From an uncultured Dehalococcoidia bacterium (GTDB lineage: Bacteria; Chloroflexota; Dehalococcoidia; Lucifugimonadales; GCA-2712585), in contig OX638324.1 in NCBI GenBank assembly GCA_951812825.1, positions 2,395,141 to 2,459,140 on the forward strand: a stretch of DNA of 64,000 bases. The letters are read 5' to 3'. The position numbers were made by a program, and so were the translations under genes. The notes under the pieces were generated by a model. That model worked only from the letters and a program-made list of their open reading frames with translations. It had not been told where the DNA came from and ran no database searches. Below are positions 1 through 64,000 of the stretch, piece by piece. How positions within the stretch are numbered: position 1 is the stretch's first letter; every line of letters begins with the position of its first letter.

Positions 1-555
1 CAGCGAGACGATGGTCAGCTTGCCGTCTTCCATGCTCATGACGGCGCCGACGCCCTGGTAGCTGACCTCCCTCTCGTCTTCCTGGGAGCGCTGGTAGTCC
101 TCCTCGTTCAGGTAGGAACTGACCCTGTCGCCGGTCTCCAGGGAAGCCATCATGCTTGTGAGGGCGGCATCAGCCAGCACGGCGGGGTCCACCTCGGGCC
201 AGGTCTGGAGGAAAAGCTGCCAGGCCCGCCAAACGTCGTCGAATCCCTCGGGGACCGACCTGGGAGGTCGTCCGCGGAAATCGGACATGTCGGAGAGGAA
301 GGGATAGTGGGGCTTCTCCGCCGCATCCAGCATGCCTACGATTATGTGGCCAGCCACCTGCTCAGAATCCAAAGAATTGGTGTCAACGTATGAATCTTTG
401 ATGACGGTCCACCCTTCCCACACCACCTGCTCCTGGCCGGAACCGCTTGAGGCGCCGGGACGGCCTTGGCAACCACCAAGAACCACAAGGGCCAGGGAGG
501 CCACAAGGGCAAGAATGAGGAGGGATTTGAAGTGAAATTGTCTAAGCTTGAACAT
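1..555 (-). CDS. S41-family C-terminal processing protease, lipoprotein (N-terminal part)
   Basis: The gene runs off the left edge, so only the first 185 codons are seen. The protein begins with a basic stretch and a hydrophobic segment ending in a lipobox (LGGC, Cys29), so it is probably a lipoprotein anchored outside the membrane. The following region (WTVIKDSYVDTNSLDSEQVA, then GDRVSSYLNEEDYQ and VSYQGVGAVMSMEDGKLTIV) resembles the N-terminal helical part and the start of the PDZ domain of carboxyl-terminal processing proteases. The Ser-Lys catalytic domain would lie outside the window. The ATG start at 555 puts the signal peptide at the very N terminus. It is divergent from the ABC transporter gene to its right. 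Family call is good; activity cannot be checked here. Confidence 0.75.
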   Translation of the reverse strand, partial: MFKLRQFHFKSLLILALVASLALVVLGGCQGRPGASSGSGQEQVVWEGWTVIKDSYVDTNSLDSEQVAGHIIVGMLDAAEKPHYPFLSDMSDFRGRPPRSVPEGFDDVWRAWQLFLQTWPEVDPAVLADAALTSMMASLETGDRVSSYLNEEDYQRSQEDEREVSYQGVGAVMSMEDGKLTIVSL

Positions 556-669
556 CTGCCGCAACCGTTTTTTAGTTCAGCCCCTCCGGGCCCGGAGCCC
601 TGAGTATTGGCCTGAATGGTATACGTATTGTAGCATTCGGTGGGTTCATTTAGAATCGGGAGTAAAAGA

Positions 670-2439
670 ATGACTTGGCTGGGAACAATGAAAACGATTA
701 TTTGCTTACGAAATAGCTCAATAGCAATGGGCTTTGCCGCCCTGCTGATTCTGGCGTCGGTCCTGACGCTGGCGGCCTGCGGCTCCAGGCCCACCGTCGG
801 CGAGCCTGCATCCATGCCCGCGGCAACGGCGGCGACAACGGCGGCTCCCACGGAGGCGCCAACACCGGCGCCGGGCGCTACGGCTGCCCCGACGGCGCAG
901 CCAACGGAGGCTCCCGCCGAAGAACCGCGGGACGATAGGCAGCGCGGCACCCTCCGCCGACTCTTCTCCGACCCGCCGACGCTGGACCCCCACCTGACCA
1001 CGGACGCCACGTCCGCAACCGTGATTATCGAGGTATTCGGCGGTCTGGTAACAATCAGCCCCGACCTGCGAATCGTCCCGGACCTGGCCGAAGGGTGGGA
1101 CGTGAGCGCCGACGGGCTCGTCTACACCTTCACCCTGCGCCAGGACGCCGTATTCCACAACGGTAAGCCCATCACGGCCCACGACTTCAAGTGGTCCCTG
1201 GAACGGGCGGCAGACGCCATCACCGAGTCGCTGGTCGTCGATCAGTACCTGGGAGACATCGTAGGTCTGCAGGAGAAGCTGAATGGCGAGGCGAGAGAGG
1301 TGGAGGGCGTCCGCGTCATCAACGACCACACCCTGGAGATCACCATCAAGGAGCCGAAGTCCTACTTCATCTTCAAGCTCACCTATCCCACGGCATTCGT
1401 CCTGGATCGGGAGAACGTGGAGTCGGGACGCCGCTGGGTTCGTGAACCCAACGGGTCCGGTCCTTTCAAGCTGGCGGAATACGTGCCCGGCGAGCGGATG
1501 ATTCTGGAGAAGAACCCCAACTACCACCTGGGCCCGGCCCATCTGGAGCAGGTGGAGCTGATCCTCAGCGGCGGCACCTCGATGCTCATGTACGAGAACG
1601 ACGAAATCGACATTACGGGCGTCGGCATTGCCGATTTGGACCGGCTGCTGGACCCGAACAACAATCTCAACGCCGAGCTTAAGCAGGCCCTTCCATCCTT
1701 CAGCACCAGCTACATCGGCATGAACGTCACCGTTCCGCCCTTCGACGACGTGAAGGTGAGGCAGGCGCTGAACTACGCCGTCAACCGGCAGGAGATTGCG
1801 AGCCTGGTGCTTGGAGACCTGGTTACTCCCGCCAGAGGCATCCTGCCGCCGGGATTCCCGGCGTATAACGCCCAGCTTCCAGGCTACCCCTTCAATCCGG
1901 ACAAGGCGCAGCAGCTTCTCAGCGAGTCCAAGTACGCAGACAACATCAGCGACTATCCCATCATCCTGACGGTGCCGGGAGGCTTCGGAGCGTCCGTGGA
2001 CCTGGACCTGGAGAGCATTACCCACACCTGGCAGGAGGTGCTGGGAGTGGAGGTGGAGTTCCAGCAAACGGAGTTCGCCACGTACCTGCAAGACCTGCAC
2101 AAGCGCCGCTTCGACATGTTCCAGATAGGCTGGATTGCCGACTATCCAGACCCGGAGAACTTCCTGGACATCCTGTTCCACAGCGAAAGCAGCAACAACC
2201 ACACCCGCTACGGCAATCCACAGGTGGACCAGCTTCTGGAGCAGGCCCGCACTGAAACAAACCAGGACGTGCGGTACGACCTGTACAAGCAAGCCGAAGA
2301 GATCATAGTGGACGAAGCGCCCTGGATTTCCCTGTGGCACAGCGGAGAGCAGTACGTGCTGATCAAGCCCTACGTGAAGGACTACTACCTGACCCAGCTG
2401 ATAGTGCCCAGACTAAGATTCGTTCGCATAGACGAATAG
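670..2439 (+). CDS. ABC transporter substrate-binding lipoprotein, family 5 (oligopeptide/dipeptide type)
   Basis: This is an extracytoplasmic solute receptor of the SBP_bac_5 (DppA/OppA) family. I chose the ATG at 670 because a CGGGAG ribosome site lies 7 bases upstream; a GTG at 640 in the same frame lacks one. A signal peptide ends in LAAC (Cys37), followed by a Thr/Ala/Pro-rich spacer of about 50 residues and then the mature domain starting RRLFSDPPTLDPHLTTDA, with the family pattern LAEGWDVSADGLVYTFTLR. Length (589 aa) is normal for the family plus the linker. Two permease genes follow directly, so the three form an import operon. No ATPase gene is next to them, so those must be encoded elsewhere. 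Substrate (peptide, nickel, other) cannot be told from sequence. Confidence 0.9.
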   Translation: MTWLGTMKTIICLRNSSIAMGFAALLILASVLTLAACGSRPTVGEPASMPAATAATTAAPTEAPTPAPGATAAPTAQPTEAPAEEPRDDRQRGTLRRLFSDPPTLDPHLTTDATSATVIIEVFGGLVTISPDLRIVPDLAEGWDVSADGLVYTFTLRQDAVFHNGKPITAHDFKWSLERAADAITESLVVDQYLGDIVGLQEKLNGEAREVEGVRVINDHTLEITIKEPKSYFIFKLTYPTAFVLDRENVESGRRWVREPNGSGPFKLAEYVPGERMILEKNPNYHLGPAHLEQVELILSGGTSMLMYENDEIDITGVGIADLDRLLDPNNNLNAELKQALPSFSTSYIGMNVTVPPFDDVKVRQALNYAVNRQEIASLVLGDLVTPARGILPPGFPAYNAQLPGYPFNPDKAQQLLSESKYADNISDYPIILTVPGGFGASVDLDLESITHTWQEVLGVEVEFQQTEFATYLQDLHKRRFDMFQIGWIADYPDPENFLDILFHSESSNNHTRYGNPQVDQLLEQARTETNQDVRYDLYKQAEEIIVDEAPWISLWHSGEQYVLIKPYVKDYYLTQLIVPRLRFVRIDE

Positions 2440-2451
2440 GCTCCGGCGCGT

Positions 2452-3378
2452 ATGGGGGCCTACGTTATAAGACGGTTGGCATGGACGCCGGCGCTGCTTC
2501 TAATCGTAGCCCTCATCACCTTCCTGCTCGGCACCTATGGCCCTGGAGACCCGGTGCAGGTGCTCCAAGGTCAATACAATAATCCCGAGGTCGTGGAGCG
2601 GATCCGCCAGCAGCGGGGACTGGATAGAAACGTCTTCGTGCAGTACGGCGTGTACATCAAGAACCTGCTGCGGGGCGACCTGGGAGAGAGCTATAAGTAC
2701 CGGGACCGCACGGTGGCGGAACTCATCGGCAAGCGCATCTGGGTATCGGCGCAGCTTGGCCTTGCGGCTTCCATTGTGGCGCTTTCCCTCGGCATTCCAT
2801 TAGGCGTTTTCACCGCCATAAAGCAGGGCACGTGGATAGACGTTACGACCGTCAGCATTACCTTATTTTTCATGTCGCTGCCCGTCTTCATCACTGCGCC
2901 GGTGCTTCTGCTCGCCTTCGGGCTCTGGCTGGGAATTCTGCCCATACAGGGCTGGGGAGGTTTTTTCGATACGCGAATCATCATGCCTGCGTTGGTGCTG
3001 GGAGTTCCCGGGATTGCGGTGATCACCCGCCTGACCCGCGCCAGCACCCTGGAGGTCCTCTCCCAGGACTACGTGAGGACGGCGCGGGCCAAGGGGTTGG
3101 GCGAGTTCATTGTGCGAAGGCGGCACATTCTGCGGAATTCCCTGATTCCCGTCTTTACCGTGGTCGGCCTCTCCCTCGCGACGCTGGTGGAGGGGTCCTT
3201 CATAACGGAGGGCTACTTCGGGATACCGGGCATCGGCAGCTTGGCCATCGAGGCCTTCTTCTCCAGAGACTACCCGGTGATAACGGCTCTGGTGCTGATA
3301 ATCGCCGCGGCCTTCGTTGCAGCAAATCTCATTGTGGACGTGGGCTACCGGTTCCTGGACCCGCGCATCCGATACTAG
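2452..3378 (+). CDS. ABC transporter permease, DppB type
   Basis: Inner-membrane permease with about six transmembrane segments (308 aa, usual DppB length). The N terminus MGAYVIRRLAWTPALLLIV and the following GDPVQVLQGQYNNPEVVERI are typical of DppB/OppB proteins. The cytoplasmic coupling loop that contacts the ATPase is visible as ARAKGLGEFIVRRRHIL near residues 203-219, with the conserved glycine. It starts 12 bases after the substrate-binding protein stop, so it is translated in the same transcript. It would pair with the second permease to form the channel. Confidence 0.92.
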   Translation: MGAYVIRRLAWTPALLLIVALITFLLGTYGPGDPVQVLQGQYNNPEVVERIRQQRGLDRNVFVQYGVYIKNLLRGDLGESYKYRDRTVAELIGKRIWVSAQLGLAASIVALSLGIPLGVFTAIKQGTWIDVTTVSITLFFMSLPVFITAPVLLLAFGLWLGILPIQGWGGFFDTRIIMPALVLGVPGIAVITRLTRASTLEVLSQDYVRTARAKGLGEFIVRRRHILRNSLIPVFTVVGLSLATLVEGSFITEGYFGIPGIGSLAIEAFFSRDYPVITALVLIIAAAFVAANLIVDVGYRFLDPRIRY

Positions 3379-3394
3379 AGTTGCAGGCAAGTCT

Positions 3395-4384
3395 GTGACT
3401 ACCGCTCAGAGCGAAATGATGGAAGGCCTGGGTTCCCGACCCTCGGGAAGCCTGTGGGCCCAGGCCCTGCGCCGGCTGCTGCGCAAGAAGGTTGCCGTCG
3501 CCTGCCTGGCCGTCATCGGGATCATGTACCTTGCGGGAACCTTCACCATAATTAGATCGCCCACTCCCTACGGCTACAACGACCAGGATATCCGCGCAGA
3601 ATCGGTGAAGCAGGGGCCGAGTCTGGCCCACCCCTTCGGCACCGACCGGCTGGGGCGGGACCTGCTGACCCGGGTAATCTACGGGCTTCGCACCACGGTT
3701 ATCATCACCGTGGCGGCCATGCTCACGGGAAGCCTGATTCTTGGCATCGGATTGGGGCTGGTTTCCGGCTACTTTGGCCGGTGGCTGGACTCGGTGATTA
3801 TGCGCGTGGGAGAGGTGTTCTTAGCCTTCCCCGGATTGCTTCTGGTGATTCTCATAGCCGCTACGGTGAAGCCGAGGGTGAAGGAATGGGTGGAGGGCTG
3901 GTCCGGCGGCCTGGAGAACCTAACCGGCATAGACCTTATCCAGCTGGGCATCGTTGACTACGTGGTGCTGTTCGCCGCCCTTTCCGCCTTCTCCTGGGTG
4001 GGCATGGCGCGGCTGGTGCGGGGACAGGTGCTTTATGTGAAGCAGAACCAGTACGTGGAGGCGGCGGTGGCCATGGGCGCGTCCCACTGGCGCATCCTGA
4101 CCTCCCACGTGCTGCCGAACATCATCAGCCCCGTCATCGTGGTGGTGTCCATGGGGATGGGGGCCACGGCGGGCTCCGAGATAATCCTGAGCTGGCTGGG
4201 CATCGGCATTCAGCCCCCAACACCAAGTCTTGGAGTGATGATCTTCCAGAACGGCAACATCAGCGTTTTGCGCTCCGACCCCCACTTGATCCTCTTCCCC
4301 GTGTTCACAGTGACGGTCCTGATATTCGCCTTCAACCTGCTGGGGGACGCCCTAAACGACGCGCTTAATCCCCGCGCCCGCTGA
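3395..4384 (+). CDS. ABC transporter permease, DppC type
   Basis: Second permease of the same importer. The coupling loop EAAVAMGASHWRILTSHVLP matches the EAA consensus of binding-protein-dependent permeases, and FGTDRLGRDLLTRVIYGLRT is the characteristic N-terminal DppC signature. Its C terminus LGDALNDALNPRAR is also typical. The start is not certain: GTG at 3395 (AGG 7 bases upstream, 329 aa) is preferred, but ATG at 3416 or 3419 is possible. A longer reading that overlaps the dppB-type gene has no ribosome site. No dppD/dppF ATPase follows; the strand switches next. Confidence 0.9.
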   Translation: MTTAQSEMMEGLGSRPSGSLWAQALRRLLRKKVAVACLAVIGIMYLAGTFTIIRSPTPYGYNDQDIRAESVKQGPSLAHPFGTDRLGRDLLTRVIYGLRTTVIITVAAMLTGSLILGIGLGLVSGYFGRWLDSVIMRVGEVFLAFPGLLLVILIAATVKPRVKEWVEGWSGGLENLTGIDLIQLGIVDYVVLFAALSAFSWVGMARLVRGQVLYVKQNQYVEAAVAMGASHWRILTSHVLPNIISPVIVVVSMGMGATAGSEIILSWLGIGIQPPTPSLGVMIFQNGNISVLRSDPHLILFPVFTVTVLIFAFNLLGDALNDALNPRAR

Positions 4385-4514
4385 GGTTCTTGAGGGACGC
4401 TCCTCGCCGTCGCCCGCCTTTCCCTCCTCGTAACCCCCGCGGAGGGAGAGCTTTGAAAACCCCTTAATCGTCACTCCACGCGGAGGCGTGAGCCCATCCC
4501 TCTTCCCCACCTGA

Positions 4515-4556
4515 ATTCCTGCCTCCGCCTACACGAGGACAGGCTTGCGCGGGAAT
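4515..4556. repeat. REP-like imperfect inverted repeat
   Basis: In the 185-base gap between the convergent permease and peptidase genes, ATTCCTGC (4515-4522) pairs with GCGGGAAT (4549-4556), one T-G wobble, around a 26-base interior. It resembles the dispersed non-coding palindromes found in other gaps of this window. It could fold as a transcription end for either gene, but there is no T-tract. Confidence 0.4.
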
Positions 4557-4569
4557 GAAGGTTATGCTT

Positions 4570-5937
4570 TTAGAAGGGTGGCTTCCTGAACCGGCGCAGC
4601 CCCAGGAAGCCCACGGGGCCGGCCAGCAGCAACAGCATGAAGGGCTCCGGGGGAATGGAAGCGTTGACACGAGCGTCCCTGCTGCAGCCGCCCGGACGTC
4701 GCTCCGCTTCCACATCGCTCTCGCTGGGTTCCGGGGTGGGGGTATCAGCAGCCTCGGTGGGAGCGGCCGTCACGGGAGCGGGGGGCGGCGCGGGTTGGGT
4801 GGCAGGAGGAGCTTCCTCATAACCGAAGGGACGCAAACCCATGCGAGTTCTCCATTCGGTGTCCAACCCGTCCTGGTCGAAGCCGTAGACCTGAATCATG
4901 GCCTGGTCCAGAGAGATGGTATGGTCCAGCTGGGCCATAAACTCCGCCATCTTTGCCTCGCCATAGGTATGGATTAGGTAGGCAACAACTGAGCGCGACT
5001 GCCCGTAGGCGATGACCACGTCGTCCGGTTCGCCGATGAACCTGCTGAGGTGCGCCAGCGGCTTCACGCGGCGGGTGTAGATGCCGTAGAGGAGGGCGTT
5101 GTCGTAGCTCTCGCTGGGAGACACGTTGCCGAATTCAGCCAGCCCCTCGTTGAGCCATGTGGGAAGAAGGGTGTAGGCCCGGCCCGCCGCGTCGTCCACC
5201 AGCACGTGGGTCACCTCGTGGGACGCGATGCCTTCGATGGTCGGGTCGGTGCCCAGCACCAGCAGCACACGGATATCCGTGAATGCCTGCCCCTGGGTGA
5301 TTAGCCCCTCCCGCACAGTCTGGGGCCGCGGCGGCAGCGCGGCCTGCATGTGCCTGTAGTTGTTGTACGTGACTATGTTGATCGGCTCCACCTGCTCAAG
5401 CCCGAGCACCCGGGACATGGTGGCCGTCGCCTCCAGGGAAGCGTCCAGGATCAGCTGGGCGCGGGTCTCCGTGGGCCCGTAGTAGTAAACCGTCAGGGGG
5501 CCTTCGGACATAGTCTCCCATTCGAAGCGCGAGTCTGTGTAAACGAACTCCTTCTGCTCCGTCTTAAAAGACTCGCCGTCTTCCGTGAACACCTGATAAT
5601 GGTACCTGAACACCGTACCCGGCGGGATGAAGTTGGTGCCTCCCTGAGTGCCTACGCTGGTGTCGAGGAAGAAGCTGCCCTGGATGGCAGTACCCTCGTT
5701 GAACTCAAGGCGGCCGTAGGAGATGTTCTCAGCACCCTTTGACTTGTAGAAGACCCGTATGTCGTCGACGGGGCTGGGAGTCTCAACGGAAAGGTTGAAG
5801 TTGATGCCGTCGGGGAACTGGCTAGTGACCTCGTCGGCCAGAATCACCAGGCCGTCGTCGGCGCTGGCAATTGTTAATCCGGCGGCGAGAATGAGCGTCG
5901 CGGCTGCTAACGTGACAAGGGCAAAAAATCGTTTCAC
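4570..5937 (-). CDS. Secreted gluzincin metallopeptidase (peptidase MA-like) with PEP-CTERM-like tail
   Basis: Exported zinc peptidase. A signal peptide covers residues 1-26. The central domain has HEVTH at 240-244 and a downstream NEGLAEF with Glu264/Glu268, the HExxH plus glutamate arrangement of MA-clan gluzincins. A Pro/Thr/Ala/Glu-rich linker follows from about residue 375, then a Cys (GGCSRDARVN) and a tail SIPPEPFMLLLLAGPVGFLG ending in an Arg-rich stretch. That tail has the order of a sorting signal: Pro-Glu-Pro, hydrophobic helix, basic end. The N-terminal 130 residues look like a beta-sandwich domain. It stands alone between the ABC genes and dnaN. Substrate unknown. Confidence 0.8.
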   Translation of the reverse strand: MKRFFALVTLAAATLILAAGLTIASADDGLVILADEVTSQFPDGINFNLSVETPSPVDDIRVFYKSKGAENISYGRLEFNEGTAIQGSFFLDTSVGTQGGTNFIPPGTVFRYHYQVFTEDGESFKTEQKEFVYTDSRFEWETMSEGPLTVYYYGPTETRAQLILDASLEATATMSRVLGLEQVEPINIVTYNNYRHMQAALPPRPQTVREGLITQGQAFTDIRVLLVLGTDPTIEGIASHEVTHVLVDDAAGRAYTLLPTWLNEGLAEFGNVSPSESYDNALLYGIYTRRVKPLAHLSRFIGEPDDVVIAYGQSRSVVAYLIHTYGEAKMAEFMAQLDHTISLDQAMIQVYGFDQDGLDTEWRTRMGLRPFGYEEAPPATQPAPPPAPVTAAPTEAADTPTPEPSESDVEAERRPGGCSRDARVNASIPPEPFMLLLLAGPVGFLGLRRFRKPPF

Positions 5938-6065
5938 TGGGATACTCCCACCATATATATGAAGGGCCGGTTACTCCCTCCCAAAAGTTCTACGAAGCAA
6001 CTCCGCAGCGGGATTTACGGGGCGCCGTTCGGGTGTGTTTTCGCCCTGTCCGAATGGCTCGATGG

Positions 6066-7217
6066 CTAGCGGGTGATGAACATGGGCATGATGAGGTGAA
6101 TGTACTGGTCTGAGCCGGGCGAGGTGAACACGCCGGCGCGGGAGGGACCGCTGGTCTTGATGGACACCTCTTCCCCATCCATATTGGCGAGAACGTCCAG
6201 CAAGTACTGGCCGTTGAAGGCTATGGTGGCCTCCTCGCCGGTTATCTGGCCATCCAGTTCAGCGGCATTCTCGCCCACCTCGTCGTCCTTGGAAGAGATG
6301 ATAATCTGGCCCGCCGGGCCGTCCTCGCTGCTGGGGTTCAACTGAAGCTTGACTATGTTGTTGCTGTCCCTGACGAAGATATAGACGGACCTGGACGCCG
6401 CAAGCACGTCCGTAATCCTCAGGGACGCCTCCGCCGTGGTGTCCCGGATGGCGTCTTCCAGCAGGTCCCTGTAACGGGGGAAGTTCCCCTGAATTATCTG
6501 GGAGACTATCTGCAAGTCGTCCAGCTTGAACAGCACCTGGTTCCTCGATGAGGACACCAGCACTTCCATGGTGGAGTCCTGGTCGCCAATCAGGCGACTC
6601 ACCTCGCCGAAGGTGCGGGCGGGGATGATGACGTTGACGGGACTCTCCACCGGGTTCAGGGTCTTGCCCCGCTTAACTGCCAGGCGGAAGCCGTCGGCGG
6701 CGGCCAGGGTCATTCTATCCTCTTCTATTTCCACCAGAATGCCGGAGAGCACGGGCCGCGTCTCTTCAGTGTCGGCGGCGAAGACGGTCTGGTCGATGGA
6801 ACGCTTGACGTCGCGGGTGGAGACCTGGAAGGTCACCCCCTCCTCGGCGGTGATGATGGGGATGGGGGGGAAGTCTTCGGCGTCGGTGCCGCTGATCCGG
6901 GCGTTAATGCGACCGCTGCTGAGGCTCAAGCCCTTTGGACGGTCGCTGCCCGTTATTTCAATCTGGCCCGCGGGAAGGGAGCCGATGAACTCCGTGAGGA
7001 GGCGGGCGGGAACGGTGATGGACCCTTCTTCCTCAATCATCGCCCCAATCCAGGTGGTGATGCCGATTTCAAGGTTGGTGGCGGAAAGCCTGAGCCTTCC
7101 GCCATCCGTTGCCAGGAGAACGTTCTGAGTGATGGGAAGGGTGCTTCGAACGGCGACTGCCCGACCAACGACGGCCAGGGCCCTGCTTAGATTCTCCTGC
7201 AGACAAGACAGCTTCAT
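6066..7217 (-). CDS. dnaN: DNA polymerase III sliding clamp, beta subunit
   Basis: Ring-shaped processivity factor that tethers replicative polymerase to DNA. The protein (383 aa) starts MKLSCLQENLSRALAVVGRA, contains NVLLATDGGRLRLSATNLEI and the second-domain KRSIDQTVFAADTEETRPVL motif, and ends HLIMPMFITR, the family C terminus. I start at the ATG at 7217 rather than 27 bases upstream because it matches the family N terminus and has an AGAGG ribosome site. A promoter is visible just upstream (7247-7275). dnaA, recF and gyrB are not beside it, so it lies outside the usual origin cluster. Confidence 0.97.
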   Translation of the reverse strand: MKLSCLQENLSRALAVVGRAVAVRSTLPITQNVLLATDGGRLRLSATNLEIGITTWIGAMIEEEGSITVPARLLTEFIGSLPAGQIEITGSDRPKGLSLSSGRINARISGTDAEDFPPIPIITAEEGVTFQVSTRDVKRSIDQTVFAADTEETRPVLSGILVEIEEDRMTLAAADGFRLAVKRGKTLNPVESPVNVIIPARTFGEVSRLIGDQDSTMEVLVSSSRNQVLFKLDDLQIVSQIIQGNFPRYRDLLEDAIRDTTAEASLRITDVLAASRSVYIFVRDSNNIVKLQLNPSSEDGPAGQIIISSKDDEVGENAAELDGQITGEEATIAFNGQYLLDVLANMDGEEVSIKTSGPSRAGVFTSPGSDQYIHLIMPMFITR

Positions 7218-7246
7218 ATACCAGACCTCTTTCCTGAAGTGCACGT

Positions 7247-7275
7247 ATGATAAGCATTTGCCGAAAAAGGGTCAA
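7247..7275 (-). promoter_or_regulatory. Sigma-70-type promoter of dnaN
   Basis: On the minus strand TTGACC (7275-7270) and TATCAT (7252-7247) are separated by exactly 17 bases and lie about 30 bases before the dnaN start. Confidence 0.65.
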
Positions 7276-7422
7276 CTCGCAGGCGCCGGATGAAGGACGG
7301 ACAGTACCGGCGCTCGCCTGGAACTACAGGCATTAAGGGCGGAGGCGTGCAAGAACAGAAAATTCGGAGGAACATCCCTCGGCAAGGGAGGTCTCCGTTA
7401 CACAAAGGAGGGAAAGTTCTAC

Positions 7423-7611
7423 TTGCCCAAAAGTGTAACGATTCTGTCTCCATCGGCATATCAGGCGTTGTTGCACGTCGTTACCGGGAACGAGAGGGAA
7501 GAGTTGAACCATCACGCCGAGTCTATGGGGACTTGCCGCGGCAGGGTTCAGGTTACGCGGTACACCCGGGACGCATGGGGAACAAAGAGGCTGACATTTG
7601 GAAAAAAGTAA
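7423..7611 (+). CDS. Possible small protein of unknown function
   Basis: A 62-codon frame starting at TTG, with AAAGGAGGG 11 bases upstream, and ending 2 bases before the hairpin at 7613-7637. The predicted protein (begins MPKSVTILSPSAYQALLHVV) matches nothing I recognise. It lies in the 440-base gap between dnaN and the small HTH gene, opposite in direction to both. The strong ribosome-site-like sequence is the only positive evidence and the spacing is long, so it may be chance. Confidence 0.3.
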   Translation: MPKSVTILSPSAYQALLHVVTGNEREELNHHAESMGTCRGRVQVTRYTRDAWGTKRLTFGKK

Positions 7612-7637
7612 AGTGGCGGAGTACGTTACCCCGCCAC
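7600..7637 (-). terminator. Rho-independent terminator of the small HTH gene
   Basis: GTGGCGG (7613-7619) pairs with CCGCCAC (7631-7637). Read on the minus strand, the stem is followed by TTTACTTTTTT, a proper T-tract, just downstream of the HTH gene stop at 7660. Confidence 0.75.
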
Positions 7638-7659
7638 TATAGAACAATTGCAGCCAAAT

Positions 7660-7884
7660 TTAGCTGACGCGCTTCACCTCAAGAGTCTCTCCCGGAGCCA
7701 AGGCAACCCTCCGAACTTCAATGCCGAGCTTGAGGAGCCAGTAGCCAAGGGTGGCCTTACTGACCCCCAGTTCCGCAGCGGTCTCGGAAAGACCAAGTTC
7801 GTTGACCTTCTCGGGAAGGAGCTTCTCCAAGTCTCTTTGGTATGCATCCTCAACCCTTTTCATCAACTTCGTCTTCCTCGCCAA
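7660..7884 (-). CDS. Small helix-turn-helix protein
   Basis: A 74-aa basic protein. Residues about 33-58 (LSETAAELGVSKATLGYWLL) form a clear helix-turn-helix of the Fis/resolvase-like type, preceded by a charged helix and followed by a short beta-like tail (APGETLEVKRVS). The TTG start at 7884 is preferred because AGGGGG lies 6 bases upstream; an ATG seven codons later has no such site. It has its own promoter (7925-7954) and terminator. The surrounding DNA is AT-richer than its neighbours. It is probably a DNA-binding regulator that may act on the repeats next to it; target unknown. Confidence 0.75.
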   Translation of the reverse strand: MARKTKLMKRVEDAYQRDLEKLLPEKVNELGLSETAAELGVSKATLGYWLLKLGIEVRRVALAPGETLEVKRVS

Positions 7885-7924
7885 ACTGCACCCCCTTACT
7901 AGCTATTTGGACTTCTTGTGGTGC

Positions 7925-7954
7925 ATAATAGCACCCGTTCTGTTGAAATGTCAA
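7925..7954 (-). promoter_or_regulatory. Strong sigma-70-type promoter of the small HTH gene, with an operator-like half site in the spacer
   Basis: On the minus strand a consensus TTGACA (7954-7949) and TATTAT (7930-7925) are 18 bases apart. The AGAACGGG half site (7941-7934) sits inside the spacer, and the same word recurs on the opposite strand at 7996-8003, which suggests autoregulation. Confidence 0.7.
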
Positions 7955-8152
7955 GGGTATCCTAGAGTTTTATTAGAAAAAACTTAACTTTGTTTAGAAC
8001 GGGTCAGATTTATTAGAACAAGCTCCTTTCAACCGGTTACACTTCTCCTAATTCTCCCCTGGCTTAGTCTTTTTTTACAATTACCGGAGATTAACAGCGA
8101 AAATACTACATTTCTACCCCAATACATTACTACATTCTTTGTATCAGATACA

Positions 8153-8184
8153 GGTAATAGAATGTAGCACTGCATTCTATTACC
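8153..8184. promoter_or_regulatory. Perfect 12-8-12 palindrome, operator candidate
   Basis: GGTAATAGAATG (8153-8164) and CATTCTATTACC (8173-8184) are exact reverse complements around an 8-base spacer, ending 30 bases before the start of the AIR-synthase-like gene. Related words (ATTACCG, ACATTCT) recur close by at 8081-8140 and 8188-8196. It could be a dimeric repressor site or an RNA hairpin in the leader. Confidence 0.6.
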
Positions 8185-8214
8185 GCTCATTACCGCGCCA
8201 TCGGAGGAATCGAC

Positions 8215-9225
8215 GTGAAGCTAGGCAAGTTGACCCCAGACACTCTGGAGGCCCTGTTAAGCCGCGTTCCGGTTTCAGACCCGCGGGTTATCCTCGGGCC
8301 CAAAGTGGGGGAGGACGCCGCGCTGCTGGACTTCGGCGACGAGGTCCTGGTGGCCAAGACGGACCCTATAACCTTCGCTACGGACCTTATTGGCTGGTAC
8401 GCCGTGCACGTCAACGCCAACGACGTGGCCTGCGCCGGAGCAAAGCCCCGATGGTTCATGGCCACCCTGCTGCTTCCCCAGCGGATGAACGAAGAGAGCG
8501 TATCTGAGATATTCCGACAGATTACGGACGCCTGCGACTCTCTGGACGTGACACTGGTGGGCGGGCACACGGAGGTGACGCAATATCTGGACCAGCCCAT
8601 CATCGTCGGATGCATGTTGGGAGTTGCGCCCAGGGACCGGGCGTTGACCACCGGCGACGCCCGGGTTGGCGATTATGTCATCCTGACGAAGGGCATATCC
8701 CTGGAAGGTTCCGCCCTGCTGGCCCGGGAACAGGCGGAAGTCCTCCTGAAGGGCGGCATGAACCCATCCCTCATTGAGGAAGCGGCTGGACTGCTGTTCA
8801 ACCCCGGCATCAGCGTAGTCAGCGACGCTCGCATCGCCTGCGACGCCGCTAACGTCCACAGTCTTCACGATCCAACGGAAGGGGGGCTGGCCACGGCGCT
8901 TCAGGAAGTTGCCGCTGCGGCAGGCGTTGGGATGGTGGTTGACAGGGAGAACATTCCCTTCCTTCCCCATTGCGTGGAGATATGTAAAATCCTGAGGCTG
9001 GACCCCCTGGGCCTTCTGGCCTCCGGCTCCCTGATTATCACGTTGCCGCCGGAAGAAGCTCCCCAACTGCTTTCCGCCCTGGAACGGGAAGGCATCGATG
9101 CCCGGCACATCGGCCGCGTCACACCACCGGAAAGAGGAATCATGCTGCGCAGGGCAGAAAAACTCTTGCCCATGCCTACTTTCGAGCGGGACGAACTGGC
9201 CCGCTATTTCGAAGAGTCCGAGTAG
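8215..9225 (+). CDS. AIR-synthase-family protein, HypE-like
   Basis: Member of the PurM/HypE/ThiL/SelD superfamily, ATP-binding enzymes that activate substrates by phosphorylation. The N-terminal VGEDAALLDFGDEVLVAKTD and the HVNANDVACAGAKPRWF motif are those of the ATP/Mg site, followed by GGHTEV and the C-terminal half HDPTEGGLATALQEVA. It is 336 aa, as in HypE-like proteins, but lacks the HypE C-terminal PRIC cysteine motif, and no hyp or hydrogenase genes are nearby, so its substrate is unknown. The GTG at 8215 has GGAGGA upstream. Control by the palindrome at 8153-8184 is plausible. Confidence 0.8.
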   Translation: MKLGKLTPDTLEALLSRVPVSDPRVILGPKVGEDAALLDFGDEVLVAKTDPITFATDLIGWYAVHVNANDVACAGAKPRWFMATLLLPQRMNEESVSEIFRQITDACDSLDVTLVGGHTEVTQYLDQPIIVGCMLGVAPRDRALTTGDARVGDYVILTKGISLEGSALLAREQAEVLLKGGMNPSLIEEAAGLLFNPGISVVSDARIACDAANVHSLHDPTEGGLATALQEVAAAAGVGMVVDRENIPFLPHCVEICKILRLDPLGLLASGSLIITLPPEEAPQLLSALEREGIDARHIGRVTPPERGIMLRRAEKLLPMPTFERDELARYFEESE

Positions 9226-9252
9226 AGCAGTTCGGTCCGGGGTTTTTCGTCT

Positions 9253-10881
9253 TTAATCGGCGGCTACCGGACTGTCAGAAGCCTCTTGGGCCTCCACATT
9301 GGGCGACCGGCGACCCCGCAGAGGCACCTCCTTGAGAAACATCGTGGCCACTATGGCGATGATTATGACAAACAGGGAGATGAGAAACACGTCGGCGATG
9401 GCTGAAGAAAGGGCCGAGCGCAGCGACTCCATCACCCCTTCCAGCAGCGGGGCTCCCTGAGGCCCCGCCTCTGCAAACGTTTGCCGAAGTCCTTCCTGGG
9501 CCTCGTCGCTGACAAGCTCCTGGGGATTGTGCGCCAGCGCCTTCAGCCGATCCGTTCCCAGTACACCTTCGGCATCAGCACCCACGGAACCCAGGAACTT
9601 TGAGGAAAACCGGTTGGTCAGGACAGAACCGAGAATGGCGAGACCCAGCAACCCTCCCACGCTGCGGAAGAATTGCGAAGTCGAAGTAGCGACGCCCATG
9701 AACCGGGGAAGGACGGAGTTCTGAATGGCGATGGTGTAGGTGGGGAAGGTGGTACCCAAGCCAAACCCCATGAGGATAAGGTTGAACAATGTCATGGTGA
9801 AGCTTGTTTCGGCAGTCATTCTGGATATCAGGTACAACCCCACGGCCAGGATTGTGAGACCCACCAATCCCTGGGCCCGGTAGTGGCCGCCCAATCGGGA
9901 GAGGGCCTGGCCGGCAAGCGTCGCACCGCAAACCATTCCCAGCATCATCGGAGTCATTATCGTGCCAGTGCTGGTGGCCGACTTTCCCAGCACCCCCTGG
10001 GCGTAGAGGGGCACGAAGATAATGCCGCCAAACATGGCAAATCCGGTGAAGAATATGGTAACCAGAGACGATGACAATATGCGGTTCTTGAACAAGTGCA
10101 ATGGCACTATCGGCTGTTCAGCCCTGGTTTCAATAAAGATGAAGAGAAGGGCCATAAGGAAGGAAAGAAAGAGGAATCCCGCCACCTGCGGCGAACCCCA
10201 GGGGTATTGGACACCACCCCAGGAAAGGGCCAGCATCAGCGGGACGACGGAGAGGATCAGGGTGGCTACTCCAGGAATGTCCAGCTTGTGCCGCGCAGGT
10301 TCCAGTCGCACGTGGGGAAAGAAGCGGATAAACAAGAAAATGAGGGGAATTCCCAGGGGAAGGTTTATGTAAAATATCCAGTTCCACGAGAGCTGGTCCG
10401 TAATCAGGCCACCAAGGATGGGCCCCAGGATGGACGACATAGCGAATACGGATGCGACGTAACCCTGGTTCTTGCCCCGTTCGGCCGGTGGGAAGAGATC
10501 GCCCACAGCCACAAAGGCGATGGCCATTATGGAACCGCCTCCAAGACCCTGTACGGCCCTGAAGACGATGAGCTGCGTCATGGTCTGGCTCAGTCCCGCC
10601 AGCACGGAACCTATCAGGAACACCACAATGGCGGCCACCAGGAACCACTTGCGTCCGTAGAAGTCGGTTAACCGTCCGACGATGGGCAGGATGGAGGTGG
10701 ACGCCACAAGGTAAGAGGTGCTCACCCAGGTATACCGGTCGAAGCCTCCCAGGTCGGCGACCATGCGCGGCAGGGCGGTGCTGACGACGGTCTGGTCCAG
10801 GGCGGAAAGGAACATGGCCAGCAGCACACCCGACATGGTGATGACCACCTGCCGGCGGGTGAGGAGTTCGTAGCTATTCAT
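9253..10881 (-). CDS. MFS multidrug exporter, DHA2 (14-TM, EmrB/QacA) family
   Basis: Proton-driven exporter of the inner membrane, 542 aa with about 14 hydrophobic segments. Motifs: LDQTVVSTALPRMVADLGG in the first segment, GRLTDFYGRK (motif A) in the loop between segments 2 and 3, and a GPILGGL antiporter motif C. A hydrophilic insertion (about residues 430-480) precedes the last segment. The gene stands alone; no MarR/TetR regulator or membrane-fusion partner is adjacent. Likely drug or metabolite efflux; substrate unknown. Confidence 0.88.
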   Translation of the reverse strand: MNSYELLTRRQVVITMSGVLLAMFLSALDQTVVSTALPRMVADLGGFDRYTWVSTSYLVASTSILPIVGRLTDFYGRKWFLVAAIVVFLIGSVLAGLSQTMTQLIVFRAVQGLGGGSIMAIAFVAVGDLFPPAERGKNQGYVASVFAMSSILGPILGGLITDQLSWNWIFYINLPLGIPLIFLFIRFFPHVRLEPARHKLDIPGVATLILSVVPLMLALSWGGVQYPWGSPQVAGFLFLSFLMALLFIFIETRAEQPIVPLHLFKNRILSSSLVTIFFTGFAMFGGIIFVPLYAQGVLGKSATSTGTIMTPMMLGMVCGATLAGQALSRLGGHYRAQGLVGLTILAVGLYLISRMTAETSFTMTLFNLILMGFGLGTTFPTYTIAIQNSVLPRFMGVATSTSQFFRSVGGLLGLAILGSVLTNRFSSKFLGSVGADAEGVLGTDRLKALAHNPQELVSDEAQEGLRQTFAEAGPQGAPLLEGVMESLRSALSSAIADVFLISLFVIIIAIVATMFLKEVPLRGRRSPNVEAQEASDSPVAAD

Positions 10882-10951
10882 AGTGACGCCGTTGCCGATC
10901 TCCGTCTACAAGTCGCTAGTTTCCCGAGTTCGACCGCGAGGGACGCATCCG

Positions 10952-11920
10952 CTAGTCGCCGGAGTAAGCGGCCAGGACGTCTTTCAGTCTTTCAAGGGTA
11001 ATGTTGGCTCCGCTGACTATGACCGCCACCTTCCTGCCCTGCAACTCGTCCTTCATCTTCAGCGCGCCCGCCAAAGCGGCCGCCCCAGCGTCTTCCGCCA
11101 ACGTGTGCGCCTTATCCAGCAGGACGCCGATGGCGTGGCCGATTTCGTCGTCGCTGACCAGCAGAAAGTCGTCAAGCAGATCCCAGAGTATCTCCTGGGG
11201 CACCTGGTAGCCGGACTCCGTAGCCAGTCCTTCCGCCTTGGTATTCATGGGCGCGTGGCGGATCTCCCGGTTCTTCCAGGACAGATAAGCCGCCGGGGCC
11301 TGCATGGACTGGACGGCCACGACCTTGACGCTTGGGTTCACGGCATTGGCCACGATGGAACAGCCGGCGGCGCCGCTGCCTCCGCCCAGAGGAACAAAGA
11401 TGTACTCCGCCTCGGGAAACTCCTCCAGAATCTCCAGGGCGTAGGTGGCCACACCGGCCACCAGCAACGGCTCGTTGGCGGCGTGAACGTAACGGTAGCC
11501 CTCTTCTTTTGCCAGCCGCTCGCTATATTCGCGGGCCTGGTCGAAGTTTGGCCCATGAAAGAGCACGTCGGCCCCGAGGTTGCGCATGGCCCGCACCTTC
11601 AGCGGATTGGCGCCCTCCGGCACTACGACGACAACCTTGGCCCCGAAGATGCGGCCGGCGTTGGCTACGGACTGTCCGTGATTGCCGGTGGACGCGGTTA
11701 TCAGTCCCTGACGAAGCTGTTCTTCGTCCAGATGCGCCAGAAGATTGATGCCGCCGCGCACCTTGAATGCGCCCATGGGATGATGATTTTCGTGTTTGAG
11801 TCGGACCTCTGCGCCGACGTAGTTATCCAGAGCGGGGTAGGAGATAAGGGGGGTCGGGCTGATGTATGGAGCGATGGTCTTCCGGGCCTCCAGTACGTCG
11901 GCCAATGTGGGTCTGCTCAT
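10952..11920 (-). CDS. PLP-dependent threonine/serine dehydratase-like enzyme
   Basis: Fold-type II pyridoxal-phosphate enzyme, 322 aa. The Schiff-base lysine is Lys53 in GAFKVRG, the substrate loop is ASTGNHGQSVA (76-86), and the phosphate-binding loop is GGGSGAAG (179-186). There is no C-terminal ACT regulatory domain, so it corresponds to the short catabolic type (TdcB or serine racemase-like) rather than biosynthetic IlvA. Expected reaction: threonine to 2-oxobutyrate plus ammonia, or the serine equivalent. The product could feed the 2-oxoacid:ferredoxin oxidoreductase encoded nearby; that link is inference. Confidence 0.85.
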   Translation of the reverse strand: MSRPTLADVLEARKTIAPYISPTPLISYPALDNYVGAEVRLKHENHHPMGAFKVRGGINLLAHLDEEQLRQGLITASTGNHGQSVANAGRIFGAKVVVVVPEGANPLKVRAMRNLGADVLFHGPNFDQAREYSERLAKEEGYRYVHAANEPLLVAGVATYALEILEEFPEAEYIFVPLGGGSGAAGCSIVANAVNPSVKVVAVQSMQAPAAYLSWKNREIRHAPMNTKAEGLATESGYQVPQEILWDLLDDFLLVSDDEIGHAIGVLLDKAHTLAEDAGAAALAGALKMKDELQGRKVAVIVSGANITLERLKDVLAAYSGD

Positions 11921-12117
11921 GGGCGAAATCCTCTCCTGTGTTAAGGGTGTGAAATCAATGTTAGGGCCTCAACCCACAAGGCGCAACACGGATAGAGAAT
12001 GATGACCTATAGCGGGAACCGGCGCAGACTGGATGAGAGCGTGGAAATTTTGTGACGGCGTTAGATGTCACATGACTCGAATTGCAGTCGTACCCTTCTC
12101 CTTGCGAACAATCCGCA

Positions 12118-12645
12118 TCAAGGAGGCGAATTCACCAAGTCTTCATTGGAACCTGTAAGATGCCCACCTAGAAATTGCTCAAATCGGTGGCGATACTCAG
12201 CAACGTCAAAATAGGGACTACAACCCTCTTTCGGGAAGACTTCGATCTCGAAGATTTGGCCGATCCTTTCCACCGTATCCAGGTTGAAAATGACACTCCC
12301 TTTCCGCCACACCTCACGCTGCTTACGGACTGTCGCCTTAACTCCGAGAGTGGTGTCTAGAATCGCCTTAATCTGGGGATCGCCAACTTTCCAGAATTGG
12401 AAGTGCGTGGCTCCAGTATCTTTGCCTTTTCGATCGTAGTAATAGAGAAGCAGACTTTCCTTGTTTTCAATGCGGAGCTTGAGGCGCCGCGTTATCTTCT
12501 CTTCTTCAGGGTTCATAAGGTGATATATGTAGTCTGACTGTTCTTTCACGTCAACAAGAGTCGCTCCGAGTTCCCGAAGAAGTTGGCGCACAGGGGTAAA
12601 GTCTGGGCAATACGCTTTAACGAATCGGTCTAAATGAACACGCAT
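12118..12645 (-). CDS. CYTH-domain protein (class IV adenylate cyclase / thiamine triphosphatase-like)
   Basis: 175-aa single-domain protein. The alternating charged strands RRLKLRIENKESLLLYYYDR and VRKQREVWRKGSVIFNLDTV followed by IFEIEV are the pattern of the CYTH triphosphate tunnel, with basic residues for the polyphosphate and acidic ones for metal. The usual N-terminal ExExK is less clear (the start reads MRVHLDRFVKAY), so the exact subfamily is unsure. Substrates in the family are ATP (to cAMP), thiamine triphosphate or inorganic triphosphate. It is AT-richer than both neighbours, which hints at recent transfer. Confidence 0.65.
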   Translation of the reverse strand: MRVHLDRFVKAYCPDFTPVRQLLRELGATLVDVKEQSDYIYHLMNPEEEKITRRLKLRIENKESLLLYYYDRKGKDTGATHFQFWKVGDPQIKAILDTTLGVKATVRKQREVWRKGSVIFNLDTVERIGQIFEIEVFPKEGCSPYFDVAEYRHRFEQFLGGHLTGSNEDLVNSPP

Positions 12646-12747
12646 CTGGGTAATCCTACGAAATGGTGGGGCAGCGCTGGATAGGGTCGCCGAATTTGTG
12701 GCATTGATGGCCGAGGTGGAGTAGGGCTACCTTCCCACACCCATTAA

Positions 12748-12777
12748 AAAAGAGTCGGAATGCAATCCGACTCTTTT
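12748..12777. terminator. Rho-independent terminator
   Basis: AAAAGAGTCGGA (12748-12759) pairs with TCCGACTCTTTT (12766-12777) with a 6-base loop. T-rich sequence on both strands makes it work in either direction. It lies 33 bases past the stop of the oxidoreductase beta gene and so ends that operon. Confidence 0.9.
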
Positions 12778-12809
12778 CTTGTCGGAGAATATGCTATCCC
12801 GAAAGGACT

Positions 12810-13796
12810 CTACTCCTCCGCCATGCCTGGGGGAACTACGCCGGGGATCCACCATCGCTCCCACATATCGTCGACTTGCTGTTGGAAGTAGGCTGTGTCT
12901 TCCTTGGTGAAGTGGGCGAAGCGGCCCTGACGCTCCAGGTATTTCTCTACGGGCAGCCGCGGGCGTCCCCTGGCCAGCAGCCGGGAGGGACCGTTAAGGG
13001 TTATCTTCCCGTCTTCGACTTCGTACTGCACCCAGATGCCCGTCTGCACCGCCAGCATCCCAAGCTCGTGGGAGTACATCGGGTCGTAGTCCCAACCCTT
13101 GGGGCACGGGTCGAAGGTGTGAATAAACGTCGGCCCGCCGATGCTGAGGGCCTTCCGCACCTTGTTCATCATGTCCGTGGCGTAGGAAGCGCAGCCTGTG
13201 GCGATGTACCGCACCTGCGGATGCCCCGCCGCCAGCATTCCCGCCATGTTCTTCTTCCACCGCTTGTTCATGATGCGATGGACGGTCCCCGGCGGGCTGA
13301 ACGTCGAGTTAGCGCCCCAGGGGGATGAACCGGACACCTGGATGTCCGTGTTGGCGTAGGACTCGTTGTCATACAGCAGGATTAGCAGATTGTAGTCGTT
13401 GTGGGTCAGCGCGGCAGAGATGGCCGAGAGGCCCATGTCCACGCCGCCGCCGTCTCCACAGAACGCGATGACGTTGATGGGTTCGTCCTTCATCTTCGCC
13501 TTGCGCATGAGCGCCTTGAGGCCGGCGGCGGTGCCGAGGGCGGCGGAGCCGGAGGAGCCGAGCTGGGTGTGCATCCACGGCACGACCCAGGGCGTGGAGT
13601 AGTAGGTGGTGTTGGCCACGTACATGCAGCCCGTGCTGCCCAGGACGATGGTCCGCGGCCCGGCGGCCTTGATCATGAGCTTCATGACCAGGGCCGACTC
13701 GCACCCCTGGCAGGTGCGATGGCCGGAGGTGAAAAACTCCTCCAGTGGCGACTGCTTTACTCCCCGCAGGGGGGTCAGCTGTTGTGTGGTCGTCAT
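12810..13796 (-). CDS. porB: 2-oxoacid:ferredoxin oxidoreductase, beta subunit
   Basis: Thiamine-diphosphate-binding subunit, 328 aa. The N-terminal GHRTCQGCESALVMKLMIKA holds the Cys-x2-Cys of PorB, a further cluster Cys sits in GSTGCMYVANTTYY, and the TPP site is GDGGGVDMGLSAISAALTHN. With the alpha and fused gamma-delta subunits it oxidises a 2-oxoacid such as pyruvate to acyl-CoA, CO2 and reduced ferredoxin. It is the last gene of the three-gene minus-strand operon, 2 bases after the alpha gene, and is followed by a terminator. Pyruvate is the most likely substrate from the PorB-like motifs, but a branched-chain or other oxoacid is possible. Confidence 0.9.
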   Translation of the reverse strand: MTTTQQLTPLRGVKQSPLEEFFTSGHRTCQGCESALVMKLMIKAAGPRTIVLGSTGCMYVANTTYYSTPWVVPWMHTQLGSSGSAALGTAAGLKALMRKAKMKDEPINVIAFCGDGGGVDMGLSAISAALTHNDYNLLILLYDNESYANTDIQVSGSSPWGANSTFSPPGTVHRIMNKRWKKNMAGMLAAGHPQVRYIATGCASYATDMMNKVRKALSIGGPTFIHTFDPCPKGWDYDPMYSHELGMLAVQTGIWVQYEVEDGKITLNGPSRLLARGRPRLPVEKYLERQGRFAHFTKEDTAYFQQQVDDMWERWWIPGVVPPGMAEE

Positions 13797-13798
13797 AG

Positions 13799-15016
13799 CT
13801 ACTCCCTTACTCCGATCCAGTGAATTTCTTGTCCCTTAGTTCCTTCTTCCGCGGCTTTTTCGGTAATCTCGAACATCTCGCGAGTGGACCGTAGGGTTAT
13901 CTCTCGACCACCCAATCCGGCGACGAAGCCGATGATAGGCACCCTGGAATCCGACGAATACATGGTGGAGCGCACTTCGTTGAAGAGCACTCCGCCGTGC
14001 AGCGGCGAACCCAGGGAGTAGTCCCGGTCGATGACTCCCACGGCCTTGAAGCGGGAGAGGCTCTCGATTATCTCCGGCGTGGGGAAGGGACGGAACCACT
14101 TGACGCGGATGAACCCGACCTTGTGCCCGCGCTCTCTAAGACGGCGCACCGTGACCTTCAGGGGAAGGGTAAGCGTACCCATGCCCATGAGGACAACGTC
14201 GGCGTCGTCCGTCATATATTCTTCAAGGAATGGGTCACCGCCCCGACCGAAAATTGACTTGAAGTCCTCGTGGGCCTCGATTATCACATCTCGGGCTCGA
14301 CGCATGGCGGCGTCCGTCTGACGCCGAATCTCCATGAGCCAGTCTTCGTTGACCTGGGGCGCGATGGTTATGGGGTTGTCCGGATGGAGCTGAAACTTGC
14401 CCCGATCGTAGGGGGGCAGGAACCGGTCCACCAAGCTCTTGTCGGGAACCTTCACAATCTGCTGAGAGTGAGTCAAAAACGCGCCGTCGGTGCTGATGGC
14501 GACGGGAAGAAACACCCTCGGGTCTTCCGCCACCCGCCAGGCCAGAAAGGCAGTGTCGATGCATTCCTGGGCCGTCGCGGCCCAGTTCAGCATCCAGCCC
14601 AGGTCGCGCACGGCCAGCGCGTCGTTATGTTCACAGCCGAAGGCGCCGGGGTCGTCCAGCGCCCGGTTGCCGACCATGGCCACCATGGGCAGACGCAGGC
14701 CGCAGGTGACGGCCAGCGCCTCGAAGGCGTAGAACCAGCCGACGCCGCTGGACCCGGTGAACACCCGCGCTCCCACTGCAGAAGCGTGCTTCACAATCTC
14801 GAACTGGGAGTGTTCGCTCTCCGCCACGATGTACTCGCAGGTGAGCTCACCGTCGGCGATGAGCTTGGAGACAAACTGCATCACCGTATCGTAGGGGCGA
14901 ATGGGGTAGGCGGTGATGACGTCCACGTCTGCGAGGGCGCAGGCGCGGGCGATGGCTTCGCTGCCGCTGATCAGTTCCTCGGTCTCAAGGGTCTGGATGT
15001 CGGCGCTAGTCGTCAC
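13799..15016 (-). CDS. porA: 2-oxoacid:ferredoxin oxidoreductase, alpha subunit
   Basis: 405 aa. Contains GSEAIARACALADVDVITAY, the EYIVAESEHSQFEIVKHASA segment of the pyrimidine-binding domain and ARVFTGSSGVGW, all typical of PorA, and the C-terminal domain II with GMGTLTLPLKVTVRRLRERG. It starts at GTG 15016 with GGAGG upstream, overlapping the end of the gamma-delta gene by 11 bases, so translation is coupled. Read with the beta and gamma-delta genes it gives a complete enzyme. Confidence 0.92.
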   Translation of the reverse strand: MTTSADIQTLETEELISGSEAIARACALADVDVITAYPIRPYDTVMQFVSKLIADGELTCEYIVAESEHSQFEIVKHASAVGARVFTGSSGVGWFYAFEALAVTCGLRLPMVAMVGNRALDDPGAFGCEHNDALAVRDLGWMLNWAATAQECIDTAFLAWRVAEDPRVFLPVAISTDGAFLTHSQQIVKVPDKSLVDRFLPPYDRGKFQLHPDNPITIAPQVNEDWLMEIRRQTDAAMRRARDVIIEAHEDFKSIFGRGGDPFLEEYMTDDADVVLMGMGTLTLPLKVTVRRLRERGHKVGFIRVKWFRPFPTPEIIESLSRFKAVGVIDRDYSLGSPLHGGVLFNEVRSTMYSSDSRVPIIGFVAGLGGREITLRSTREMFEITEKAAEEGTKGQEIHWIGVRE

Positions 15017-16166
15017 TGCCCACCTCCGCCATGGCGTTCTCTTCCTGGTACTGGCCCACGTGGTGGAACCCGTGGGAGCGGCGTTCGCTCTTGCCCAGCG
15101 CTATCTTCTTCTCCAGCCACCCCATATAGTCATCACGATTCTTCTGCCAGTGTTCGTACTGGCTGTCGTTGTCTACAAAGGCTTCCTCGTTGACCATGGT
15201 GATGCAGTTGGGCACGGGGCAAACGTCTTCGCAGACACCGCAGCCGCAGCACGCCTCCATGTTGGCGTCGTACAGCCCGTCGGGCGTGACGTCGAAGCAG
15301 GAATCAGGACACTGCAGCCAGCAGAGGGTGCACTTGGTGCACGTCTCGAAGTTGACCACCGGCCGCATCGTGCGAGTCGAGTACTTCTTGAATACAGCGC
15401 TGCGAACGGGCTCGAAGCCGCCTTCGCCGCCACGGAATCCGCCACCCTGGGCGATTCCGGGAATGACCAGCGCCTCCTCCATCTCCTGCCAACCGGGCAT
15501 CTCAAAGCTGTAGGGCTCCGTCTCGTTGCCTTCTCCCGGCTCCACCGGCGAGATGTGCACCCGCTCGTGGGACCGCTGGGAGGAGACCACCTTGGCCTCA
15601 GTTTTCCACTGTTGAAGAATGGCTTTCTGGTACGACTCCAGGCTCACCATGTCGGGCACAACCCGGGCCAACGCTCCGAGGACGCGCACGTCCGTATGGT
15701 CGTCCTTGTAGACCCACAGTCCTGAAAAACTCTTGGACCCCTTGACGATGGCCAGGTTGTAAGGCTCGTCCTTGACGTGAATGTCCTCCTTCAACTGCTC
15801 CGGGTCCTGGTAGGAGGTGACGATAACCGTCCCGCCCGGTTTGGTCAGGGCGTTGATGGGCTGCAACCCGTACCATGCCCAGGACTCCACGCCCTTGCAG
15901 AGCGTATCGTCGACGACAATCGTTGCGTCAACCTGGGTAGGCTCATACTGGGCCAGGTACTCTTCCAGCTCGAGGGCGTCGTCGGCCACAACCGCGAAAT
16001 ACTTGGCGGGTATGCCGTTGCGCTCCGGCGAGTCTCCATAGCGACCGAAGGCCGTGCCAATCTTGCCTTCCATGCGGGAAGCAAGCACGATGGAACGGCA
16101 TATATTGCCTGAGAGTCTCTTCTGGAAGATACCCCTATAGACCACCTCTACGGCGTATGTACTCAA
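15006..16166 (-). CDS. 2-oxoacid:ferredoxin oxidoreductase, fused gamma and delta (ferredoxin) subunits
   Basis: First gene of the operon, 386 aa. Residues about 1-190 are the gamma (POR catalytic) domain, with GRYGDSPERNGIPAKYFAVV. Residues about 270-330 carry two 4Fe-4S motifs, CTKCTLCWLQCPDSC and CGCGVCEDVCPVPNC, as in PorD. In many bacteria these are separate genes; here they are fused. The start is taken at the second of two consecutive TTG codons (16166) because AGGAGG lies 6 bases upstream of it and only 3 bases upstream of the first. Confidence 0.88.
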   Translation of the reverse strand: MSTYAVEVVYRGIFQKRLSGNICRSIVLASRMEGKIGTAFGRYGDSPERNGIPAKYFAVVADDALELEEYLAQYEPTQVDATIVVDDTLCKGVESWAWYGLQPINALTKPGGTVIVTSYQDPEQLKEDIHVKDEPYNLAIVKGSKSFSGLWVYKDDHTDVRVLGALARVVPDMVSLESYQKAILQQWKTEAKVVSSQRSHERVHISPVEPGEGNETEPYSFEMPGWQEMEEALVIPGIAQGGGFRGGEGGFEPVRSAVFKKYSTRTMRPVVNFETCTKCTLCWLQCPDSCFDVTPDGLYDANMEACCGCGVCEDVCPVPNCITMVNEEAFVDNDSQYEHWQKNRDDYMGWLEKKIALGKSERRSHGFHHVGQYQEENAMAEVGSDD

Positions 16167-16232
16167 CAATCACCTCCTGAGCGGGCGCGTTAAACGCACT
16201 TCGCCCCATATTCTATAGCGGAATCAGCGTTG

Positions 16233-16262
16233 ATGATAGCGGAAATGCGGTCTGGATTGCAA
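16233..16262 (-). promoter_or_regulatory. Candidate promoter of the oxidoreductase operon
   Basis: Minus strand TTGCAA (16262-16257), 18-base spacer, TATCAT (16238-16233), about 65 bases before the first gene. A second TATAGAAT-like box (16217-16210) is also possible. Confidence 0.4.
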
Positions 16263-16387
16263 AGGTTGGGCGTTTCCCTCGTAAACGGGTGTGCGGTTGT
16301 GTATGGTTATATCAATCAAATAGTCTGGAAGTCCAACTTAGATGACGAGGTTGGTGGATATCGGGCGAGGCTTCGATAATCATTACA

Positions 16388-16591
16388 ATGGTGGCAATTG
16401 GGGTGGCATTGGCGACCCTCATGATTGCCCTATTCCGTGTGCAAGAGCGTCGGATCGACAGACTGGAACGCCGCATCGAGATGCTGGAAGCCACGGTGCA
16501 GGAGTTGGTAAAAGAGGTGGCCGAGGTCAAGGGATCTCTGGCGACCATACGCGCGGGCTTGCGAATCAGAGTAGGGGAACCGGCTGAGTAG
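16388..16591 (+). CDS. Small membrane-anchored coiled-coil protein
   Basis: 67 aa: one hydrophobic segment (residues 2-17), then a heptad-like charged helix RVQERRIDRLERRIEMLEAT continuing to about residue 55. This architecture occurs widely in small bacterial membrane proteins of unknown function. It sits convergent with mrpG, its stop directly adjoining the mrpG stop. No clear ribosome site precedes the ATG, so the start is uncertain. Confidence 0.55.
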   Translation: MVAIGVALATLMIALFRVQERRIDRLERRIEMLEATVQELVKEVAEVKGSLATIRAGLRIRVGEPAE

Positions 16592-16984
16592 CTACTCCCC
16601 ATCCAATCCCTGACACACCTTTTGCGCATCGGCTTCCTCCGGTGCGCTTTTTTCATCCTCCTCCAACTCGTCGGCAGTCGTGGACGCGACCCTGGGGGCT
16701 TTCGTACGGTGGGCGGCGGAGATTGTCGCGGTGGTGGCCAGTGGATAGGTAAGCAGCACGAATACGAGCGTCAGTGCCGCCAGCACGCTCAGCGTCACGG
16801 ACCGCGTGGCAAAGTGGAAAACCACCCCCACCAGCAACAACGCAATTCCCCCCGTTGAACCAAGCCCCGTGGCATGGAGCCTTGTGTAAACGTCCGGGAA
16901 TCTGATTAGGCCCAGTACCCCCAGAAGCGTCCAGCCCGCCCCGACGGCCATGAGGACCGATGCGATTACGTCGGCCACGGACAT
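16592..16984 (-). CDS. mrpG: Mrp-type cation/proton antiporter subunit G
   Basis: 130 aa. The N-terminal 95 residues have three membrane segments and the MrpG signature GLIRFPDVYTRLHATGLGST. A hydrophilic, Glu/Asp-rich tail of about 35 residues (ADELEEDEKSAPEEADAQK) extends beyond the usual end. Last gene of the seven-gene mrp operon; the G subunit is needed for assembly of the antiporter. Confidence 0.93.
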   Translation of the reverse strand: MSVADVIASVLMAVGAGWTLLGVLGLIRFPDVYTRLHATGLGSTGGIALLLVGVVFHFATRSVTLSVLAALTLVFVLLTYPLATTATISAAHRTKAPRVASTTADELEEDEKSAPEEADAQKVCQGLDGE

Positions 16985-16985
16985 C

Positions 16986-17249
16986 CTAGAAGGGCCTACC
17001 GTTGATCAGGTACTTCGATACGGCAACGGAAGAGACCACACCAATCAGGGCCAGCACCAGCACCACCGGGAAAAGCTCCGGCGCGAACTTGACGGTGAAG
17101 ACGGCGATTAGCCCCAGGGCCAGCAGCATGGCGGTCTCAACCGCCAGCAGCCGGTCCGCCGCGGTAGGCCCCTGCACCAGTCTGTAGAGCGTCACCGGCA
17201 AGCCGAGGGCCAGCAGAATCAGCGCAACATTCAGGGCGATTTCCACCAC
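16986..17249 (-). CDS. mrpF: Mrp-type cation/proton antiporter subunit F
   Basis: 87 aa with three hydrophobic segments and GPTAADRLLAVETAMLLALG, the MrpF core. It overlaps the end of mrpE by 19 bases and is one base from mrpG, as expected for co-translated antiporter subunits. Confidence 0.93.
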   Translation of the reverse strand: MVEIALNVALILLALGLPVTLYRLVQGPTAADRLLAVETAMLLALGLIAVFTVKFAPELFPVVLVLALIGVVSSVAVSKYLINGRPF

Positions 17250-17737
17250 TTAAGTCCCCTTCCAAAGTGGGTTTCCAGATGGCCCAGCAACGCTCGCCTG
17301 GCGGCATCCACGTCGTCGGCCTCCAGAACGTGAACGTACATGTACTGCCCGTCGTCGGAGAAATCGACGGTGATGGTACCCGGCGTCAGAGTGATCGAAT
17401 TGGCAACGATGGTCTGCTCCAGCTCCCCAATTTCGCCGACGTAGACCTTCAGGACGGCCGGACGAACGGGCCGCCTGAAATCGATGATGAGTCGGGCAAC
17501 CCTTACGTTGGAAATCGCCACCGTCCAGAAGTAGCGGACGATGCCAAAAACCGCGGAGATGGGGTCCTTCCATCCGCCCCAACCTTTGTCGAAAATCGTG
17601 GACAGAAGACCCTTCCGGAGGTAGAAATACAGCAGAACAGCCATGAAGACACCCGCCAAGGCCGCCACCCACTGAAGGGTGCTGCCAAGGAAGACCCAGA
17701 AGGCTGCGGCGAGAAGGATGAAGATAAGCGCTCTCAT
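17231..17737 (-). CDS. mrpE: Mrp-type cation/proton antiporter subunit E
   Basis: 168 aa with two N-terminal membrane segments and a hydrophilic C-terminal domain containing LEQTIVANSITLTPGTITVD, the conserved MrpE motif. Starts 9 bases after mrpD. Confidence 0.93.
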   Translation of the reverse strand: MRALIFILLAAAFWVFLGSTLQWVAALAGVFMAVLLYFYLRKGLLSTIFDKGWGGWKDPISAVFGIVRYFWTVAISNVRVARLIIDFRRPVRPAVLKVYVGEIGELEQTIVANSITLTPGTITVDFSDDGQYMYVHVLEADDVDAARRALLGHLETHFGRGLKWWKSP

Positions 17738-17746
17738 GGTATTTCG

Positions 17747-19252
17747 CTATTCTAGCAGGGCCGGATTCACAGCGTCGACGTACTGAGTCGGGTCGAGAAG
17801 CTGCTGCGCCGCCTCTGACGTTATGTCATGCAGACCGGCTGCGGCCACCGCTAGGACCACCGTCGCAGAGGCGACGACGGCTATCGGAACGGCGTAGAGA
17901 TAGGCCGTCGAGAGGGCGGTGGATTCTCGGTTATTCCTCTTGTCTTCGCCCCAGAAGACCGACTGCCAAATCCTGAACATCGCGAACAGGGTCAGCAGAC
18001 TTCCCACCAGGGCAACGCCGGCTAAGGTATAAGCGGCGGGGTTGTTCAGCCTCAACGCCGACTCCAGAATGGCCAGCTTGCCCCAGAAACCGCTCAGGGG
18101 CGGAATGCCCCCCAGCGACATGGCGGGCACCAGGAACAGGGCCGAAAGGAGCGGGTAAGCCCGAGCCAGTCCTCCCAACCGGGAAATATTGCCTGTACCC
18201 CGCAGCTTCTCTACGGCGGCGGCAACGGAGAATAGGGCCGCCTTCGCCGGCATATACTGGAGCATGAAGAAGATGGCGGCTCCCACCGAAGCCGTGGTGA
18301 ACAGGGCAAGCCCCATGATCATGTAGCCCACCTGGCTGATGATGTCCCACGTCAGGATTGATCGGATGTCCCTCTGCGCCACGGCGCCCAGCGCGCCCAG
18401 CACGATGCTCAACCCCGCCATGACAAAAAGCAGGGGTTGAACGTAATCCTGGTCGTGGCCCAGCACCAGCGTGAAGACCCGAATCATGCTGTAGACGCCA
18501 ACCTTGGTAAGCACCGCGCCAAAGAAAACGGCTACTCCGCTGGGAAGCTGGGCATAGGCGCCGGGCAACCAGAAATGGAACGGAATCAGCGCCGCCTTGA
18601 TTCCGAAGGCCGCCATCAGCAACGCTGCTACGGCCGTCACCACTGCGCCGTTTTCGGCGCTTTCCGCGCGAATCGCTAGATGCGCCATGTTGAGGGTGCC
18701 CAACTCCCCGTACAGCAGCCCGATGCCCATCAGCAGGAAAGTTGAGCCGATGACGTTTATCACCACGTACTTGAAGGCCGCTTCTGTCCTGAGCCTACCC
18801 GCGCCGATGGCTATGAGCGCGTATGAGGCCAGCAGCGTCACTTCGAAGAACACGAACAGGTTGAAGATGTCTCCCGTCATGAACGCTCCGTTTACCCCGG
18901 CAAGCAGGAACAGCATGAAGGGCAGGATGTACTTCCGCTCCGCAAGGTCTTGAGAGAGCATTACCACGGCGAGGGATACCACGGCGACCAGCGAAGCTGC
19001 GACTACTGTTCCGGTGCTGAACAGGTCTGCCACCAGTACAATGCCAAAGGGCCCCGGCCAGTCCCCCAGGTTCGTAGCCTGGATTCCCTCACGCTGCACC
19101 ATGAAGAGGGTATGGAAGGCCAGCCCCAACACGATAAGCCCCACAGCCAAGGCCACCCATCCGCCTACCCTGGGCCGCGTCCATGGGGCGACGAGCAGAA
19201 CGGCCCCCGCCAGCGGGACCAGCACCGGCGCTACCAGCAGGAAATCCGTCAT
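17747..19252 (-). CDS. mrpD: Mrp-type cation/proton antiporter subunit D (NuoN/M-like)
   Basis: 501 aa, about 14 membrane segments, homologous to the proton-pumping NuoM/NuoN subunits of complex I. Visible features are FFEVTLLASYALIAIGAGR with the membrane glutamate, GIKAALIPFHFWLPGAYAQL with the channel lysine, and LTKVGVYSMIR with a second lysine. These acidic and basic residues form the ion path. It overlaps mrpC by 4 bases (ATGA type). Confidence 0.95.
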   Translation of the reverse strand: MTDFLLVAPVLVPLAGAVLLVAPWTRPRVGGWVALAVGLIVLGLAFHTLFMVQREGIQATNLGDWPGPFGIVLVADLFSTGTVVAASLVAVVSLAVVMLSQDLAERKYILPFMLFLLAGVNGAFMTGDIFNLFVFFEVTLLASYALIAIGAGRLRTEAAFKYVVINVIGSTFLLMGIGLLYGELGTLNMAHLAIRAESAENGAVVTAVAALLMAAFGIKAALIPFHFWLPGAYAQLPSGVAVFFGAVLTKVGVYSMIRVFTLVLGHDQDYVQPLLFVMAGLSIVLGALGAVAQRDIRSILTWDIISQVGYMIMGLALFTTASVGAAIFFMLQYMPAKAALFSVAAAVEKLRGTGNISRLGGLARAYPLLSALFLVPAMSLGGIPPLSGFWGKLAILESALRLNNPAAYTLAGVALVGSLLTLFAMFRIWQSVFWGEDKRNNRESTALSTAYLYAVPIAVVASATVVLAVAAAGLHDITSEAAQQLLDPTQYVDAVNPALLE

Positions 19253-19590
19253 CCCTTCAGGTTCCTCATCTCGTCAACGTCGTCGGAACCCATCACCTTG
19301 TGGGTGCGAACGGCCAGCGTCAGCAGGAATGCGGCGATCCCGAATCCGATTACGATGGCCGTCAGAATCAGCGCCTGCACCAGCGGATCAGCGAAACCCC
19401 CGATAGCGGCCCCCTTCTCCGCGATGGGCGAACCGCCCTTGGTGAGCTTGCCCACGACGAAGATGGTCAGGTTAGCGGCGTGGGAGAGCAGCAGAAGCCC
19501 GACGACAATCTTGAATACGCTCCGCTGCAGAAGCAGGAACAGCCCGCCTCCGGCCAAAACACCTATCGCCATGGAAAGGGGAATCTCCAT
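19249..19590 (-). CDS. mrpC: Mrp-type cation/proton antiporter subunit C (NuoK-like)
   Basis: 113 aa with three membrane segments, homologous to NuoK: FKIVVGLLLLSHAANLTIFV and DPLVQALILTAIVIGFGIAA. It overlaps its neighbours on both sides by 1 and 4 bases. Confidence 0.95.
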   Translation of the reverse strand: MEIPLSMAIGVLAGGGLFLLLQRSVFKIVVGLLLLSHAANLTIFVVGKLTKGGSPIAEKGAAIGGFADPLVQALILTAIVIGFGIAAFLLTLAVRTHKVMGSDDVDEMRNLKG

Positions 19591-20219
19591 TATTTCCCCC
19601 CCTCAACAGAGACTATCGACCTGTCGGATTTCATCGGTTCCTGCTCGACCGGTTCCTGCGTAGTAATAGACTCGTCGGCGTCAGCCTCAGCAACCACATC
19701 CTCATTGTCTGCTTCTGCGACATTCTCCGGTTCGTCATCGCCCGTGACCTCGGGATCGGCCGTCTTACCGTCCGATGGCGACTCTTCCTTCTCGTCTTCA
19801 TCGTCCTGGGCCAGAGCCAGCACCGCCGTCATCACCCCTGCCGCCACCAGCAGAAATATACCGAAGTCGAAGAGCTGCGCCAGCGCAAACTCCATCTTCG
19901 CTCCCAGTACGGGAACGTCAAGCGTGGCGTGGAAGCTAGTAAGGAAGGGGTATCCCGCCGCAAGGGGCGCCGTCGCCGCAATTATGGCGATGACGAATCC
20001 CAACGCTACAATTCGTTCGTAGGGGAGCTTCAGAAACCTGGGCACGCCTTCCGGCCCGTGGGCGATGAACTGCAGGGTGATGGCCCCGCTCATCAGTACC
20101 CCGGCTATGAATCCACCCCCCGGGTTGTTGTGTCCGCTTACCAGGAAGTAGAGCGTCAGAAGGACCGAGAATGGGAAGGTCAGCGAAGCTACGACGCGGA
20201 GTATTGGGCCTCTTATCAT
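19590..20219 (-). CDS. mrpB: Mrp-type cation/proton antiporter subunit B with long acidic tail
   Basis: 209 aa. The first 138 residues are the MnhB domain with four membrane segments and FLVSGHNNPGGGFIAGVLMS, the family signature. The last 70 residues are strongly acidic and low in complexity (many Asp/Glu, AEADNEDVVAEADADES), and are not part of normal MrpB. Charge suggests they are exposed and could bind cations; this is inference. Begins one base after mrpA. Confidence 0.93.
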   Translation of the reverse strand: MIRGPILRVVASLTFPFSVLLTLYFLVSGHNNPGGGFIAGVLMSGAITLQFIAHGPEGVPRFLKLPYERIVALGFVIAIIAATAPLAAGYPFLTSFHATLDVPVLGAKMEFALAQLFDFGIFLLVAAGVMTAVLALAQDDEDEKEESPSDGKTADPEVTGDDEPENVAEADNEDVVAEADADESITTQEPVEQEPMKSDRSIVSVEGGK

Positions 20220-20220
20220 C

Positions 20221-22548
20221 CTAGCGGCCCTCCCTCACGGCGCGGATCATGGCGAAGACGGCAAGAGCGGCCATGCCGACCACCGTAATTTCACCCAGGG
20301 TATCGAAGCCGCGGAAGTCCACCAGAATGGTGTTCACCACGTTCTTCGCCTTGGCCAGCGCTGCGCTGTTCTCCAGGAAGAAGGGCGCTATGGAGGGATG
20401 CTGAGGCGTCGAGAGCACCGCCAGAAGCAGGAACGTCACCATCACTCCAAAGGCAGCCGAGAATCCCACCTGGAGGGCCAAGACCCTCCGTGGCGCAGAG
20501 ACGTTGAACGTCTTGAGCATCTTGCTTATGCCCAGCACCAGCAGGACGACCATGAGCAGCTCCACCACCAGCTGGGTAAGGGCCAGGTCCGGCGCGCTAT
20601 ACAGGGCGAACGCTGCCGTCACCAATGCACCGATGAATCCCAACGCCAGCACCATCTCCAGAGGTCGACGGCGGAACAGCAGGAATGCGGCCCCCAGGGC
20701 CAGGAACAAGGCCAGGGCGAGGTCTATAACGCCCAGATTAGCGCCTTCTACGAGCCGTGAGAAGGGAGGCGCGCCCGTGCGGACCAGCGCCATCGCTACA
20801 AGGGCCATCGCCGCCAACACCACCACCGCAATATACCGCCGGAGGTCGCCGTTCTGGAATCGGAGATAGATTCGCGGCGCCGAACGCGTCAGGAAGATCA
20901 TCACCTGCTCGAACCCGCGCACTGCCAGTCCCCGGTGAGTCAGGCCGCGGCCGATGAACATCCATACCCGGGAGTTTATCTGCTGATAGTACATGTATAC
21001 GACGATTCCCAGGGCGATGGCTATGACGCTAAAGAGCAGGGCCAGCTTGAATCCGGCCCACAGGTGCAGTCCGGCCTTATAGGGGTGTCCCGCCAGGGCC
21101 TCCACCGCCGGAGAAATCAGCCCGCCATCGACCAGCTCTGGATAGACGCCGATGACCACCGTCACAACAGCCAGCGCTCCGGGCGCCATCACCAGCAAGT
21201 TTGGAACACTGGGGCGAATGGGCCTCGGCCCGGCGTGGCTGCCTCCAAAAGCTCCTATGAGGAACCTGAGAGAATATGCCAAGGTGACAGCGCTTCCCAG
21301 CACCAATATCCCGGCTGCGACCCAATGAAAAGCATCCACGCTATGAGGAACGTGAAGGGCGGCATCGAGAAGGGCCTCTTTGCTGACGAAGCCGCTGAAG
21401 GGCGGTATGCCCCCAAGGGACAGGGACACCACGGCGGCAACGCCGGCCAGGACGGGCATCAGGAATGCCAGTCCTTCCAGGGATCTGACCTCCCTGGAGC
21501 CGATCTCGTATTCGATAGTTCCCGCTATCAGAAAAAGCGCGCCCTTGAACACCGCATGGCTCAGAAGATGATACGTGGCGGCAGCCTCAGACACTTCCGT
21601 GCCCAGTCCATAGAGGGCCATCATCATCCCCAACTGGCTGATTGTTGAGTAAGCCAGCAGCGACTTCAGATCGTGCTGCCGCAGGGCCAGCATACCCCCA
21701 ACTATCAATGTGGCGAGGCCCAGGACTACAAGGGTCACTTCCCAGATCGGTATGCCAGCAAACACGAAAGTGAATCGGGCCACCAGAAAGATGCCGGCCT
21801 TGACCATGGTGGCCGAGTGAAGATAGGCGCTAACAGGGGTTGGAGCGACCATGGCCGAAGGGAGCCAGATGTGGAAGGGGAAGATGGCCGACTTGGTGAC
21901 GGCGCCGAGTATTATCAGGATGACGATAGGCGTCAGCAGGGGCGATTCGCGAATCTCCGACGCTCTGGCCATTACCTCACTTAACTCGAAGGTGCCCAGG
22001 GTTATGTAAATCAGCACAAACCCGGCCAGCATGGCCAAGCCGCCGAGGACGGTAATTGTCAGCGCCCTCATGGCGTTTCTTCGCGCCCTGCTGTTCTCGT
22101 CGGAAAGGCCGATGAGGAAGTAGGAGCTTATGGTGGTCATCTCCCAGAACAGGTAGAGGACGATAAGGTTTGCGGAGGTGACCAGCCCTAACATGGACCC
22201 GGCGAATATAAGCATCCAACAGTAGAACTTGAGGATGTGGGTGTGATGCCCCATGTACCGCTGGGAATAGAGAAAGATCAGCGTCCCAATCCCTGTTATG
22301 AGCAGGACGAAGAGCAGCGAATAGCCGTCGAGGATGAATGAGAGGTTAACCCCCAGATCCGGCATCCAGGCGAAGGAAAAGGTCTGGGTATTCTCCCCAA
22401 AGGACAAAGGCACCTGGGCAAGGGCAAGGCCGAACAGAGAGGCCATGACGGCGGCGGCGTAGAGACCCAGGTATCGCCGCATGAAGGAGGGAAGGAGGGG
22501 CACCGCTGCACCTGCAGCCATGGGAACGGCAAAAAAGAGGAGGGTCAT
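20221..22548 (-). CDS. mrpA: Mrp-type cation/proton antiporter subunit A (NuoL-like)
   Basis: 775 aa, first gene of the operon, about 20 membrane segments. The N-terminal two thirds is NuoL-like, with FWEMTTISSYFLIGLSDENS and the KSAIFPFHIWLPSAMVAPTP channel lysine, followed by a lysine-containing STISQLGMMMALYGLG region. The C-terminal part holds the MbhD-like and MbhE-like segments (LTQLVVELLMVVLLVLGISK), so it is a full-length MrpA. The operon mrpABCDEFG is complete and in the usual order. There is no clear ribosome site before the ATG. Confidence 0.95.
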   Translation of the reverse strand: MTLLFFAVPMAAGAAVPLLPSFMRRYLGLYAAAVMASLFGLALAQVPLSFGENTQTFSFAWMPDLGVNLSFILDGYSLLFVLLITGIGTLIFLYSQRYMGHHTHILKFYCWMLIFAGSMLGLVTSANLIVLYLFWEMTTISSYFLIGLSDENSRARRNAMRALTITVLGGLAMLAGFVLIYITLGTFELSEVMARASEIRESPLLTPIVILIILGAVTKSAIFPFHIWLPSAMVAPTPVSAYLHSATMVKAGIFLVARFTFVFAGIPIWEVTLVVLGLATLIVGGMLALRQHDLKSLLAYSTISQLGMMMALYGLGTEVSEAAATYHLLSHAVFKGALFLIAGTIEYEIGSREVRSLEGLAFLMPVLAGVAAVVSLSLGGIPPFSGFVSKEALLDAALHVPHSVDAFHWVAAGILVLGSAVTLAYSLRFLIGAFGGSHAGPRPIRPSVPNLLVMAPGALAVVTVVIGVYPELVDGGLISPAVEALAGHPYKAGLHLWAGFKLALLFSVIAIALGIVVYMYYQQINSRVWMFIGRGLTHRGLAVRGFEQVMIFLTRSAPRIYLRFQNGDLRRYIAVVVLAAMALVAMALVRTGAPPFSRLVEGANLGVIDLALALFLALGAAFLLFRRRPLEMVLALGFIGALVTAAFALYSAPDLALTQLVVELLMVVLLVLGISKMLKTFNVSAPRRVLALQVGFSAAFGVMVTFLLLAVLSTPQHPSIAPFFLENSAALAKAKNVVNTILVDFRGFDTLGEITVVGMAALAVFAMIRAVREGR

Positions 22549-22664
22549 GGGTTAGGGCGGAAAAGCAGCAAGTCGCTCTGGGAATGCAGTCTCATACCGG
22601 CCTTCAGTTTACCAGCCCAAAGCCACGAAAGGTAGCCGCCGTCCCTCTCCCTTTTCCTCTTATC

Positions 22665-22710
22665 CCCACATGTCACCCTGAGCGTAGCACAGCGAAGCCG
22701 AAGGGTCTCG
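22665..22710 (+). repeat. Dispersed CACATGTCA-CTGAG-type repeat unit
   Basis: Contains CACATGTCACCCTGAG, followed by GCGAAGCCGAAGGGTCTC. It shares its CACATGTCA-x-x-CTGAG head with the unit at 37343-37389. A non-coding dispersed repeat. Confidence 0.55.
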
Positions 22711-22790
22711 TCGCCGGGCCACGCCCAACCTTCCCAATCCTTGTTATTGGGAAAGAAGCCCCGTGCCCGCCCGTCCCCTCTCCCTCTTTT

Positions 22791-22820
22791 TTCTGAGGAG
22801 GCCCCGCGACGAAGAATCTG
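22791..22820 (+). repeat. Dispersed repeat unit, TTCTGAGGAGGCCCC type
   Basis: TTCTGAGGAGGCCCC followed by GCGACGAAGAATCTG. Identical over about 29 bases, except one position, to part of the unit at 37343-37389, 14.5 kb away. Confidence 0.7.
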
Positions 22821-22930
22821 GCGGCGGCGGAGCTCCCTTCCCACTCCTCCCTACCCTTCTTTCCCCTCCCCCGCAGAGCCTGCCTCCACTCCACCCGCAC
22901 ATCATCCCTACCACCGTCGCCCATCCCCGG

Positions 22931-22959
22931 TAGGGGCTGGTTTCAAACCGGCCCTCCCC
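22931..22959. repeat. Palindromic element GGGCTGGTTT...AAACCGGCCC
   Basis: GGGCTGGTT (22934-22942) pairs with AACCGGCCC (22946-22954) with a 3-base loop and one T-G pair. A compact hairpin with no T-tract, similar in style to intergenic REP elements. Confidence 0.5.
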
Positions 22960-23373
22960 TCCTCTGCATTTTACCAACCGCTACGCCCCCATCCCCTAAA
23001 AGTGACAACTTCCCCTTGCCGTAAACCCCCGCCCACTGCTACCATTCCGCCATGAAGAAAGCAAAACGCCTGTACATATAAGATAACCTGTATCAAACTC
23101 TTCGCCAATAAACAAAAAAAGTTCCGGAACCAACCCATTGCCGAGGAAATCATAACTTCACGCCTGTAACGGCCTCAATATCCCTCCACTGGACTTGAAA
23201 AACAAGTTGCTCCCACGCCTGGCTATCTCGAAACAATCCCCAGTTGTTTCCCCGTTGCTTTAGATAACCCATCTCAACACTCTAACCTCTCAGACGCCTG
23301 TTCCTTGACACACCCTTTCAGCGGTAAGTAACATCCACTTTCAACGTTACCATTCTTCATTCGGGGGTTAAAC

Positions 23374-24483
23374 ATGAAGAGCATCAGCATAGACCGCAGC
23401 AAGTCCCTGTCCGAACAGCCGGAGAAGGGGCACAATCGCTGGCACCCGGACATACCGCCGGTGGTGGAAGCCGACGAGGGAGAAGAGGTTGTCCTTGAGA
23501 CTATCGACGCATTGGACGGGCAGCTAAACGCCTCCAGCACCGTCGAAGACTTCGGCAGCCTGGACACAGGCGCCGTGCACCCCCTCACCGGCCCGGTGCT
23601 GGTAAAAGATGCCCAGCCCGGAGACCTGCTGGAGATCGAGTTTCTCGATGTTGTTCCCCAACCCTGGGCCTTCAGCAGCATCATTCCCGGCCTCGGCTTT
23701 CTGAGGGACATCTACACCGACCCCTTCATGGTCCACTGGAACATCGCCGATGGATGGGCCACCTCGGAGCAGATCCCCGGCGTCCGCGTTCCCGGAGCTT
23801 CCTTCATGGGCGTTTCGGGCGTCGCTCCTTCCCACGAACAGTTGAAGCATTGGACCGACAGGGAGAACGTCCTCATAGGCAAGGGTGGCATGGCCCTCCC
23901 GCCCGACGCCGGCGGCGCGGTGCCCGCCCAGGGCGCGGCGGCCGCCGACGGTCTGCGCACCTTGCCGCCCCGGGAGAACGGCGGCAACTTTGACGTGAAG
24001 CAGCTATCCAGGGGCTCCAAGCTGCTGCTTCCCGTGGCGGTGGAGGGCGCCCTCTTCTCCACTGGTGACGCCCACTTTGCCCAGGGCGACGGCGAAGTCT
24101 GCGTCACCGCTGTGGAGATGGGCGCGACGGTTTCCGTGCGCTTCAAGGTGCACAAGGGCGAGGCCTCCCGCCACAACATACGCTGGCCGCGCTTCAGCCG
24201 CGAAGACTACTTCATCGATCCCCAGTGGGCCGCCCCCCGTAACTTCATCGCCACCATGGGCATGCCCGTGACCGACGACGGCGTCAACGACGGGGAGAAT
24301 CTGACGCTGGCTTGCCGCAACGCCCTGATCAACATGATAGACCTGCTCCAAGAGCGGGGATTCACCCGCGAGCAGGCCTACGTGATCTGCAGCGTGGCCG
24401 TGGACCTGAAGATAAGCAACGTGGTAGACGTCCCCAACTACGTGGTCTCGGCGTGCCTGCCCCTCGGAATTCTGGAGGGTTAA
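23374..24483 (+). CDS. Acetamidase/formamidase family protein
   Basis: 369-aa cytoplasmic amidase of the FmdA/AmdA family, which hydrolyses formamide or acetamide to ammonia and the acid. Family features: LTGPVLVKDAQPGDLLEIEF near the N terminus, VEGALFSTGDAHFAQGDGEV with the metal-site His and Asp in the core, and CSVAVDLKISNVVDVPNYVV near the C terminus. Preferred start is the ATG at 23374 although no strong ribosome site is visible. It ends 4 bases inside the 3' end of the convergent dinB gene. Confidence 0.88.
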   Translation: MKSISIDRSKSLSEQPEKGHNRWHPDIPPVVEADEGEEVVLETIDALDGQLNASSTVEDFGSLDTGAVHPLTGPVLVKDAQPGDLLEIEFLDVVPQPWAFSSIIPGLGFLRDIYTDPFMVHWNIADGWATSEQIPGVRVPGASFMGVSGVAPSHEQLKHWTDRENVLIGKGGMALPPDAGGAVPAQGAAAADGLRTLPPRENGGNFDVKQLSRGSKLLLPVAVEGALFSTGDAHFAQGDGEVCVTAVEMGATVSVRFKVHKGEASRHNIRWPRFSREDYFIDPQWAAPRNFIATMGMPVTDDGVNDGENLTLACRNALINMIDLLQERGFTREQAYVICSVAVDLKISNVVDVPNYVVSACLPLGILEG

Positions 24484-25757
24484 GCCCGACCATCTCCTCC
24501 CTTCCCCCGGGATGAGGGAAGGTTAGAGCCTCCATCCGCGGAGGCGGGGGATGGGGGCGATTCCCTCCAGGCCCAACCGCGGCGGTCGCCCGGTTTCCTG
24601 TCTCCCAATCGCATCGCGCCCCCAGTCTGAATCGACCCGAAGCCGTACTTGCCCCGGACCTTGTCAATGACGGAAGACAGGTCGGCGAACTTCTTGTCCT
24701 GATGCTCGAAGAGGGCTATCTGACCGGCCTCGGGGACAAAGTCGGATACCGAAATGCCCAGCAGGCGGACTTTAGCCTTGCGCTGCTTGAGGGTTCGCAT
24801 GAGAATCGCCACGCCGGCATCGTAGATGCCCTGATCGTGAGAGATAGGCTGTTTAAGCGTAGTCTGGTGGGAAACGGTCTCGAAGTCATGGTATCGCACC
24901 CGCACTGACACCCGCCGGGCCTTCTTCGCCTCGCGTCTGAGGTCAGCGCACACCCGCTCCGTCAGTTGCCGCAAGAGGGGCAGCAGGAATGACAAGTCCC
25001 CCGAGTCCTCATCGAAGGTAACCTCCCGGCCGATGGACTTGGGGGCTTCGGGGCCGTCAACGGGAGCGTCATCCTCACCTCTCGCCCACAGACGCAGCAA
25101 GTCTCCGCGGGCGCCAAATACGTGACGCAATGCGGTGGACGGCGTTGCCGCCAGTTGGCCCACCAGCTTCACCCCCAGCGCCTCCTGAAGAACTTTGGCC
25201 GTCTTTACGCCCACCCCCGGCAGGTCCTCTACGGGCATGGGCGAAAGAAAATCTGCGTCTGACCCCGGAGGCACCTCCACCAGTCCGTCGGGTTTTTCCA
25301 GGTCCGACGCCACCTTTGCCGCCACCTTCGAGGAGGCTATGCCGACGGAAGCGGTAATCTTCAACTCCGACCGGATTCGACCCTTCATATCCTTCGCCGC
25401 TCTATTGAGGGTACCGTAGAGGGACTCGAAACCCGTCATGTCCACGAAAGCCTCGTCCAGGCTCAGGGGCTGCACAAAGGGCGAATAGGAGGCCAACATC
25501 CGGTGGAACTCCGCCGACACGGCGGTATATCTCTCATAGTTGCTGGACAGATAGATGGCCTGCGGACATAGACGCTGCGCCTGGGCTATGGGCATTCCCG
25601 CCCGCAGACCGTAGGGACGGGCTTCGTATGAAGCACAGGTAACGACGCCGCGCTTATGGGCGCCGACAACCACAGGCTTGCCTTCCAGCGAAGGATTATC
25701 GGCCCGCTCCACCGAAACGAAGAAGGCGTCCAGGTCTATGTGAAATATGCGTCGCAT
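24480..25757 (-). CDS. dinB: Y-family DNA polymerase IV
   Basis: Error-prone translesion polymerase, 425 aa. Catalytic motifs: FHIDLDAFFVSVE (metal-binding Asp7 and Asp9, steric region), CASYEARPYGLRAGMPIAQA, and SLDEAFVDMT with the second acidic pair. The helix-hairpin-helix (VEDLPGVGVKTAKVLQEALG) and little-finger domain follow. The last 45 residues (from about 380, ending in SPPSPASADGGSNLPSSRGK) are low complexity, and their DNA contains a repeat-like hairpin, so the true functional end is likely about residue 380. No clamp-binding motif is obvious in the tail. Confidence 0.92.
   Translation of the reverse strand: MRRIFHIDLDAFFVSVERADNPSLEGKPVVVGAHKRGVVTCASYEARPYGLRAGMPIAQAQRLCPQAIYLSSNYERYTAVSAEFHRMLASYSPFVQPLSLDEAFVDMTGFESLYGTLNRAAKDMKGRIRSELKITASVGIASSKVAAKVASDLEKPDGLVEVPPGSDADFLSPMPVEDLPGVGVKTAKVLQEALGVKLVGQLAATPSTALRHVFGARGDLLRLWARGEDDAPVDGPEAPKSIGREVTFDEDSGDLSFLLPLLRQLTERVCADLRREAKKARRVSVRVRYHDFETVSHQTTLKQPISHDQGIYDAGVAILMRTLKQRKAKVRLLGISVSDFVPEAGQIALFEHQDKKFADLSSVIDKVRGKYGFGSIQTGGAMRLGDRKPGDRRGWAWRESPPSPASADGGSNLPSSRGKGGDGRA
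24495..24556. repeat. Hairpin-containing repeat inside the 3' end of dinB
   Basis: CTTCCC (24499-24504) pairs with GGGAAG (24517-24522), then GCCTCC (24530-24535) pairs with GGAGGC (24539-24544). The sequence GATG..GGGAAGGTT is shared with the gap at 39196-39216. It probably serves as the transcription end for the convergent formamidase and dinB genes. Confidence 0.45.
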
Positions 25758-25853
25758 GGCCTATGGCCCAATGCTACCGTACATCGGTTCTCAATGCAAG
25801 TTGAATGTAGGGCGCTATAGCAAGGGCTGAATTCCCGGTTGTAGAAGCCGTTG

Positions 25854-25882
25854 TTGTCATATCGCCCACGCCGCAATATAAT
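25854..25882 (+). promoter_or_regulatory. Sigma-70-type promoter of the ilvE-plsY operon
   Basis: TTGTCA (25854-25859), 17-base spacer, TATAAT (25877-25882), followed by AGGGGGAG and the ilvE start 34 bases further on. Confidence 0.8.
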
Positions 25883-25915
25883 CAACCTAAACCTCAGCAT
25901 AGGGGGAGCATAACG

Positions 25916-26854
25916 TTGAGTCCTACTTCATACGCTTTCTTCGAAGGTGATTTCGTTCCGATGGAGGAAGCCAAAGTCGGAATCGATACCCATGCTCTTC
26001 ACTACGGCACCGGGGTTTTCGAGGGCATCCGCGGCAACTGGAACGCCGAAAAGGAGGCCCTCTACGTGTTCCGGCTGCGGGAGCATTACGAGCGCCTGAC
26101 CCAGGGCTGCCGCCTGCTGATGATGGACATCCCCTACTCCGTGGACGACCTTTGCGACATCACCATCGAGCTCATTCGACGCTGCGGCTACAAGCAGGAC
26201 ATCTACATTCGCCCCCTGGCCTACAAGAGCGCCCGCCTCATCGCCAACCTGAAGCTCCACGAACTGGAAAGCGACTTCTGTCTGATGACAATCCCCTTCG
26301 GCGACTACCTGGAGACGGACGCCCTCCGCTGCTGCACCTCCACCTGGCGCAGGCCCGACGACCGCTCCATTCCGCCCCACTTCAAGATGACGGGCGTGTA
26401 CATCAACAGCATTCTGGCCAAGACGGAGGCTGTCCTCGCAGGGTTCGACGAGGCTATCCTGCTGAATTCCGACGATCACGTTTCCGAGGGCGCCGGCGAG
26501 AACCTCTTCATGGTCCTCGACGGCAAACTGATTACGCCTCCCCTGGGGGACGGCATCCTGCCCGGTATTACTCGCTCCACCATCATGGAGGTAGCCCGGG
26601 AAGAGTTGAGGCTGGAAGTGGTGGAGAGTCACATCAGCCGAACCGAGCTCTACATTGCAGATGAGTGCTTCCTTACGGGCACCGCCGCCCACCTGACCCC
26701 CATGGTGGAGCTGGACAACCGGAAGATTGGCGACGGGTCCGTCGGCCCCATCTCCAAGGCCCTTCGGGAGATATATTTTGAAATAGTCGGGGGCAACAAC
26801 CCCAAGTACATGCACTGGTGCACCCCCGCGGTGCCCAAGGCCCCGGCCTCCTAG
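25916..26854 (+). CDS. ilvE: Branched-chain amino acid aminotransferase
   Basis: PLP fold-type IV aminotransferase (312 aa) that makes valine, leucine and isoleucine from their 2-oxoacids with glutamate. The N-terminal FFEGDFVPMEEAKVGIDTHA and HYGTGVFEGIRG are the family signature; the PLP lysine is in PPHFKMTGVYINSILAKTEA, and SEGAGENLFMVLDGKLITPP and LPGITRSTIMEVAREEL are the cofactor-phosphate region. The start is TTG with AGGGGGAG 7 bases upstream; no ATG fits the family N terminus. It leads an operon with plsY. Confidence 0.93.
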   Translation: MSPTSYAFFEGDFVPMEEAKVGIDTHALHYGTGVFEGIRGNWNAEKEALYVFRLREHYERLTQGCRLLMMDIPYSVDDLCDITIELIRRCGYKQDIYIRPLAYKSARLIANLKLHELESDFCLMTIPFGDYLETDALRCCTSTWRRPDDRSIPPHFKMTGVYINSILAKTEAVLAGFDEAILLNSDDHVSEGAGENLFMVLDGKLITPPLGDGILPGITRSTIMEVAREELRLEVVESHISRTELYIADECFLTGTAAHLTPMVELDNRKIGDGSVGPISKALREIYFEIVGGNNPKYMHWCTPAVPKAPAS

Positions 26855-26887
26855 AGACCGGGCAGCATTATGGTGGGTCCCTAAATC

Positions 26888-27514
26888 TTGGCGTGGGAGA
26901 GTTTTAGCTGGATTGGCATAGCCTTTGTGGCGTACCTGATTGGTTCTTTTCCGACGGCTAATCTCGCCGGGCGCTGGCTGAAGCGCCAGGACATCCGGGA
27001 CATGGGGGACCAGAACGCCGGCGCCGCCAACGTCTATAGAAACTTGGGAGCGCGAGCCGGCCTGACCGTGGGGACGGTGGACATCGGTAAGGGCGTCCTT
27101 GCCGTGCTGCTGGCAAAGTTCGTCGGAGGGGGAACGGCCCTCCAGATGACCGCCGGGCTGGCAGCCGTCGCCGGGCACAACTGGCCCTTCTTCCTCCAGT
27201 TTCGCGGCGGAAGGGGCGCCGCAACCACCCTCGGGGTATTCATGGGCCTCATCCCCCTGCCCGCCGTCCCACTATCCCTTGGCGCGCTGCTGATTCTCGC
27301 CCTCTCCAGACGATCAACCGTTGCCCTCATCTTCTTCTTCCTGTCCATGCCCCTGGTGGCATGGCTCACGGGAGTGGGCATTGAGTTCATCGGCTACGTG
27401 GTACTTCTTCCCGTAGTGGTGGGCATAACCCATTTCTCCAGCCAGCGCAAAGTCGAAAAGCCCTTAGTGCAGCCGGAGCAGCGCGCCGGAATACCGACGC
27501 CGGAGAGTCAGTGA
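26888..27514 (+). CDS. plsY: Acyl-phosphate glycerol-3-phosphate acyltransferase
   Basis: Integral membrane enzyme (208 aa) transferring the acyl group from acyl-phosphate to glycerol-3-phosphate, the first step of phospholipid synthesis. The three family motifs are present: GSFPTANLAGR with MGDQNAGAANVYRNLG, VDIGKG, and AGHNWPFFLQFRGGRGAATT. The second residue of the usual GGKG loop is Arg rather than Lys. Starts at TTG 26888. Its stop is directly followed by the next gene (GTG 27515), so the two are co-translated. Confidence 0.9.
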   Translation: MAWESFSWIGIAFVAYLIGSFPTANLAGRWLKRQDIRDMGDQNAGAANVYRNLGARAGLTVGTVDIGKGVLAVLLAKFVGGGTALQMTAGLAAVAGHNWPFFLQFRGGRGAATTLGVFMGLIPLPAVPLSLGALLILALSRRSTVALIFFFLSMPLVAWLTGVGIEFIGYVVLLPVVVGITHFSSQRKVEKPLVQPEQRAGIPTPESQ

Positions 27515-27919
27515 GTGTCCTTTGAGGCCGACTACATCCTGTTTATCTTTCTTGCGTCTCTGGGAGTGGTACAGCTGGCGGCCCTCAAGAACCGTCTCAA
27601 GGGCCTCTGCTTCATCAGAATTCCCGTCCTCAACCTCGCCCTGGCCCTCGCGCTGGTGGCCGGATCCTTCCTCTGGTTCTTCATAAGCGAGCCTAGAAAC
27701 CTCCCCGACACCGGAGACGGCCTGGACGGAAACCAGCAAGCCATGTATTCCGTAGTGGCGGCCATCAGCGCGGTGCTGTTTTCCCTTGCGGCAACTTCCT
27801 TGATCAACCTCGGTATCCATAGAGGCGGCGATAGACAGGAGTCGGGCCTGCAGGCCATGAGGCGCGCTACCTACTTCTCCGCGCTGAGACGCACCCTGAG
27901 CAGGCTGTGGAAGGACTGA
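27515..27919 (+). CDS. Small three-TM membrane protein of unknown function
   Basis: 134 aa with three hydrophobic segments (about residues 5-24, 42-60 and 74-94). I do not recognise a family. It begins on the base after the plsY stop and overlaps the PAP2-like gene start by 13 bases, so it belongs to a plsY-X-PAP2 lipid-related cluster. A role in membrane lipid or cell-envelope metabolism is inference from position only. Confidence 0.65.
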   Translation: MSFEADYILFIFLASLGVVQLAALKNRLKGLCFIRIPVLNLALALALVAGSFLWFFISEPRNLPDTGDGLDGNQQAMYSVVAAISAVLFSLAATSLINLGIHRGGDRQESGLQAMRRATYFSALRRTLSRLWKD

Positions 27920-28500
27920 AGAACCTCGACCTGGAGATGGTCACGCTGCTCAACCGGCTGGTCGGGTGGCAAAACTGGCTGGACGTCATCGGGGAGGCGC
28001 TAGTCAGCGACTATCTGATTCCGGTGATGCTGATTCTGGGCCTGATGTGGCTATGGTTCTCCACGGATGAACCGTCATCCTCTGGGCTTCCCGCCAAGAA
28101 GACCGTCATCGCCGCAATCCTGGCCATGGCCTTCGCCAACCTGGCGGTGCTGGTGCTGAACGAAGTGTATTTCCGCCCTCGGCCCTTCACCGAAGTGGAA
28201 CTGAACCTGCTATTCTACCGGCCCACGGACTCCTCCTTCCCCTCCAACCCGGCAGCTCTCTCCTTCGCTCTGTCCTTCAGCGTACTACGGCAACAGCGCC
28301 GCCTCGGCCTGGCGTTGATGGCCCTCGCCTCCGTCTGGAGCCTGTCCCGCGTCTTCGCCGGCGTCTTCTATCTCACCGACGTGGCAGCCGGTGCGGCAAT
28401 CGGCGTCGCCATCGCCTTGGGAGCCGCCTGGCTGCTGCGCTGGCTGGAACCGCTTCCCACCGCGGTGGTACGGCTTATCCGAACCCTGCATCTGGCATGA
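27907..28500 (+). CDS. PAP2-superfamily membrane protein lacking the catalytic histidines
   Basis: 197 aa with about six hydrophobic segments in the layout of PAP2 phosphatases. The three-part PAP2 signature is K-x6-RP, PSGH, SR-x5-H-x3-D. Here the arginine of the first part is present (FRPRPF, Asn85 in place of Lys), the second reads PSNP (112-115), and the third SRVFAGVFYLTD (147-158) has Phe154 in place of His. Both catalytic histidines are missing, so it should not have normal phosphatase activity. The GTG start overlaps the preceding gene. Possibly a lipid-binding or chaperone-like paralogue. Confidence 0.7.
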   Translation: MEGLKNLDLEMVTLLNRLVGWQNWLDVIGEALVSDYLIPVMLILGLMWLWFSTDEPSSSGLPAKKTVIAAILAMAFANLAVLVLNEVYFRPRPFTEVELNLLFYRPTDSSFPSNPAALSFALSFSVLRQQRRLGLALMALASVWSLSRVFAGVFYLTDVAAGAAIGVAIALGAAWLLRWLEPLPTAVVRLIRTLHLA

Positions 28501-28554
28501 ACCCGCCCTGCGGGGTATGATGAAACCAACTGAGTTCGATGAGGAGGCCCGTCA

Positions 28555-30474
28555 ATTCCTCAGCTAAACGAATTCCTAAAAGAGATACGTCAGGAATCTA
28601 AGACCCTTTCGTGGGAAGGAACCTTCCGGGAGTACCTGGAAATGGTCATCTCCAATCCCTCCCTCTCCCGCCTCTCCCACCAAAGAATCTACGATATGCT
28701 CCAGTGGGCCGGCGCCGGCGCCCCCGATGGCAAAGGCGTCAACTATCCCATCTTCGACAACCTGTTTGGCGCCCGTAAGACCGTCCGGAGACTTAACCAG
28801 ATCTTCCACGCCGCTTCCCAGATTCCCGAGGGGCGGCGGCGCATTCTGCTGCTCATGGGGCCGCCGGGCAGCGGTAAGTCCAGCCTCGTCAACGCCCTCA
28901 AACGGGGGCTGGAACGCTACTCCCGCACTGACGAAGGCGCCCTCTACGCCATCGCGGGCTGCCCCATGCAGGAAGAACCTCTCCACCTGGTGCCCGAACA
29001 TCGAAGAGACGAATTTAAGAAGACCTACGGGATAAACGTAGAGGGCGAACTCTGCCCCCGCTGCCGGGACACCCTGCGTAGCGACTATGACGGCGATATA
29101 GCTGCCGTCAAGTTACGCCGGGTGGTGCTCGGTGAATTGGAGGGCGTCGGCATCGGCTCCTTCGTCGCCAACAGTCCCCAGGGCCAGAACCTGGACAGGC
29201 TCATAGGCAGCGTCAACCTGGACCTGCTGGCCAAAGACCGGCTGGAGGGCTCTGGCAAGGCCTTCCGCATGGACGGCGAACTGCAGGCCGCCAACCGGGG
29301 CATTATGGAATTCATCCAGATCTTCCGCTCCGACGACCGCTTCCTGACGGTGGTGCTGGGAGTGAGCCAGGAGCAGCTCATCAAGCTGGGCAGCTTCGGT
29401 TCCGTCTACGTCGACGAGACCATCATCGCCCACAGCAACGAGGCGGAATACATAAACTTCGTGTCCAACAAGGAGTCGGAGGCGCTACTGGACAGGCTGA
29501 TTCTGCTGAAGGCCCCCTACACGCTCGAGCGGTCGGAAGAGGTGAAGATCTACCAGAAACTCCTCTCCGACGCGCCCTTCTCGGACGTCCACGTTTCCCC
29601 CATCACCCTTCCGGTAGTGGCGTCTCTGGCCGTGCTTTCCAGGTTGGAACTGCCGAAACGGACCGGCAAAGACTATCTGAGGAAGCGGATGGAGATGTTG
29701 GACGGCCGCGCCTTGCCCAACTTCGCCCGTGGTCGCCAGTACTCCCTGGAGAAAGAGCGGGACTCCAACGAGGGCATGTTCGGCCTATCGCCCCGCTTCA
29801 TCATCAACCGGCTGGCCGACGCAATCTCGCGGGGCCCCGCCTGCCTGGGGCCTGTGTCCGCCTTGGAAAACCTGGTGGAGGGATTCGGGGAGCGGGCCGT
29901 CGTGGCCGGGGAAGACATTGAACGGCTGCACGCCCTGCTTCCAGAAGCCATTGAGAGCTACAGAGAGCTGGCCGCCCGGCAGATTCGGCGTGCCGCTACG
30001 GACCGGTTCGAGGAGCGGGCGGGGATGGAAGCCGATGCCTATCTGCGGCGGCTGGAGGACCTCTTCTCGGAGAAAGAAGACGCCGACCCCCACCGGGCCC
30101 GGCAGGAAGACGGGGCGTTGCGACCCATAGAGCGGGCCATCAGCGTTCCAGATTCCCGTCGGGAGGATTTCCGCCGGAAAGTGCTGCGAGTCCACCGCGG
30201 GCTGACGGGGAAGGGTGTGCAGACCACCTACCAGTACATACCGCCGTTAGCAGCCGCCCTGGAGGAGCTGCTGCTCCCCAGTTTGAAGGAAGTTTCCGTG
30301 ATGCTGCGTGACACGAAAGAGCAGCTGCATCACAGGGAGGCTATCCGTCACCGGCTGATAGACGACTACGGCTACTGCTCAGAGTGCGCCGACGAACTTA
30401 TCGTCTTCTCCTCCAGCGCCATCAGAGGGCGGACGCCAATTACCGTCAAGAACGGCCGGCTGGTCCGCAAGTAA
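28555..30474 (+). CDS. prkA: PrkA-family serine protein kinase / AAA protein, apparent ATT start
   Basis: About 639 aa, close to the 630-680 of PrkA proteins. The N-terminal AAA-like domain has a Walker A loop (GPPGSGKS, residues 102-109), followed by ELCPRCRDTL and the C-terminal PKA-like kinase domain, ending with ECADELIVFSSSAIRGRTPI. PrkA homologues begin with a conserved stretch (EIRQESKTLSWEGTFREYLE here) that lies upstream of the first ATG at 28642. In this frame a TGA stands at 28540-28542, and the only start-like codon after it is ATT at 28555, preceded by GAGGAGG with 7-base spacing. So either ATT is used or this base is ATG in reality. The usual partners YeaH and SpoVR are not adjacent. 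Confidence 0.8.
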   Translation: MPQLNEFLKEIRQESKTLSWEGTFREYLEMVISNPSLSRLSHQRIYDMLQWAGAGAPDGKGVNYPIFDNLFGARKTVRRLNQIFHAASQIPEGRRRILLLMGPPGSGKSSLVNALKRGLERYSRTDEGALYAIAGCPMQEEPLHLVPEHRRDEFKKTYGINVEGELCPRCRDTLRSDYDGDIAAVKLRRVVLGELEGVGIGSFVANSPQGQNLDRLIGSVNLDLLAKDRLEGSGKAFRMDGELQAANRGIMEFIQIFRSDDRFLTVVLGVSQEQLIKLGSFGSVYVDETIIAHSNEAEYINFVSNKESEALLDRLILLKAPYTLERSEEVKIYQKLLSDAPFSDVHVSPITLPVVASLAVLSRLELPKRTGKDYLRKRMEMLDGRALPNFARGRQYSLEKERDSNEGMFGLSPRFIINRLADAISRGPACLGPVSALENLVEGFGERAVVAGEDIERLHALLPEAIESYRELAARQIRRAATDRFEERAGMEADAYLRRLEDLFSEKEDADPHRARQEDGALRPIERAISVPDSRREDFRRKVLRVHRGLTGKGVQTTYQYIPPLAAALEELLLPSLKEVSVMLRDTKEQLHHREAIRHRLIDDYGYCSECADELIVFSSSAIRGRTPITVKNGRLVRK

Positions 30475-30483
30475 GGTCTGCCC

Positions 30484-32217
30484 CTACCTGCCCACGGCGT
30501 AGGAATCGGCCCGCGGGTCGGCGGCGCCGATCAATGTCCCGAACTCCTGGTTGACCAGTACGCCGCAGAGACCGGCGGCCCGGTATCCCCAGTCGGACAG
30601 CCAGTCGACCTTGTGGCCTCGACGCTCAAGCTCCGCCGCCGCTTCCTTCGAGATTCGGCCCTCCAGCTCTATCCGGCCCGGCGTGTAGGTGTGGGGCCAG
30701 AAGGAATCGGGGTGGCTCCAGCTGGCAGCCCTCGGCTCCTCCACCGCCTGCTGCGGGTCGAGACCGAACTCCACCATGTTTAGGAACATCTGCGCCATCC
30801 CCTGAACCTGCATGTCGCCGCCTGGCGTGCCGAAGGGCATGAACAGCTTCCCGTTCTTGAAGGCCATGGAAGGATTGGGCGTCAGCCTGGGCCGCTTGCC
30901 CGGCTCCAGCCGGGAGGGGTGGCCCTCTTCCAGCCAAGTCTGGGTGCCCCGCGAGGAAACAATCATCCCCAGCCCGGGCACCATCGGCGTTGCGCCGAAA
31001 CTGTCGCTGGGCGTGGCGGAGAATGCGTTCCCCCACTTGTCGACGACGCAGGCGTAGCTGGTATCGGGCCCTGTCGCGCCGGCCTTCGCCCTGGGTGCGG
31101 ACATGGCCGGACCTCGGGACGCCGCGCCCTGGTAGGGCCACGGGTCGCCCATGGGCGGCATCTCGGGGTACGCTCGAGCCATTTCGATGGCAGCCCGCCG
31201 AGCGTCGGCGTAGCCCTTGGAGAGCAGCCCCTCCATGGGAACGTCGACGAAGTCCGGGTCTCCGTAGAAATAGTGCCTGTCGGAAAATGCCAGCTTGATG
31301 GACTCCATTAGCGCATGCAGATAGTCGGCGGAGTTGTGGCCCATGGCCTGCAGGTCAAACCCCTCCATCAGGTTGAGCACGCTGATGAGGCTCGGCCCCT
31401 GGCACCAGGGCCCGCAGGTATAGATGGAGTAATCGCCGTAGGAGCCCATCTCGGGCTTCTCCACGGCAACGGAGAAGTCGGCGAAGTCTTCCATGGTAAA
31501 CAGTCCGCCCTCCGCCTCGGAGAAGGCGACCATCTTTTCCGCAATCTCGCCCTTGTAGAAGAAGTCTCGGGCGGCACGAATGCCCCCTTCACGCCCGCCG
31601 CTGACGTTGGCCCTCTCCATCTCGATCATCTGCTTGAACACGTTGGCCAGGTCCTTCTGCACGAAGGGCTGCGTGGTCTTGATGGGCGTACCGGTGGGGG
31701 CGAATATCTGGGCATCGTAGGGCCACCGTTCCAGTACGCCCGGACGATGGGCGGCTGCGCTCAGGCGGGGCGCGACGGGAAAGCCCTCGTCCGCCAGCCG
31801 GACGGAAGGGCCCACAACCTGCTCGAAGGTCATGGTTCCGTACCGCTCCAACGCCGTCAGCCAGGCGTCACAGGCCGAAGGAACGACGCACCGTTCCATG
31901 CCCAGGGGCAGATCCCCGTACTTGTCTATGAAGTATTCTGCCGTTGCCGCCTTGGGCCAGCCTCCCAGTCCGCTGATGGAGACCACCTCGTTGGTCTCCG
32001 CCATATATACCAGTATCGGGGCTACGCCGGCGAAGCTGGTGAAGTGGGGCTGGGTCACGTTGATAGCAATTCCCGCCGCAACTCCCGCGTCGACGGCGTT
32101 GCCGCCTTCCTCCAACATTTGGTATCCGGCCAGGGAAGCGAAGTAGTTCCCCGACGATATTACGTGGCTCAGGCCCATGGCGGGCGGTCTGTACGAGTTC
32201 ATTCCGTTCGGTGGCAT
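30484..32217 (-). CDS. ggt: Gamma-glutamyltransferase family protein
   Basis: 577-aa Ntn-hydrolase that cleaves gamma-glutamyl compounds such as glutathione. It self-processes before the nucleophile threonine, here Thr386 in GPDTSYACVVDKWGNAFS. Other family motifs are GGNAVDAGVAAGIAINVTQP, LAFSDRHYFYGDPDFVDVP and FGTPGGDMQVQGMAQMFLNM. No signal peptide is visible at the N terminus, so it is probably cytoplasmic, unlike secreted GGTs. The start has AGAGGAGG upstream. Convergent with prkA, only 9 bases apart. Confidence 0.88.
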   Translation of the reverse strand: MPPNGMNSYRPPAMGLSHVISSGNYFASLAGYQMLEEGGNAVDAGVAAGIAINVTQPHFTSFAGVAPILVYMAETNEVVSISGLGGWPKAATAEYFIDKYGDLPLGMERCVVPSACDAWLTALERYGTMTFEQVVGPSVRLADEGFPVAPRLSAAAHRPGVLERWPYDAQIFAPTGTPIKTTQPFVQKDLANVFKQMIEMERANVSGGREGGIRAARDFFYKGEIAEKMVAFSEAEGGLFTMEDFADFSVAVEKPEMGSYGDYSIYTCGPWCQGPSLISVLNLMEGFDLQAMGHNSADYLHALMESIKLAFSDRHYFYGDPDFVDVPMEGLLSKGYADARRAAIEMARAYPEMPPMGDPWPYQGAASRGPAMSAPRAKAGATGPDTSYACVVDKWGNAFSATPSDSFGATPMVPGLGMIVSSRGTQTWLEEGHPSRLEPGKRPRLTPNPSMAFKNGKLFMPFGTPGGDMQVQGMAQMFLNMVEFGLDPQQAVEEPRAASWSHPDSFWPHTYTPGRIELEGRISKEAAAELERRGHKVDWLSDWGYRAAGLCGVLVNQEFGTLIGAADPRADSYAVGR

Positions 32218-32272
32218 AGCGTACCTCCTCTGTATCCGATAGCGTGAGAATAGGGGTCGCCAAGGTCAACTG

Positions 32273-33097
32273 TCAAATTTGGTCTTCCCCCGCAGACCCA
32301 TCGATTATGTCGAGCAGGCCTTCGAGAAACATCCCCACTTCCGAGGGGTCCTTCAATGTATAGCGGGCCGCCGTCTCCCTCGATTGGGAAGCCACAAGAA
32401 TGCCCACGTCCCCGTCGTCCAAAATGGCGAAGGCATCCTCGTCGGTCGTATCGTCGCCGAGATAGAAGGCCACGGAGTTTTCGGCACTCAGCCCCAGACG
32501 TTCCCGAATCCACAGCAACGCCTTGCCTTTGTCCCAATCCACGTCCGGGCGAATCTCGTAGACCATCTTGCCCTGGTTTCTTCTGATCTCAGGATGGTCT
32601 TGAAGCACCTCTTCGACAATCGCATCCACCTCCGGGATCCTCGATGGATGTGCGCGGCGGTAGTGCACGGGCACTGTGTATCCGGTTAGCTGTACGAGGA
32701 CGCCCGGAATATCGGAAAGGGCCGTAGATAGCTTTCGGTACAATGCTTCCAGGCCTTCCTTAAACTCCCGCCCCACGTCCAACCGAAGCCCCGTGCCCGG
32801 CGGCCCGTCGATAACCAAACCGTGGCTCCCGGCGTAGATGACTTTCTGAAGCCCCAGAAACTCTTTCACTGTCTCCACAGACCGGCCGCTGACAATAGCT
32901 GCTGAACACCTTTTCGCCAGTTCGCCGACGAGCTCTGTCATCTCCATCGAAACCTGCGCAAGCTCCGGCCTAGGCATGATGGGCGTGAGCGTCCCATCGT
33001 AGTCGAGAAAGACAATCGCCTTCCGTCCCTCCAGCCGACGCCTGAAGCGGCCCATTTGGGAAAGGGCAGATGGAAGCGGAGGAGTACTGGCGTCCAT
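32273..33097 (-). CDS. otsB: Trehalose-6-phosphate phosphatase
   Basis: HAD-superfamily phosphatase (274 aa). The nucleophile aspartate is in FLDYDGTLTP (Asp32 and Asp34), and the trehalose-phosphatase features RSVETVKEFLGL, YAGSHGLVIDGP and LGDDTTDEDAFAIL are all present. It removes phosphate from trehalose-6-phosphate; trehalose is a common compatible solute. No otsA (synthase) gene is in this window. It starts 5 bases after the end of the MFS gene, so the two share a transcript. Confidence 0.93.
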   Translation of the reverse strand: MDASTPPLPSALSQMGRFRRRLEGRKAIVFLDYDGTLTPIMPRPELAQVSMEMTELVGELAKRCSAAIVSGRSVETVKEFLGLQKVIYAGSHGLVIDGPPGTGLRLDVGREFKEGLEALYRKLSTALSDIPGVLVQLTGYTVPVHYRRAHPSRIPEVDAIVEEVLQDHPEIRRNQGKMVYEIRPDVDWDKGKALLWIRERLGLSAENSVAFYLGDDTTDEDAFAILDDGDVGILVASQSRETAARYTLKDPSEVGMFLEGLLDIIDGSAGEDQI

Positions 33098-33101
33098 GCC
33101 T

Positions 33102-34406
33102 CTATAGTCCTACGCTGGACGCGTTACGAAGTAAAGCAAGCGATTGGGCCGCCAGGGCGATCAACAGAATACAAGCGCCAACCACGTAGATTGCCGTTAG
33201 CGAGACTGAACCGATGGCGGCGTACGCCAGAAGAGGCCCGGAGGCGAAACCCAGATCCTGCCAAGATGCCAGGCGGCTCATTACTTGGGGCCTCCGATGG
33301 ACCGGCGCCATTCCACCCACTGCGGCATTCAAAGAGATGATGGCAGCCGTCACTCCCAGAAACGCCACAGGCAGCCACACAAACGCCCACAAGGCAGGAG
33401 CGTTGGATCCCATCAGAAGCAATGCTGCTACGCACATGGGTATGGCCACGACGGGAATCCGTTCGTGACCGACCCGATCGCCCAGGTATCCCAAAAGAGG
33501 CCCCGCCACATCGGACGTCAAACGAGCCGCCAGCAGCAGTCCGTTCAGGGTCGCTATTCCAATGACAAGGCCCACGATGGCGACCTCGTCTCCCAGCCGC
33601 TCCCTCAGGTAGAAGCCCAGCGTAGAAATCAGGACCCCGCCCATCACAAGATAGAAGGCGAAGGTGGTGAAGCTCGCAGCTAGCAGTTTGTATCGTTGGA
33701 CTGCGTCCATTCCAGGCACGGTCGGCACGAAAAAGTCCCAGGCCCTCTCCCTCAAGCTCCTCGGGGGAGAAGTCTCCGTCGCCCGGAAACCTCCTTTGCT
33801 TTCACTTGAATCAAGGACGGCGTGCCCGCCGGACGTTCGGTAAAGGTCAAGAAAGGCCGGGATACTCACCAGACCCACGGAAGCGATGATGAGAAAACTC
33901 GGCGCCCGCCCCAAAACGTCGAACAGAATCCCTCCAACCAACACAGCCACCAGACTGCCGATGCGTAACCCGCCGCTGAATACCCCCATCAGGCGGCCCC
34001 GCCGGCCGGCCTCCCCCTCCTCCAGGGCCACCAGGTAGCCCGTAAGCCTCAGTATGGAAAAACTCACACCCCAGAGTACTCTCGCCAGCAGCAGCAGGAC
34101 AAACCCTTTCGCAACGCCAAGCATGACGGTGGAGCCCAAGGCAACAATTATGCTGGCCAGGACAGGCCGCGCCGAACCGTAGCGTTGCAGCAGGTACGCC
34201 GCGAGAGGATTGGAAGCAAGCCGGACGAACCGGTTGGCGCTCAATAGCACCCCCACCAGCCCAACAGCCACCCCAAAGGAGCCGACGTCGGAGGGCAACA
34301 CGTTATAGATCATAGCGTCTCCCATAATTACCGCGCCGACGATTATAGTTATCATCAGCACCCGCCGCGGGGCGAACCGGTCCAGTGCAGCCAGGCCCAT
34401 CTTCAT
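33102..34406 (-). CDS. MFS transporter (12-TM)
   Basis: 434 aa with about 12 hydrophobic segments. A charged central loop (about residues 190-230) separates the two halves. Motif-A-like sequences are weak (LQRYGSARPVLASI and YLGDRVGHERIPVV). It lies upstream of and close to otsB, so it may be in the same transcript. A sugar link is suggested only by that neighbour; the substrate is unknown. Confidence 0.8.
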   Translation of the reverse strand: MKMGLAALDRFAPRRVLMITIIVGAVIMGDAMIYNVLPSDVGSFGVAVGLVGVLLSANRFVRLASNPLAAYLLQRYGSARPVLASIIVALGSTVMLGVAKGFVLLLLARVLWGVSFSILRLTGYLVALEEGEAGRRGRLMGVFSGGLRIGSLVAVLVGGILFDVLGRAPSFLIIASVGLVSIPAFLDLYRTSGGHAVLDSSESKGGFRATETSPPRSLRERAWDFFVPTVPGMDAVQRYKLLAASFTTFAFYLVMGGVLISTLGFYLRERLGDEVAIVGLVIGIATLNGLLLAARLTSDVAGPLLGYLGDRVGHERIPVVAIPMCVAALLLMGSNAPALWAFVWLPVAFLGVTAAIISLNAAVGGMAPVHRRPQVMSRLASWQDLGFASGPLLAYAAIGSVSLTAIYVVGACILLIALAAQSLALLRNASSVGL

Positions 34407-34463
34407 CTCAAGGGCGGCGCAAGCCTTTGGCTTTGGATGCGAACTGCGGCTGAGTCGTCGTAG

Positions 34464-35684
34464 CTAGGAACCGTCACCCGCGGCTGCCACCTCTACGGCG
34501 GCGGGAGGCGTCCATCCCCAGGCGTGAGGCGGCTCTCCGGGATGTACCACCTTTCCTCCTTTAATCGTGACCACCGGCGCCAGTGCTTGTGTGCCCATCC
34601 GGGTCTTGCCCGTGGCGTCTGCCAGATGCCACCGCCCTTCGATTACGTCCAGCACCGAAATGTCCGCCGTCCGCCCTTCCCGCAGACTTCCTGCTTCGCC
34701 CTCGATGCCAAGGTATGCGGAGGGCGTGGCGGTAGTCATTCGCACCACGTCCGCCACCGAAAAGCCCATGGCCAGGAAGTAGGACGCGTATTCCAGCAGG
34801 CCCCGCTCCGACAGCTTCCGCATCCCGTCGCCCGCATGAATCTCGATGTCCGTTGCAATGGTATCCGGACGCAGGCCCTGTGCCAGCACCGTATCCGCCC
34901 GGTCCCAGCCGAAATTGAAGTCCCCGTAGGAGGTGTCTATGTACACGCCCCGGTCCTGCGCCTCAACCAGCGCTAAAAGCAGCTGGCCCTCTTCGTCCAG
35001 CGCCGCGCCCGTCAAAGGCGTGAATACGTGGGTCACCAGGTCGCCCGGGTCCAGCATGGCCAGCGCTTGAGCCGTAACTTCGGAGGGCGTGGGTGTCTGG
35101 CTCCTGGGCCCGATGTCGCCAATGTGCATCATCAGCCGAACACCTCCCTCCCTCGCGGCCCGCTTGGAGGCTTCCACGTGTTTCAGCCCCAGATTCTGCA
35201 CCGTTCTGGGGGCCACGATGACCTTGACGCCCTTCACCAGGTCAGGATTATTGCGCGCTATCTCCACCACCCCGTCCACGTCCATCTGGTCTTCGGAAGG
35301 AGGAGCGCCAAGGCTGCGGTCGCGAAATACGCTGAGAAAGGAGTAGACCGTTGTCTTCGCCTTGGGAAGCACGTATTCGCAGAAGTCTTCGAAGTCGGCG
35401 GAGCCCGGCCCTCCGGCGTCGGCTATGGTGGTGACGCCGGAGCGAACGCCGGCCACGTCGGGATGGTTCCAGTTGCGTCCGGGATGATAAATGTGGGTAT
35501 GAACGTCTACCAGTCCGGGGGCCACAATCTTGCCGGAAACGTCCAGCGCCTCCCGCGCCTCCGATGGCGCAATGCCTTGCGCCACTTTCTCAATCTTGCC
35601 GTCCTTCACGGCAACGTCCAATCTATCGTCAATCCCGCGGGAGGGATCGATTACGCGACCTCCCTTCAGCAGCAAGTCATACAT
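34464..35684 (-). CDS. Dihydroorotase-like amidohydrolase/deacetylase
   Basis: 406 aa, the metal-dependent amidohydrolase superfamily (TIM barrel). VDVHTHIYHP carries the first metal His-x-His, GVKVIVAPRTV a candidate bridging lysine, MHIGD and VTHVFTP further ligands, and ATDIEIHAGD the catalytic aspartate region. The C-terminal AYLGIEGEAGSLREGRTADI is the usual beta-sandwich return. The pattern fits the deacetylase/EF_0837-AHA group rather than true dihydroorotase. A strong AAGGAGGTG precedes the ATG. It diverges from the Fur-family gene. Confidence 0.82.
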   Translation of the reverse strand: MYDLLLKGGRVIDPSRGIDDRLDVAVKDGKIEKVAQGIAPSEAREALDVSGKIVAPGLVDVHTHIYHPGRNWNHPDVAGVRSGVTTIADAGGPGSADFEDFCEYVLPKAKTTVYSFLSVFRDRSLGAPPSEDQMDVDGVVEIARNNPDLVKGVKVIVAPRTVQNLGLKHVEASKRAAREGGVRLMMHIGDIGPRSQTPTPSEVTAQALAMLDPGDLVTHVFTPLTGAALDEEGQLLLALVEAQDRGVYIDTSYGDFNFGWDRADTVLAQGLRPDTIATDIEIHAGDGMRKLSERGLLEYASYFLAMGFSVADVVRMTTATPSAYLGIEGEAGSLREGRTADISVLDVIEGRWHLADATGKTRMGTQALAPVVTIKGGKVVHPGEPPHAWGWTPPAAVEVAAAGDGS

Positions 35685-35769
35685 GTCGCACCTCCTTGGG
35701 GTTGCGGCGAGTATAACACGGGCCTATGGCGCATCAAAGAGTTTGGATTTGCACCTTGCAAGGTTAGTA

Positions 35770-35829
35770 TTGATAAATTCGTACGTTTGCCCCTATAATC
35801 AATGTAATTTCGATGATAGGAATGAAATT
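35770..35829 (+). promoter_or_regulatory. Promoter and operator-like dyad of the Fur-family gene
   Basis: TTGATA (35770-35775), 18-base spacer, TATAAT (35794-35799). Just downstream AATTTC (35806-35811) and GAAATT (35824-35829) form an inverted repeat around the expected transcription start. It could be an autoregulatory site for the metalloregulator. Confidence 0.7.
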
Positions 35830-35835
35830 CTGTCA

Positions 35836-36294
35836 ATGGCTAACGTAAAGTCTGAGCCGGCCCCGCGCCCATCACCAGCTGAGCTGCTGGCCATATTGGA
35901 AGACCACGGATATCGTCCTACAAACCAACGCCGGGACGTCGTAAGCCTCTTGGAGTCCAAGGAGGTCGGCTTCACCGTTGAGGAGTTGACGGAAGAGTTG
36001 ATTGAGGTTGGCCGGGCGACGGTCTACCGTACCGTCAAGCTGCTACTCGACGCTGGCGTGCTGTGCAAGGTGACCCTCGCCGACGGTACTCCCAAGTACA
36101 TTGTCGCGCGGCGGGAACACCACCACCACACCGTCTGCGTCCGTTGCGACACGGTGGGGGAGTTCCGAAGCAGCACCGTCGAGCGCGTCTTGAGGACTAT
36201 CGGGGCAGATATCCCCGGCACGATTGTGGGACACCGGATGGAGATCTTCCTGATATGCGAAAGCTGCTCGGATACCATCAACTACTTCCGGTAG
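35836..36294 (+). CDS. Fur-family metal-responsive transcriptional regulator
   Basis: 152 aa. Winged-helix DNA-binding half (residues about 13-80; YRPTNQRRDVVSLLES and GRATVYRTVKLLLDAGVL) followed by the dimerisation half with REHHHHTVCVRCDTVGEF and ICESCSDTINYF, giving two CxxC pairs for structural zinc and a His-rich sensory site. Fur, Zur and PerR cannot be told apart from this. The ATG at 35836 follows the promoter at the right distance; an upstream extension of the frame lies in the promoter and is not translated. Confidence 0.92.
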   Translation: MANVKSEPAPRPSPAELLAILEDHGYRPTNQRRDVVSLLESKEVGFTVEELTEELIEVGRATVYRTVKLLLDAGVLCKVTLADGTPKYIVARREHHHHTVCVRCDTVGEFRSSTVERVLRTIGADIPGTIVGHRMEIFLICESCSDTINYFR

Positions 36295-36395
36295 TCGCAG
36301 CCGGTTAATCCTCCAGCCGCGTCACCTGGTCATGGGCCGATGCCCAAGCCTGTTTGTGCCTGAAGCTTCCGTTCACGGTTGAGTATTGTGATTCC

Positions 36396-37256
36396 TCAAG
36401 CACCCGCGACGGCCCGGCAGTGGTCCAACACCGACGCTGACTTGGCGGGCATGTCCGTCAGAATCTGAAAGCCCTGCTCCAAACGGCGTTCCACGTCCTC
36501 CTTAGTCCTCACGCCGGTGGCGCAAGGCACGCCGTATTCCTGGCAGACCTTCAACGTCCGCAGCACCATCTCCTGCACGTCCGGGTCCTCGGTGGCGTTG
36601 CCGCCCAACCCCATGTCCACGGACAGATCGCCCGCTCCTGCCATTATCGCGCCGATGCCCTTCACGTTCTTTAGAATGTCCGGCAGGTTCCTCGCGCCCT
36701 GTACCGTCTCGATTATGCCAATCAGAAGCATTTCCCCGTCGGGGTCCAGGGGCCACAGGTCGGACATGTCCGTATACTCCTCCACCGTTATGCCCCAATA
36801 TCTGACCGCCACATCGTGAGGATGCCAGCCTCGCTCTCCCTTGGGAAGCATGTCCGGCGCTCCCTGGCGCTGGGGATACCGGGACGCTACCACCGCCGCC
36901 TCAGCCGCCTCCACCGAGTCCAGAACGGGAATGACGATGCCGTAGGCCCCCAGGTCCAGGGTGTGCTTGATAATCCACTGGTTCTGCTCCCTGGCGTTGG
37001 GTGTCATGCGAACGAAGGGCGTCGGGTGGGCCTGAAGGCTGCCGCTATCCGCAATTCGCCTCCTGTTCAGCAGGGCTTGCAGCGAAAGCCGGAGGGTGGG
37101 AAAGTCCAGCCCCGTATGCTCGTTATCAATGAAAACGTAGTCGTAACCCGCATCCGTGGCGAAGGCCAGGTCGTCCAGATTTCCGTTGTTGGCCCACGTG
37201 CCGACGGCGGGTTTGCCCCTTTCCAGCAGGTCGATAACCCTGTTCAGTCGCGCCAT
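36396..37256 (-). CDS. HpcH/HpaI-family aldolase (4-hydroxy-2-oxovalerate/2-oxo-acid aldolase type)
   Basis: 286-aa class II aldolase of the citrate-lyase/HpcH family, which splits 2-keto-3-deoxy or hydroxy-oxo acids into pyruvate and an aldehyde. Features are YDYVFIDNEHTGLDFPTLR (metal and phosphate site), GAYGIVIPVLDSVEAAEAAV, and IGIIETVQGARNLPDIL with the metal-binding Glu. The start at ATG 37256 has GGGAGGA 6 bases upstream; a longer frame reads into the repeat unit at 37343 and is not real. Likely part of aromatic or sugar-acid breakdown. Confidence 0.85.
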   Translation of the reverse strand: MARLNRVIDLLERGKPAVGTWANNGNLDDLAFATDAGYDYVFIDNEHTGLDFPTLRLSLQALLNRRRIADSGSLQAHPTPFVRMTPNAREQNQWIIKHTLDLGAYGIVIPVLDSVEAAEAAVVASRYPQRQGAPDMLPKGERGWHPHDVAVRYWGITVEEYTDMSDLWPLDPDGEMLLIGIIETVQGARNLPDILKNVKGIGAIMAGAGDLSVDMGLGGNATEDPDVQEMVLRTLKVCQEYGVPCATGVRTKEDVERRLEQGFQILTDMPAKSASVLDHCRAVAGA

Positions 37257-37342
37257 TTTCGTCCTCCCGTTCCGTACTGCTTGAGGATAATATCGGAAAC
37301 CCGCCGCCCATTGCAAAAAGTGGGGTGAAGTATACTCCTTCT

Positions 37343-37389
37343 CCACATGTCATTCTGAGGAGGCCCCACGACGAAGAATCTCGATGTGG
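37343..37389 (+). repeat. Palindrome-ended dispersed repeat
   Basis: CCACAT (37343-37348) and ATGTGG (37384-37389) are inverted ends. Between them is TTCTGAGGAGGCCCC plus ACGACGAAGAATCTC, nearly identical to 22791-22820. Located between the aldolase and VOC genes. Confidence 0.7.
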
Positions 37390-37463
37390 GCACAGTGGTT
37401 TGACCCTCCCGCAGCGGGATCCTATACTGCAACCACTCCACAACAATGAGCAAGGAGGCTGTT

Positions 37464-37874
37464 ATGGGCACGGGCGCACGGCTGCAGCACGCGGCATTCC
37501 ATACCACGGACCTGGATAAGGCGCGGGACTTCTACGGCAGGATTCTCGGCCTGGAGGAGATAGTCCGGGCCAACGTTATGAGCGCCGGCATCTGGTACAG
37601 CGCCGGGCCGGAGCACGAGCTCCACATTACCCTCAGCGACTCAGATGGCGTCCCCCAAAAGGGACGCGACATCAACCCTCGCAAGCGGGGGGTGGAAGGC
37701 AGACACCTGGCCTTCGCCGTCGATAATCTCGAAGAGACCAAGCGTCTGCTGGACGAAGAAGGCCTCCCCTACGTGGGCAGCAACGACGACCTGCCCCAGA
37801 TTTTCGTAGAAGACTTCGACGGTAACCTGGTGGAGCTGAACTCGGGCTGGGCCAGGCAGCAGCCCGCGGGCTGA
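37464..37874 (+). CDS. VOC-superfamily (glyoxalase-like) protein
   Basis: 136-aa vicinal-oxygen-chelate domain. LQHAAFHTTDLDKARDFYGR and IFVEDFDGNLVELNS carry the typical first metal His and last Glu of a glyoxalase/dioxygenase fold, and RHLAFAVDNLEETKRLL the second beta-alpha module. ATG at 37464 is chosen because AAGGAGG lies about 5 bases upstream. The sequence before the repeat copy at 37888 was probably once directly joined to the OsmC gene. Confidence 0.85.
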   Translation: MGTGARLQHAAFHTTDLDKARDFYGRILGLEEIVRANVMSAGIWYSAGPEHELHITLSDSDGVPQKGRDINPRKRGVEGRHLAFAVDNLEETKRLLDEEGLPYVGSNDDLPQIFVEDFDGNLVELNSGWARQQPAG

Positions 37875-37887
37875 CACTAACCCCCGC

Positions 37888-37921
37888 GCCAATTCCCAAA
37901 TCCGGTTGGCAAGCAAAGGAG
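37888..37921 (+). repeat. Direct repeat, left copy, flanking the lipoprotein gene
   Basis: 34 bases (core AAATCCGGTTGGCAAGCAAA at 37898-37917) repeated at 38621-38653. The shared part includes the AAAGGAG ribosome site, so each copy supplies the ribosome site for the gene after it. Confidence 0.8.
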
Positions 37922-37925
37922 AACT

Positions 37926-38546
37926 ATGGAAGTAGGAGGACTGTTTCAGGCGTTGATTCTAGTAACCGGCCTTTTCATTATTGTGGCATGCAATTCGAGT
38001 GTTGATTCAGAAGAACAATCAACAGAACAACCCAGTGCTCTAACGACGACGGTAGACGAGGCAATCTACGCGGTTGAATTACAACCATTTAGCCATTTCG
38101 AGGAAGCGGTCATGCCCATTGTGGATGAGTTACAGCAACCACGCGGCCTATTAAATGGTCAACTTCAAAACGACAAAGGTGACTTCTGCTGGTACACTCA
38201 ATTAGCGACTACAGAGGATTCGAGGTCGTATTTCTATGAGACATTAACTGGATCAGATACACTCATGGTATTCGATAAAGGTTGTATGACTGCAGCCACT
38301 CCTATCGGGATGAGCTTTTTTCAAAGAACGGTTAACGAAATTATCGGACGATGGTATTCCAAGCCTGATGCAGCCTTCCAAACGAAGCCAATTGATCTCT
38401 ATCCATCAAGTCAGTTTCAAGAGAATGGATGGTGCATGCAGTCCGCAACCTATCCGACTCAGGCTGTTGCTATTGAATATTTTGGCGATGCTGATGTCTT
38501 AGCCGCAGTGGTACACAACATAACAATCGGCGGCTGTACCCAATAG
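37926..38546 (+). CDS. Lipoprotein of unknown function, AT-rich inserted gene
   Basis: 206 aa, signal peptide and lipobox (FIIVAC, Cys22), then a soluble domain with four cysteines in Trp/Cys settings (KGDFCWYTQLA, VFDKGCMTAATP, ENGWCMQSATY, IGGCTQ), which may form two disulfides. I do not recognise a family. Codon use is clearly AT-richer than in genes on both sides. It lies exactly between two copies of a direct repeat (37888-37921 and 38621-38653), which points to a transferred single-gene insertion. Its ribosome site is in the left repeat copy. Confidence 0.8.
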   Translation: MEVGGLFQALILVTGLFIIVACNSSVDSEEQSTEQPSALTTTVDEAIYAVELQPFSHFEEAVMPIVDELQQPRGLLNGQLQNDKGDFCWYTQLATTEDSRSYFYETLTGSDTLMVFDKGCMTAATPIGMSFFQRTVNEIIGRWYSKPDAAFQTKPIDLYPSSQFQENGWCMQSATYPTQAVAIEYFGDADVLAAVVHNITIGGCTQ

Positions 38547-38620
38547 AGGCTCAATTTTTCCATTGAGGCGTTAGGCACAGCTAAAGGCACAAGTTAGTTA
38601 CATATCTGTCCAACATAGAC

Positions 38621-38653
38621 GCCAATTTCAAATCCGGTTGGCAAGCAAAGGAG
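38621..38653 (+). repeat. Direct repeat, right copy, carrying the OsmC ribosome site
   Basis: 33 bases, same core as 37888-37921, differing only by T/C and one length change near the 5' end. Includes AAAGGAG before the OsmC start. Confidence 0.8.
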
Positions 38654-38658
38654 CAGCG

Positions 38659-39177
38659 ATGGTCATCAAAGACCCGAAGGAGCACGTTGAGTACGACCCT
38701 ATGGTCGGCGTCCGGGGGCCGGTGCGCCTCGCCTCCGTGGAGGCAACGGCGGAGGTTGTGGAGGACCAGCTAAAGCGCGGCAACTGCGGCCGGTGGGAGA
38801 TTATCTGCGACGAACCGGACAGCCTCGGCGGCCTGGACGTGGCGCCTGCGCCCCTCCACTACTTCGCCATGGCCGTCCTCTTCTGAGAGATGACCCAGAT
38901 TGCGCGGTACGCGCAGTTCAAGAAGGTGGAAATCTCCAACGTCAAGGGATACATCAAGCTGAACCTGACCATGACCGGCTCCGTCCTGGCCGAGACCATC
39001 GACGCCAGCGCCTCCAGCGTGGAGACCAACTTCGTGGTGGAGTCCGACGCAGACCCGGATACCATCCGGTCCATCCTTCGCAACGCCCGACGGGGCTGCT
39101 GGGCCCGTCAGATGATCGCCAAGCCCATTCCCTTCAAGGACACCCTAACCCTTAACGGCGAGAGTTTCGAGTTCTGA
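38659..39177 (+). CDS. OsmC-family protein with in-frame TGA at the redox-Cys position (predicted selenoprotein)
   Basis: 172 aa if TGA at 38884-38886 is read as selenocysteine (residue 76). The first half (residues 1-75, ending APLHYFAMAVLF) and second half (EMTQIARYAQFKKVEISNVK onward, with second redox Cys147 in NARRGCWARQM) are in the same frame and together match OsmC/YhfA hydroperoxide reductases. The TGA sits where OsmC proteins have their peroxidatic Cys. A SECIS-like hairpin follows (38898-38918). The start ATG has AAAGGAG 5 bases upstream. Function: reduction of organic peroxides, or related thiol redox chemistry. selA, selB, selC and selD are not in this window. Otherwise it would be a nonsense-split pseudogene, which I think is less likely. 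Confidence 0.85.
38898..38918 (+). promoter_or_regulatory. Bacterial SECIS-like stem-loop downstream of the in-frame TGA
   Basis: TGCGCG (38901-38906) and CGCGCA (38910-38915) form a perfect 6-bp upper stem with apical loop GTA; A-T and G-T pairs extend it down to 38898/38918. The GU in the loop is 20 bases after the TGA, in the range expected for SelB recognition. It is inside the reading frame. Confidence 0.75.
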
Positions 39178-39215
39178 CCGATATTCCTTCCTCCTTGATG
39201 GTGGAAGGTTGGGAT

Positions 39216-39227
39216 GGGGGATCCCCC
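39216..39227. terminator. Palindrome between convergent OsmC and amidohydrolase genes
   Basis: GGGGGATCCCCC is self-complementary and preceded by a GGAAGGTTGGGATG repeat also seen near dinB. It lies between two gene ends, so a bidirectional transcription end is likely, but no T-tract is present. Confidence 0.45.
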
Positions 39228-39233
39228 GCCCCG

Positions 39234-40367
39234 CTATTCGAACCCGTAGACCCGCGCGGCGTTGCCTCCGACAATCTTGTCCTGCTCCTCCTCCGGCACG
39301 CCCTCCAGAATCTCATCCAGAATGCGCTGTGACTCGGGGAAGGTGGACTCGGCGTGGGGATAGTCGGAGCCCCACATCAGGTTGTCCACGCCGATGATGT
39401 GACGCATCTGGACGCCGAGGGCATCCTCCTGGAAGCTGTGGTACACGTTGGAACGCATGAAGTCGCTGGGAATCGTGTCCCCCTTGAACCGGTAAGGGGC
39501 GGCCTGGTACCGCTCCTTATATGTGACGTCCATCCGGCCAATGAAGAAGGGAATCCACCCCAGCTCGTGCTCGGCGCTCACAATATTGAGATTGGGGTAG
39601 CGTTCCAGCACACCGGCAAAGACTATGTGTCCCAGGCACTGCCGGACGAAGTAGTCGTGGTTGCAGCGGTCTGCGCCCGTCTGGGCAATCTCGCCGTCTA
39701 TGACTACCTGCACGGCCCCCGGCCGGTTGGTGGTCACGTGAAGGCTGATGGGCATGTTCAACTCTTCCGCGGCGGCCCAGAAGGGTTCGTACATGGGATG
39801 ATTGTAAGTCTGTCCCGCCTTCGGGTAGGAGCTAATCATCGCCCCCACCAAGCCCATCTCGGCGCAACGTCGCAACTCGGCAATTCCCTCATCCACCCCG
39901 TCGTCCAGCAGCACTTCGGCTATACCCTTGAGCCTGTCGGGATAGGCGCTGCAGAATTCCGCCAGCCAGTCGTTGTAGGCGGCGAACACTGCCCGGAGCA
40001 GGTCGTTGTTCTCCATCCCGTAGAGGGGCAGGCCCGTAGACGGGTAGACCAGCCCGCCATACACGCCGTCCATGTCCATGTCCTTCACGTGCTCTTCCGG
40101 TATGAATCCGCCCGGCCTCACATTGTCGAAGACTCCGGCCTGGATGATCTCCTGGGGGTTGGTGAACCGCTTGCCCGCGGCGGCGATGGCCCCCGTGGGG
40201 CCCATCTTGATGTTGTCGTAGTACCACCAGTCGTAGGGGTCTTCGTCGCCACCCTTACGCAGATGGGGGATGCTGGTGCCGAACTTGGGGTCCATCCGGT
40301 CTTCCCATAAATTGGGCGGCTCCACAACGTGAGAGTCTGAAGATATAACCTTGCCGTAGAGGGCCAT
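39234..40367 (-). CDS. Amidohydrolase family 2 (ACMSD-like) paralogue 1
   Basis: 377 aa, TIM-barrel metal-dependent hydrolase or decarboxylase of PF04909. The N-terminal metal site is SSDSHVVEPPNLWEDR, the barrel histidine is in ISLHVTTNRPG, and the C-terminal aspartate is in LMWGSDYPHAESTFPES. Such proteins decarboxylate or hydrolyse cyclic carboxylates; substrate unknown. Five of these proteins are encoded in this window and this one, with the copy at 54489, belongs to the DSHVVEPP / SDYPH type. Strong GGAGG ribosome site. Confidence 0.88.
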   Translation of the reverse strand: MALYGKVISSDSHVVEPPNLWEDRMDPKFGTSIPHLRKGGDEDPYDWWYYDNIKMGPTGAIAAAGKRFTNPQEIIQAGVFDNVRPGGFIPEEHVKDMDMDGVYGGLVYPSTGLPLYGMENNDLLRAVFAAYNDWLAEFCSAYPDRLKGIAEVLLDDGVDEGIAELRRCAEMGLVGAMISSYPKAGQTYNHPMYEPFWAAAEELNMPISLHVTTNRPGAVQVVIDGEIAQTGADRCNHDYFVRQCLGHIVFAGVLERYPNLNIVSAEHELGWIPFFIGRMDVTYKERYQAAPYRFKGDTIPSDFMRSNVYHSFQEDALGVQMRHIIGVDNLMWGSDYPHAESTFPESQRILDEILEGVPEEEQDKIVGGNAARVYGFE

Positions 40368-40460
40368 TTCTCGCCTCCGAAGTTACTTTGCCCGTGCCTG
40401 TCCGCAACCACAAGGCAATTTGTGCACACTTTATTGAATTTCGCAATATTTTACAAGCTG

Positions 40461-40489
40461 TTGACCCTACCGAGGGCCTTACCTATAAT
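40461..40489 (+). promoter_or_regulatory. Sigma-70-type promoter of manC
   Basis: TTGACC (40461-40466), 17-base spacer, TATAAT (40484-40489), about 100 bases before the manC start. Confidence 0.75.
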
Positions 40490-40586
40490 CACCCGACCTT
40501 CATGCAGAAATGCAACCCCATTATCCCCTCTCCCATAAGACTGCCAGCGTCGACAGGAACCGTTCGACGCCCTACGGCAGGCTGAC

Positions 40587-41954
40587 GTGCTTTATCCCGT
40601 GATTCTGGCCGGCGGGACGGGCACGCGCCTCTGGCCCCTCTCCCGGCATAAGCTCCCCAAACAGTTCCTATCTCTGCTGGGCGGTGGGACCATGCTGCAG
40701 GACACCCTTGTTCGCCTGGAGGGCGTATCCACCGCTTCCCCCCTGATTGTGTGCAACGAAAGCCACGGCGAAATCGCCCTTCGGCAGTTCACTGATGCGG
40801 GCCGCCCCGCCCTCGGCGCCATACTGGAGCCGGAAGGACGCAACACCGCCCCTGCAGTGACCCTGGCCGCCCTGCACCTGCAGAGAATGGCATCCCAAGG
40901 CGAAGAGCCGCTGATGCTGACCATGCCCGCTGACAACGTGATACGAAGCCCGGCGGAGTTCCAGCGTTCCCTGAAGGCCGGACTGCAGATGGCCCGCGCC
41001 GGATACATGGTCACCTTTGGCGTCGTGCCCCTCCAACCCCACACCGGCTACGGCTACATACGCCGGGGGAGATTCCTGCAGCAGGACCCCGGCCTGCCTG
41101 CGGCCATGGAGGTGGCCTCCTTTGTGGAGAAACCGGACGTGGCAACGGCCCGGGAGTACCTCAGAGACGGTCGCTATCTGTGGAACAGCGGCATCTTTCT
41201 CATGAGCGCGTCCGGGTGGCTGAGAGCCTTGAACAGGTGCCGGCCAGACATTGCCGAAGCCTGCCTCGACGCCTACAACGCCGCCGAGAAAGACGGCCCC
41301 TTCCTGCGTCCCCACCGCGACGGCTTCCTCTCCTGCCCCTCCGAGTCCATCGACTACGCCGTAATGGAGAAGACGGCGGAGGATGCTGAAGTCCGGGTGG
41401 CCACCGTCCCATTGTCGGGAGGCTGGTCCGACCTCGGTTCCTGGGCCCAGATTTGGGAGGAGCGTAAGGGCGACGAAGACGGAAACGTGGTGGAAGGCCC
41501 CGTCTATCTCGAGTCCGTCAAAAACTCCCTGGTTCTCTCCACCGAACGCACCGTGGCAGCCGTGGGTTTGGAGAACGCCGTGGTTGTCGAAACGCCCGAC
41601 GCAGTGCTGGTCGCATCCAGGGACCAGGTTCAGGATGTGCGCCGCGTCGCCGAGAGGCTCAACAACGAGGCGGACAGCCATCCCCCTGACGAGCGCATGA
41701 AAGTGGACGAAGGGACGGGCTTCATCGTTTATCGCATCAGCATAGGGCCTGGCAAAGGCCTCAACCACCTGGCCTCCCCGAAGGGCGAAACTTGGACGCA
41801 AGCTTCGGGAAGGACAAAGCTGATGACGGATCTGGATGAGAGGATTCTGGAAGCAGGCGATTCCGTTCGCCTCGCCCCGGGCCACACCTACCAGATAGAA
41901 AACTGCGACCCGGATGCTTCCGAAGCCCTGCTGATGATTCTGGACAAACCATAG
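40587..41954 (+). CDS. manC: Mannose-1-phosphate guanylyltransferase (with degenerate isomerase domain)
   Basis: 455-aa nucleotidyltransferase making GDP-mannose from mannose-1-phosphate and GTP. The signature GGTGTRLWPLSR is at 9-20 and KPD, WNSGIFL and ESIDYAVMEK follow in the catalytic domain. The C-terminal cupin that in type II enzymes carries phosphomannose isomerase lacks its histidines (GLNHLASPKGETWTQASGRT replaces the usual HHHRAEHW), so only guanylyltransferase activity is expected. GTG start at 40587, promoter upstream. GDP-mannose feeds polysaccharide or compatible-solute synthesis. Confidence 0.9.
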   Translation: MLYPVILAGGTGTRLWPLSRHKLPKQFLSLLGGGTMLQDTLVRLEGVSTASPLIVCNESHGEIALRQFTDAGRPALGAILEPEGRNTAPAVTLAALHLQRMASQGEEPLMLTMPADNVIRSPAEFQRSLKAGLQMARAGYMVTFGVVPLQPHTGYGYIRRGRFLQQDPGLPAAMEVASFVEKPDVATAREYLRDGRYLWNSGIFLMSASGWLRALNRCRPDIAEACLDAYNAAEKDGPFLRPHRDGFLSCPSESIDYAVMEKTAEDAEVRVATVPLSGGWSDLGSWAQIWEERKGDEDGNVVEGPVYLESVKNSLVLSTERTVAAVGLENAVVVETPDAVLVASRDQVQDVRRVAERLNNEADSHPPDERMKVDEGTGFIVYRISIGPGKGLNHLASPKGETWTQASGRTKLMTDLDERILEAGDSVRLAPGHTYQIENCDPDASEALLMILDKP

Positions 41955-42360
41955 TCTACCGGCTTGGAGGAAGGCCCCCACTGCTTAAAGTTGACTCGAT
42001 GAGTCTGAAGTTCCGCAAAGGTTTTGCCATCTTCACAACCGTCGTCCTGCCGTGACTATGCACCGTGCTCTTGACGGCCAGGCAAGAGGACAAAAGGCTC
42101 TTGCACTACATCTTCACGCTGCTAGCCGCCGCTCTCTTCGGCTACGCTCTATTCCGGCTGAAGCTGGCATGGGACAAGGAAGAAAATCGGACTTGACCAA
42201 GTCCCCCACCATGGCATCCACCCCACGGCGTACTGCCTCGAAGTCAACGAGAATCCCACCATAGACCCGCGAAGGCAATGTGTTATGATTGGTTCCAAGG
42301 CCAGCCTGGCCGCTTCGCAACTTGAATTATGTCAATAACATATCCGCTCTTCGATCTGAT
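41955..42360. other. 406-base region after manC with a broken small gene
   Basis: Contains only the TGA-interrupted frame at 41999-42196. No terminator is obvious after manC. Other short frames here are not protein-like. Confidence 0.5.
41999..42196 (+). pseudogene. Small two-TM membrane protein frame interrupted by TGA
   Basis: A 66-codon frame (ATG 41999, TGA stop 42194) is interrupted at codon 19 by TGA (42053-42055). Before it is a basic start and a hydrophobic stretch (KGFAIFTTVVLP) and after it LCTVLLTARQED and LLHYIFTLLAAALFGYALFR, together a two-segment membrane protein ending KLAWDKEENRT. A TGG-to-TGA nonsense change (LPWLC) is the simplest reading. CTCTTG/CAAGAG forms a stem 10 bases after the TGA, but its 9-base loop lacks the G/U of a SECIS, so selenocysteine is not supported. 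Confidence 0.4.
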
Positions 42361-42816
42361 TTGACCATCAGTCTGGGCAAAGCGCTGTTCCGTCGAAAGA
42401 TGCTCTTAGCGGTCACGGTTCTAGCCCTCCTCACAACGCTTCTTGTGCCCCTGCTAGGCCCGCTGGTAGACCATCACTTCGCCGAGCGTCAGCCCGGCCA
42501 TCTGCACGTCTACCTCACCGGCATACCCACCCAGCACCTTCACCATCACGAGGCCTCCCATTCCCACGACGCTCCCGTCTCAGATTCCTCCGGCATCGAG
42601 GCAGCCGGGCCCGTACTTGAAAACAGCGTCATATTCATGCCCCAAGACGGCGAAGGCCTGTCCGTCTCATCCATTGGCATGACCCTCGCCCTTCTCACGA
42701 CGGTTGTCGCTCTGGCCCTACCGACCATGCTCACTCTCCTCATGCCCCTAAGCCAGCGCGCTCCACGGGGCATCACTCTCTACCCGGAACCGCCTCCGCC
42801 GCGCCCGGCTCTCTAG
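42361..42816 (+). CDS. His-rich two-TM membrane protein
   Basis: About 151 aa. N-terminal membrane segment after a basic stretch (KALFRRK), a His-rich external loop (VDHHF...HLHVYLTG, QHLHHHEASHSHDAP) and a C-terminal segment (SIGMTLALLTTVVALALPTM) with a Pro-rich tail. The His clusters suggest Cu, Zn or Ni binding. The start is uncertain: TTG 42361 keeps the basic N terminus, ATG 42400 is also possible, and neither has a ribosome site. First of four genes that look like a metal-handling cluster. Confidence 0.6.
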   Translation: MTISLGKALFRRKMLLAVTVLALLTTLLVPLLGPLVDHHFAERQPGHLHVYLTGIPTQHLHHHEASHSHDAPVSDSSGIEAAGPVLENSVIFMPQDGEGLSVSSIGMTLALLTTVVALALPTMLTLLMPLSQRAPRGITLYPEPPPPRPAL

Positions 42817-42895
42817 ACTTCTCGCGTCCGAAACCCCATCCCGGACCGGACGGCAACCCGCTGTCGGATAGCCCTATGAGCGTAGCACCTGGCAA

Positions 42896-43447
42896 ATGAC
42901 GAAAGGCAGTCTATTAACCGCAGCCCTGGCCCTGGGCATGCTGGCGGCAGCGTGGCTCGGAGGCTCGCAAGCCTCGGCCAACGGGATCCACGCCGGCAGC
43001 AGGGAGGTCTTCTCCGGAAGCGTAGGCTCCCACTTCATGCGGGTCACCACCGCACCTTTCCTCGGAACAATGCACTTCGTGGTATTCCTGGCGCAGTCCG
43101 ACGAAGTACGACCCGTAGAGGCAGCCGAAATCACCCTGTGGGGACGCTCCACCGGCGAAGAAATCTGGACTGCGGGTCCCGCAGCCGGCGTACCCTCCCT
43201 GGACGGCCCTAACCTGTATACCGTGGACCTGGACGTGGATGCAATCGGCCAGTGGCTGTTCACCGTCAATGTAAGGAGCCCTCTGGGAGAGGCTTCCGCC
43301 GAAATCCCCCTGACTGTGGGCCGACGCGGTAGCGTAAACCTGGGAGTGGTTGGCATCCTGCTTGTTCTGGTGGTCATCGTTGGTCTGGTGGCCCTATCCT
43401 GGGGAAAGAAACGACGGAGACGCGGGGGAAGCGGCGCAAGAAATTAG
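42896..43447 (+). CDS. Membrane-anchored YtkA/FixH-like beta-domain protein
   Basis: 183 aa: N-terminal signal segment, an extracytoplasmic beta-sandwich (residues about 30-145; MHFVVFLAQSDEVRPVEAAE, GQWLFTVNVRSPLGEASAEI), then one membrane segment and a very basic cytoplasmic tail (KKRRRRGG). The order resembles YtkA-like and CopC-like domains in copper and cytochrome-oxidase operons. No metal-ligand set is certain. It lies between the His-rich gene and the cupredoxin-like lipoprotein. Confidence 0.6.
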   Translation: MTKGSLLTAALALGMLAAAWLGGSQASANGIHAGSREVFSGSVGSHFMRVTTAPFLGTMHFVVFLAQSDEVRPVEAAEITLWGRSTGEEIWTAGPAAGVPSLDGPNLYTVDLDVDAIGQWLFTVNVRSPLGEASAEIPLTVGRRGSVNLGVVGILLVLVVIVGLVALSWGKKRRRRGGSGARN

Positions 43448-43482
43448 GTCCCATGCACGAAATCAACGAAAAGGAGTGACGA

Positions 43483-44271
43483 ATGCCAAAGTCAATAATC
43501 ACGACCTGGCTTCTATTCCTGGCCCTAGTGGGCGCAATGATGGTTGCAGCATGCGGTTCTAGTGGCGAGCCGGAAGAGGTAACCTTCGACCTGCGAATTG
43601 CAGACCGCGCCATAGCAGGCTTCGAATCCGGCCTGGAGGTGAAGCAGGACGACATCGTCACCTTCAACATAACCTCCGACGAACCCACCAGCTTCCATCT
43701 TCATGGCTACGACCACGAATTGGAGCTTGCTCCTGATGTGACGGAAAGCTTTGCCTTCACCGCCAACGCAGCAGGCAGCTTTCCCATCACCGTGCACGTA
43801 GGCACAGGGTCCGGCGGCGAAGGGCACCACGAAACGGCCGTGGCTAAGGACCACCACGAGTTAAAGATGGGGACTCTATTGGACATGACCGTAAGCGTTG
43901 AGACAAAGCTGGACGGCGATTCCGCGGTGAACCTCAAGATCACCACCGAAGGATTCACCTTTGCGCCGGAGAGAGTCAACGGGCCCCACATGGATGGCGA
44001 GGGTCACGCCCACGTCTACGTGGACGGGGTGAAGATCAACCGCATATACGGGCCCTACTACCACCTCGGAGGCCTCACCCCTGGTGAGCGCTCCATCCGA
44101 ATCACCCTCAACGCCAATAGCCACGAGCAGTACGCCAGGGGCGGCCAGCCGGTGGAAGCTACAACCACCGTCGTCATCCCCGGCGAAGCTAAGGAGATTG
44201 CAGACCATGAAGCCTCTGCATCAGAGCCTACGGAAATCGACTTGGGCCGGCTGATAGTGCTGCCCAGGTAA
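43483..44271 (+). CDS. Cupredoxin-like lipoprotein with His-rich loop
   Basis: 262 aa, lipobox VAAC (Cys24). The N-terminal domain reads like a cupredoxin (QDDIVTFNITSDEPTSFHLH, then ESFAFTANAAGSFPITVHV) with histidines at the copper-site positions. A loop GEGHHETAVAKDHHELK adds more histidines. A second domain (FTFAPERVNGPHMDGEGHAH) is also His-rich. Strong AAAGGAG before the ATG. Probably binds copper or another transition metal outside the membrane. Confidence 0.7.
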   Translation: MPKSIITTWLLFLALVGAMMVAACGSSGEPEEVTFDLRIADRAIAGFESGLEVKQDDIVTFNITSDEPTSFHLHGYDHELELAPDVTESFAFTANAAGSFPITVHVGTGSGGEGHHETAVAKDHHELKMGTLLDMTVSVETKLDGDSAVNLKITTEGFTFAPERVNGPHMDGEGHAHVYVDGVKINRIYGPYYHLGGLTPGERSIRITLNANSHEQYARGGQPVEATTTVVIPGEAKEIADHEASASEPTEIDLGRLIVLPR

Positions 44272-44307
44272 AAGTTAGATGATTCCACTGGAAGGAGCGG
44301 TGACGGT

Positions 44308-45852
44308 ATGCGCCCATTCACACGGGTAGCCCTGGTGGGCGGGGTTCTCGGCCTCATCGCAGTTGTGCTTTCGCCGGCCACGGCCTACGCCCACGGCTTC
44401 GGCGAACGGTACGACCTGCCCGTTCCCCTGTGGCTCTACGTCACCGGCGCCGGCGCTGCCGTCGCCCTCTCTTTCGTCGTCATCGGCGTCTTCATACGGG
44501 GAGACGGCGGGCACCGCCAATACCCACGTTTCAACCTGCTAAGGTGGCGGATATTCAGGCTGCTTTCCCATCCCGTTGCCCTTCTGCTCCTCCGGCTGGC
44601 GTCCGTCGGCCTCTTTCTGCTGGTAGTCATCGGGGGCCTTGTGGGGGAGCAGGAACCGACGGACAACCTGGCCCCCGTACTGGTCTGGATCCTCTGGTGG
44701 GTGGGCTTGGCCTACGTGTCGGCGTTGGTGGGCAACGTGTGGGCCATCATCAATCCCTGGAAGATAATCTACGGCTGGGTGGAATGGGTTTTCTCCACCG
44801 CCACCGGCGCCAAAGAGCTAAGTCTGGGATACCAATATCCAAGGAAACTCGGCGTCTGGCCCGCCCTTGTGTTGTTCTGGGCCTTTGCCTGGATCGAGCT
44901 GGTCTACGTAGACTCCGCAATCCCCGCCCATCTGGCCCGCTTCGTCATCAACTACTCTATCATCACCTGGGCGGGTATGCTCATCTACGGCAAGGACCCG
45001 TGGCTCCGACACGGCGAGGCTTTCACCCTGGTCTTCGGCTTCCTGTCCAAGTTCGCGCCCACCGAAGTCCGTTCCCTGGACGAGTCCACCTGTCGGGAAT
45101 GTCCCCTGGATTGCCGCGACGAGGACGACGGGTGCATAGACTGCGGGCGCTGTTTCCGCCGGGCTCCCCACGAACAAAGGGAGTTCAACCTCCGCCCCTT
45201 TGCCGCCGTACTTCTCCGCAACGAGGTGGTCTCCACCTCCACGGCAGCCCTAGTTGTCCTGCTGCTTTCTACGGTAACCTACGACGGCCTCACCGCCACG
45301 CCCCTCTGGGTGTCGATTCACGACAGCCTTAGCCGCGCCTTTGCGGGCAGCAGCGAGGTCGTGGGTACGCTGGGGCTCCTCGTCTTTCCGCTGTTGTTTG
45401 GCCTGGTATACATGGCCACGGTGTGGTTCATGGCCCGCCTCGTCGACCGTCCTGAAGCGCTTTTCAAGCTGGCACGCACCTTCGTCTACTCCCTCATCCC
45501 CATCGCCCTGGCCTACCATCTGGCCCACTTCCTATCGTTCCTGCTCATCCAGGGGCAGCTGGCCGTTCCCCTCGCCTCGGACCCCCTGGGCATGGGTTGG
45601 GACATCTTCGGCACAGTTGACTACCAGACCAATCTGCGGGTCATAGGCGCGCGCACAACCTGGCTGCTGGCCGTTGCCGCCATAGTGGCAGGACACATCA
45701 TATCCGTGTTCCTGGCCCACGCCATAGCCCTGCGCACCTTCAAAGACCGGAGAATCGCTCTCAGAAGCCAGCTTCCCATGCTGGCGCTTATGGTAGGCTA
45801 CACCATGGTCAGCCTCTGGATTCTCGCCCAGCCTATAACCGAAGCGGGCTAG
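44308..45852 (+). CDS. Polytopic membrane protein with a six-Cys cytoplasmic loop
   Basis: 514 aa, about 10-12 membrane segments. After a signal-like start the mature part begins AHGFGERYDLPVPLWLYV, a motif conserved in a family often annotated as fenitrothion-hydrolase-like membrane proteins of unknown true role. Between membrane blocks a soluble loop has six cysteines, C-x2-C-x3-C-x6-C-x2-C-x2-C (TCRECPLDCRDEDDGC IDCGRC), a possible iron-sulfur or zinc site. GGAAGGAG precedes the ATG. Last gene of the cluster, with the cupredoxin gene 36 bases upstream. Confidence 0.7.
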   Translation: MRPFTRVALVGGVLGLIAVVLSPATAYAHGFGERYDLPVPLWLYVTGAGAAVALSFVVIGVFIRGDGGHRQYPRFNLLRWRIFRLLSHPVALLLLRLASVGLFLLVVIGGLVGEQEPTDNLAPVLVWILWWVGLAYVSALVGNVWAIINPWKIIYGWVEWVFSTATGAKELSLGYQYPRKLGVWPALVLFWAFAWIELVYVDSAIPAHLARFVINYSIITWAGMLIYGKDPWLRHGEAFTLVFGFLSKFAPTEVRSLDESTCRECPLDCRDEDDGCIDCGRCFRRAPHEQREFNLRPFAAVLLRNEVVSTSTAALVVLLLSTVTYDGLTATPLWVSIHDSLSRAFAGSSEVVGTLGLLVFPLLFGLVYMATVWFMARLVDRPEALFKLARTFVYSLIPIALAYHLAHFLSFLLIQGQLAVPLASDPLGMGWDIFGTVDYQTNLRVIGARTTWLLAVAAIVAGHIISVFLAHAIALRTFKDRRIALRSQLPMLALMVGYTMVSLWILAQPITEAG

Positions 45853-45872
45853 ATAAATGAGGATCTCAGAAC

Positions 45873-45900
45873 CGTAGGGGCGTCCCTTGTGGGCGCCCGT
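45873..45900. terminator. Hairpin between convergent membrane-protein and amidohydrolase genes
   Basis: GGGCGTCCC (about 45879-45887) pairs with GGGCGCCC (45891-45898) around TTG. It resembles the GTAGGGGCG-type dispersed repeat of related genomes and lies between two gene ends. Confidence 0.45.
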
Positions 45901-45906
45901 CTGCCC

Positions 45907-47034
45907 TTAAAGCTGGAAGCCGTAGAGCGCGGCTGCGTTGTCCCGAATTACCTTCTGCTTGGCCGAAGCGTCGTCCAGGTCTCGAAGATTCTCTTCGATA
46001 GTCTGGATGGAGTCCGGCCACACGCCGTCCTGGTGGGGATAGTCGGAGCCCCAGATGACGTTGCCAGCGCCTACCAGGGGAATCAGCTGGCCGGCCACGT
46101 TCTCCTTCTGGAACGTGGAGAAGCCCTGCCGGTTCCAGTATTCGCTGGGCAGCATGGAGATACCCGACTGGCCCTCGCCCTCGTGGTCCATCCGGTCGAT
46201 GACGTAGGGTATCCAGCTAACGCCGCACTCGCCCAGAACGAACTTGAAATTGGGGTATCGCTCGCAGGCGCCGGAGAAGATGATGCTGGTGACGAACTCA
46301 GCCCCCTGAAGCTGGAACATGGTAGTCCGAACGTTGTGGTAAACCTCGTCGTACTCGGAAGCTTCCGAGCCTTCAATCCCTCGCGGCAGCAGGCCCGTGG
46401 TGTGGAACGAAAGGGACAGGCCTGTGTCGTGGGAAGCTTCCCAGAGCGCATCCCAGTCCCGGTGATAGATGGGCTTGACCGCCCCCGCCACGCCAAAGTC
46501 GCCGCCATGGAGACCGAGGTCCGCAGCCCGGCGAAGCTCGTCGGCCGCCGCCTGTGGGCTGTGGTTGGGAATACAGGCCAAACCGGCGAATCGCCCGGGA
46601 TAGCTCTTGCAGAAGTCCGCCAGCCAGTCATTGTAGATACGGAAGATTTCCACTATCTGGTCGTTGTCGTTGAGAGTATGAGAAATCCGTAGAAGGCCGT
46701 ATATCACCTCCGCGTCAATGCCGTCCTTGTTCTGGTCCTTGATGCGGAGGTTGGGATTGGTGGGATGATACCCCTGGTCGGCGTCCTCATAGAAGCCGGC
46801 CTCAATCATGGCGTTCCAACGGGTGCCCATCTCCGTGCTGAAGGTGGTCGCGTCCACGCTGTGACCAACCACGCCCAAGTCCACTCCACCGGCGTTCCAG
46901 CGGCGGCCCTCATCGGTGTCCACCACATGGGGCATCCTGTCCCTCATGGCGGGCGACGCGTTGTCGACGAAAAGCTCCTCCGGCATAAACCGCAGGTCTA
47001 TGTGGCTGTCCCCGGAAATTATATTGTAACCCAT
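45907..47034 (-). CDS. Amidohydrolase family 2 paralogue 2
   Basis: 375 aa. SGDSHIDLRFMPEELF at the N-terminal metal site (no Glu-Pro-Pro), SFHTTGLLPRGIE in the barrel, and VIWGSDYPHQDGVWPDS at the C-terminal metal aspartate. The ATG at 47034 fits the ribosome site better than a GTG four codons earlier. Divergent in sequence from the other four paralogues, so probably a different substrate. Confidence 0.85.
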   Translation of the reverse strand: MGYNIISGDSHIDLRFMPEELFVDNASPAMRDRMPHVVDTDEGRRWNAGGVDLGVVGHSVDATTFSTEMGTRWNAMIEAGFYEDADQGYHPTNPNLRIKDQNKDGIDAEVIYGLLRISHTLNDNDQIVEIFRIYNDWLADFCKSYPGRFAGLACIPNHSPQAAADELRRAADLGLHGGDFGVAGAVKPIYHRDWDALWEASHDTGLSLSFHTTGLLPRGIEGSEASEYDEVYHNVRTTMFQLQGAEFVTSIIFSGACERYPNFKFVLGECGVSWIPYVIDRMDHEGEGQSGISMLPSEYWNRQGFSTFQKENVAGQLIPLVGAGNVIWGSDYPHQDGVWPDSIQTIEENLRDLDDASAKQKVIRDNAAALYGFQL

Positions 47035-47193
47035 GGTTGTTCCCACCTCATTTCAGGTTTTTCTGTACGAGACGTTGCCGTTTTCGACGCTTTGTAGGTG
47101 TTCTTCTCCTGCAAGTGTCAATCGTCGTTTGCCAGATGTTATTGAAGTGCCCCTTCAGTGTCAAGAATACACCCAAGCCGATGTAAAGCAAAA

Positions 47194-47223
47194 GACCGCC
47201 CCAGGGCTATCTCCGGGGCGGTC
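47194..47223 (-). terminator. Rho-independent terminator of the lipoprotein gene
   Basis: GACCGCCCC (47194-47202) pairs with GGGGCGGTC (47215-47223). On the minus strand it is followed by TTTTGCTTT, beyond the stop of the 47272-47817 gene. Confidence 0.8.
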
Positions 47224-47271
47224 TCACTTTGAGCTGCTGCGAGGTGCAGTAGGCTTGCGGTGGTTTCTGTA

Positions 47272-47817
47272 TTAAGGGTTCACTTCCCAACTTGCTTCAA
47301 CGTTTACTGCCTGCAGGGGGAAGGGGTTGAAGAACACAATATGATGCTCCCCGCTCGTCTCGGCTTCAACTGTTGCCGAGCCCGAGTCCGTTGTGTCGTC
47401 AACGGTTAACATCGCATCCCCCGAGGGCCCGTTAATCACCAGCTGTATCCCTTCGGCGGCTCCGCCAATTCCGGCGCTGACGTTTTGGCCTCCTGTAATA
47501 CTTGACGCTACCTCGAAACTCAATTCCAGGATGTCGCCAGGGTTCAATACGATTGTGATGATCCCTGATTCGCTGGCGGTGATGAACAGCGTCTCTGAAC
47601 CGGACGAGGATTCTCCTTGCTGAGGAGCTGCCGCTGTGGTCTCAGCCGCAGCCTGTGTGGCAGGTGCGGCCGTTGCCGGCGCCGTGGTGGCGGCGGGGGC
47701 CGGACTTTCGTTGTCGCCGTTTCCACCACCGCAGGCCGCCAATAGCAGCAGGAGAAAGACGGAAAGACCCACCGCGTACAGAGCAGGGTGTCTAAGCCTA
47801 GAGCAAATCTGCATCAT
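47272..47817 (-). CDS. Lipoprotein of unknown function with a GOLD-like beta domain
   Basis: 181 aa, lipobox LAAC (Cys29), an Ala/Thr/Pro-rich linker (residues 35-75) and a beta-rich C-terminal domain (IVLNPGDILELSFEV, TTDSGSATVEAETSGEHHIV, FFNPFPLQAVNVEASWEV). The pattern resembles bacterial emp24/GOLD-like or pre-peptidase-type domains that bind partners outside the cell. The ATG has GGAGAA upstream. It stands alone with its own terminator. Confidence 0.65.
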   Translation of the reverse strand: MMQICSRLRHPALYAVGLSVFLLLLLAACGGGNGDNESPAPAATTAPATAAPATQAAAETTAAAPQQGESSSGSETLFITASESGIITIVLNPGDILELSFEVASSITGGQNVSAGIGGAAEGIQLVINGPSGDAMLTVDDTTDSGSATVEAETSGEHHIVFFNPFPLQAVNVEASWEVNP

Positions 47818-47867
47818 ACATTCTCCTTTGGTCTCAATGTTAAATCAGGACTTCATCGGGGTAGTCA

Positions 47868-48998
47868 TTAGGCGTGGGGATGGCCGGCAACCAGCCGCTC
47901 TCCGTAAATCTTGACTGAGTTGTCCCACAGGATCTTACGCTTCGTATCCTCCGACAGCGGCTGCTCCATCATGTTCGCCAAAGGCTCGTTCGTCGCCGGC
48001 GCGTCAGGATGCGGATAGTCCGTGTTGAACACGATGTTGTCGTCCCCAATGTAGTCCACCACGTACTTGATGGAAGGTTCGTCCGCGTCGGCGGCCACGG
48101 CGCACTGTCGCAGGAAGTACTCCTGGGGCGTCATGTCCAACGGATGCTCGTCGAAGAACACCGACTGACGACCCTCGCAATACTTCTCCAGCCGGTTCAG
48201 CCAGAAGGGCACCCAGCCGGAGTTCGCCTCCAGAATCAGCAGTTTCAGGTTGGGAAACTTGTCCAGAATGCCACTGTACATGAAGTGGCCGAGGTTGATC
48301 ATGTTCTCGAAGGGGAAGCCGATGGCCTGACCCAAGGCAATGAAGGGCCCGGCGTACGTGTTGTAGCGGGCGTTAGCCCAGGGATCTCCGCTGGCGCTGC
48401 TGCTCCCGTGTACCGAGATGGGCACGTCCAATTCCGTGACCGTCTCCCACACCTTGGTGTAGTCAGGATGATGCCACATCTTCTCCGGGATGGCCTTGGG
48501 CAGAAATACGGAAACGGCCCCCAATTCGGAAACCGACCGGCGAATCTCTGTCACCATGTCGTCTATGTCATGTCCCGGCACCGTGGCGGTGAATTTGATC
48601 CGCTCCGGCGCGCCGCTGCAGAAGTCGTGGGCCCAGCTGTTGTAGGCGACGCACATGGCACCCTGCACGTCGTCGGGAATGAAGCCGGGCAGCGAAACAG
48701 CCTTCGTAGGCAGACACACCTGAATGTCCCAGCCCTCCGTGTCCATGTCCTTGATGCGACTTTCCAGGGTCCAGCCATCCCGGAAGGCGTGGCCAAATTT
48801 ATTGTCCATCTCGGAAAAGAGCTTCTCAGAACGGGAAACTCCACCTTCCTCACCCTCGAACTGGACCATGGAGTTGCCCAGCATCCTGGCAACCCGAGGC
48901 CTCCTGTCCTGGAACTCCGCGCTCAGGTACTTGTCCCAAAGGTCTTCAGGCTCGTAGAAATGTCCGTCTGCGTCGATTACCCTGAATCCGTTTCGCAT
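47868..48998 (-). CDS. Amidohydrolase family 2 paralogue 3
   Basis: 376 aa. VIDADGHFYEPEDLWDKY at the metal site, ISVHGSSSASGDP in the barrel, IVFNTDYPHPDAPATNE at the aspartate. With the paralogue at 57437 it forms a subgroup (MRNGF start, NTDYPHPDAP end) distinct from the SDYPH copies. Ribosome site GGAG 9 bases upstream. Confidence 0.87.
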   Translation of the reverse strand: MRNGFRVIDADGHFYEPEDLWDKYLSAEFQDRRPRVARMLGNSMVQFEGEEGGVSRSEKLFSEMDNKFGHAFRDGWTLESRIKDMDTEGWDIQVCLPTKAVSLPGFIPDDVQGAMCVAYNSWAHDFCSGAPERIKFTATVPGHDIDDMVTEIRRSVSELGAVSVFLPKAIPEKMWHHPDYTKVWETVTELDVPISVHGSSSASGDPWANARYNTYAGPFIALGQAIGFPFENMINLGHFMYSGILDKFPNLKLLILEANSGWVPFWLNRLEKYCEGRQSVFFDEHPLDMTPQEYFLRQCAVAADADEPSIKYVVDYIGDDNIVFNTDYPHPDAPATNEPLANMMEQPLSEDTKRKILWDNSVKIYGERLVAGHPHA

Positions 48999-49133
48999 GG
49001 CTGGAGTCTCCTAATCTGGAATATGCTATAAGCCTCAATTCCTATCTGATTCCTATTGAATCATTGGTGTTGGGCGCTGTCAATAATTTGCCGCTGTAGC
49101 GGCAAAAGCGCGGGCGGTGTCAGGCATTCCCCA

Positions 49134-50558
49134 CTAGGGAACGTCTGGACGCCGCTTGTGCCACTCCGTCGCCTGCTCGTAGGCATAGGCGGCGCGAAGG
49201 GCTATGTGGTCCTGGTAGGGCTTGGCGGCTATCTGCAGGCCGATGGGCAGCCCCGATTCCGAGAACCCGCACGGCACGGACACCGCAGGAAAGCCGTTCA
49301 GATCGTAGGGACGGGTGAAGGTAGGTATGGCCTTTTCCGCGCCGAAGGTCTGGCCCTCCAGGTCCACCTCGGCGGAACCCTGCGGGAAGGGCGCCATCGG
49401 CATGGTAGGCCCGACCAGCAGGTCCACGTCCTTCATTACCCGGTGGCTCTCCTGGGTATAGTGGCGACGCAGCTTGAGCACCTCCAGGTAGTCGGCAGCG
49501 GAAATCATCATCCCCGCCTCGATGCGGGGGAACTTCCGCAGAATCTTGCCCACTTCCTCCGACCCGCGCGTCTCTACGAGGTGGGTGTGGATGGAGGAAG
49601 CTTCAGATATGGAAATAAGGTGTCCCATGGTGACGGCCCTGTAGAAGTTGGGCCACGAGACATCGATAAGCTCCGCACCCAACTCTTCCAGAACGGCCAT
49701 GGCCTTCTCGACAGTGCTTCTGACCTCTGCTTCCATCGGAAACTCAAAGAACTCCCTAGGTACGCCGATCCGCAGGCCGCGAATCCTCTCTTGCGCCGAG
49801 GCCGCGTAGTCCGGAACGCCCACGCGGGCGGAGGTAGGGTCGTTGGGATCGTGGCCGGCAATGGCGTTCATGGCGTGGGCCGTGTCCATCACCGTCCGAG
49901 TCATCGGCCCGCAGTGGTCCAATCCCCAGGAAAGAGGGCTGACCCCGTAGCGACTCACCAGCCCGTAGGTGGGTTTATGGCCCACCAGGTTGCAGAAGGA
50001 CGCCGGTATGCGGATGGAGCCGCCCGTGTCGGAACCCATGGTAATCGTGCACTGACCCACAGCGGCTGCCACCCCGGAACCGCTGCTGGAGCCTCCCGGC
50101 ACCATTTCGGTGTTCCACGGATTCAGCGCGTTGCCGAAGAAGGGATTCTCCCCCCGCCCGCTCATGGCCAGCGGCGCCAGGTTCAGCTTGCCCAGCAAGA
50201 TAGTCCCCGCGCCTTTGAAGCGGCGTGTGACAGTGCTGTCATAGCTGGGGACAAAGTCTTCGTAGATGCGCACCCCAGAGGTCGTCACCACACCCTCGGT
50301 GTAGTAGAGGTCCTTCAATCCCAGGGAAATGCCGTGAAGCGGCCCGCGATACCCTCCGCCTCTTATCTCCGCCTCCGCCTCATCAGCGTCGGCCATCGCC
50401 TGCTCTGCCGTCAGCGTAATGAAGGCGTTTAGGCCGGGTTCCGTGACGGCGATTCTATCCAAATGCGCCTTCGTGACCTCAACGGGCGAAACTTGCCTCT
50501 CTTGAATCAGGGGCGCAAGCTCCTCTACGCTCATGTAGCAGAGTTCAAGAGAGTCCAT
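49134..50558 (-). CDS. Amidase (amidase-signature family, GatA-like)
   Basis: 474 aa. The Ser-cisSer-Lys triad is visible: lysine in GISLGLKDLYYTEG and the serines in PGGSSSGSGVAAAVGQ, with MGSDTGGSIRIPASFC behind. It hydrolyses an amide bond. GatB/GatC are not next to it, so it is not the tRNA-dependent transamidase. It is the third gene of a thiolase-DUF35-amidase operon (8-base gap), so it probably acts on the same acyl or amide substrate; that is inference. Confidence 0.9.
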   Translation of the reverse strand: MDSLELCYMSVEELAPLIQERQVSPVEVTKAHLDRIAVTEPGLNAFITLTAEQAMADADEAEAEIRGGGYRGPLHGISLGLKDLYYTEGVVTTSGVRIYEDFVPSYDSTVTRRFKGAGTILLGKLNLAPLAMSGRGENPFFGNALNPWNTEMVPGGSSSGSGVAAAVGQCTITMGSDTGGSIRIPASFCNLVGHKPTYGLVSRYGVSPLSWGLDHCGPMTRTVMDTAHAMNAIAGHDPNDPTSARVGVPDYAASAQERIRGLRIGVPREFFEFPMEAEVRSTVEKAMAVLEELGAELIDVSWPNFYRAVTMGHLISISEASSIHTHLVETRGSEEVGKILRKFPRIEAGMMISAADYLEVLKLRRHYTQESHRVMKDVDLLVGPTMPMAPFPQGSAEVDLEGQTFGAEKAIPTFTRPYDLNGFPAVSVPCGFSESGLPIGLQIAAKPYQDHIALRAAYAYEQATEWHKRRPDVP

Positions 50559-50565
50559 TGGTCAC

Positions 50566-50973
50566 TTACTCCGCAGGCTTGAAGAAAGGCACCGTGACAT
50601 CGCGGCTGGCCCTGACGAAAGTAACCTCCACTGGCATCCCGATCCGAACGTCGAAGGGGTCACAGTCGACGATGTTAGTAAACATCTTCACACCCTCCTC
50701 CAGCTCCACCAGCGCCAGGGCGTAGGGTCCTTCGTCGAAGCCGGCGGTGCGATTCTGGCGGGTGACGGTGAAGGTCCAGACGGTGCCTTTCCCGCTGGAC
50801 TTCACCCACTTAACCGTTCCGTTGAAGCAATTCGCGCAGATTCCGCGAGGGTAATACTGGTACTCGCCGCAATCGTCGCAGCGCTGAATCAGCAGCTCCC
50901 CGCGCTGGCAGGCCTCCCAGTAGGGCAGGGTCTCGCCGGTGATGGTTGGCAGGGGTCGCTTCCACTCGCTCAT
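50566..50973 (-). CDS. DUF35 zinc-ribbon/OB-fold acyl-CoA-associated protein
   Basis: 135 aa. Zinc ribbon CDDCGEYQYYPRGICANC (about 32-49) followed by an OB-fold (GTVWTFTVTRQNRTAGFDEG, PYALALVELEEGVKMFTNIV). These proteins form complexes with thiolase-like enzymes and bind acyl-CoA. The start at 50973 has GGGAGGGAC upstream. It lies 2 bases after the thiolase gene, the usual pairing. Confidence 0.9.
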   Translation of the reverse strand: MSEWKRPLPTITGETLPYWEACQRGELLIQRCDDCGEYQYYPRGICANCFNGTVKWVKSSGKGTVWTFTVTRQNRTAGFDEGPYALALVELEEGVKMFTNIVDCDPFDVRIGMPVEVTFVRASRDVTVPFFKPAE

Positions 50974-50975
50974 CT

Positions 50976-52157
50976 CTAGTCCCTCCCCAATACTACGGTG
51001 CCGCCACTGTGCCGAGAAGCCAGCGTCCCGCCCGTGCCGTGGACCAGCGCCAGCCGGCAATTCGGCACCTGACGTTCCGTGCCTTCAAACTGATGCCTCA
51101 GCTGACGCGTAGACTCCAGCAGCAGGAACAGACCCCTCATGCCCGGATGGTTGGACGATAGCCCGCCTCCGTCCGTGTTTATGGGCAGTTCACCCCCCAA
51201 GCCGATACGACCGTTGGACACGAAGTCCCCACCCTCGCCCTTCTTGCAGAATCCCAGGTCCTCCAGGGTCATCAGCACGGTGATGGTAAACGAATCGTAG
51301 ATCATAGCCATGTCGAAGTCGTCGTGGGTCACCCCCGCCGCCGCCATGGCAGGCCCTCCCGTCTGCGCCGCCGCCAGATACATCAGGTCCCGGCGGCCAG
51401 CTCCCTGATGCGCCACGCCCTCCGCCTGGCTTAGAATCCACACCGGCGTGTGGCGGCAGTTCCGCGCAACCTCGGGAGATGCGATGACCACCGCGCCGCC
51501 GCCGTCGCTGATAACGCAGCAGTCCAGCAGATGGAGCGGGTCGGATATCATCCGGGAGTTCACCACGTCATCCACGCCGATAATGTCCCTGTACAGCGCC
51601 TGCGGGTTCATGGAGGCGTGCCTGCGGGTGTTCACCGCAATCTCAGCCAGCTGCTCCGACGTTGTGCCGTACTGGTGCATGTGCCGCTGGGCCAGCATCG
51701 CGTACAGCCCGACGGTGGTGAACCCGTAAAGCTCCTCAAAGCTGTCGGGCGCGGGATGCAATCGCGGCGCTCCCAATCGCGCCGCGCCTCCCGTTCCTAT
51801 GGAAATGCCTCCCGACCGGGGCAGCGTGGAATAGGTGATGATGGCAACGTCGATCCGTCCCGCGGCGATGGCGTTAACGGCGTGTCCCAGGTGAAACTCG
51901 AAGGAAGCCCCACCGACGCTGGTGTCGTCCAGGTGCTTGGGGTACAGGTCCATGTAGTCGGCCAGCGACAGATTCGCCATCCGCACCGACATCGACGACG
52001 AAAACAGGCCGTCCACGTCCTTCTTCTCAAGCCCGGCGTCGTTCAGCGCGCCGATGACGCTTTCCGCCTGCACCAGAAGCTCGCTCTTGTCGGGCGCGAA
52101 CCGGGCGGGATGCTCGTAGATGCCGACGATGGCGGCGGCCTTGCGAAGGTCAACCAT
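50976..52157 (-). CDS. Thiolase-superfamily protein (lipid-transfer/acetyl-CoA acetyltransferase-like)
   Basis: 393 aa thiolase fold. In place of the acyl-accepting cysteine (NxxCxSG region) the sequence is VGGASFEFHLGHAVNAI, so the nucleophile is absent, as is common in the SCPx-like, DUF35-paired group. The histidine regions GGGLSSNHPGMRG and LVHGTGGTLASRHSGGTVVL are present. It could retain retro-Claisen or aldol-type activity with the DUF35 partner. First gene of the operon; ribosome site AGGAGC. Confidence 0.88.
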   Translation of the reverse strand: MVDLRKAAAIVGIYEHPARFAPDKSELLVQAESVIGALNDAGLEKKDVDGLFSSSMSVRMANLSLADYMDLYPKHLDDTSVGGASFEFHLGHAVNAIAAGRIDVAIITYSTLPRSGGISIGTGGAARLGAPRLHPAPDSFEELYGFTTVGLYAMLAQRHMHQYGTTSEQLAEIAVNTRRHASMNPQALYRDIIGVDDVVNSRMISDPLHLLDCCVISDGGGAVVIASPEVARNCRHTPVWILSQAEGVAHQGAGRRDLMYLAAAQTGGPAMAAAGVTHDDFDMAMIYDSFTITVLMTLEDLGFCKKGEGGDFVSNGRIGLGGELPINTDGGGLSSNHPGMRGLFLLLESTRQLRHQFEGTERQVPNCRLALVHGTGGTLASRHSGGTVVLGRD

Positions 52158-52335
52158 AGGCGCTCCTAACGGTCAGTGTTGCGGCGCTTCTCTCGAACAC
52201 GCCAGCTTGCGCCATACTATGTCCACCCACAAAAAGTGTCAAGACAGACCGACCAGCGGTCCCGCTACCAGCATACACCCGTCCAAGAATCACACATGCC
52301 GACTAACGAATCTTCTTTTTCGAAGCTCAGAAATA

Positions 52336-54345
52336 TCACTCGAATTTTTCCCCGCCTGGCGGAGAGGCTTGACCATATTTGTTGTAACCCCAGCAAATTA
52401 GTCCGCCGTTGTCCTGACGAATGGCGCAAGTATGGCTGCCTCCAACACTTATGTGGCTAAGGGGAAGATCTTCAGGATAATCATCGTGACCTGGTCCCCA
52501 GCAGAAGGCAGTTTCATCAGAGCGCAGTCCACATCCTCTTAGCCCATGGACGCTGATGCTGTTCAAGCCTCCGTCTATATGGGTCGGAGGATAATCTTCG
52601 TAAGAAGGATTCTCGTACCAATAACCCCAACATTCCACCTGGCCGTTCAAGCGCAAGCCACAAGTGTGCCCGCCGCCAGCGTCCAGAGCAGAAAACTCAC
52701 CCCCAGGTGTTTCATCCAGTAGGGAGCTCCCACCAGGTCTTGGATCCCAACCCCAGCATAAAGTGGTGCTATCCAACCTCAACCCGCATATATGATGTTC
52801 CCCGCTGGTAAGAGCTTTGAATCGCTCCTCCTGCGGCGGGTTCAGGTTTCTAGGCTTCAGGTGGCCCCAGCATTTTGCACTCCCGTCTTCTGTCAATCCA
52901 CAGGTGTGCCATTTTCCACTGCTAATGGCGACGAACTGCTCCAGCAGTGGAGGATTTGCCTGACCTACTAGGTCTTTCGACCACACTGGCACCTCGTCCC
53001 GCCGGGATCCCCAGCACACCGCCGTCCCTTCTTCACGCAGACCGCATGTGTGCAGTTCCCCACTACTGATGACGACGAACCGCTCATCCCCAGGCGGCGA
53101 TGCCTGACCCAGATGGACGTTGGGATTCTCATTTACAACTATCGTTTTGCCGGCCCCCCAACATACCGGTGCACCATCTTCTCTTAGGGCGCATGTATGT
53201 ACCGATCCACTGCTCACATCAATATATGGTGGGAATGGCTCGACTGGCGGCCCTCCGTATCTGCTCCACACAAATCTTTCCCCATCGGGCGGCGTGGATT
53301 GGCCATAGTCATCGTTCCCCCAGCAAACCATTTCGCCGTTTTCCTTCCGTATGGCACAAATGTGGCCTAGCCCCGCACTGACCGAGCTGAACTCATAGTC
53401 TTCAGGGTAAGCAGGGAGTCTTTCGCCCCAACAATAGGGAGACCCGTTTGACCGCAGTCCGCACCCCAATCGACCGCCAAAGCTTATACTATGCAGACGG
53501 GCGCCATTGTAGGATGGAAACCGGCCAGGCGTGGGAACATCGTCCCAAGAACCCCAGCATATGGGCAGACCGTTCAACCTCCACACCCCGCATGTATGCC
53601 CACCGGAGGCGTCAATGGCGGAGAACTCACCGCTGGGCGGCCATCTAAATCCATGAAGTGGTTCCCTAGATGGCTCCCGACCCCAACACACGATCGTGTC
53701 GTCCGTCCTCAACCCGCAGGTGTGAGCTCCTCCACTGGCAATTGCCTTTAGCATTTCTCCTTCTGGAGGGCTAGACTGTCCATATTCGTTATCGCCCCAG
53801 CAGGCTGCCGTCCCATCTGCGCGCAGGCCACAAGTGTGCCCGTAGCCACTGCTGATGGCGACGAACCGCTCGTCCGATGGCGGAGTTATCTGTCCCTTCT
53901 TATCGTCCACTATTCCCGCCCACATTCCCCAACAGACCGCCCTGCTATCTTCTCGCAGGCCGCACGTGAAATAGCTGCCACTACTGATCGCTATGAAGCG
54001 TTCCTCCGAAGGAGGATTCGCCTGGCCCAGGTGAACGACCGGCTTCACGTTGACGTCTCGCGTTGTCCCTGCCCCCCAACATACCGCCGCCCCGTCATCT
54101 CGGAGGGCGCAGGTATGAAACCATCCGCTGCTCACGGCCGTGTAGCGGGTCGGCGGCGGCGTTTCAGCTGCACCAACATCAGTCGCCTCCGGTGTTGGTG
54201 TCTCTTCGGGCGTGAGCGTAACAGAAGGGGTTGGCGTAGCAGTAGCAACAGGAGTCTCTATATCCCCTCCCGTCGAGCAACTTAACAGCAAAAGCAACGC
54301 GACAAGAGCCATCAAGACCGCCAATAGCTTCCTCAACCTCATCAT
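52336..54345 (-). CDS. RCC1-repeat lipoprotein (14 repeats, two propellers)
   Basis: 669 aa. Lipobox LLSC (Cys23), a Thr/Pro-rich linker (residues 28-65), then 14 repeats of the HTCGLRxDGTxVCWG type, each about 43-50 residues with a paired Cys. The 7th and 8th units separate two halves that match one another in order (repeat 1 YTAVSSGWFHTCALRDDGAA and repeat 8 YIDVSSGSVHTCALREDGAP). RCC1 repeats make seven-bladed propellers, so two stacked propellers are predicted, on the cell surface. Start chosen at ATG 54345 for the signal peptide. Function unknown; a binding scaffold is likely. Confidence 0.9.
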   Translation of the reverse strand: MMRLRKLLAVLMALVALLLLLSCSTGGDIETPVATATPTPSVTLTPEETPTPEATDVGAAETPPPTRYTAVSSGWFHTCALRDDGAAVCWGAGTTRDVNVKPVVHLGQANPPSEERFIAISSGSYFTCGLREDSRAVCWGMWAGIVDDKKGQITPPSDERFVAISSGYGHTCGLRADGTAACWGDNEYGQSSPPEGEMLKAIASGGAHTCGLRTDDTIVCWGREPSREPLHGFRWPPSGEFSAIDASGGHTCGVWRLNGLPICWGSWDDVPTPGRFPSYNGARLHSISFGGRLGCGLRSNGSPYCWGERLPAYPEDYEFSSVSAGLGHICAIRKENGEMVCWGNDDYGQSTPPDGERFVWSRYGGPPVEPFPPYIDVSSGSVHTCALREDGAPVCWGAGKTIVVNENPNVHLGQASPPGDERFVVISSGELHTCGLREEGTAVCWGSRRDEVPVWSKDLVGQANPPLLEQFVAISSGKWHTCGLTEDGSAKCWGHLKPRNLNPPQEERFKALTSGEHHICGLRLDSTTLCWGWDPRPGGSSLLDETPGGEFSALDAGGGHTCGLRLNGQVECWGYWYENPSYEDYPPTHIDGGLNSISVHGLRGCGLRSDETAFCWGPGHDDYPEDLPLSHISVGGSHTCAIRQDNGGLICWGYNKYGQASPPGGEKFE

Positions 54346-54488
54346 GTCTAAAACGTCGCTAAAGACATTCAATCTGTCTGACACATCCTGTAGAAATCCA
54401 CGGCGGCGAAACACTTGGCTTCAGCGTTAAAACAGTTGGCGGCGGCCATAATGGCCGCCGCTAGCCTACAATTGCGATTCAGGAAACC

Positions 54489-55613
54489 CTAGTCGAAGTC
54501 CATGTTGTACAGCTTGATTGCGTTGTCCCGCGTAATCTTCCGCTTGTACGCCTCCGGCAGTCCGGCGAAGTCCTCATCCACAATCTCCTGCGAGTTCGGG
54601 AACGTCGACGCTCCGTGGGGGTAGTCGCTGGCCCAGGCGTAGTTGTCCTCGCCAAAGTAGTCTGCCAGCTGCAGGCCGACGGGGTCCGTCTGGTAGCTCA
54701 CGTAGAACTGCCGCAGCGCATATTCTCTCGGGGACATCGTCAACTCCGTGGGGTTCGTGTACCGCTGCTTCTCCCACCACCGCTCGGCTCGGAATAGGAA
54801 GTGGGGCACCCAGCCGATGTCGTTCTCCGCCGAAACTATCCTCAGGTTCGGGTGGCGTTCAAGCACGCCGGAGAACAGAATCTGGGAGAAGGAACGCTGA
54901 ATCTCGTGGATGATTCCTATCACCCGCACATAGTTCTCCTTGAATATCCCCTCCGCCTTGCTCTCGTCGGCGTGACCCGTGAGGATGTGCAGGCTGATGG
55001 GCATATCCAGCTCCGCCGCGGAGGCCCAGAAGGGCTCGTACATAGGGTCGGAGTAGCTCAACCCGTCCGGCGGCGATGCCATAATGACGCCTCCCCGCAG
55101 TCCCAGCTCGGCGCACCGGCTGAGTTCCTTGATACCTTCCTCCACGTTCATCAGCGGAATCAGCCCCAGGCCGACAAGATGCTTGGGGTCCGTCTGGCAG
55201 AATTCCGCCAGCCAGCTGTTGTAGGCGGCGAACACCGCCTCCTGGAACGGAGCGTCCGTCAGCCGGAACAGGTCGAATGCCAGCGACGTATAGATGACCT
55301 CCGCCTCGATGCCGTCCTTCTCCAGGTCCGCCATCCTCGCCGCTGGATCGTAGGCTCCGGGCGGGCATTCCTGGAAGTCCGGGTCCCTGTCCTGCTGGTC
55401 CTTCACCTCCTTGGGCGAAAGGCCGGCGTTGAACAGCCCAATAATCTTCTTCGGTTCCATCCCCTCGATGATGAAGTAGTGTCCCCTCATCCCCGGCGGG
55501 TCCTTGACGATGCGCGGCGCCCTGTCCTTGAACGCCGGATCGATGTAGTCCACCCACATGTCCGGCGGCTCCACCACGTGGGAATCTGCGGAAATCATCT
55601 TGAAATCGGGCAT
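54489..55613 (-). CDS. Amidohydrolase family 2 paralogue 4
   Basis: 374 aa. SADSHVVEPPDMWVDYIDP at the metal site, ISLHILTGHADES in the barrel, AWASDYPHGASTFPNS at the C-terminal aspartate. Closest to the copy at 39234. Start at ATG 55613 with AAGGGGG about 5 bases upstream; another ATG lies 3 bases before it. Confidence 0.87.
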   Translation of the reverse strand: MPDFKMISADSHVVEPPDMWVDYIDPAFKDRAPRIVKDPPGMRGHYFIIEGMEPKKIIGLFNAGLSPKEVKDQQDRDPDFQECPPGAYDPAARMADLEKDGIEAEVIYTSLAFDLFRLTDAPFQEAVFAAYNSWLAEFCQTDPKHLVGLGLIPLMNVEEGIKELSRCAELGLRGGVIMASPPDGLSYSDPMYEPFWASAAELDMPISLHILTGHADESKAEGIFKENYVRVIGIIHEIQRSFSQILFSGVLERHPNLRIVSAENDIGWVPHFLFRAERWWEKQRYTNPTELTMSPREYALRQFYVSYQTDPVGLQLADYFGEDNYAWASDYPHGASTFPNSQEIVDEDFAGLPEAYKRKITRDNAIKLYNMDFD

Positions 55614-55764
55614 CATAACCCCCTTGAATTTCGAAACTGCGCTCATGTTATTGGTGCAATCAACATATGTCAATTTTCACAGGAAACAAAACACACGCTC
55701 GTCCCGAATTCAGTACAATTGGCGACGATATAATCTTTGGAAAGTGTGAGATCGTCTTTCACCC

Positions 55765-56679
55765 ATGACCGCAGCGCAAATTTTTGCCGGTAACCCCCTG
55801 GACAGAGGCGAGACTGAGCGTCGCGACGAAAATTGGATCCGGCTCGCTTCCCTTAACGGCGATTCCCGCTTCCTGCTTCTCTGGAAGTTCGAAGCTCCTC
55901 TCTCGTCCGAGCGAAATCCGCGGCTCGTCTGGTCGACGCGTCCCCACCTCGACAGCCTCGGCCTCGAAACGGAACCCGTCCTGCTGGGAATGATGGACGG
56001 CGTTCCCCACTTCGCCGCCGACGTCTCATCCCTTGAAGACCCAACCCGCGCCCTGTCGTCGGACGGCGACGCTGCATTCGTCGACCGGCGCAGCGCCGCG
56101 GTAATCCTCCCCACCTCCGACGCCGGTATTTTATGTCAAGCCGCCGCTCAGCTCAGCTGGCATACCAGCCACCGTTTCTGCTCCGCCTGCGGTCAGCAAT
56201 CGGAGATCCGCCGCGGCGGGCAGATGCGACGCTGCGTCCGTTGCGGCGCCCTCCACTTCCCCCGCACCGACCCCGTCGTCATCACCGTCGTCTCCAGCGG
56301 GGATCAGTGCCTTCTGGGCCAGTCCCGCGGCCGCATGACCCGCCTCAAGACCTACTCCTGCCTCGCCGGGTTCATGGACCAGGGCGAGTCCATAGAAGAG
56401 GCCGTCGCGCGGGAGATAATGGAAGAGGCCGGCATTCGGGTCAAGGACGTCCGCTACTGCTTCTCCCAGCCCTGGCCCTTCCCCCACACGTTGATGATTG
56501 GCTGTGAGGCCACCGCCGCCACCACCAAAATCCTCCGCGACGAGGAGGAGATGGAAGACGTGCGCTGGTTCCATAAGGACGAGGTACGACTGGCCCTGGA
56601 AGAGCGCAACCCCCGCCTCCTCCTCCCCGGCCCTATAGCCATCGCCCACCACCTGATAAAGCGGTGGGCTGCGTCATGA
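55765..56679 (+). CDS. nudC: NAD-diphosphatase / Nudix hydrolase
   Basis: 304 aa. Zinc ribbon CSACGQQSEIRRGGQ and CVRC (Cys139, 142, 157, 160), Nudix box (202-224, GFMDQGESIEEAVAREIMEE) and the NADH-specific SQPWPFPHTLMIG motif. NudC splits NAD(H) to NMN and AMP and in some bacteria removes NAD caps from RNA. The ATG at 55765 has only a weak ribosome site; TATAAT at 55729-55734 lies upstream with no good -35. Confidence 0.95.
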   Translation: MTAAQIFAGNPLDRGETERRDENWIRLASLNGDSRFLLLWKFEAPLSSERNPRLVWSTRPHLDSLGLETEPVLLGMMDGVPHFAADVSSLEDPTRALSSDGDAAFVDRRSAAVILPTSDAGILCQAAAQLSWHTSHRFCSACGQQSEIRRGGQMRRCVRCGALHFPRTDPVVITVVSSGDQCLLGQSRGRMTRLKTYSCLAGFMDQGESIEEAVAREIMEEAGIRVKDVRYCFSQPWPFPHTLMIGCEATAATTKILRDEEEMEDVRWFHKDEVRLALEERNPRLLLPGPIAIAHHLIKRWAAS

Positions 56680-56730
56680 ACCACCCTCTCCCATCAACCG
56701 GAGGGCCCAAAAGGTAAGGAGCACCTGACC

Positions 56731-57261
56731 ATGGACCAATCCACATCTACCACCGGCCCGCTCCCCAACAGCTACTGGGTAATTCCCGGACGCTTCGCCG
56801 CCGGAGGATATCCCGGCGCGGGCATGCCCATCTCTACCACAATCAGGCTGAAGGCCCTCGCCGAAGCCGGAATCGACTGCTACATCAACCTCACCCAGGT
56901 CGACGAACTCCCCTCCTACGTCGAAGCCGCCAGGAACGAATGCCGCGCACAGGGTCTCAGCCCCAAATTCCACCACTTCCCCATCTACGACCGGAATATC
57001 CCCAACGAACGTCGACAAATGTTACAGATCCTGAATGTCATCGACACAGCCCTGGAGGAGGGCAAAAAAATCTACCTGCACTGCCTGGCTGGCATCGGCC
57101 GCACGGGCACCGTCGTCGGCTGCTGGCTAGTCCGGCACGGTCGCACCGGCACGCAGGCCCTGGAGCAGATTGCCATCTGGCGGCTGAACGCCTACCTGCA
57201 CCACAGCTCCCCGGAAACCCCCTGGCAGCGAGAATACGTCCTCAACTGGCGCGAAGAATAA
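56731..57261 (+). CDS. Dual-specificity / protein tyrosine phosphatase-like protein
   Basis: 176 aa. The PTP loop HCLAGIGRTG (117-126) gives the nucleophile Cys118 and Arg124, and YDRNIP (Asp87) is the general-acid loop. Small size and the N-terminal YWVIPGRFAAGGYPGAG suggest the cyclin-phosphatase/atypical DSP group, which also includes phosphoinositide phosphatases. AAGGAG lies upstream of the ATG. Same direction as nudC, about 50 bases after it. Confidence 0.88.
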   Translation: MDQSTSTTGPLPNSYWVIPGRFAAGGYPGAGMPISTTIRLKALAEAGIDCYINLTQVDELPSYVEAARNECRAQGLSPKFHHFPIYDRNIPNERRQMLQILNVIDTALEEGKKIYLHCLAGIGRTGTVVGCWLVRHGRTGTQALEQIAIWRLNAYLHHSSPETPWQREYVLNWREE

Positions 57262-57436
57262 CGCTCCCCGCTCCATACTCCAACGCTCCGATGGAACGAT
57301 TCGTCCCTATCATGCATACTATCTAATGCAGACCCCCTTCACGTACCGTTAAAATGTCATTTCGTTTGACAACAATCATCCGATACTCCAAAATCGCAGC
57401 GAGAAAACCGATACGTGAAAAAGGAGACGCGACGTT

Positions 57437-58639
57437 ATGAGAAACGGATTTAAAGTCATAGACGCCGACGCTCACATGCAGGACGAATTGGCCCACTGGC
57501 TGGACTTCGTGGAACCCACATATAAGGAAAGAAGCATCAAGGTCCAGATAGTGGAAGACAGCTTCGGCGGCCTTGGCGGAAGCCGCCAGGTGGAGATACT
57601 CCCCTGCGAGCTCTTCCCCGGCGGCAAGCCTCGCAAGGCCAACCTCCAGGGTTCCGGACCCAAGAGCCGAGAAGGCCGCATCGACCTCAGTGAATACATG
57701 CCCAAAAAGTACGACCAGTCCTTCTATGAAGAGTGGAGCGCCGAAAGCCGCCTCCGCGACATGGACCGCTTCGGCTGGGACAAGCAGATCGGCATCAGCG
57801 GCAGCACCCTCGGCTGGGACCGGCTCCGCGGCAAGGACCAGGACCTGCTCTGGGCCATGGCCCGCGCTTACAACAACTGGTGCCGCAGCTTCTGCGACGC
57901 CGACCCCAAGCGCCTCTACCCCGTCGCCACCGTCCCCGACCAGCACGACATCGAAGGGCTCGTTACCGAGACCCGCCGCTGCGTCGAGGACCTCGGCGCC
58001 GTCACCGTCATGATGCCGAAGGGCACCAAGGAGCGTCCCTGGGAGCATCCCGACTACGACCCCTTCTGGTGGCTTTGCCAGGAGCTGGAAGTCCCCGTGG
58101 CCTGGCACACCACCGAAAGCGGCGACCCCATGGCCGCAGCCCGCTACCTCCCCCGAGACCAGGTGCCCGGGCAACAGGTCGCCCTTGCTCACGCAATCTC
58201 CCACCCCTTCGAGAGCATGATCTCCCTCGGCCACCTCATATATATGGGCATCCTGGAGCGTTTCCCCAGGCTCAAGGTGGTCTTCCTCGAAAACAACGCC
58301 GGCTGGCTGCCCTGGTGGCTCGCCCGGCTGGACGACCACTCCCTCCCCGACAGGCGTCAGGGCATGTGGTTTGATGCTGATCTTCTCCCCCTCTCCCCTT
58401 CCGAATACTTCCGCCGTCAGGGCTACGTGGCCTGCGACGGCGACGAAGGGGCCTTGAAGGGCACCATCGACGCCGGCTGGGAAGACCACGTCATCTGGAA
58501 CACCGACTATCCCCACCCCGACGCCCCCGACCCGGACAAGGCGGTGGATGCCCTGCTCTCACAGCACATCTCCGACGATGCCAAGCGAAAGATTCTCTGG
58601 GACAATCCCGTCCGCCTTCACGGCCCAAGAATCCTCTAA
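57437..58639 (+). CDS. Amidohydrolase family 2 paralogue 5
   Basis: 400 aa. VIDADAHMQDELAHWLDF at the N-terminal metal site (no Glu-Pro-Pro pair), VAWHTTESGDPMAA in the barrel, VIWNTDYPHPDAPDPDK at the aspartate. It shares the MRNGF start and the NTDYPHPDAP end with the copy at 47868. AAGGAGA lies 10 bases before the ATG and a consensus TTGACA is at 57366-57371 upstream. Confidence 0.87.
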   Translation: MRNGFKVIDADAHMQDELAHWLDFVEPTYKERSIKVQIVEDSFGGLGGSRQVEILPCELFPGGKPRKANLQGSGPKSREGRIDLSEYMPKKYDQSFYEEWSAESRLRDMDRFGWDKQIGISGSTLGWDRLRGKDQDLLWAMARAYNNWCRSFCDADPKRLYPVATVPDQHDIEGLVTETRRCVEDLGAVTVMMPKGTKERPWEHPDYDPFWWLCQELEVPVAWHTTESGDPMAAARYLPRDQVPGQQVALAHAISHPFESMISLGHLIYMGILERFPRLKVVFLENNAGWLPWWLARLDDHSLPDRRQGMWFDADLLPLSPSEYFRRQGYVACDGDEGALKGTIDAGWEDHVIWNTDYPHPDAPDPDKAVDALLSQHISDDAKRKILWDNPVRLHGPRIL

Positions 58640-58700
58640 GCAACTCCCGTACTGATCCTTATTTCGGCAACCCCCAAAATAGATTTAGGAGGATTCCCCC

Positions 58701-60659
58701 ATGAGACTCTGGAACAAGTTTGGAAGGACGGGCCGGCTATCCCTTGTGCCCCTTGTGCTGGCTCTAACCCTCACTCTGGTTATCGTTGCCTGCGGCGACG
58801 ACGAAACGCCGGCGCCCACCGCTGCACCAACCGCTGCGCCAACGGCCGCGCCCGCGCCAACCATGGCGCCCACCACGGCGCCCACTATGGCCCCCACCGC
58901 GGCACCGGCTGCGACCGCTACTCGCGCTCCCTCCACCCCCAGCCCTACCGTAGCGCCCACGGTCGCGCCTACGGCAACGGCAGCGCCCTCTACGCCGCCT
59001 CCAACTCCGCGGCCCACAGCGTCGCCCACCCCCGTAGTTACGGTTCCGGTGGACAGGATCCCCGTAGACGCGGAACTCAAGATAGCCATGGTTCCCCCTG
59101 GAAACCAGGTCACCATGATGTGGCTGACCCTCCAGAGCGGCACCGGCCCTCTGAAGCCCATGTATGAAATGCTGATCGGAGAGGATCCCATCACCGGCTC
59201 CTGGACCGACCAGGGCTTGGCCTATGATTGGAGTGTCGCCCCAGGCGCCAAGGACTGGACCTTCAAGCTCAGGGAGGGCATCCCCTTCCACAGCACCGAC
59301 ACCTGGGAAGGCGGCGAGTTCACCACCAAGGACATTCATGGCAGTATCGCAACCCTGGTCCGCGAGGACGCCCGCAGTACCGCCTCCATCTGGACCAACC
59401 TCGGCGCTCAGAAGCCGGAAGCCTTCGACATCGTCGATGACTACAACTTCACCTGGCGCTTGAGCAAGGGCGAACCTCTCTTCGAGAGTTACGCCTCATC
59501 CGGCTGGGTGGCGACTATGCTGTCCAAGGACTACATGGACGCCGTCGGCATCGAGGGCTACCAGGACCATCCAATAGGCACCGGCCCCTTCCGCTTCATC
59601 GAGCTTAAGATTGATGAGCACATCAGCTACGAGCGCGTGGAAGACCACTGGAGAAAGGTGCCGGAATTCCATGAGTTGAAGTTCTTCTACGTTAAGGAAG
59701 ACTCGACACGGCTGGCCATGCAATTGACCGACGAGTCGCACATTGCTGACATTCCCGCCGTGCTCATCCCCAATGCGGTAGAAAGAGGTAACGTAGTTTC
59801 CGTAGGCACCCTGCCCGGATTCTTCCTCTACATCTGGATTGGCGGCCTCTACTACGACAGCGAACAGACAATTCGAGTCGGCGACCGGACGGGCGAAATT
59901 CAACCCGTTGCTCCGGGATTCGACCCTGACGATCCTTTCCGCAACGTGCTGGTTCGCAAGGCCCTGAACCTTGCCGTGGACCGGGAGCTGATCAACCAGA
60001 CCTTCTGGGACGGCGACGCCATACCCCAGCTGATCCACGGGTTCCCGCCAACCAACCCCGACTTCAAGCACGACGACTGGACTCCCTATCCCTACGACCC
60101 CGATGCCGCCAGGGCAGCTCTGGCCGAAGCGGGCTATCCCGACGGGTTCGAATTTGACTTCCAGACCTCCATCGTTTCCGGCGTGCCGGAGGCTCCAGAG
60201 GTTGCGGAAGCCGTCAGCGACATGTGGCGCGCTATTGGACTGAAACCCAACCTCTCGCCCATCGAATACAGCACAATGAGGTCGGAGATGCGTGCCAGGG
60301 ACGTGGGTCGCACCGTCGGCACCTTCCGCCAGGGCGCAGGCCCGGGCGGAATCTACACCCGCGGCAACATCCAGTACCGTCTGGGGCCAGTCCCCGGCGG
60401 CGCCGGCAACGGCCTCTGGGAAATCCCGGAACTGGACGACATCTGGGTTGACCTTGCAGCCGCCATTGAGGCTGAAGACATCCTGGAAGAGACCTACAGA
60501 ATCGGTGACTACCTCTACGAGAATTACATCACCGTGCCTCTGTTCTTCCTCTTCCCCAAGGCAGTGGTTAACCCCAACTACGTGGTCGAATACAAGCAGA
60601 ACATGCTCCACTTCGGCCCCGCCGTTGGCCACGAGTACACCCAGCCCGTCTACCAGTAA
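58701..60659 (+). CDS. ABC transporter substrate-binding lipoprotein, family 5, orphan
   Basis: 652 aa. Lipobox IVAC (Cys31), a Thr/Ala/Pro linker of about 80 residues, then a family-5 domain (LAYDWSVAPGAKDWTFKLRE, VRKALNLAVDRELINQTFWD). It is longer than usual because of the linker. AGGAGG lies 8 bases before the ATG. No permease or ATPase gene is next to it; it is followed by a terminator, so it stands alone beside the amidohydrolase. It may deliver substrate to permeases encoded elsewhere. Confidence 0.9.
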   Translation: MRLWNKFGRTGRLSLVPLVLALTLTLVIVACGDDETPAPTAAPTAAPTAAPAPTMAPTTAPTMAPTAAPAATATRAPSTPSPTVAPTVAPTATAAPSTPPPTPRPTASPTPVVTVPVDRIPVDAELKIAMVPPGNQVTMMWLTLQSGTGPLKPMYEMLIGEDPITGSWTDQGLAYDWSVAPGAKDWTFKLREGIPFHSTDTWEGGEFTTKDIHGSIATLVREDARSTASIWTNLGAQKPEAFDIVDDYNFTWRLSKGEPLFESYASSGWVATMLSKDYMDAVGIEGYQDHPIGTGPFRFIELKIDEHISYERVEDHWRKVPEFHELKFFYVKEDSTRLAMQLTDESHIADIPAVLIPNAVERGNVVSVGTLPGFFLYIWIGGLYYDSEQTIRVGDRTGEIQPVAPGFDPDDPFRNVLVRKALNLAVDRELINQTFWDGDAIPQLIHGFPPTNPDFKHDDWTPYPYDPDAARAALAEAGYPDGFEFDFQTSIVSGVPEAPEVAEAVSDMWRAIGLKPNLSPIEYSTMRSEMRARDVGRTVGTFRQGAGPGGIYTRGNIQYRLGPVPGGAGNGLWEIPELDDIWVDLAAAIEAEDILEETYRIGDYLYENYITVPLFFLFPKAVVNPNYVVEYKQNMLHFGPAVGHEYTQPVYQ

Positions 60660-60692
60660 ACCCAACAAACTTGTAGATAGACAAAAGCCTAT

Positions 60693-60725
60693 GCGCCCCA
60701 GGGAGCTTGAAACTCCCTGGGGCGC
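60693..60725 (+). terminator. Long terminator hairpin after the substrate-binding protein gene
   Basis: GCGCCCCAGGGAG (60693-60705) pairs perfectly with CTCCCTGGGGCGC (60713-60725) over 13 bp. The T-tract is weak on both strands, but position and stability support a transcription end. Confidence 0.75.
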
Positions 60726-60848
60726 TTGGCGTATATGCCCGAAGAGCGAGCAGCCTGTCTCGCTTTGTTGTAATATCGACACATGCCGGTGCTCTCCGTA
60801 AATGTGGGAGCATTCGGCAACTCTCGAAATACGAGAAGAGGTGCCCTC

Positions 60849-63800
60849 TTGACCAACCAGCCGTCGGAAATCAAGACTCACGTCCCCTGGTACCCCAAAC
60901 TGCTGCAGACCCACCGCTGGCGCAGCATCGGCCCCCACCGCGGCGGACGCACCATCGCCGTCACAGGCCACCCCACAGACCCCATGACCTTCTACTTCGG
61001 CGGCTCAGGTAGCGGCGTCTGGAAGACCCACGACGGCGGCGTCTACTGGCAGTGCATGTCCGACGGCTTCCTCAATACCGGCCCCATCGGCGCCATCGCC
61101 GTTTCCGACTCCGACCCCAACGTCATCTACGTCGGCGCCGGCGAGGCCTGCTCACGCCCCGACGTTTCCCACGGCGACGGCGTTTACAAGACCACCAACG
61201 GGGGCGAGACCTGGCAACACCTCGGCCTGGAGGCCACCCGTCACATCGGGCGAATCCGCATTCACCCCAATGACCCCAATACCGTCTACGTGGCCGCCCA
61301 GGGGCACCTCTTCGGCCACAACCCGGAGCGCGGCGTCTACCGCTCCCGAGACGGCGGCGACACCTGGGAACTCGTACTCCACAAGAGCGAACGCGCCGGC
61401 GCCATTGACCTCACCATGGATCCCAACAACCCCCGAGTCCTCTACGCCGCAATATTCCACTTCCTCCGCCAACCCTGGGAGGAGACCAGCGGCGGCCCCG
61501 ACAGCGGCCTCCACAAGTCCATCGACGGCGGTGATACCTGGACGGACATCACCGACAACACCGGCCTCCCCTCCGGCATCAAGGGCCGCATCGGCGTTGC
61601 CGTCTCCCCCGCCCGCCCGCAAAGAGTGTGGGCGCTTATAGAAGCGGAAGCCGGCGGACTCTTCCGCTCCGAAAACGGCGGCGAAAGCTGGGAGCTCGCC
61701 ACCGACCAGCGGGACCTCCGACGCAGCGCCTCGTCCTATCATCATATCTTCGCCCATCCCCAGGACCCCGACACTCTATACGTCCTCTCCTACTCCGCCT
61801 GGAAGTCCACGGACGGCGGCAAGACCTTCAACACCCTCGCCATGCCCCACGGCGACCACCACGACCTCTGGATAGACCCCCGCAACCCCAAGCGCATGAT
61901 TGAGGGCAACGACGGCGGCGCGACTATTTCGTTCAACGACGGCGAAACCTGGTCGAGCATCTACAACCAGCCTACCCACAGCTTTTTCCACCTCGCCGTC
62001 GACACGCAATTCCCCTACCACGTCTACGGCACCCCCATGGACAACACCGCCGTCTGCGTGCCCAGCCGCACCTTCGAGGCCGCCATACCCTGGAAGGACT
62101 GCTATCCCGTCGGCAGCTCCGAAAGCGGTCACATTGTAGTGCTACCAGACAACCCGAATATCGTCATCGCCGGGGCCATCGGCAGCTCCCCCGGCGGTGG
62201 CGGCAACATGCTCCGCTACGACCACTCCACCGGCCAATCACGCATCATAACCGTCTGGCCAGAGGACCAATATGGCTCCCCGCTCAAGGACGTTAAGTAC
62301 CGCTTCCCCTTCACCTACCCTATCGTCCTCTCGGCCCACGACGGCAACACTCTCTACGCTGCCGCCAACCGGGTGTTCAAGTCCACCAACCAGGGCGCCA
62401 GCTGGGAGACCATCAGCCCCGACCTGACCAGCCAGGACGAATCCAAGATGCAGGTCATCACCGGCGGGAAAATCACCTCCCACGGCCTCTCCTCCCAGTA
62501 CTCCAGCGTCATCTACGCCTTCGCCGAGTCCCGCCTGGAGAAAGGCGTCCTCTGGGCGGGCACCGACGACCGTCAAATTCACCTCTCCAGGGACGGCGGC
62601 GAAACGTGGGAAGACGTAAGCCCCGACAACCTCCCCCGCTGGACCTGCTTCAGCACCATCGAACCCTCGCCCCACGACCCCGCAACCGTCTACGTGGCCG
62701 CCCACCGTTACAAGCTGGACGACCACCGCCCCTTCATCCTCAAGACCACCGACTACGGCGCCACCTGGAAGACGATAACCCGCGGCATCCGCGAGGGCGA
62801 CTTTGCCCGCGTCATCCGGGAAGACCCCAACCGTCCCGGCCTCCTCTACGCAGGGACCGAGACCGGCGTCTACATCTCCGTAAACGGCGGCGAGTCCTGG
62901 CAGTCCATGCAGATGAACCTCCCCGCCGTCGCCGTTCACGACATGCAGATCAAGGACGGCGACCTCGTCCTGGCCACCCACGGTCGCGGCTTCTGGATCC
63001 TCGACAACCTCTCGCCTCTTCACCAGGTGACCGACGAAGCCCTGAACGCCGCCGCCCACCTCTTCGAGCCCCCGGACACCTATCGCGTCAACCGTCCCCT
63101 GCGCTGGAGCTCCCCCGCCCAACCCGGCAAGAACTACGATTGGACCTCCGGCACCGTCGTAACCTACGACGCCCAACCCGACGCCTCGGGCGCGCTGGCC
63201 CGCACATACCTGGACAGCGGCGAAAATCCGCACTACGGCGTCCCTGTCACCTACCACCTCCAGTCGGACGCGGACGACGCGACCCTAACCTTCCTGGACG
63301 CGGACGGCAACGAAATCAAGCGCTACTCCGGCGAGGACGTTCCCTCGGCGGCGGGCATGAACCGCTTCGTCTGGGACATGCTCTACCCCAACGCCCGCGC
63401 CGCCACCATCGGCGCCGGACTGAGTCCTCAGGAAAACCCCTCTGCGAGACCACCCTTCGCACCTCCCGGCACCTATCAGGCAAAACTCACCGTGGGCGAC
63501 GTACAGCTGACCCAGTCCTTCGAAGTCCTCATCGACCCGCGCATCGAGGCCACCAAGGAAGACCTGCAGGCCCAGTTCAACCTCCACACCCAAGTCCTCG
63601 ACGCCCTCTCCGAAACCAACGCCGCCGTCGACCGCCTCAGGGGAATCCGCAGCCAGATCGACGCTTGGACCGAGAGAGCCACCGGACACGAGGGCGCAGC
63701 CCCGGTCGCCGAAGCCGCCGCCGCAATCAAAGATAAGCTCGCCGGCATAGAACCCCACCTCATCCGCGTCATGGGCACCAACCCTATGTACCTGCCCCCC

Positions 63801-64000
63801 AAGGGCCTCGACGCGAAACTGGCTGCCCTCACCAGCGTCGTCTCCAACGCCGACTACGCCTCCACCCGCCAGGCTTACGACGTATTCGAGTCGCTCAAGT
63901 CGCGAGTCGACGACCAGCTTGCGGCCCTGGATCAGGTGGAAACTCACGACCTGCCCAGGTTCCAGACCCTCCTCAAGGAGCTGAACGTCCCTCTCGTCGT
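60849..64000 (+). CDS. VPS10/sortilin-like Asp-box protein (3' end outside window)
   Basis: The frame starts at TTG 60849 (AGAGG 7 bases upstream; a GTG at 60841 is closed by TGA) and stays open to the end, over 1,050 codons. It has repeated Asp boxes of the S-x-D-G-G-x-T-W type (YRSRDGGDTWELV, KSIDGGDTWTDI, RSENGGESWELA, KSTDGGKTFNTL and more), the signature of the VPS10/sortilin and glycosyl-hydrolase-like propellers. A later beta-rich region and a helical C-terminal part follow (from about residue 880). No signal peptide is seen at the start, so it may be cytoplasmic. Length is near the usual for the family, so only a short end is missing. Confidence 0.85.
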   Translation, partial: MTNQPSEIKTHVPWYPKLLQTHRWRSIGPHRGGRTIAVTGHPTDPMTFYFGGSGSGVWKTHDGGVYWQCMSDGFLNTGPIGAIAVSDSDPNVIYVGAGEACSRPDVSHGDGVYKTTNGGETWQHLGLEATRHIGRIRIHPNDPNTVYVAAQGHLFGHNPERGVYRSRDGGDTWELVLHKSERAGAIDLTMDPNNPRVLYAAIFHFLRQPWEETSGGPDSGLHKSIDGGDTWTDITDNTGLPSGIKGRIGVAVSPARPQRVWALIEAEAGGLFRSENGGESWELATDQRDLRRSASSYHHIFAHPQDPDTLYVLSYSAWKSTDGGKTFNTLAMPHGDHHDLWIDPRNPKRMIEGNDGGATISFNDGETWSSIYNQPTHSFFHLAVDTQFPYHVYGTPMDNTAVCVPSRTFEAAIPWKDCYPVGSSESGHIVVLPDNPNIVIAGAIGSSPGGGGNMLRYDHSTGQSRIITVWPEDQYGSPLKDVKYRFPFTYPIVLSAHDGNTLYAAANRVFKSTNQGASWETISPDLTSQDESKMQVITGGKITSHGLSSQYSSVIYAFAESRLEKGVLWAGTDDRQIHLSRDGGETWEDVSPDNLPRWTCFSTIEPSPHDPATVYVAAHRYKLDDHRPFILKTTDYGATWKTITRGIREGDFARVIREDPNRPGLLYAGTETGVYISVNGGESWQSMQMNLPAVAVHDMQIKDGDLVLATHGRGFWILDNLSPLHQVTDEALNAAAHLFEPPDTYRVNRPLRWSSPAQPGKNYDWTSGTVVTYDAQPDASGALARTYLDSGENPHYGVPVTYHLQSDADDATLTFLDADGNEIKRYSGEDVPSAAGMNRFVWDMLYPNARAATIGAGLSPQENPSARPPFAPPGTYQAKLTVGDVQLTQSFEVLIDPRIEATKEDLQAQFNLHTQVLDALSETNAAVDRLRGIRSQIDAWTERATGHEGAAPVAEAAAAIKDKLAGIEPHLIRVMGTNPMYLPPKGLDAKLAALTSVVSNADYASTRQAYDVFESLKSRVDDQLAALDQVETHDLPRFQTLLKELNVPLV

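Follow-up and report, generated by a model that had tools for sequence, protein, structure and literature searches.

A lineage-specific AT-rich gene between direct repeats that each end in a putative ribosome site, upstream of an OsmC-related selenoprotein gene

How can a gene of foreign base composition come to lie directly ahead of another gene and leave it intact? The question is raised by a locus in the window (the whole 64,000-nucleotide stretch of Dehalococcoidia DNA that was analysed), in which an AT-rich open reading frame (ORF) is bounded on both sides by a direct repeat. The features of the locus are listed below, with ribosome sites as predicted from the sequence.

36396..37346, minus strand: HpcH-aldolase-like gene, divergent; its name was read from the sequence and it serves as the locus anchor in relatives
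37446..37874, plus strand: glyoxalase/VOC-family gene, the upstream neighbour; 142 aa, 63% G+C, PF00903 at E = 5e-10
37887..37921, plus strand: left repeat copy, 35 nt; exact core 37897-37921; AAAGGAG at 37915-37921, putative ribosome site of the inserted ORF
37926..38546, plus strand: inserted ORF, 206 aa, 45% G+C, lipobox-like IIVAC, no relative found
38547..38619, plus strand: AT-rich tail of the insert, 73 bp, 41% G+C, with a small hairpin CTCAAT/ATTGAG
38620..38653, plus strand: right repeat copy, 34 nt; exact core 38629-38653; AAAGGAG at 38647-38653, putative ribosome site of the OsmC gene
38659..39177, plus strand: OsmC-related selenoprotein gene, intact; in-frame TGA at 38884-38886, NF041052 at E = 3.7e-44

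The repeat pair and the gene between its copies

The preliminary description had reported two repeat copies flanking one gene, and both are present, GCCAATTCCCAAATCCGGTTGGCAAGCAAAGGAG at 37888-37921 and GCCAATTTCAAATCCGGTTGGCAAGCAAAGGAG at 38621-38653. Their extent needs correction: instead of a 24-base core in a repeat of 33-34 bases, we found an exact direct-repeat core of 25 bp (37897-37921 and 38629-38653) within a near-identical stretch that, with an extra leftward C match (37887 and 38620), measures 35 nt in the left copy and 34 nt in the right. One substitution and one indel, both toward the left end, distinguish the copies. AAAGGAG terminates both, 4 nt ahead of the ATG at 37926 and 5 nt ahead of the ATG at 38659, and would, as had been proposed, supply the ribosome site of each following gene.

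Chance origin of the repeat was ruled out, since direct repeats within 4 kb reached no more than 13-18 bases in 40 simulated windows (first-order Markov copies). In the real window, the 25-bp repeat is the longest direct repeat, and the runner-up (20 bp) has ordinary G+C between its copies. With up to three mismatches allowed, the whole 2.47-Mb genome contains the 25-mer twice, each time at this locus, and none of the 249 other genomes of the order contains it; the core has no exact match in viral contigs. These counts dispose of the possibility that the repeat is a ribosome-site motif common to many genes, and the suggested look for further copies next to other AT-rich genes yielded none. In the sequence used for the repeat survey (a 400-kb sample drawn evenly from the same genome plus the 64-kb window), GGCAAGCAAAGGAG occurs twice, as the two repeat copies, while the shorter AAGCAAAGGAG occurs four times.

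Both copies contain imperfect inverted arms, GCCAATT/GGTTGGC, around a spacer of 8-9 bases. A small hairpin, GCCAAUU/GGUUGGC, is possible in each (37888-37910 and 38621-38642), immediately 5' of AAGCAAAGGAG, and the differences between the copies fall in its loop. Compared with shuffled sequences, RNA folding was little better for the left copy (z -0.86) and modestly better for the right copy (z -1.97), and an RNA family search at the locus returned no family. The hairpin may act as a regulatory leader or as a recombinase site, or may have no function.

The insert, present once in the genome, comprises one 206-codon ORF and a 73-bp tail. Its lower G+C, noted earlier, is pronounced: 45.1% for the ORF and 42% at third codon positions, against 62.9% (third positions 80%) in the gene before it and 62.6% (87%) in the gene after it. 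Of all 621-bp stretches in the window, about 0.2% are equally AT-rich, with the place of the inserted ORF counted in. By codon position the ORF has 52/41/42% G+C, a pattern that a coding gene of a different compositional background could show, and not in itself proof of coding. No transposase, integrase or other recognisable mobility gene was found in the insert. No inverted repeats joining its two ends were listed within 37500-39000, and inspection near the ends by eye yielded only CTATG/CATAG, which is at chance level.

The inserted protein matched no family in Pfam, NCBIfam, PHROGs or PADLOC, the best hits lying far below any cut-off. A full-length relative was found neither in 250 genomes of the order and 393 of the class nor in genome_contigs, viral contigs, plasmids or phages; the best weak matches, in genomes G245 and G282, cover a signal-like stretch only. 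AlphaFold gave a mean pLDDT of 36 from the single sequence. The N-terminus, MEVGGLFQALILVTGLFIIVAC, has by eye a hydrophobic stretch and the lipobox IIVAC, with no lysine or arginine in front; the lipobox is the sole basis for calling the product a putative lipoprotein, and the missing positive residues could reflect loss of the original 5' end on entry.

Both neighbours of the insert are intact. The match of the OsmC gene to NF041052 (150 bits, cut-off 95) spans the in-frame TGA, and PF02566 matches at E = 5.3e-10 with the TGA read as a residue. The HpcH-type gene probably has its true start inside the listed reading frame.

The same locus in related genomes

Comparison with relatives, which had been suggested as a check, revealed the locus without the inserted gene. 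In G003, a member of the same genus, the HpcH-type aldolase gene (81% identity), the glyoxalase gene (82-85%) and the OsmC gene (82.6%, full-length) occur in the same order; the glyoxalase gene directly precedes OsmC, and the 60-bp gap between them lacks the ORF as well as the repeat. If the flanks in the window are joined at the repeat, ~52 bp remain between the two genes, near the gap of G003. A scan of genome_contigs with the glyoxalase gene found one close relative only, probably the G003 record itself. The gene order of the window is also kept in G006, with a gap of 201 bp, whereas in G004 and G001 the HpcH-type gene adjoins OsmC and the glyoxalase gene is missing. Across these four genomes the HpcH-type gene is 68-81% identical and adjoins the VOC gene, the OsmC gene or both, and in none of them is the inserted ORF encoded. 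The opposite outcome, relatives with the gene and both repeats, was not encountered: no relative carries the gene or the repeat. By parsimony, the simplest reading is one insertion of ~0.7 kb in the window's lineage. This agrees with the preliminary description, which had proposed a single-gene insertion that leaves OsmC intact: the insert is lineage-specific and foreign in composition, and its neighbours are unbroken.

Two readings that do without an insertion in this lineage were weighed against these comparisons. An old gene could have been deleted in the relatives between the repeats; repeats this long permit deletion, which has been inferred for some repeat-flanked loci (PMC2884548). This would take several independent losses (in G003, G004, G006 and G001) and a composition that stayed foreign throughout, with gene and repeat surviving in no relative, and we regard it as very improbable. 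Slighter still is the chance of an assembly artefact, a chimera joined at the repeat. The genome is a single contig with an estimated contamination of 3.9%, and was judged from the assembled sequence; against a chimera, the insert is bounded on each side by a repeat copy, the copies are non-identical, the locus is otherwise in conserved order, and a repeat-insert-repeat sequence would have to exist elsewhere in the sample.

Some further features of the window's own genome and of G006 were observed. The 10-mers GAAGAATCTC/GAAGGATCTC, apparently the core of a dispersed repeat, have 29 hits in 464 kb (window position 37373 and 28 in the 400-kb sample). Because a similar-looking sequence, GATTCTTCGACTGCG...CGCTCAGAATGACA, sits in the glyoxalase-OsmC gap of G006, that gap may have gained other DNA in another lineage. 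Contig 45 of G006 (L017) carries at 1257-1760, on the minus strand, a second OsmC-related gene, 54% identical and likewise containing an in-frame TGA; close to it lies an amidohydrolase gene whose product is distantly like that of window 39234-40367 (27%).

How the gene may have entered

The whole explanation that we consider most likely, with moderate confidence, is that foreign DNA was captured where a staggered break was repaired by filling in its ends. A foreign AT-rich fragment of ~0.7 kb with one ORF would have been captured in the 50-60 bp gap between the glyoxalase and OsmC genes, where the target had been broken with a stagger of ~34 bases around the OsmC leader and its ribosome site. 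Filling in both ends would have doubled the leader stretch, leaving one copy to serve the new gene and the other still serving OsmC, and the copies would since have picked up their one substitution and one indel. The ORF may be expressed together with OsmC, and arrival with its start codon just behind a ribosome site may be why the fragment was retained. What we observed is the repeat, a foreign base composition, absence from relatives and neighbours left whole; the staggered break and the fill-in are what we infer. Target duplication by such a break would explain why the repeat is present twice, why both neighbours are intact and why mobility genes are lacking, and loss of the gene by recombination across the 25-bp repeat should be possible. 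Against break repair, a stagger of 34 bases is long, and against target duplication, the inverted arms GCCAATT/GGTTGGC would be unexpected in a random target. That the insert starts just 4 bases ahead of the start codon fits selection, and fits equally a unit that brought its own leader.

The main rival to capture at a staggered break is a core used by a site-specific recombinase. In this reading, a small circular DNA with the gene and one core would have joined the chromosome at a like core in the gap, leaving attL and attR; the insert would be a passenger or remnant, with the recombinase acting in trans. With its 25 identical bp and imperfect arms on either side of an 8-9-base spacer, the core looks like a tyrosine-recombinase crossover; the copies differ in the spacer, as attB and attP may, and the genome encodes six tyrosine recombinases. 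Yet the insert has no recombinase of its own, the core was found nowhere else in the genome, in viral contigs or in the 249 other genomes of the order, and the hairpin folds little better than shuffles in the left copy and modestly better in the right; we hold this reading, including action in trans, to be rather unlikely. Of the earlier proposal that the insertion duplicated its target, the insertion stands, while the duplication is one reading beside a shared recombination core, the gap in the close relatives, G003 included, being too diverged to reveal a single ancestral repeat copy.

Alternatively, the gene could have entered first by some other route, and the OsmC leader could later have been copied ahead of it by template switch or gene conversion and kept as a ribosome site. 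The left copy stops exactly where it is useful, 4 nt ahead of the start codon, but two events are required and the left copy also holds the upstream bases CGCCAATT, which have no known use. We think this order of events improbable, more so than recombination at a shared core.

The locus beside known kinds of mobile and variable DNA

Small variable segments with flanking direct repeats, mostly <30 bp, are documented in bacteria: in the species studied, 10-18% of the small variable segments are repeat-flanked, and many variable segments are proposed to result from illegitimate recombination (PMC2884548, Genome Biol. 2010 11:R45). Like them, the locus is confined to one lineage among those compared, is repeat-flanked and could be deleted: it is missing from G003, G006, G004 and G001, where the flanks are conserved, and has repeats at both ends. 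It belongs to this kind of repeat-flanked variable segments. The published segments were compared within species, with stress on a class of 20 to 500 bp, whereas the window's locus is ~0.7 kb long, holds one whole ORF and has a putative ribosome site inside the repeat. What distinguishes the locus is this last property, a repeat that contains a predicted ribosome site and ends a few bases ahead of each start codon; we found no literature precedent with a duplicated ribosome site.

Other classes share single traits with the locus. Insertion sequences and transposons with target-site duplication also have direct repeats around the insert. The locus differs from a transposon or IS: there is no transposase, there are no obvious terminal inverted repeats and there is no second genomic copy, the insert being a single-copy ORF with no known domain. 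At ~34 bp, the repeat is longer than the target duplications known for such elements. Elements integrated by tyrosine recombinases likewise have an identical core at both ends, and the locus has their arms-and-spacer look; it differs from attL/attR elements in having no recombinase, one gene, and a core in a gene leader instead of a tRNA gene. None of the six genomic tyrosine recombinases lies in the window (the search covered recombinases of the tyrosine type), and the same core was not found in other genomes at up to three mismatches (249 of the order) or exactly (viral contigs). Integron gene cassettes resemble the insert in their single AT-rich ORF and in a GTTAGGC motif after the stop codon, whereas the border identity here goes far beyond a 7-base core site; an integron cassette was ruled out, as no match in the genome exceeds the TIGR02249 cut-off for integron integrase.

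We also considered a recombinase-driven system of single-gene cassettes whose crossover site includes the ribosome-binding site. If true, every inserted gene would be translated immediately on arrival, with no loss of translation for the gene downstream of it. The 400-kb sample contained no second case of a repeat-flanked insert: its direct repeats of at least 20 bases were low-complexity or tandem arrays, or sets of shared spacing that resemble tandem gene copies. Six other AT-rich stretches in the window and the sample had no bounding repeat longer than 11 bases. Nothing in these two results points to a recurring system, and we see little chance of one. Within the window, G+C dips below 50% at 7396-8526 and 11887-12839, with no flanking repeats >10 bases; a 175-aa ORF inside the latter (12118-12645, minus strand) encodes a product that looks CYTH/adenylate-cyclase-like.

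The preliminary description had spoken of a route of gene gain. As a repeated process this found no support in the 400-kb sample, and one case shows no general route. As a single case, the locus cleanly illustrates how a foreign gene can enter a gene order without breaking its neighbour, with a stretch carrying a putative ribosome site on both sides, and the filled site of the window pairs well with the site in G003, which lacks the gene.

Follow-up and report, generated by a model that had tools for sequence, protein, structure and literature searches.

An in-frame UGA at codon 76 of an OsmC-like gene in a Dehalococcoidia genome is predicted, on computational evidence, to be read as selenocysteine (Sec), and we put the probability of this reading at about 0.96. 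The gene lies in the window, i.e., the whole stretch of 64,000 nucleotides that was analyzed. Sec insertion is very well supported by the Sec machinery of the genome, by the recurrence of the TGA in relatives, by a covarying hairpin, by the lack of this hairpin in the homologue L064 and by frozen synonymous sites. The original prediction had proposed that the UGA encodes Sec in an OsmC-family redox protein, and it passed each of its proposed tests that was run, namely those on the sel genes, on the relatives and on the hairpin.

If the TGA is translated as a residue, positions 38659-39174 encode a single protein of 172 residues with U at residue 76 (Table 1). The open reading frame contains only this one internal TGA and is open elsewhere, and the true stop follows 97 codons past UGA 76. 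The ribosome-binding site is good, and AGGAG-like sites are also found 5' of the start codon in the related loci L022 and L023. The reading frame, the TGA and the stem with the GTA loop had all been located and described correctly beforehand. It had also been claimed that the two in-frame halves form one OsmC-type protein, which is borne out by the Pfam OsmC match (PF02566; residues 60-160, E 5e-10, whole chain with Cys placed at position 76) running across the TGA. A scan of the window for TGA-interrupted reading frames with a strict filter (strong stem with G in the loop, third codon positions rich in G+C and long open stretches on both sides) returned the OsmC gene as the sole match.

Table 1. 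Features of the predicted OsmC-like selenoprotein gene (positions within the window).
Feature	Position	Strand	Basis
Shine-Dalgarno-like AAAGGAG	38647..38653	+	Seen in sequence, 5 bases 5' of ATG
OsmC-like selenoprotein gene (predicted)	38659..39177	+	Translation with TGA as U, Pfam OsmC, NCBIfam NF041052, AlphaFold2 model with OsmC fold
In-frame TGA (U76), opening the UxxT motif U-E-M-T	38884..38886	+	TGA in 42 of 43 close homologues; aligns with the CxxT Cys of 3cje
Bacterial-type SECIS hairpin (predicted)	Arms 38898-38906 and 38910-38918, apical loop GTA 38907-38909	+	Covariation, arm-swap control, frozen synonymous sites
TGC codon, second redox Cys (Cys147)	39097..39099	+	Invariant in 21 aligned rows; aligns with the second Cys of 3cje
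Terminal stop TGA	39175-39177	+	Translation

The protein matches the NCBIfam model NF041052 (OsmC_like_Se) with 150.1 bits compared to a cut-off of 95 (E 3.7e-44), as do all 21 aligned homologues. U76, C147, D51, E52, G57, P63, G107, A143, N166 and G167 are invariant in these 21 sequences. The motif reads U76-E-M-T79 and its last position is occupied by T in 17 and by S in four of the 21. An AlphaFold2 model built from the 21 sequences reached a pLDDT of 86, and all top Foldseek and VIA matches were OsmC/Ohr-type structures; the model bears on the fold and not on the activity. The closest solved relative by sequence is PDB 3cje (E 1e-21), in which the Cys of a CxxT motif aligns with U76 and a second Cys with C147. 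The TGA is thus found where OsmC proteins have their redox Cys, as had been suggested, since in solved OsmC-like proteins the reactive Cys is aligned with U76, and the second Cys, Cys147, is intact as claimed and was retained in every homologue aligned.

A single change from TGC to TGA, or a sequencing error, in an ordinary Cys-containing OsmC gene would yield such a picture in one genome, and the TGA would then be a true stop in a pseudogene or an artifact. However, a TGA was observed at the residue-76 position in 42 of the 43 close family members examined, and the 41 other loci (two from named metagenome-assembled genomes and 39 from sampled Chloroflexota genomes) stem from independent genomes across the phylum. 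The protein is conserved on both sides of the codon and the downstream hairpin covaries. This independent recurrence together with an intact downstream protein rules out a pseudogene or a sequencing error, which we consider extremely improbable. The orthologues in the two public Chloroflexota/Dehalococcoidia metagenome-assembled genomes share 83 and 73% identity with the window protein and both carry the TGA. In a sample of 393 genomes of the class, exactly one TGA is present in each of the 20 top-scoring matches, which come from 19 genomes, whereas the weaker matches (E > 1e-9) are almost all without TGA and belong to other OsmC groups. Across 400 genomes of the phylum, NF041052 was matched above its cut-off in 27, of which 26 have one TGA and one, G649, has none. 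The relatives thus show TGA and once Cys at residue 76 and no other stop codon, in agreement with the Sec reading. In Chloroflexota, this OsmC branch would be almost exclusively a selenoenzyme.

The exception, L064 in G649, has TGC (Cys) at the Sec position and is the only such close homologue; its downstream stem comprises just 2 bp. In the tree (support 81/46), Cys could have arisen from Sec or Sec from Cys. L064 and the TGA-containing homologues form a natural Sec/Cys exchange pair.

The machinery for Sec insertion was found in full. The genome is a single contig of 2.47 Mb with an estimated completeness of ~96%, and the presence of the sel genes, on which the original prediction depended, was established for all four: selA (453 bits in the profile match), a full-length selB (349.7 bits, cut-off 242), selD (375 bits) and selC, the tRNA-Sec, with the anticodon TCA (75.7 bits, gathering score 47). 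Furthermore, SelB scored above its curated cut-off in 19 of the 19 TGA-bearing genomes of the class compared to 254 of 393 overall, these being raw counts that ignore relatedness. This bears on a further explanation, namely that the UGA codon specifies something other than Sec, either due to a reassigned code or because a near-cognate tRNA inserts Trp, Cys or Arg. Readthrough of any kind would keep the frame. However, TGA is the ordinary stop codon of neighboring genes in the window and of the OsmC-like gene itself, which rules out a reassigned UGA; the full Sec pathway is encoded, selB is found in all 19 TGA carriers and the hairpin is conserved. Moreover, Cys is the sole replacement seen in a close homologue, matching the expectation for Sec. 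Decoding as an amino acid other than Sec therefore appears very unlikely.

The selD gene (L018, genome positions 1058509-1059423) contains an in-frame TGA of its own in the active-site region (CAGUASK), which makes SelD another predicted selenoprotein encoded here. In the one sequence examined, the bases 3' of this TGA fold into a stem whose short loop contains G. The tRNA-Sec gene is located directly downstream of a gene for a thioredoxin-like protein of 120 amino acids (L004 1684-2046, minus strand; region L004 1497-2046). Within the window, positions 8227-8985 gave a weak match to the selD profile (82.8 bits, under the cut-off) and probably encode another member of the AIR synthase/ThiL/HypE superfamily.

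The stem with a GTA loop that had been noticed after the TGA is present, and across the family it behaves like a bacterial SECIS element. In the window it comprises nine pairs including G-U pairs, spans bases 12 to 32 after the TGA and leaves 20 bases between the UGA and the loop. Its folding energy of -11.8 kcal/mol compares with a mean of -3.7 in synonymous codon resamplings (P 0.011), and a stem as long as this one was obtained in just 2% of the protein-preserving resamplings. For individual homologues the corresponding P values range from < 0.001 up to 0.4, and the covariation across the family is therefore the stronger evidence. Stems of 5 bp or more were found at the same place in 97% of 37 distinct sequences but in only 21% if the arms were swapped between sequences. 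The mean stem length of these 37 sequences, with small register shifts allowed, was 6.6 bp compared to 3.3 bp for swapped arms, and none of 2000 permutations was as high.

Covariation was assessed in 28 homologues that share the same register, using a seven-pair helix. In this set 91.8% of the cells are paired, and 36 cells are changed on both sides compared to a mean of 8.9 after shuffling. The covariation score was 0.608 compared to 0.201 for shuffled data, with none of 500 shuffles as high, and it falls to 0.04-0.12 once one arm is slid by one to three columns. Moreover, synonymous sites are frozen in this region: comparing the three closest orthologues at residues that are unchanged, nine of ten codons are identical within codons 77-88, whereas elsewhere this is the case for 36 of 100 (Fisher P 0.0013). 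The paired and covarying stem together with the frozen synonymous sites shows that the RNA is under selection for structure, at the usual site of bacterial SECIS elements. That the hairpin is merely forced by the protein sequence is ruled out by the codon resampling and, more strongly, by the family covariation.

Computation supports the fold, the conserved U/C pair, a full set of Sec genes, and selection on both the SECIS element and a Sec-specific codon; from these we infer how Sec might be inserted in vivo and how a redox cycle, with its substrate and reductant, might look. SelB with Sec-tRNA (anticodon UCA) would bind the hairpin just 3' of UGA 76 and selenocysteine would be placed there, allowing the ribosome to pass the codon and to run on to the true stop. 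In the predicted fold, the central helix would carry Sec76, and Cys147 would lie close to one end of a different helix. By analogy with Ohr/OsmC, the selenolate might attack an oxidized substrate, probably a peroxide or a similar electrophile, a selenenylsulfide might form between Sec76 and Cys147, and a cellular thiol donor might reset the enzyme. A redox enzyme using the U76/C147 pair is likely.

The original prediction went further and described a Se-peroxidase with a peroxidatic residue. Both terms are tentative: U76 aligns with the reactive Cys, but the Ohr catalytic Glu is not conserved. In Xylella Ohr, Arg19 and Glu51 act with the reactive Cys61, and the Glu precedes the Cys by 10 residues (PMC5962072). 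The equivalent position 66, assigned as 10 residues before U76 assuming the gapless alignment seen with 1vla, is occupied by Leu in 15 and by Met in six of the 21 homologues. No conserved Arg was seen in the Gly-rich loop, where OsmC has its catalytic Arg, in the 21 homologues; their N-termini align poorly, and this part of the model has a low pLDDT. Because of the Leu/Met at the Glu position, an Ohr-like peroxidase mechanism should not be assumed; the chemistry around the selenolate would differ from that in Ohr, so that a substrate cannot be named. Based on the analogy, the odds that the enzyme is a peroxidase or acts on a peroxide-like substrate are about even.

The selenoprotein might instead belong to a YhfA-like branch that reduces or transfers another substrate, a possibility that we rate slightly below an even chance. 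It is favored by the Leu/Met in place of the Glu, with D51 and E52 of the Gly-rich loop being invariant instead, by the activity of YhfA-type members being stated as unknown (PMC5962072), and by the conserved neighbors in close relatives, an HpcH/HpaI aldolase and a glyoxalase-family protein, neither of which is a known oxidative-stress gene. However, 3cje is titled OsmC-like hydroperoxide resistance protein, albeit by name only, and Ohr and OsmC, the characterized enzymes with the same fold, are thiol peroxidases (PMC5962072). That the Chloroflexota selenoenzyme without the Ohr Glu is a Se-dependent reductase of a non-peroxide substrate, catalyzing a reaction foreign to the Cys-based OsmC/Ohr proteins, seems rather unlikely.

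For the gene neighborhood, L022 retains the order HpcH/HpaI aldolase, glyoxalase-family gene and OsmC, the last two being 60 bases apart, and L023 retains the aldolase and OsmC. In the gene neighbors compared, no recurrent neighbor family was found among the more distant members, and function is therefore not given by context. Upstream of the OsmC gene, window positions 35776-37874 encode a FUR-family regulator, the HpcH/HpaI aldolase and the glyoxalase-family protein. The corresponding aldolase gene of L022 and L023 has as neighbors a gene for an ABC ATPase and one for a metal transporter permease of the ABC-3 type, the latter tested against Pfam in L022 only. Window positions 37900-38640 are richer in A+T, with a G+C content of 0.43-0.49 compared to about 0.61 on either side, and an open reading frame of 206 amino acids (37926-38546) without a Pfam family is located there between the glyoxalase-family and the OsmC gene. 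Since the two flanking genes are only 60 bases apart in L022, this stretch looks inserted.

Three metagenomic sequences from the Sargasso Sea gave the first description of OsmC-like selenoproteins carrying a UxxT motif (Zhang et al., 2005; PMC1088965), the GOS study of 2008 listed five metagenomic sequences (PMC2398784), and reviews of 2022 and 2026 give one example each (PMC9312934, PMC13188914). As the family was described in 2005 and a curated model exists, the window protein does not represent a new protein type. In the literature searched, mainly open-access papers, no description of the breadth in Chloroflexota or of the SECIS covariation of an OsmC-like selenoprotein was seen, no measured activity of the family was found, and NF041052 was found nowhere mentioned by name. 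Gene callers that treat TGA as a stop would split the gene in two, so that this redox protein, although conserved, may go unnoticed or be wrongly annotated in many Chloroflexota genomes.

Compared with Xylella Ohr and E. coli OsmC, the hydroperoxide reductases, the fold is shared (VIA Z 10-13) and the Cys pair corresponds to U76/C147. However, the Glu position is Leu/Met, sequence identity amounts to 9-18% and the catalytic Arg was not identified among the invariant residues. The OsmC-like protein of Jannaschia (PDB 3cje) has CxxT at the U76 position and shares the second Cys, with Cys there replaced by Sec here. From NF041052, the 'OsmC-related (seleno)protein', no difference was found and the window protein belongs to this family. 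With the 2005 Sargasso family, likened by its published motif and description, it shares the OsmC-like assignment (COG1765, PF02566), Sec in UxxT and, 3' of the UGA, a SECIS-like hairpin whose apical loop contains G. The finding is therefore a well-supported addition to the known OsmC-like selenoprotein family, of which a few marine sequences had been reported. Over the published accounts found, it adds how widely the family occurs within Chloroflexota and the support of the SECIS element by covariation. In contrast to the 2005 and 2008 sets, the protein is encoded here in a genome with the full Sec machinery, with 42 Chloroflexota loci and a covarying SECIS element, and such a covariation-backed element in a nearly Sec-only lineage provides a clean case for what selenium gives an OsmC protein.

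Follow-up and report, generated by a model that had tools for sequence, protein, structure and literature searches.

The four-gene cluster and its conservation

Four neighboring open reading frames, denoted A, B, C and D, all lie on the plus strand of the 64,000-nucleotide stretch of DNA that was analyzed (the window), from an ocean-type SAR202 bacterium, as the preliminary description of four consecutive, co-directional genes had it. The gaps between them measure 79 bp (A-B), 35 bp (B-C) and 36 bp (C-D), and the genes and their principal motifs map as follows:

42289..42816, plus strand: gene A, His-rich membrane-anchored small protein (longest open reading frame, 175 aa from TTG)
42469..42567, plus strand: His cluster of A, DHHFAERQPGHLHV...H.H...H.H, seen in aligned homologues
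42896..43447, plus strand: gene B, signal peptide, beta domain and C-terminal transmembrane helix, YtkA-like
43483..44271, plus strand: gene C, cupredoxin-fold lipoprotein, 262 aa
43552..43554, plus strand: lipobox Cys24 of C (AACG), the sole Cys of C
43696..43713, plus strand: HLHGYD motif of C (His72, His74), from the alignment
43795..43797, plus strand: His105 of C, His in 65/74 aligned homologues
43888..44178, plus strand: GHAHVYVDG inserted domain of C, residues about 136-232, by similarity to a PCu(A)C protein
44308..45852, plus strand: gene D, polytopic membrane protein, 514 aa, about 10 transmembrane (TM) helices after removal of the signal peptide
44389..44430, plus strand: AHGFGERYDLPVPL motif of D, with the predicted mature N-terminal His29 (44392-44394)
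45091..45153, plus strand: six-Cys loop of D, predicted to be cytoplasmic, C262-x2-C265-x3-C269-x6-C276-x2-C279-x2-C282
45526..45528, plus strand: His407 of D, helix TM8, 63/63 aligned sequences, invariant in 27/27 of set A1 including archaea
45694..45720, plus strand: His463 and His471 of D, helix TM9, 63/63 aligned sequences, invariant in 27/27 of A1

Gene A has two alternative in-frame starts, ATG 42400 (138 aa) and TTG 42361, the start adopted in the preliminary description. The promoter scan of the sequence yielded nothing beyond chance, and none of the six terminator-like sites in the scan lies directly 3' of D. In comparison with the copy from the same genus, the dN/dS values are approximately 0.29 for B, 0.29 for C and 0.26 for D (with dS > 1), and the genes of the cluster are real and kept by purifying selection.

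Chance alone does not account for the cluster: relatives of D are present in 43 of the 60 related genomes and are encoded by at least 316 loci in the genome collection, of which the 80 best were fetched for analysis; the set of 126 D proteins came down to 109 after the removal of 17 duplicates. The exact A-B-C-D order was scored at 13 of the 109 non-duplicate loci, a lower bound because our own gene caller, which overlooks some short genes (for example, the annotated cupredoxin of Variovorax, L075 7595-7951), missed A even in the window. C and D recur together, without the other members of the cluster, far more widely than the full order. The same gene order, for which the preliminary description proposed to look in other genomes, is thus found at 13 or more loci, and neither of the outcomes that it held to speak against its reading, a cluster or histidines that are not conserved, was observed: the cluster recurs across genomes, and the homologues of A and C retain their His residues.

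Genomic neighborhoods of D

A gene of the C family, for a Cys-free cupredoxin, is located directly upstream of D at 63 of the 109 loci and within three genes of it at 65, and this pairing extends to Actinomycetota and proteobacteria. Another copper gene is found no more than three genes from D at 20/109 loci (CopC-CopD at 11, SCO1 at 5, a copper-type ATPase at 3 and PCu(A)C at 2), where the three 'copper-type' ATPases form one BLAST cluster with a single member checked by Pfam; the ATPase of M. gallinarum has SPC instead of CPC. At 11/109 loci, CopC-CopD occupies the -1 place of C. Taken together, a C homologue or another copper gene is found within three genes of D at 77 of the 109 loci; at the other 32, some of which are truncated or include small genes that were missed, no C and no scored copper neighbor lies within this distance. 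Copies of D without copper neighbors occur in Neorhizobium, Haladaptatus and Sagittula.

Among the plasmid records, 16 of 63 were opened, chosen for diversity. In 9 of these 16 regions, D is near a gene specific for copper or near a homologue of C (in Rhodococcus, M. rufum and M. vanbaalenii, the latter was identified by eye via the HxH motif), whereas in three the sole such neighbor is a P-type ATPase for heavy metals or cations whose metal is unproven, three have none of these and one is unannotated. On isolate plasmids of M. dioxanotrophicus and M. chubuense NBB4, genes of copper membrane monooxygenases are close to D. Judging by gene context, copper as the probable theme of the cluster is well supported, and the metal-handling role with a leaning to copper that was initially suggested is backed by the conservation of this context in several phyla.

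Gene C: a lipid-anchored cupredoxin without a cysteine ligand

The cupredoxin fold of C is shown both by sequence profiles, which match copper nitrite reductase (7.8e-7) and nitrosocyanin (1.9e-5), and by the structural model (pLDDT 83, pTM 0.49), which aligns best with nitrosocyanin at a Z score of 11.3 (rmsd 2.0, 86 aligned) and also matches FtrB (8vuk, E 4.6e-4). The likeness to the Cys-free cupredoxins nitrosocyanin and FtrB lies in the fold, and in the case of nitrosocyanin concerns the fold only; compared with them, mature C is without a Cys ligand and possesses HxH, His105 and an inserted GHAHxYxDG domain. No Cys that could serve as a type 1 or CuA copper ligand is present in C, the lipobox Cys24 being its sole Cys; Cys occupies this position in 52/74 aligned homologues. 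His72 and His74 are each His in 68 of the 74 homologues and invariant in 36/36. The preliminary description of a cupredoxin-like lipoprotein with His clusters is borne out by the lipobox, by these His residues and by the fold. The second beta domain, which sits inserted before the last cupredoxin strand, is similar to the C-terminal part of the Sulfitobacter PCu(A)C protein that adjoins D (34% identity over 99 aa, E 7e-21); the GHAHxYxDG domain and PCu(A)C form one fusion protein there, next to D.

Genes A and B

A showed no Pfam or NCBIfam family over the cut-off. It has 22 homologues in the fetched loci, and His71, His73 and His85 are kept in 21/21 aligned homologues, as are His62 and His63 in 20/21. 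B had been guessed to be FixH/YtkA-like, and the YtkA part of this guess stood in a weak form, given that 11 of 29 B homologues match YtkA (PF13115, best E 8.6e-5) whereas B of the window itself does not reach the limit of E 0.1. The profile of B matches a PDB entry named 'Copper resistance protein' (E 2e-4).

Gene D: a membrane protein family outside Pfam

No Pfam family was detected in any of the 27 D members tested. The model of D is of high confidence (pLDDT 91), and Foldseek found no confident PDB match, the MFS fold included (best E 0.063); an unrelated helical protein was the best VIA-align hit (Z 8.0, rmsd 5.6, 129 residues), which was read as a chance arrangement of helices. These structure searches speak neither for nor against a new fold. 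An assignment of D to CopD was ruled out by the Pfam search and by profile comparison, in which hhalign of D against 12 neighboring CopC-CopD proteins gave a probability of 0.3%. We recognized no literature on the D family, which is weak evidence of absence because there is no family name under which to look. D-like database entries may bear the name 'fenitrothion hydrolase' (FedA/FedB); this name is on none of the annotated D matches, and nothing bearing on it was found in the literature.

Four His residues are conserved in D, one after the signal-peptide site and three within membrane helices. The sequence AHGFGERYDLPVPLW, taken in the preliminary description to be the start of the protein, begins at residue 28, at the predicted signal-peptide cleavage site rather than at the N-terminus. 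His29 is present in 63/63 aligned sequences, preceded in all 63 by a signal-peptidase-like site (A/G at -1, A/V/T/L at -3). The AxA site is missing from one D subgroup, position 29 is Gly in one haloarchaeal copy, the annotation of actinobacterial copies shows no clear signal peptide, and the N-terminal site is weaker in archaeal and actinobacterial copies; in the model, this region is of low confidence (mean pLDDT 44, residues 21-30). The conservation of the genes, the pairing of C with D, the copper context and the conserved residues of D are all directly apparent from these comparisons.

The spacing of the six-Cys loop agrees exactly, from C262 to C282, with that given initially. The loops predicted to face inward contain 26 K+R among 172 residues vs 3 among 91 outer residues, a charge distribution that fits a cytoplasmic Cys loop. 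The strict pattern is present in 72 of the 109 D proteins and absent from 37, which otherwise share the same invariant residues and neighbors; a separate tally gave 29/43 with and 14/43 without the loop, and within A1 the pattern is lacking in the members from haloarchaea, actinobacteria and rhizobia. The loop therefore is not the common function of the family, and we rejected it as the functional core of D; the original proposal that an iron-sulfur or zinc site in this loop implies electron transfer or sensing is not supported as far as the core function is concerned.

Copper genes of the host genome

The host genome encodes two COX2 proteins and an ATPase-sized protein (848-aa frame) that carries two HMA domains, whereas a Pfam search of this genome produced no match for SCO1, PCu(A)C or Cu-oxidase_3, and CopD only below the cut-off. 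Across 151 genomes of the phylum (E limits of 1e-10 and 1e-5), COX2 is found in 34/36 D-positive vs 85/115 D-negative genomes (Fisher p 0.009, with phylogeny ignored and with G074 scored as COX2-negative since it does not figure among the listed positives). In the 60 close relatives, this co-occurrence is uninformative because 56 have COX2. The link between COX2 and D is modest.

Proposed function and alternatives

We propose, with the chances for and against about evenly balanced, that the A-D cluster is a unit for the acquisition and delivery of copper at the envelope. C, anchored to lipid, would bind copper via HxH and His105, aided by its His-bearing GHAHxYxDG domain, and would hand it to D, with A tethered to the membrane as a His-rich scavenger of copper and B as a YtkA-like accessory. 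D would be the membrane core, with an outer copper site to which the mature N-terminal His29 contributes; copper would travel past His407, His463 and His471 to the cytoplasmic side and, in the part of the family that has it, would be received by the six-Cys loop. The delivered copper would go to copper enzymes of aerobic metabolism, in this bacterium most probably cytochrome c oxidase. We infer that copper is the ligand, that it is transferred from C to D and that transport is inward.

It is rather unlikely, though likelier than the alternatives below, that C and D remain on the outer face and, with no net transport, supply copper to the CuA/CuB sites of cytochrome c oxidase or to other copper enzymes of the membrane, as SCO1 and PCu(A)C do. 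SCO1 or PCu(A)C adjoins D in several loci and neither was found in the host genome, copper monooxygenase genes neighbor D, COX2 lies within about 12 kb of D in three genomes (G013, G012 and G049) and, according to PMC12362106, a YtkA paralogue of B. subtilis takes part in metal loading of the oxidase. However, an assembly factor needs less than ten TM helices with three invariant His inside the membrane and a Cys loop on the cytoplasmic side, and D also adjoins P-type ATPases away from oxidase genes.

Less probable is a membrane cupric reductase or electron-transfer protein in which the His within the membrane are haem ligands and the six-Cys loop carries an Fe-S center, so that D, functionally resembling CcoG (a precedent in PMC7558416), reduces copper or exchanges electrons with C. 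The invariant His407 and His463 are on neighboring helices, as this would have it, and 1 of 27 D members weakly matches NapH (E 7.5e-4), but the D pattern is not the CxxCxxCxxxCP motif of the CcoG/NapH type, the six-Cys pattern is absent from part of the family as described above, and C is without the Cys ligand of electron-transfer cupredoxins. We also regard as improbable, slightly more so, a role in copper export or resistance: although P-type ATPases neighbor D in haloarchaea and some other loci, and a multicopper oxidase does so in M. gallinarum, most neighbors are copper enzymes or act in delivery (cupredoxin, CopC-CopD, SCO1, PCu(A)C), and the proteins of the CopC-CopD type discussed in PMC12362106 and PMC7558416 are tied to uptake. 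Ferrous iron uptake of the FtrABCD kind, where the cupredoxin FtrB, which binds Cu(II) and oxidizes Fe(II) (PMC11966278), works with an iron permease, is highly improbable despite the match of the C model to FtrB, as 0/27 D members match an iron-permease family (FTR1-type) in Pfam, RExxE is absent from D by eye and the neighbors of D indicate copper.

Relationship to known copper systems

In the best reading, the copper acquisition unit would work by analogy with CopC-CopD or YcnJ-YcnI, with an unrelated membrane protein. In each of these systems, a copper-binding domain on the outer side accompanies a polytopic membrane protein that has conserved His residues; according to PMC12362106, they also have in common a mature N-terminal His, which in D is predicted (His29). 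D differs in having neither the CopD domain (PF05425) nor profile similarity to the CopC-CopD proteins that neighbor it, and its outer partner is a cupredoxin rather than CopC or DUF1775; no match to the CopC domain (PF04234) was found in A, B, C or D. PCu(A)C and SCO1 share neighborhoods with D, and the inserted domain of C is common to a PCu(A)C protein, but A-D belong to neither family. For the MFS domain of the copper importers CcoA/CalT, the Pfam search of the 27 D members gave no match and Foldseek no confident one (best E 0.063). Somewhat more tentatively, D may define a new family of membrane importers for copper that has no relationship to either CopD or CcoA and is represented in several bacterial phyla and haloarchaea; it would be fed by a dedicated Cys-free cupredoxin and would pass copper via the mature N-terminal His and three intramembrane His to a Cys loop in the cytoplasm.

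The passage of copper across the bacterial inner membrane is poorly known, and further import systems likely exist that are uncharacterized, according to a review (PMC7558416). The D family, widespread and without a Pfam entry, with copper neighbors in several phyla and a copper-type cupredoxin as its partner, is a concrete, testable candidate; the C-D pair recurs in distantly related bacteria and so is a good candidate for a missing system of copper uptake or delivery. Where D adjoins the copper monooxygenases in Mycobacterium, its gene carries no annotation and thereby acquires a functional lead. In SAR202, where cytochrome c oxidase genes are present and SCO1 and PCu(A)C are unmatched, the cluster may fill a gap in the respiratory copper supply.

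Organization and spread of the cluster

At 42289-45852, four genes in the same direction encode A, a small, histidine-rich protein with a hydrophobic stretch at either end; B, in which a signal peptide is followed by a beta domain and a C-terminal helix; C, a lipoprotein with 14 histidines and a single cysteine, that of the lipobox; and D, a 514-aa membrane protein. The contig that holds the window is a single piece of 2.47 Mb, and the close relatives of the window are Dehalococcoidia/SAR202. Purifying selection acts on B, C and D (dN/dS of about 0.29, 0.29 and 0.26, respectively, against the same-genus copy, L083). The cluster is flanked by an amidohydrolase, a GDP-mannose-type nucleotidyltransferase gene and further amidohydrolases; the three Amidohydro_2 genes, two assigned by Pfam and the third by eye, are as follows:

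39234-40367, minus strand, Amidohydro_2 gene
45907-47046, minus strand, Amidohydro_2 gene
47868-48998, minus strand, Amidohydro_2 gene

A similar gene also lies 3' of D in L083; because no other relative showed one in that position, we place these genes outside the unit. Between two of them, a short lipoprotein (47272-47817, minus strand) shows a weak GOLD-domain match.

Of 60 related genomes, 43 have a match to D; among the 33 with completeness of at least 90% and contamination of at most 5%, 27 do. A genome-collection scan yielded D relatives on 316 stretches, the best 80 of which come mostly from Chloroflexota but also from MAGs labelled, perhaps wrongly, Rokubacteria, Rubrobacter, alpha-, beta- and deltaproteobacteria, and Nitrospinota; 63 isolate plasmid records match D as well, including Variovorax, Rhizobium, Mycobacterium, Rhodococcus, Pseudonocardia, Sulfitobacter and haloarchaea. 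For neighbourhood counts, 126 D loci minus 17 duplicates gave 109. A C-type cupredoxin with the HxH motif is encoded directly upstream of D in 63 of these and within three genes in 65; B, A and all of A, B and C occur within three genes of D in 53, 15 and 13 loci, respectively, these being lower bounds, given that the gene caller used overlooked short genes, A of the window among them. The co-directional four-gene cluster of the preliminary description is confirmed, and the set has no description under any library family searched.

The C and D proteins

PDB entries matched by the profile of C are copper nitrite reductase (7.8e-7) and nitrosocyanin (1.9e-5), with the CuA domain of oxidase subunit 2 at 0.0026. 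The model of C (pLDDT 83, pTM 0.49) superimposes on nitrosocyanin with Z 11.3 and rmsd 2.0 over 86 residues drawn from residues 33-261, and its secondary structure implies an insertion, of residues about 136-232, ahead of the last cupredoxin strand. Among 74 homologues, His72 and His74 are kept in 68 and His105 in 65. Since mature C has no cysteine besides that of the lipobox, it is unlikely to be a type 1 or CuA electron carrier; the natural reading is a copper carrier.

D had no Pfam match at E 0.01 in any of 27 diverse members and a weak NCBIfam match, to NapH, in one of the 27; PDB searches gave no confident match. The model (pLDDT 91.2, pTM 0.88) is confident except around the mature N-terminus. 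The helices together with the loop charges (26 Lys and Arg in 172 inner residues versus 3 in 91 outer ones) give a predicted topology with the N-terminus outside and the six-Cys loop in the cytoplasm. All 63 aligned sequences keep His29, His407, His463 and His471; the latter three are also invariant in a 27-member alignment that includes archaea and actinobacteria. By helix turns counted from the outer ends, that is, from helix boundaries, His407 and His463 appear to lie at like depth and His471 closer to the cytoplasm. The residues preceding His29 match a signal peptidase site in all 63; the predicted cleavage would make His29 the N-terminal residue, and a free N-terminal His is a known mode of copper holding (histidine brace).

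The six-Cys loop (C-x2-C-x3-C-x6-C-x2-C-x2-C) had been read as pointing to iron-sulfur chemistry or sensing; the strict pattern is present in only 72 of 109 D proteins, and this reading is not needed. In one subgroup, D of loci L058, L060 and L029 lacks both the Cys loop and the signal peptidase (AxA) site, and L062 is counted in by its neighbour gene: in L058, L060 and L062, a long gene (1091-1231 aa) of one sequence cluster precedes D in place of C, assigned to the Sortilin/BNR family by Pfam in L062, the sole member tested.

Copper genes in the neighbourhood of D

Another copper gene lies within three genes of D in 20 of 109 loci: CopC-CopD fusions in 11, SCO1 in 5, a copper-type P-type ATPase in 3 and PCu(A)C in 2, counted as sequence clusters with Pfam identity tested on one to three members of each. 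For one of the three ATPases, that of the M. gallinarum locus, the copper-type label is in doubt: an ATPase there carries SPC where the CPC motif would stand. In all, 77 loci have C or a scored copper gene, and 32 have neither within three genes of D. Of 16 plasmid regions opened, one without annotation, nine carry a copper-specific gene or a C homologue; three (Halolamina, Haloarcula, Haloferax) have only a P-type ATPase with the CPC motif, its metal unproven; and three (Neorhizobium, Haladaptatus, Sagittula) have no copper gene, C homologue or P-type ATPase near D. The gene before D is a C homologue by profile comparison in Pseudonocardia (99.1%) and M. chubuense (95.9%); in M. rufum, M. vanbaalenii and Rhodococcus, it was classed as one on visual inspection of its HxH motif. 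Copper membrane monooxygenase genes lie near D in M. dioxanotrophicus and M. chubuense NBB4.

The inserted domain of C recurs in Sulfitobacter (34% over 99 aa, E 7e-21), as the C-terminal part of a PCu(A)C protein whose gene is divergent from D:

L167 (Sulfitobacter locus), 5886-6644, PCu(A)C fused to the GHAHxYxDG domain

In the L167 protein this domain has no Pfam family above the cut-off; it seems to be a companion, so far undescribed, of copper chaperones. The fusion supports copper independently. The copper reading originally drawn from the cupredoxin and histidines is supported.

Three further features of D loci were seen. D adjoins nicotinate-degradation genes (6-hydroxynicotinate reductase, molybdopterin oxidoreductase or nicotinate dehydrogenase) in Neorhizobium (L076) and Sulfitobacter; a 353-aa His-bearing protein of no Pfam family is encoded two genes upstream of D in M. 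dioxanotrophicus (L079, 6332-7393); and in haloarchaea, a small one-TM protein with a C2H2 zinc-finger-like motif either takes the position of C or is encoded just downstream:

L168, 6310-6576, C2H2-like small protein
L169, 6393-6650, C2H2-like small protein
L077, 9314-9589, C2H2-like small protein

A possible route for copper

D belongs to an unannotated family whose members are likely copper membrane proteins. The nearest working analogy is YcnJ (CopC-CopD-YtkA) with YcnI of B. subtilis, described as examples of copper holding by N-terminal His: Cu(II) is so held in outer domains, which exchange copper, and the CopD domain is the proposed importer (PMC12362106). In the present cluster, by contrast, a cupredoxin serves as the outer binder, the YtkA-like part has a gene of its own, and neither Pfam nor profile comparison relates the membrane core, D, to CopD. 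By this analogy, we propose that A and C capture copper and hand it on to D, through which it would move inward to feed copper enzymes. The main rival reading is a role in assembly only. The genome carries two COX2 genes and one open frame with two HMA domains, whose 848 aa correspond in size to a copper P-type ATPase; neither SCO1 nor PCu(A)C nor Cu-oxidase_3 was found in the genome, and the CopD match is sub-threshold only. Among 151 genomes of the phylum, COX2 is present in 34 of 36 D-positive versus 85 of 115 D-negative ones (p 0.009), an association confounded by phylogeny. The C-D pair makes the question of bacterial copper import testable.
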